From positions 1 to 11,480 of the forward strand of contig JAUNUL010000063.1 in the NCBI GenBank assembly GCA_030538175.1: a DNA stretch of 11,480 bases, in the 5' to 3' direction. The notes beneath the pieces are model-generated. The model searched no databases, was not told the origin of the DNA, and saw only the letters and a program-made list of their open reading frames with translations. Position numbers and translations under genes: made by a program. Origin of the DNA: Propionibacteriaceae bacterium (GTDB lineage Bacteria > Actinomycetota > Actinomycetes > Propionibacteriales > Propionibacteriaceae). Below are positions 1 to 11,480 of this stretch, piece by piece (the first letter of the stretch is position 1; each line of letters begins with the position of its first letter).

Positions 1-962
1 CGGGACACGTCGTTGTTGCCGCCGGACAGGATCGCGACGACCGTTTCGCCCTCGGCGATCTCAAGTTGGTGACCGATCGCGGCCAAGGCGAGCGCACCGG
101 CGGGCTCGGCGATGATGCCGTCGGTCTGATAGAGGTCGAGCATCTCGGAGCAGATCCGTCCCTCCGGGACCGCAACCATCTCGGGCTTGTGGGCTGCCGC
201 GATCGCGTGGGTCAGTTCCCCTGCTCGGCGCACTGCGGCCCCGTCCACGAAGGTATTGATCGAGTCCAGCGTGACCGGCCCTCCGGCCTCGATGGCAGCG
301 GCCAGACAGGGCGCGCCGGCCGGCTCGACCGCGATCACTCGGCATTCTGGGTGGTGGTCGGCAAACCAGGTCAGACAGCCCGACAACATCCCGCCCCCGC
401 CGACCGGGACGACGAGGACGTCGGGAGCCTTCTCGAGTTGGTGCATGATCTCCACCGCGAGAGTGCCCTGGCCCGCGATCGTCCGGGCATCGTCAAACGC
501 CGGCACCATGGTTGCACCGGTTTCCCAGGCCGCTTCATAGGCCGCCTGAGCGGCCTCGTCATAGGTATCGCCGACCACGATGAGGCTGACGTGCTCGCCG
601 CCCAGGTGGCGCATCCGGTCCCGCTTTTGGCGGGGCGTGGTGGTGGGAACATAGATCCGGCCTTGGATGCCGAGTCGGGCACACGCGTACGCCACCCCCT
701 GGCCGTGATTGCCGGCCGAGGCGCAGATGACCCCGGCGTGGCGTTCCTGTTCGGACAGCTGACTGATCAGGTTGTACGCCCCGCGAATTTTGTAGGACCG
801 GACCGGTTGCAGATCCTCGCGCTTGAGCCACACCTTCGCGCCCGTCCGCTCGCTCAACCGTTCGTTGAGCTGCAGAGGGGTTTCGGTGACCACGCCGCGC
901 AGACGGGCGGCGGCCAGGGCGATGTCGGCTGAGGTTATGCGATCCACCGGATCAGTATCCAT
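1..962 (-). CDS. ilvA: Threonine ammonia-lyase (threonine dehydratase), 3' end cut by window edge
   Basis: PLP enzyme converting L-threonine to 2-oxobutanoate and ammonia, normally the first committed step of isoleucine synthesis. The minus-strand frame begins MDTDPVDRITSADIALAAAR at the ATG 962-960 and stays open to the left edge (320 codons seen). Fold-type II landmarks appear in order: VRSYKIRGAYN with the PLP lysine near residue 58, ASAGNHGQG (substrate/PLP loop), the phosphate-binding run PVGGGGMLSG, TFVDGAAVRR, and SGGNND just before the edge. The regulatory ACT-like C-terminus of this family would lie outside the window, so I cannot tell whether it is the isoleucine-feedback form or a shorter catabolic form. 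The gene follows rmuC on the same strand, but a hairpin in the 131-base gap suggests separate transcription. Serine dehydratase activity is a possible alternative; family assignment is firm. Confidence 0.93.
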   Translation of the reverse strand, partial: MDTDPVDRITSADIALAAARLRGVVTETPLQLNERLSERTGAKVWLKREDLQPVRSYKIRGAYNLISQLSEQERHAGVICASAGNHGQGVAYACARLGIQGRIYVPTTTPRQKRDRMRHLGGEHVSLIVVGDTYDEAAQAAYEAAWETGATMVPAFDDARTIAGQGTLAVEIMHQLEKAPDVLVVPVGGGGMLSGCLTWFADHHPECRVIAVEPAGAPCLAAAIEAGGPVTLDSINTFVDGAAVRRAGELTHAIAAAHKPEMVAVPEGRICSEMLDLYQTDGIIAEPAGALALAAIGHQLEIAEGETVVAILSGGNNDVS

Positions 963-1043
963 GCGGGCAGCGGGTCACCGCATCCCGCGTGCCCGACAGC
1001 GGGTGGGTTCAGCAGCCAGGCGTGGCCGTCGAGCGCACCAGGC

Positions 1044-1072
1044 CGGGGTTCGGCGGGAAACCGGGAACCCCG
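1044..1072 (-). terminator. Hairpin downstream of rmuC, probable terminator
   Basis: An 8-bp perfect stem (CGGGGTTC at 1044-1051 with GAACCCCG at 1065-1072) encloses a 13-base loop, 22 bases past the rmuC stop. There is no U-run on either strand, so this is a terminator by position and stem strength only, as is common in high-GC actinobacteria. Confidence 0.5.
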
Positions 1073-1093
1073 CTCTCGTTGCAGCAGCCGCTG

Positions 1094-2683
1094 TCAGGCG
1101 GTGTGGCCCCGGCGCAGCTTTGGCGCGGTCGTCGGCTCCTCGATCAGGTCCAGCAGGTCGGGCTCGCCGCGGGTGAGCTCGGCTCGTTCGGGCAGCTCGG
1201 CGTCCTGCCGGCGGGTCCGACCGATCATCGGCTCGACCTTGGTGGCATCGGCGACCAGCTCGGGGGCGGCGAGGGCGCGGGCTGACTCGACGACAGGCCT
1301 TGGGGTCTCCAGTTCGGCGTCGGTCACCTGCAAGTCACGGAACCTGCGGGCCGCAGGCAGGACTCGGGTCTCGAAGGACCCGACCATCTTGTTATAGGCC
1401 TGCAGCGCCGAGGTCAGCGAACGACCTGTCTTGTCGACGTGTTCACCCATGGTGCCGAGGCGGTCATAGAGCTCGCGGCCCAGTGCGAACACCTCGGCGG
1501 CGCTCTCGGCGAGTGCCGCCTGCTTCCAGCCATAGGACACCGCGCGGAGCAGCGCGATCAGCGTCGCCGGGGTGGCCAGCACGACATCTCGACGCGCCGC
1601 GAACTCGTGCAGGTCGGGGACGATCTCCGACGCCGAGATGAGGAACTGCTCGTTCGGCAGGAATAGCACGGTGAACTCGGGCGTGCCTGCGTCGGCCTTC
1701 CAATATTGCTTCCCCGACAACTGCTCGACATGTGTCTTGACGTTGCGTCCGAAGAGCTTGAGCTTGTCGTCGCGCGTGCGATCATCCTCGGTTTCGTGTG
1801 CCTCGAGGAACGCGCTCAGCGGGACCTTGGCGTCCACGAACACAAACTTGCCATCGGAGAGTTGGACTCGCATGTCAGGGCGGATCGTGCGATCGGCGCT
1901 GGTCTGGGTGGTGGTCTGCAGGTCGAAGTCGCACCGCTCGACCATCCCCGCGTATTCCGCCACGCGGCGCAGCTGGACCTCGCCCCAATGGCCGCGCACC
2001 TGCGGCTTGCGGAGGGCGGTGGCAAGCGCATGGGTCTCCCGACGGAGGTGTTCGCCGGTGTTTTGCACCGTCTTGACGTGGTTGCGGAGGTCGGTCGCCA
2101 TGGCGACCCGCTCCTTCTCGATCTCGGTCAGCCGCGCGGAGAACTGACTCATCAGCGTCGTCAGCGGCTGCAGGGCCTCCTTCGTCTGCGCCAGCCGCTC
2201 GGCGGTGCTCGCGTCCACGGCCTTGCCTTGACGTTCGAGCGTTTCGCTCGACAGGACCTTGAACTGGTTGACCAGGGACTCCCTGTCGGCGGCCAGCTCC
2301 GTCGCGCGCGCGATCGCGCCGTCCCGCTCGGCAACCGCAGCCGCGAGCCGCGCCCCCACTTCGGCTGCCTCGGCTTGGGCCTCGGCGACGGCACTGCGCG
2401 CCTCCGCGGTCGCGGTCTCGCGCTGGGCGAGTTCTGTGGTGAGCCGTGCCGCTTCGCTGCGAGCCTGGGCCGTCTCTGATCGGGCATCGGCGGCCTGGGC
2501 ACGGGCATCCGCCGCCTGTGCCTGAGCCTGCGCCAGCTCGGCTCGGGCTCGCTCGGCCTCTGCATCGCCGCGTGCCGAGGCTGAATCCATGCGTGCACGC
2601 ACCAGCAACCACGTGACCACGCCGCCGAGGGCGAGCCCGATCACGAGGCTGAATCCGAGGATCATCACAGTTGAGGCGTCCAT
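1094..2683 (-). CDS. rmuC: DNA recombination protein RmuC homologue
   Basis: RmuC proteins are membrane-anchored, coiled-coil proteins with a nuclease-like fold. In E. coli rmuC limits inversions at short inverted repeats; its biochemistry is poorly defined. From the ATG at 2683 the protein has 529 residues. It starts with a single membrane segment (STVMILGFSLVIGLALGGVV, about residues 4-23), followed by a long Ala/Glu/Arg-rich coiled coil to about residue 170. The conserved RmuC domain then follows, with GHWGEVQLRRVAEYAGM, FVFVDAKVPLSAF, FTVLFLPNEQFL and LATPATLIALLRAVSYGWKQ. An upstream in-frame ATG at 2770 has a better ribosome site (AAGGA) and would add 29 Pro/Arg-rich residues. I prefer 2683 because it places the membrane anchor at the N-terminus as in the family, but the start is not certain. 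Divergent from the hydrolase gene. Confidence 0.92.
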   Translation of the reverse strand: MDASTVMILGFSLVIGLALGGVVTWLLVRARMDSASARGDAEAERARAELAQAQAQAADARAQAADARSETAQARSEAARLTTELAQRETATAEARSAVAEAQAEAAEVGARLAAAVAERDGAIARATELAADRESLVNQFKVLSSETLERQGKAVDASTAERLAQTKEALQPLTTLMSQFSARLTEIEKERVAMATDLRNHVKTVQNTGEHLRRETHALATALRKPQVRGHWGEVQLRRVAEYAGMVERCDFDLQTTTQTSADRTIRPDMRVQLSDGKFVFVDAKVPLSAFLEAHETEDDRTRDDKLKLFGRNVKTHVEQLSGKQYWKADAGTPEFTVLFLPNEQFLISASEIVPDLHEFAARRDVVLATPATLIALLRAVSYGWKQAALAESAAEVFALGRELYDRLGTMGEHVDKTGRSLTSALQAYNKMVGSFETRVLPAARRFRDLQVTDAELETPRPVVESARALAAPELVADATKVEPMIGRTRRQDAELPERAELTRGEPDLLDLIEEPTTAPKLRRGHTA

Positions 2684-2813
2684 GGCTCCGACTCTGCCGG
2701 AGGGGTCTGACATTTTTCGTTTGCGACGCGCAGGGGGGTGTCCCGGCGGGCTTGGGAAACGAATTCCCATCGGAGTTTGGTCCTTGCCTGCAAAGGGATC
2801 CTGGAATCGGTAG

Positions 2814-2829
2814 CCTGAAAGAATTCAGG
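2814..2829. repeat. Perfect inverted repeat at the hydrolase ribosome-binding region
   Basis: CCTGAA-AGAA-TTCAGG is a perfect 6-bp stem with a 4-base loop, ending 10 bases before the GTG start at 2840. Its right arm overlaps the only good Shine-Dalgarno stretch (AGGGGG, 2827-2832), and its left arm overlaps a possible -10 (TAGCCT, 2811-2816). It could be a repressor operator or an RNA hairpin that masks the ribosome site. Both are inference. Confidence 0.45.
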
Positions 2830-2839
2830 GGGTAATGAG

Positions 2840-3658
2840 GTGGCAACCACAGTGCAGGCCGAAGATTCCATGGTGTCCGTCTATGGACACAAAGTCCGCG
2901 TCTCTGTTCGACCCGCCGAGGGCCAGCCCAGCGGCACCTTGCTGATCGTCAACGGCATCGGCACCCGCCTCGACACGCTCGATGGCCTCGTCGACCATCT
3001 GGATCCCTCAACGGAAGTCATCCGCTTCGATCCCCCAGGCATCGGTGGGTCGAAGTCGTGGGGCATTCCCTACGGCATCCCGATGATGGCCTCTGCCGTG
3101 GCGGCACTGCTGACGAAGCTCGACCGCACCGAGCCGGTGGACGTCCTCGGCTATTCGTGGGGTGGGGTCGTCGCGCAGCAGCTGGCATTGCAGGCACCGC
3201 GTCGCGTGCGCCGACTGGTGCTCCTGTCGAGCAACACCGGGGTCCTGTCGGTGCCCGGCAGCATGCAGTCAATGGCGATGATGTTCAACCCACTCATGGC
3301 GCAGGCATCGCACGGCGACGACAAGGCGATCGGGGAGATCTATGGCGGACTGGCACGGAGCCGCCCCGACGAGGTCCGCGCACTGCTGAAGGCCGACCTG
3401 GAGTCCCATGGTCAGGGCCTCATGCTCCAGCTGATCGCGGCGATGACCTGGACAACACTGCCGATGGCCTGGTTCATCTGGCAGCCTGCCCTGATCCTGG
3501 CCGGGACCGATGACCCCATGGTGCCGCTGGTCAACGCTCGGATCCTCGCCGAGCAGATCCCTGCCGGCAGGCTGCACACGCACGCGGGAGGTCACCTCGA
3601 CGCGCTGCTCGATCCCGGCACCTTTGGGCCCCTGATCTCGAAGTTCCTCCTGAAATAG
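2840..3658 (+). CDS. Alpha/beta hydrolase, medium-chain PHA depolymerase (PhaZ)-like
   Basis: A 272-residue single-domain alpha/beta hydrolase without signal peptide, so probably cytoplasmic. The nucleophile elbow is GYSWGG with Ser106. The likely acid is Asp225 in AGTDDPMVP and the base His252 in AGGHL; the oxyanion segment is NGIGTRLDTL. The pattern NGIG...FDPPGIGGS...DVLGYSWGGVVAQQ...IYGG...TWTTLP...LAGTDDPMVPLVNARIL...GGHL matches, from memory, intracellular medium-chain-length polyhydroxyalkanoate depolymerases. The likely reaction is therefore hydrolysis of a hydroxyacyl polyester or related ester. A generic hydrolase of this branch with another substrate cannot be excluded, and no PHA synthase or phasin gene lies nearby. 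The GTG at 2840 is chosen for AGGGGG seven bases upstream; an ATG at 2870 is an alternative. The gene stands alone, divergent from rmuC and convergent with the metal operon. Confidence 0.8.
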   Translation: MATTVQAEDSMVSVYGHKVRVSVRPAEGQPSGTLLIVNGIGTRLDTLDGLVDHLDPSTEVIRFDPPGIGGSKSWGIPYGIPMMASAVAALLTKLDRTEPVDVLGYSWGGVVAQQLALQAPRRVRRLVLLSSNTGVLSVPGSMQSMAMMFNPLMAQASHGDDKAIGEIYGGLARSRPDEVRALLKADLESHGQGLMLQLIAAMTWTTLPMAWFIWQPALILAGTDDPMVPLVNARILAEQIPAGRLHTHAGGHLDALLDPGTFGPLISKFLLK

Positions 3659-3702
3659 CGCCCATGTGGCCGGCGCCAACACGGCCGTCCCCACATGGCG
3701 CT
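3657..3702. terminator. Bidirectional terminator hairpin between convergent genes
   Basis: AGCGCC-c-ATGTGG (3657-3669) pairs with CCACATGGCGCT (3691-3702): 12 bp with one bulged C. A further inner stem CGGC/GCCG (3671-3674 with 3684-3687) makes one long hairpin. It starts within the stop codon of the hydrolase and ends 15 bases before the stop of the convergent exporter gene, so it can serve both strands. No U-tract is present. Confidence 0.7.
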
Positions 3703-3716
3703 CTGCCTGGTCGGCG

Positions 3717-4658
3717 CTAGTGGTGGACGCCCGGCTCGTGGTGGCGGTGGTTGGGCGGCTCGATCTGGAACGTGGAGTGCTCGATCGGGATCGGGAAGTG
3801 CTCGGCGACGCACCTCTGCAGCGCATCGAGCAGCTTGGGGTTGCAGCCTCGGGTGAAGCACTCCTCCTCGACCACGATGTGTGCGGTCAGGACCGGCAGC
3901 CGGGTCCCAATTCTCGAGACATGCAGGTCGTGGACGCCCATGACGTGGGGTTTGGCTTCGAGGTGCCGGCGTACGTCATCAAGATCCAAACCATCCGGCA
4001 CGGTCTCCATCAACACTGACCCGGCCTCGCGCAGGATTCGCACAGCGCGTGGGGCAATGAGGGCCGCGATCAGGATGCCGGCGATCGCGTCAGCGCGCGT
4101 CCAGCCGGTGAAGAAGATGACGACCGCGCCGATGATGACGGCCACAGAACCCAGCGCGTCGTTGACGACCTCGAGGAATGCCGCGCGCATGTTGAGGTTG
4201 CTGTCGCGGCCACCGACCAGCACAAAGATCGCAATGACGTTGGCGATCAGCCCGATGACGCCCATCGCGAGCATGCCGGAGCCCTCGACGTCAGCGGGAA
4301 TGATGAGCCGGCGTACGCCCTCCACGAACGCGAAGATGCCCACCGCGAGCAGGATCGTCGCCTGGGCGCCGGCGGCGAGGACCTCGATGCGGGCGAACCC
4401 CCAGGTCCGCCGATTGGTCGGTGGACGGGCCATGAGCGTGGCTGCGAAGAGAGCGATGCCGAGGCCTGCGGTGTCGGTGAGCATGTGGGCCGCGTCGACG
4501 AGCAGCGCCAAGCTGCCGGTCACCAGGGCCATGACCACCTCGGCGAGAAACACCGTCGCGGTCAGACCGAAGGCAATCGCGAGTCGCGTCCGATTGGCGC
4601 CCGCGCCGTGGTCGTGGCCGTGGCCATGGTCATGACTGTGCCCGTGATCGTGGCTCAT
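3717..4658 (-). CDS. Cation diffusion facilitator (Zn/Co/Cd-type) efflux transporter
   Basis: A 313-residue CDF family exporter of the ZitB/CzcD type, an inner-membrane metal/proton antiporter pumping Zn2+, Co2+ or similar ions out of the cytosol. The N-terminus is a His-rich tail (MSHDHGHSHDHGHGHDHG). It is followed by six hydrophobic segments (about 25-45, 49-73, 92-116, 128-149, 161-184, 188-206) and a cytoplasmic C-terminal domain ending in another His cluster. The TM2 metal site is DAAHMLTD (His58, Asp62). The TM5 site reads EVVND (Glu163, Asp167) where zinc CDFs usually have HxxxD. The start at 4658 has AGGAAGG upstream, and its ATG overlaps the TGA of the ArsR gene (ATGA), so the two are translationally coupled. 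The metal is inferred, not shown; control by the adjacent repressor is likely. Confidence 0.9.
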   Translation of the reverse strand: MSHDHGHSHDHGHGHDHGAGANRTRLAIAFGLTATVFLAEVVMALVTGSLALLVDAAHMLTDTAGLGIALFAATLMARPPTNRRTWGFARIEVLAAGAQATILLAVGIFAFVEGVRRLIIPADVEGSGMLAMGVIGLIANVIAIFVLVGGRDSNLNMRAAFLEVVNDALGSVAVIIGAVVIFFTGWTRADAIAGILIAALIAPRAVRILREAGSVLMETVPDGLDLDDVRRHLEAKPHVMGVHDLHVSRIGTRLPVLTAHIVVEEECFTRGCNPKLLDALQRCVAEHFPIPIEHSTFQIEPPNHRHHEPGVHH

Positions 4659-4999
4659 TCGTCCGCCTTCCTGTGCCTGGGGGGCATGTGACCGGTCTGC
4701 TCGAGCAGTCCTGTGGCGGCGGCCAACAGGGGCACCGTATGAGCCGGGTGACTGAGAGAGAAAAGAGACGACCTGCCTTCGGGCCGTGACTCCACAAGGC
4801 CGCAGTCCCTCAGCCGTCCGAGATGAGCGCTGACCGTCGACTGGGCGAGTCCGAGGTGTTCGGTGAGCTCGCGCACATTGTGTTCCCCATTGAGGAGGTG
4901 AGCCAGGATGGCGAGACGTCCTGGATCGCCGAGGCTGTGGAACAACTCTGCTGCGCACTCGGGATCGGGGAAATCAGCCTCTGACTCATTCATCGTCAT
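4655..4999 (-). CDS. ArsR/SmtB-family metal-responsive repressor
   Basis: A 114-residue winged-helix protein. The segment CAAELFHSLGDPGRLAILAH is the ArsR signature; the recognition helix is LAQSTVSAHLGRLRDCGLVE (about 51-70), with the wing at SRPEGRSSLFSL. No cysteine is present in the alpha-3 position used by arsenic or cadmium sensors. The C-terminal helix instead offers His84, His87, Glu100, His104 and His109, compatible with an alpha-5-type Zn/Co/Ni sensor. That choice is inference from residue type only. It heads a two-gene operon with the CDF exporter (overlapping ATGA), the usual repressor-exporter arrangement in which metal releases the repressor. The start at 4999 lacks a Shine-Dalgarno site, but a -10 hexamer lies six bases upstream, so it looks leaderless. 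A second ATG two codons later (4993) is an alternative. Confidence 0.9.
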   Translation of the reverse strand: MTMNESEADFPDPECAAELFHSLGDPGRLAILAHLLNGEHNVRELTEHLGLAQSTVSAHLGRLRDCGLVESRPEGRSSLFSLSHPAHTVPLLAAATGLLEQTGHMPPRHRKADE

Positions 5000-5016
5000 A
5001 TGGCGATGATAGCCAT
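4997..5016 (-). promoter_or_regulatory. Leaderless promoter and candidate operator of the ArsR-CDF operon
   Basis: On the minus strand TATCAT (5011-5006) fits a TANNNT -10 element, six bases before the ATG at 4999; the -35 is weak. On the plus strand the 17 bases 5000-5016 (ATGGCGATGATAGCCAT) form a near-palindrome: ATGGC/GCCAT arms and an inner AT/AT pair, with one mismatched pair. It covers the -10 and abuts the start codon, the place expected for an autoregulating ArsR repressor to block transcription. Confidence 0.55.
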
Positions 5017-5097
5017 GAGTAGCGTTTTCGGCCAGGGTGTGAACTGGGTTGCTGTGAAGGGGTGCGAGTTGTCGGTCGGCGGTGGTTGGATAGCCCC

Positions 5098-6393
5098 ATG
5101 CCTCACGCCGAAGCTCCCCACCACGTTGCCGACTTCGCCGCCTTCATCCAGGCTGCGCCGAGTTCCTATCACGCAGCCGCCGAGGTCGCGCGATTGTTGG
5201 CTGAGGCAGGCTGGACGGAACAGGACGAGACGGCGGAGTGGGACGCAAGCCCGGGTGGGCACTACCTGATTCGCGATGGCGCGATCATGGCGTGGCGGGT
5301 CCCTGCCAGCGCCGGCCCGCAGTCCGCTTTCCGGATCGTCGGGTCGCACACCGACTCGCCCGGATTCAAGCTCAAGCCGGACCCGACCTATGGCGCCGCC
5401 GGCTGGCAGCAGGTCGGCGTGGAAATCTATGGCGGACCGCTGCTCGGGTCGTGGACTGACCGGGAGTTGGGCATTGCCGGTCGTGTCGTCACGCCCAAGG
5501 GTGAGCAGATCCTGGTCTCCACCGATGCCGTCATGCGGATACCGCAACTCGCGATCCACCTCAACCGCAGCGTCAACGAAGAAGGACTGAAGCTCGACCG
5601 GCAGACCCATTTGCAGCCGATCTTCTCAGTCCGCCGACCTGACCTGCGGGTGCTCGACCTCGTCATGTCCTTCGTCGAGCACGACGACGGGGGAGAGCTC
5701 ACTGCCGATGACGTGGCTGGCCACGACCTGTTCGCGTTCGATACCGCCCGGCCCAAGCTGTTCGGTGCCGACGACGAGTTCCTCGCCTGCACCAAGATCG
5801 ACAACCTGAGCTCGGTGCACTCCTCGGTGATCGCACTGCTCAACGTCGACGACACAGCCGGCGACATCGCCGTCATGGCGGCCTTCGACCACGAGGAAGT
5901 CGGATCGAACTCCCGCTCCGGGGCCAGCGGGCCACTGCTGGAGGACGTGCTGTGGCGCACGGCCAACGCGCTCGGTGCGAACCAGGAGCAATACCGCCAG
6001 ATGCTGCAGCGCTCCTCGTGCATCTCCGCCGACGCAGGGCATGCGGTGCACCCGAACTATGTCGGCTCGCACGATCCGGTCAACCGACCGCTGATCAACG
6101 AAGGCCCCCTGCTGAAGATCAATGCCAATCAGCGGTATGCCTCCGACGCCGTCGGTGAAACGATGTGGCGTCGGGCGTGTGCGGTCGCGGGCGTGCCGAC
6201 CCAGACGTTCGTGTCCAACAACGCCATCCCGTGCGGCTCGACGATCGGCCCGCTCACGGCCACACGGCTCGGCATCACGACGGTCGATGTCGGCGTACCC
6301 GTCCTGGGGATGCACTCCGCCCGCGAGATGTGCGGTGTCGATGACCTCTATCACCTGACGCGCGCGCTGTTGGCGTACTGGTCCGGCGCCTAG
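5098..6393 (+). CDS. apeB: M18 family (aspartyl-type) aminopeptidase
   Basis: A 431-residue cytosolic metallo-aminopeptidase of family M18, which removes N-terminal residues, often acidic ones, from peptides using two metal ions. All expected site residues are visible: His84 in GSHTDSPGFKLKP, bridging Asp235 in CTKIDNLSSVHSS, the catalytic and ligand glutamates 266-267 in DHEEVGSNSRSGA, Asp312 in SADAGHAVHPNY, and His406 in GMHSAREMCGVDD. Length is normal for the family. The ATG at 5098 (MPHAEAPHHVADF) is chosen because the longer frame from 5062 adds twelve unconserved residues. No strong Shine-Dalgarno site is seen. The gene is divergent from the ArsR-CDF operon and is followed by a hairpin terminator. 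The symbol apeB/pepC-type is used by homology; substrate preference is not shown by sequence. Confidence 0.93.
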   Translation: MPHAEAPHHVADFAAFIQAAPSSYHAAAEVARLLAEAGWTEQDETAEWDASPGGHYLIRDGAIMAWRVPASAGPQSAFRIVGSHTDSPGFKLKPDPTYGAAGWQQVGVEIYGGPLLGSWTDRELGIAGRVVTPKGEQILVSTDAVMRIPQLAIHLNRSVNEEGLKLDRQTHLQPIFSVRRPDLRVLDLVMSFVEHDDGGELTADDVAGHDLFAFDTARPKLFGADDEFLACTKIDNLSSVHSSVIALLNVDDTAGDIAVMAAFDHEEVGSNSRSGASGPLLEDVLWRTANALGANQEQYRQMLQRSSCISADAGHAVHPNYVGSHDPVNRPLINEGPLLKINANQRYASDAVGETMWRRACAVAGVPTQTFVSNNAIPCGSTIGPLTATRLGITTVDVGVPVLGMHSAREMCGVDDLYHLTRALLAYWSGA

Positions 6394-6404
6394 AAACCCG
6401 CTTG

Positions 6405-6431
6405 CGCGCCCATCCGGAGGCGCGAGATTTT
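6405..6431 (+). terminator. Rho-independent-like terminator after the M18 gene
   Basis: CGCGCC (6405-6410) pairs with GGCGCG (6419-6424) around an 8-base loop and is followed by AGATTTT. It starts 12 bases after the aminopeptidase stop, just before the next start codon, so the acetyltransferase probably has its own or a read-through promoter. Confidence 0.55.
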
Positions 6432-6437
6432 GGGGGC

Positions 6438-7511
6438 ATGGATTCCGGGTTGCGGGTGAGCGTTCATGCATCGTTGGGCACGGCGGAGGCGCCGTCTCGG
6501 GCGGCCGAGGAAGCTGCACGGGTCTGGTCGGCGGACGAGCGTGCGGAGCTGGGCCATGACGACTTCGCCTATTCGGCCCGGGAGTTGGCAGCGACGTACG
6601 CCGACCAGTCCCGCCAGCGGCGGGTGATGGTCCTCGCACATGAGGGCGATCGGTGTGTAGGTCTGGCGAGCGTGGAGCTTCCGCTGACGGATAACCAGCA
6701 CATGATCTCGCTGGAGTTCCGGTTGGATCCGCAGTGCGAGGCGGCGACGCTGCTGGATGCATTGTGGGTCGGGGTGCTGGAGGCCGGTGCAGGGGAAAGC
6801 CGTGACACGGTGGTGAGTTGGACTCCCTCCAGCCGCTTGGTCAACGACGGGCTGCGGCCGAAAACGGGTGCGGGACTGCTCCGGCGTACGGACGCGAACG
6901 AGTGGTTCGTCGCGCGCGGGTTCGAACTCGAGCAAGTCGAGGTGGCCAGCACCCTGCAGGTCACCGAGGCGCTCGGCCGTGCGGCGGAGCTCGAAACCAC
7001 GGCGGCTGCCTCTGGGGAGGGGTACGAGCTAATTAGCTGGCTCGGACCGACGCCGCCGGAACTCCTGGACTCAATGGCTGCCCAGCGGGCGGCGATGAGC
7101 ACGGACGTGCCGCTCGGAGAGATCGCTATGGAGCCGGAGATCTGGGACGCCGCGCGGGTTCAGGGCGACGAGTCGGTCGAGCTTGCGATGGGCCGGCTGA
7201 TGGTCTGGACGATCGCGGTGGAGCGGTCGAGCGGTGAGGTGGTGGCGCACACGCTGCTGAAATGTCCGGATCTGGACCGGCCGGAGGTGGCATACCAGGA
7301 GGACACGCTGGTCCGCGCCGACCATCGCGGGCACCGCCTCGGGATGCGGGTGAAGGCCGCCAACTTGCGTCAACTCGCCGCAGAGCGACCCGGTGTGCGC
7401 CGGATTCACACGTGGAATGCCGATGAGAACGCGTGGATGCTCGCGATCAACCGCGATCTCGGGTTCACGGCGACGTCGACGATGGGTTGCTGGCAGCTGG
7501 TGCGCCGGTGA
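6438..7511 (+). CDS. Two-domain GNAT acetyltransferase
   Basis: A 357-residue protein with two GCN5-related N-acetyltransferase folds in tandem. The N-terminal half (about 1-165) is degenerate, ending in the GNAT-like ANEWFVARGFE. The C-terminal half (about 205-357) carries a clear acetyl-CoA loop, TLVRADHRGHRLGMRVKAAN (about 290-309). It continues with RIHTWNADENAWMLAINRDLGF, the usual N-x-x-M...LGF ending of the fold. The architecture recalls mycothiol synthase MshD and antibiotic-type tandem GNATs of actinobacteria, but the sequence is not MshD as I know it, so the substrate is unknown. The ATG at 6438 has only GGGGG very close by, and a stronger GGAGG lies 17 bases off; a TTG at 6402 is less likely because it would lie in the terminator. 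It is same-strand with ychF downstream but separated by 158 bases. Confidence 0.8.
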   Translation: MDSGLRVSVHASLGTAEAPSRAAEEAARVWSADERAELGHDDFAYSARELAATYADQSRQRRVMVLAHEGDRCVGLASVELPLTDNQHMISLEFRLDPQCEAATLLDALWVGVLEAGAGESRDTVVSWTPSSRLVNDGLRPKTGAGLLRRTDANEWFVARGFELEQVEVASTLQVTEALGRAAELETTAAASGEGYELISWLGPTPPELLDSMAAQRAAMSTDVPLGEIAMEPEIWDAARVQGDESVELAMGRLMVWTIAVERSSGEVVAHTLLKCPDLDRPEVAYQEDTLVRADHRGHRLGMRVKAANLRQLAAERPGVRRIHTWNADENAWMLAINRDLGFTATSTMGCWQLVRR

Positions 7512-7522
7512 CGGCGGATTTC

Positions 7523-7621
7523 CGCAACAAATCTGCGTCGACTTGAGATAGTGCGTTGTGTTCGTCCTTGTCACGGCGTTTTGCTCCCTGCGGCGGGGCG
7601 GGTCGACGCAGAATTTTTGCG
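7523..7621. repeat. Pair of 20-bp imperfect inverted repeats in the GNAT-ychF gap
   Basis: The arms CGCAACAAATCTGCGTCGAC (7523-7542) and, read on the minus strand, CGCAAAAATTCTGCGTCGAC (7621-7602) agree at 18 of 20 positions. They are separated by 59 bases with no coding frame I can support. This could be a small non-autonomous element, an interspersed intergenic repeat, or a long hairpin in the leader of ychF. A short GCGG-ATTT-CCGC hairpin (7514-7525) overlaps the left arm. Confidence 0.6.
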
Positions 7622-7669
7622 TTCGGTCACGGTGCCCGGCTGTCGCCAAGCCCAGTAAGGTGGGCCAGC

Positions 7670-8743
7670 GTGGCACTCACCATCGGAATCGTCGGCCTTC
7701 CCAACGCCGGCAAGTCGACCCTGTTCAATGCGCTGACCCGCAACAACGTGCTCGCCGCGAACTATCCGTTCGCGACGATCGAGCCCAATGTTGGCGTGGT
7801 GGGCGTCCCCGAGCCTCGCTTGGCGAAGCTTGCCGAGATCTATGGCTCGCAGGCACAGCTGCCGGCGACCGTGTCGTTTGTTGACATCGCAGGCATCGTG
7901 AAGGGCGCCTCGCAGGGCGAGGGCATGGGCAATGCCTTCCTCGCAAATATCCGAGAGGCGGACGCGATCTGTCAGGTTACGCGCGTCTTCCGCGATCCCG
8001 ACGTGACGCACGTTGACGGTGAGGTCAACCCGTCCAGCGACATCGAGACGATCACCACCGAGCTGATCCTCGCCGACATTCAAACCCTGGAGAAGGCGAT
8101 CCCGCGCATGGAGAAGGAAGCGCGGATCAAGAAGGAGTCCCAGCCGAAGCTTGCCGCGTGGCAGGGGGCACTTGAAGTGCTGAACTCCGGCAAGGGCGTG
8201 CATGCGGCCGGGCTGGATCTGGAGCATCTGCGCGAGCTGTTCCTGTTGACCGCGAAGCCGTTCATCTATGTGTTCAACTGCGACACCGACGAGCTCGCCG
8301 ATGAGGATCTGAAGGCGCGGATGCGTGAGGTGGTCGCGCCGGCGGAGGCCATCTTCCTGGATGCCAAGATCGAGGCCGAGCTGTCGGAGATGGAGCCCGA
8401 GGACGCCAAGGAGTTCCTGGCCGAAATGGGCATCGACGAGCCGGGTCTGGATGTGCTGGCGCGGGTGGGGTACGACACGCTGGGGTTGCAGTCCTACCTG
8501 ACCGCCGGTCCGAAGGAAGCCCGCGCATGGACCATCCCCAAGGGAGCGACCGCACCCGAGGCCGCGGGGGTCATTCACACGGATTTCCAGAAGGGGTTCA
8601 TCAAAGCCCAGGTCGTGTCGTTCGATGACCTCGTCGCCGCAGGTTCGGAGCAGGCTGCGAAGGCTGCGGGGAAAGTGCGCCTCGAGGGCAAGGACTACGT
8701 CATGGCCGATGGGGACGTCGTCGAGTTCAGGTTTAACGTCTAA
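7670..8743 (+). CDS. ychF: Redox/ribosome-associated Obg-like ATPase YchF
   Basis: A 357-residue universally conserved P-loop protein (OLA1/YchF), which binds ribosomes and prefers ATP to GTP. The order is: Walker A GLPNAGKST near residues 9-17, a switch region with YPFATIEPNVGVV, the G3 motif VDIAGIVKGASQGEGMGN, and an alpha-helical coiled-coil insertion around residues 130-200. The G4 region is FNCDTDE in place of the GTP-specifying NKxD, as expected for YchF. The C-terminal TGS domain contains HTDFQKGFIKAQVVSFDDLV and ends DGDVVEFRFNV. The GTG at 7670 is chosen because VALTIGIVGLPN is the family N-terminus and AAGG lies nine bases upstream; the longer frame from 7556 would read through the inverted repeat. 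The stop codon overlaps possible operator half-sites of the following toxin-antitoxin locus. Confidence 0.96.
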   Translation: MALTIGIVGLPNAGKSTLFNALTRNNVLAANYPFATIEPNVGVVGVPEPRLAKLAEIYGSQAQLPATVSFVDIAGIVKGASQGEGMGNAFLANIREADAICQVTRVFRDPDVTHVDGEVNPSSDIETITTELILADIQTLEKAIPRMEKEARIKKESQPKLAAWQGALEVLNSGKGVHAAGLDLEHLRELFLLTAKPFIYVFNCDTDELADEDLKARMREVVAPAEAIFLDAKIEAELSEMEPEDAKEFLAEMGIDEPGLDVLARVGYDTLGLQSYLTAGPKEARAWTIPKGATAPEAAGVIHTDFQKGFIKAQVVSFDDLVAAGSEQAAKAAGKVRLEGKDYVMADGDVVEFRFNV

Positions 8744-8783
8744 CGTTATTGACGCGTCTCGTTATGTCGCCTAGGCTGGTCGT
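8734..8783 (+). promoter_or_regulatory. Promoter and candidate operator of the higBA locus
   Basis: TTGACG (8749-8754), a 17-base spacer and TAGGCT (8772-8777) make a good housekeeping-type promoter, with the predicted start at or next to the GTG at 8784, so the transcript would be leaderless. Around the -35 are four copies of one half-site: TAACG at 8734 and 8741, and CGTTA at 8744 and 8760 (the middle two form TAACGTTA). The palindrome GACGCGTC lies at 8751-8758. These are plausible binding sites for the HigA antitoxin, which normally represses its own operon. Confidence 0.6.
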
Positions 8784-8958
8784 GTGATCAGATCCTTCGC
8801 TGACTGCGACACGGAACGTGTCTGGCTGCGAGAGTCTGTTCCCCGTCTGGACCCGCGAATCCATCGCGTGGCCAATCGCAAGCTGCACATGCTTGATGCT
8901 GCGACCGCTCTGGACTGATGGTGGCCCCGAGGACGTGCTGATCGAGGACTATCACTGA
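8784..8958 (+). pseudogene. higB: HigB-type toxin (RelE superfamily), internally deleted
   Basis: The frame from GTG 8784 reads VIRSFADCDTERVWLRES, continues to ...RVANRKLHMLDAATALD and stops at 8916-8918 after 44 residues. This matches the N-terminal half of HigB/RelE-like mRNA interferases, whose usual length is about 92 residues. The C-terminal end of the same family, TDGGPEDVLIEDYH, follows at once in the +1 frame (8914-8955, stop 8956-8958). The missing middle, roughly 35 residues by comparison with the family as I remember it, holds the central strands with the catalytic and substrate-binding residues. The loss is consistent with a deletion between short repeats at TGGAC (8911-8915). 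The toxin should therefore be inactive. Promoter and the downstream antitoxin ribosome site remain in place. Confidence 0.85.
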
Positions 8959-8967
8959 GGAGGCATG

Positions 8968-9267
8968 ATGACTGAGAAGCTGTACCCGCCCATCCATCCC
9001 GGCGAGATCCTGATGGAGGATTTCATCGAGCCCTTAGGGATCACCCAGCACAAGCTGTCAGTGTCCATCGGGGTGCCACCGCGCCGGATCAACGAGATCG
9101 TGCATGGCAAGCGTGCGATCACCGCTGACACTGCACTACGCCTGGGCAAGTACTTCGGTATCGATGCCCAGTTCTGGCTGAACCTGCAGTCCCGCTACGA
9201 GATCGAGTTGGCGCAGGATCGTGTCGCCGACGAGATCGCCGCCATCAAGCCGCTTCAGATGGCCTGA
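8968..9267 (+). CDS. higA: HigA-family antitoxin (XRE-type DNA-binding protein), orphaned
   Basis: A 99-residue HigA/VapI-type antitoxin. The conserved N-terminus YPPIHPGEILMEDFIEPLGI is followed by a helix-turn-helix (TQHKLSVSIGVPPRRINEIV, about 26-45), HGKRAITADTALRLGKYFG and the family ending FWLNLQSRYEIELA. It would normally bind HigB and repress the shared promoter. AGGAGG at 8958-8963 starts in the stop codon of the toxin remnant. The second of two consecutive ATGs (8968) has the better spacing; 8965 would add one methionine. All family landmarks are intact although the toxin gene is broken, so it may survive as a regulator or as an anti-toxin against a related toxin elsewhere (inference). 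Its last 13 bases overlap the 3' end of the convergent pseudogene. Confidence 0.9.
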   Translation: MTEKLYPPIHPGEILMEDFIEPLGITQHKLSVSIGVPPRRINEIVHGKRAITADTALRLGKYFGIDAQFWLNLQSRYEIELAQDRVADEIAAIKPLQMA

Positions 9268-9636
9268 GGTAGCGGGTCGCCGAACTGTCCCGGGCCTGAG
9301 GTCAGGGAGAAACTGCCGTCTTTGTGGGCCTTTGGACGCAGGAAAACCTGCACGTTGCCCTTCTCCAGCGGGAACGCGACATGCAGTCGACCCATGTTCC
9401 GGCGACAGGGATCCGGCGGAGATGGGGGCATCCAGCCACGCGTGTTCGCCTCCCAGATCGATTGGACGGCCCACCGTACGCCACCAGAGGCGGGTCGCCG
9501 GGTCGAGGAGCCGGAGCATGCCGTCAAACCTGTCCCTCAGGTTGCCCGCACGCATCGGGTTGCGGTAGGCGTGAAGGATCTCATCCTCGGTGAGCCCGTC
9601 CCCAAGCGCGGACTGCGCGACGATGGGCTCTTTCAC
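9255..9636 (-). pseudogene. Frameshifted, apparently chimeric gene remnant
   Basis: From a GTG at 9636 with GGAGAGG just upstream, the frame reads VKEPIVAQSALGDGLTEDEI then LHAYRNPMRAGNL. This resembles the start of a small actinobacterial family (BrnT/DUF4258-like in appearance, as I recall) with the motif HAYRNPIR. The following RDRFDGMLRLLDPATRLWWR and TVGRPIDLGGEHAWLDAPIS look like a different, longer protein. At about 9400-9440 the sensible reading changes frame to NMGRLHVAFPLEKGNVQVFL, RPKAHKDGSFSLTSGPGQFG, which ends in DPLPQAI at 9255 inside the 3' end of higA. The truncated end, the frame change and the mismatched N-terminus together suggest a decayed fusion of two genes. I do not recognise the second family and assign no function. 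Confidence 0.6.
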
Positions 9637-9652
9637 CTCTCCACGTTACCTT

Positions 9653-9671
9653 CCCTGTTTGCTCTACAGGG
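9653..9671. other. Short hairpin upstream of the retron-like RNA
   Basis: CCCTGT (9653-9658) pairs perfectly with ACAGGG (9666-9671) around a 7-base loop. It lies between the divergent pseudogene start and the predicted RNA start. It has no clear U-tract, so it may be a transcription block from upstream or an operator. Confidence 0.3.
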
Positions 9672-9694
9672 TGGGCTACCTGCCGCTGGCTGGG

Positions 9695-9707
9695 TACGCT
9701 GACTGCG
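9695..9707 (+). promoter_or_regulatory. Candidate -10 element for the retron-like RNA
   Basis: TACGCT (9695-9700) fits TANNNT and would place the transcription start at about 9706-9708, exactly where the left arm of the predicted closing stem begins. No convincing -35 is visible (TGGGCT at 9672-9677 at a 17-base spacing is poor). Confidence 0.35.
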
Positions 9708-9848
9708 GCGGCCGGGACGAGACAGCCGACCCTGTCGGTGGATCCGAGGTTCCCTCGGGCAGTTGATCAATGCCAGCCATCCGGCGCATGTCGGTCAGTG
9801 CGCTCCGCGCACCTGCCGACCCGCACAGCGGAGAGTCGTGCCGGCCGC
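9708..9848 (+). ncRNA. Predicted retron-like msr-msd RNA
   Basis: Just upstream of the reverse transcriptase gene, GCGGCCGGGACGA (9708-9720) pairs with TCGTGCCGGCCGC (9836-9848) at 12 of 13 positions, plus a flanking G-U pair, like the a1/a2 arms of a retron RNA. Inside, in order, are a 6-bp stem-loop (9725-9739, loop CCT), a 7-bp stem-loop (9743-9759, loop TTC) and a weaker TTGATCAA-centred hairpin (9759-9773). One long hairpin follows at 9786-9824: GC, GTCGGT and GTGCGC pair with GCGCAC, GCCGAC and GC, with two symmetric 2x2 internal loops and a TCC tip. The two short stem-loops fit an msr and the long hairpin an msd. G9721, immediately after the left arm, is the natural candidate for the branching guanosine. 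This was folded by eye; no covariation was tested. Confidence 0.6.
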
Positions 9849-9924
9849 TCTTGTCGTTCGTTCGATAGGCGTTGCTCGGCGCTGTGTTCGTCGGCGCAGG
9901 GTCCGTCCAGTGCAGGGAGAGTCA

Positions 9925-11240
9925 GTGGCACCCGATCCGGTCGCTCGCACGCTGGCACTGGCGCTTCTCGAGACCGACTGGTCGGAGCCCCAGCTTCGGT
10001 CCGCAGCCAAGTCCGTGTTGCCGGAGTGGCCTCACCGCGCGCTCTGGACCCATCGGATCGTCCGAGCGCTCCTCGGGACCTACCCACGACCGCACGGACT
10101 TCGCCCGCGAGCCCTTGCCTCCGAACTGGTCACCTTGACCGCCTTCGACGAGGCACGCGGGCGTTGTCGTGGAGCCGGTATCACGTGGAAACCGGCGCGG
10201 CTCGTCCTCGCGCAGCCGTCGATGGCGCCGCGCGCTTGGCAGGTTCCCGTTCTTCCTGACGAGGCGGCCGTCAGTGCATGGCTGCGGCTGCCCGCGGGCG
10301 AACTCGCCTGGCTCGCCGACAACCAACACCGGCATCGGCGCCACCCCGAGGGGCCACTGGTCCCTTATGCGCCACCTGGGCCCCCAGACGTGTCGGGCCG
10401 CCTCGGCTCATCGAGGCGCCCAACTCATTGCTCAAACGGATCCAGCGCCGAATCGCGAGCCTGCCCCGCGAACTCGGGGCGCACGAGGCGGCGTACGGCT
10501 TCGTTCGCGGCCGCAGCGCGATCGATCACGCGCGGCTCCATGTCGGCCAGCGACGCGTACTGACCGTCGACCTGCGTGACTTCTGCACCCACATCACCGC
10601 GCGCCGCCTCTTCGGGCTGCTGATCACGGCCGGCTACGCGGAAGGGGTGGCGTACCTCATCGCAGGTCTGTCCACGACCGCCACCTCGATCGCGGTGCTG
10701 TCCCGAATGCCGGCGGGCGGTCGGGTCGAGGATCGGTACGCCCAGCGCGCCCGACTTCGCGAGGCGCACCTGCCGCAGGGCTCGCCCAGCTCGCCCGCCT
10801 GGTCCAACGCCGTGTGTTTCTCGCTCGACCGCAGGCTGACCGGACTCGCCGCAAGCCTGGGTGCGACCTACAGTCGGTACGCCGACGACCTCACCTTCTC
10901 CGGCGACCGCGTCCCAAGGCTCGACCTCGTGGCAGCGATCGTCACCGAGGAAGGGTTCGCCCTCAACCCGGGCAAGTCACGCAACCTCGGCCGGGGCCGC
11001 CGCCAACAGGTCACTGGCGTTGTGGTGAATGATCGCCCGAACGCGCCGCGTGACGAATACGAGCGGCTGCGAGCCATCCTCCATGACGCCGATCGGAACG
11101 GTGCCCAGCACGCCAACCGTGCGGGCGTACCCGATTTCGCCGCCCATTTGGCGGGCCGGATCAACTGGGTACGCCAGCTCAATCCCGAGCGCGGCCGCAG
11201 GCTCGCCGAGGCGTACGCTCGGATCGACTTCACCAGCTGA
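9925..11240 (+). pseudogene. Retron-type reverse transcriptase with N-terminal extension, one apparent frameshift
   Basis: Reconstructed across one frame change, the gene encodes about 437 residues. Residues 1-148 come from the frame starting at GTG 9925 (AGGGAG five bases upstream): VAPDPVARTLALALLETDWS ... WKPARLVLAQPSMAPRAWQV ... AVSAWLRLPAGELAWLADNQ ... EGPLVPY. This is a helical N-terminal extension that I recall from myxobacterial-type and other retron-like RTs. At about 10368-10376 the sensible reading moves back one base to ATWAPRRVGPPRLIEAP and continues into the catalytic domain. A lost base, an extra pair of bases or a sequence error would all explain this; I see no classical slippery heptamer in the right register. 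The gene starts 76 bases after the predicted structured RNA, which would be template and primer for its msDNA. Truncated or split RT is the alternative if translation restarts internally. Confidence 0.75.
10278..11240 (+). CDS. Reverse transcriptase catalytic domain as an uninterrupted frame
   Basis: This frame from ATG 10278 (320 codons) holds the whole RT palm and fingers; its first 30 residues are probably out-of-frame noise. Motifs in order: RLIEAPNSLLKRIQRRIA (motif 1), YGFVRGRSAIDHARLH (motif 2, with HARLH where retron RTs often show NAxxH), VLTVDLRDFCTHI (motif 3; first catalytic Asp at 10569-10571), HLPQGSPSSPAWSNAVCFSL (motif 4), YSRYADDLTFSG (motif 5; YADD at 10878-10889), GFALNPGKSRNL (motif 6) and QQVTGVVVND (motif 7, the VTG seen in retron RTs). 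All catalytic aspartates are present, so the domain could be active if made. There is no maturase, endonuclease or integrase domain, which argues against a group II intron. A diversity-generating or Abi-type RT is less likely given the VTG motif and the upstream RNA. Confidence 0.85.
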   Translation: MAAAARGRTRLARRQPTPASAPPRGATGPLCATWAPRRVGPPRLIEAPNSLLKRIQRRIASLPRELGAHEAAYGFVRGRSAIDHARLHVGQRRVLTVDLRDFCTHITARRLFGLLITAGYAEGVAYLIAGLSTTATSIAVLSRMPAGGRVEDRYAQRARLREAHLPQGSPSSPAWSNAVCFSLDRRLTGLAASLGATYSRYADDLTFSGDRVPRLDLVAAIVTEEGFALNPGKSRNLGRGRRQQVTGVVVNDRPNAPRDEYERLRAILHDADRNGAQHANRAGVPDFAAHLAGRINWVRQLNPERGRRLAEAYARIDFTS

Positions 11241-11256
11241 CGAGCGGAGCAAACCC

Positions 11257-11480
11257 ATGAGCCCTTCACCCACCGGACATCTGGTCGGCTCAGATCTGGT
11301 CTTCACTCGCACGATCGCAGCCCCTGTTGCCGAGGTCTGGTCCAGACTCGCCGAATCCGACCGACTCGACACGTGGATCGGGCGCTTTGAGGGCGATCCG
11401 GCCTCTGGAGAAGTGGACTTCTTCATGACCGCCGAAGGTGAGGGTCCGGCGGCCAAGGTGAAGATCAACGCCTGTGAGCC
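11257..11480 (+). CDS. SRPBCC/AHSA1-like domain protein, cut by window edge
   Basis: Only the first 74 residues are in the window. MSPSPTGHLVGSDLVFTRTI then AAPVAEVWSRLAESDRLDTW IGRFEGDPASGEVDFFMTAE fits the start of the Bet v1-like SRPBCC superfamily, in particular AHSA1-type proteins: strand one, the PVAEVW helix, and the D.LDTWIG turn followed by two strands. Such proteins bind hydrophobic ligands in a cavity, and many actinobacterial ones have no known substrate. The ATG at 11257 has CGGAG seven bases upstream. Only 16 bases separate it from the RT stop, so read-through from the RT is likely, but the gene does not resemble any retron effector I know. Genes following it, outside the window, would help decide. 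Confidence 0.75.
   Translation, partial: MSPSPTGHLVGSDLVFTRTIAAPVAEVWSRLAESDRLDTWIGRFEGDPASGEVDFFMTAEGEGPAAKVKINACE

Follow-up and report, generated by a model that had tools for sequence, protein, structure and literature searches.

A probable retron in a Propionibacteriaceae genome: an RNA preceded by a promoter box and a reverse transcriptase with an N-terminal extension

Results

A structured RNA, a reverse transcriptase gene and an AHSA1-type gene form one block

We analyzed a stretch of 11,480 nucleotides (the window) that makes up one contig (C88) of a draft Propionibacteriaceae genome (553 contigs, 87.8% complete, 5.1% contamination). On the forward strand, a TANNNT box is followed by a structured RNA (9707-9849), a reverse transcriptase (RT) gene (9925-11240) and an AHSA1-type gene (Table 1). 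The window genome belongs to the same genus as genome G072, whose RT protein (P0002) is the Ammonicoccus fulvus RT, and similarity between the window and A. fulvus starts at 9695, in the promoter box, and continues to the end of the window. Further upstream, the window holds a HigBA-like pair (8785-9267, + strand) whose second gene carries HTH_3 and whose toxin half looks internally shortened, and a set of overlapping short ORFs (9255-9640, - strand) resembling a decayed gene, with a 166-aa frame that has no Pfam match.

Table 1. Features of the retron-like unit and the adjoining gene (window coordinates)
Feature	Position	Strand	Remarks
Predicted -10 hexamer TACGCT of the RNA's own promoter	9695..9700	+	TANNNT at the same place in 21 of 30 sequences
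Structured RNA, msr-msd candidate	9702..9855	+	extent by covariance models
Left outer arm a1	9707..9720	+	predicted fold; helix 1 of consensus
Candidate priming (branching) guanosine	9721	+	within conserved CGAG 9718-9721; putative priming role
Stem-loop 1	9725..9739	+	predicted fold; 6 bp, 3-base loop CCU
Stem-loop 2	9743..9759	+	7 bp, 3-base loop UUC; helix 2 of consensus
Long hairpin	9790..9820	+	6+6 bp, internal loop, loop UCC; helices 3 and 4
Small hairpin	9821..9831	+	predicted for the window sequence; absent from consensus
Right outer arm a2	9836..9849	+	predicted fold; helix 1 of consensus
RT, 5' part (frame 1)	9925..10370, end approximate	+	N-terminal helical module and start of RT core
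One-base frame break of RT	interval 10341..10398	+	the two frames overlap there on intact P0002
RT, 3' part (frame 3)	10370..11240, start approximate	+	YADD, VTG
AHSA1-type gene	11257..11480, cut by contig end	+	starts 16 bases after RT

The RNA has the layout of a retron RNA and its own promoter box

Retron RNAs are recognized by complementary 5' and 3' arms, one to three msr stem-loops and a long msd hairpin, upstream of the RT gene (PMC6868368). The window RNA lies upstream of its RT gene and has complementary arms, msr stem-loops and a long msd hairpin. Folding gave outer arms (9707-9720 with 9836-9849) of 13 pairs with one G.G mismatch and placed G9721 as the first unpaired base past the left arm, confirming the layout proposed in a preliminary description of this DNA, namely paired outer arms, two stem-loops with 3-base loops, a long hairpin and a G after the left arm. 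The minimum free energy was -78.4 kcal/mol (z = -3.06), and none of 200 shuffled sequences folded equally well. Within CGAG (9718-9721), G9719 is invariant and each of the other three bases is at least 90% conserved (alignment A4); a guanosine is thus conserved at the inner end of the left arm, as in retrons, although CGAG differs from TAGC, the commonest motif. The long hairpin is presumed to be the core of the msd, the template for cDNA.

Among 30 aligned sequences, 21 have a TANNNT box 6-14 nt before the aligned RNA start, compared to 0, 1, 0 and 0 of 30 in four control windows of equal width further upstream and a mean of 0.81 (maximum 5) of 30 in shuffles. Eight of the remaining sequences have no TANNNT there and one has a box only further off. 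The box that had been postulated at the left arm is thus present and shared in position, and transcription therefore appears to start at the base of the left arm, as predicted from sequence.

The RNA is conserved, covaries and accompanies the RT

The window and A. fulvus RNAs are identical at 142 of 150 aligned positions; identity is 20 of 74 in the linker between RNA and RT, and 30 of 69 and 84 of 161 (43-52%) at four-fold degenerate sites of the two RT parts. We then aligned the window RNA with 29 relatives drawn from its own family, from eight further families and from Cryobacterium. In the RNAalifold consensus of 32 pairs, 93.1% of 956 cells were paired versus 75.7% in shuffles. Double changes numbered 168, compared to 49.7 for shuffles and a maximum of 46 for slid controls; 26 of the 32 pairs show a double change. 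Support for helix 1 is biased since the ends of the 30 RNAs were chosen by their complementary arms, whereas helices 2-4 are free of this bias: 94.8% of cells are paired in helix 2, and 94.3 and 96.1% in helices 3 and 4, where 11 of 13 pairs show double changes. Three pairs in helix 2 and one in helix 3 are invariant and so uninformative, and stem-loop 1 is too variable to enter the 30-sequence consensus. The covariation check that the preliminary description had proposed for the RNA upstream of related RT genes thus gave a strong signal across the alignment.

A covariance model that includes the window in its training set (R1) scored the window RNA at 84.5 bits. A leave-out model (R2), built without the window or A. 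fulvus, still detected the window RNA (53.6 bits, E 5e-7) and the A. fulvus RNA (65.4 bits), as well as two loci outside all training, G208 (143.1 bits) and G544 (82.7 bits). Across 195 genomes of the family, R2 matched 13 genomes at one place each: the 12 that were RT-positive in a protein search of 198 genomes, and G116, which has an RT remnant. Co-occurrence of RNA and RT gave a Fisher p of 3e-18, with the two near-equal genome sets pooled and G116 counted as RT-negative. The same type of RNA lies directly 5' of the RT on plasmids outside the training set from Tsukamurella (81.6 bits), Dietzia (79.4 bits), Burkholderia cenocepacia (50.4 bits) and B. pyrrocinia (47.2 bits); one of the five plasmid loci, from Methylobacterium, had no RNA match. 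The RNA-RT pair on the Tsukamurella, Dietzia and Burkholderia plasmids (L191, L192, L193 and L194) therefore crosses phyla. With the thresholds applied, a search of Rfam 15 with the RNA returned no match. Support for a retron-like RNA joined to a retron RT comes from conservation, covariation and detection by the leave-out model.

The RT belongs to the retron lineage and has an additional N-terminal module

The 5' part of the RT gene matches P0002 residues 4-158 (at 9934-10398), and the 3' part matches PF00078 (3.7e-13) and PADLOC RT_other (3.8e-114, 380 bits), a model that gives 475-550 bits for seven relatives. RT_other and RT_outgroup rank first, and P0002 residues 3-437 align to positions 68-471 of the RT_other/RT_outgroup model (1.1e-142), a match over the whole length that includes the N-terminal part. 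The nearest solved proteins by sequence are Ec86 and Ec67, and in a fold comparison with an AlphaFold model of P0002 (97 sequences, pLDDT 94.6), ranks 1-14 among the 50 rows listed were all retron RTs. By PADLOC, PDB sequence and fold comparison, the window RT belongs to the retron lineage. Assignment to type XIII was rejected, as RT_XIII was only the third model and aligned from residue 94-109 only, not over the whole length. The NCBIfam retron families Ec67_fus, St85_RT and TIR gave 132-172 bits for four of four relatives, missing their cut-offs of 450, 235 and 600.

RYADD is present in all 97 relatives. Region X reads [H/N/G/R]AxxH in 95 of the 97, with His in 75 and Asn in 10, and HARLH in the window. 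The Asn of NAXXH is missing in 2 of 16 validated retrons (PMC6868368) and kept in 62% of retron RTs (PMC4244168). In region Y the window has VTG, as do 41 relatives, next to 27 with VCG, 20 with LCG and 9 with others (n = 97); VTG is present in 47% of retron RTs (PMC4244168).

Solved retron RTs align to the P0002 model from residue 97-111 in 13 of the 14 best rows, and from residue 146 in the other, so the N-terminal addition, made up of five helices (5-83) plus a linker, is about 100 residues long. The extension claimed in the preliminary description is real, but the fold alignment makes it smaller than the roughly 150 residues given there. The module alone gave no confident fold match, and in 20 members no Pfam hit had an E-value under 0.12. 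Hydrophobic residues and prolines make up most of its conserved positions, which also include R60, E63 and D59, and we read it as a putative binding or dimerization module rather than an enzyme.

The window copy of the RT carries an apparent frame break

The window RT is split between frame 1 (9925 to about 10370) and frame 3 (to 11240) and is not one open frame, with PADLOC model positions 187 and 190 abutting across the break; the RT is intact in the relatives P0002, P0005 and P0006. Both parts are under purifying selection relative to A. fulvus, with dN/dS of 0.17 (NG86) and 0.22 (YN00) for the 5' part and 0.13 (NG86) and 0.05 (YN00) for the 3' part. The frame break, seen in one draft assembly, is either recent or an assembly error. 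If it is real, the window genome probably no longer makes full RT, and the window copy may therefore be non-functional.

Signs of RT decay were also observed elsewhere. G116, with its RNA match at L177 9482-9665 (- strand), adds another decayed RT whose RNA has been retained: behind the RNA, tblastn similarity to the RT begins only at about residue 228 and runs in two frames. Four further loci have an RT with one internal stop (L049, L056 and L057) or only its C-terminal part (L058). Decay of the RT may thus not be exceptional within the branch.

The unit is patchily distributed and has both stable and changing surroundings

In overlapping genome sets, the RT was found in 12 of 198 genomes of the family (E 1e-30), 39 of 391 of the order (E 1e-40), and 14 of 394 of the class and 5 of 396 of the phylum (both E 1e-60). 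Named species carrying the lineage include Ammonicoccus fulvus and Microlunatus capsulatus. The Burkholderia RT is matched by at least 7791 of the 7998 candidates listed, and those with names among the best 120 are nearly all from Burkholderia or Paraburkholderia.

Among the 20 g33 loci, nine have downstream genes in common, suggesting that the unit descended vertically there. Downstream genes are also common to L016 and L018, two g17 loci. Window positions 7700-8731 match G072 at 3.09 Mb, whereas the G072 RT is at 2.23 Mb; the unit thus sits at different places in the window and A. fulvus, suggesting movement too. About 350 bases downstream of the M. capsulatus (G090) RT, we observed a Guanidine-III riboswitch (L018 3167-3232, - strand).

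No neighbor recurs widely beside the RT

We surveyed genes at 21 loci, namely the window, the Cryobacterium locus and 19 stretches of 16.7-20 kb, using a simple rule to call ORFs. The RT cluster spans 20 of the 21, and the next clusters, resembling an ABC ATPase and a response regulator, span six and four. Apart from the RT, no gene is shared by more than six of the 21 loci, and therefore no linked effector is seen, in line with the preliminary description, which had noted no known effector beside the RT. Among the 19 ORFs nearest downstream, 11 lie on the opposite strand, and the ten of these 19 ORFs scanned with Pfam were of ten kinds, including a histidyl-tRNA synthetase, an iron-sulphur protein, IspD, a HAD hydrolase and a methyltransferase. 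PADLOC, run on 98 neighbors, reported mad3 (4), AriA (4), mad8 (3), mad2 (2) and ATPase-Toprim (1), none more than four times.

We also considered the typed defense retrons (I-XIII), which are defined by a linked or fused effector, and rejected this assignment in the survey. Given the lack of a recurring neighbor, the ten downstream kinds and a module with no known domain, we do not file the window retron under any type.

The AHSA1-type product is 81% identical to an A. fulvus protein over 74 residues, and that protein matches PF08327 (2.9e-12). Its gene was missing from the neighborhood as first described, which was in this respect incomplete; it adjoins the RT, though it is not RT-specific.

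Discussion

The retron RNA, its fold, its promoter box, its pairing with the RT and the retron identity of the RT are all backed by computation. We conclude, with a probability of about 0.88, that the unit is a retron composed of an msr-msd RNA and an N-terminally extended RT of the PADLOC RT_other/RT_outgroup branch. Weighing against this identity are the His that most relatives have in region X, NCBIfam retron scores short of their cut-offs and the Methylobacterium plasmid locus, where no RNA was detected. Neither the RT branch nor actinobacterial retrons as such are new: PADLOC already has models for the branch, and a review mentions putative retrons of actinobacteria (PMC6868368). The preliminary description had called the branch poorly studied in actinobacteria: we indeed found no study of it in our literature searches, but the review's putative actinobacterial retrons qualify that statement. 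In the same searches and in Rfam 15 we found no account of the RNA family, its promoter box or its strict pairing with the RT.

By analogy with studied retrons, the RNA would be transcribed from the box at 9695-9700, and the C-terminal region of the RT would grip stem-loop 2, with its 3-base loop, as a handle; the assignment of the handle follows Retron-Eco1, in which this region binds an 8-bp stem capped by a 3-base loop (PMC6868368). The RT would then prime on the 2'-OH of G9721 and, starting at the right arm, copy inwards through the long hairpin as far as about 9770; after RNase H action, a single-stranded DNA of some 65 nt linked to RNA would be left. The RT probably copies the structured RNA into DNA, with msDNA as the expected product. 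From the absence of a linked effector we infer a partner in trans: the RT-msDNA particle would act together with a protein whose gene lies at another chromosomal site, and the N-terminal module would be the docking surface, a mode of action that we put forward tentatively.

Two other identities for parts of the locus can be set against the data. The RT could be a DRT-type or group II-like enzyme beside an unrelated structured RNA, and Drt2 and group II models do match weakly in all four relatives scanned. Their scores of 30.5-34 bits (NCBIfam cut-off 390) and 31-48 bits (cut-off 300), however, are below those of the retron models, themselves under cut-off, and with the fold ranking favoring retron RTs and the RNA having a retron layout, we give this explanation next to no chance. 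It is also very improbable that the AHSA1-domain gene encodes an effector or accessory protein. The gene lies close 3' of the RT, travels with RNA and RT in the window and A. fulvus as one block (9695-11480) and has a dN/dS of 0.12 (NG86 over 74 codons), yet it stands beside the RT only in these two genomes and falls in no cluster of three or more loci. Of 197 family genomes, 26 contain relatives of it; 21 of these genomes lack this RT, and in three further RT genomes (G090, G094 and G095) the relatives are unlinked to the RT. The AHSA1-type gene is probably not a retron part.

For the role of the retron itself three readings remain: a partner in trans, the module as effector, and a function outside defense. 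Other single-gene retrons carry their effector as a fused TOPRIM, TIR or protease domain, and the helical module could itself be an effector held inactive by msDNA. Residues 1-140 of P0115 are accompanied by an RT domain in 118 of the 120 matches listed (of 484), the other two being short and without a precomputed domain, and nothing else recurs widely near the RT; we nevertheless consider an effector module distinctly unlikely. A domesticated, partly vertically inherited element, in which the msDNA/RT particle has a regulatory or housekeeping role and no defense system exists, is still unlikely, though less so. It would fit the shared downstream genes of the g33 loci and of L016 and L018, the vertical inheritance of myxobacterial retrons (PMC6868368) and the report that certain retrons are without a linked effector and may serve other purposes (PMC8867640). 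The patchy occurrence in family and order, RT decay in G116 and the window, the differing location of the unit in the window and A. fulvus, and the plasmid-borne copies all argue against it. We weakly favor the partner in trans, and a putative role in defense is likely.

More broadly, and with greater doubt, it is possible that a large retron lineage spanning Actinomycetota and Burkholderia does without a dedicated effector, consisting of one RNA and one protein whose particle guards or regulates an unlinked host protein via the family-specific N-terminal module. An RNA with its own promoter box tied to an RT lineage in which no linked effector was seen makes the role of such retrons directly testable, and the RT-RNA pairs from high-GC Gram-positives are on offer for single-stranded DNA production.

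Relation to known systems

Many of the first retrons were described as an RNA and an RT only (PMC6868368), and retrons without an obvious effector are on record (PMC8867640, PMC12548924). The closest entries are PADLOC RT_other (PDLC02949) and RT_outgroup (PDLC03740, described as retron), which match over the whole length and whose names give no effector, RNA or mechanism. The next-best model, the type XIII RT, likewise has a long part before the RT core, with 285-307 bits in relatives and, for P0002, 290 bits versus 475 for the best model; since its alignment to seven relatives starts at residue 94-109, the N-terminal modules do not match. Compared to Retron-Eco1 (Ec86) and Eco2 (Ec67), the window branch carries an additional N-terminal module, mostly has His in place of the region X Asn, and shows no linked or C-terminal effector that we could see. 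By description alone, Retron-Bth1 is similar in being an unclassified retron RT with no obvious effector, but it comes from Bacillus and its RT is interrupted by a group II intron (PMC12548924). The myxobacterial retrons (Mxa1/Mx162, Mxa2, Sau1 and Nex2), again likened by description alone, share both an extended RT N-terminus and vertical inheritance (PMC6868368).
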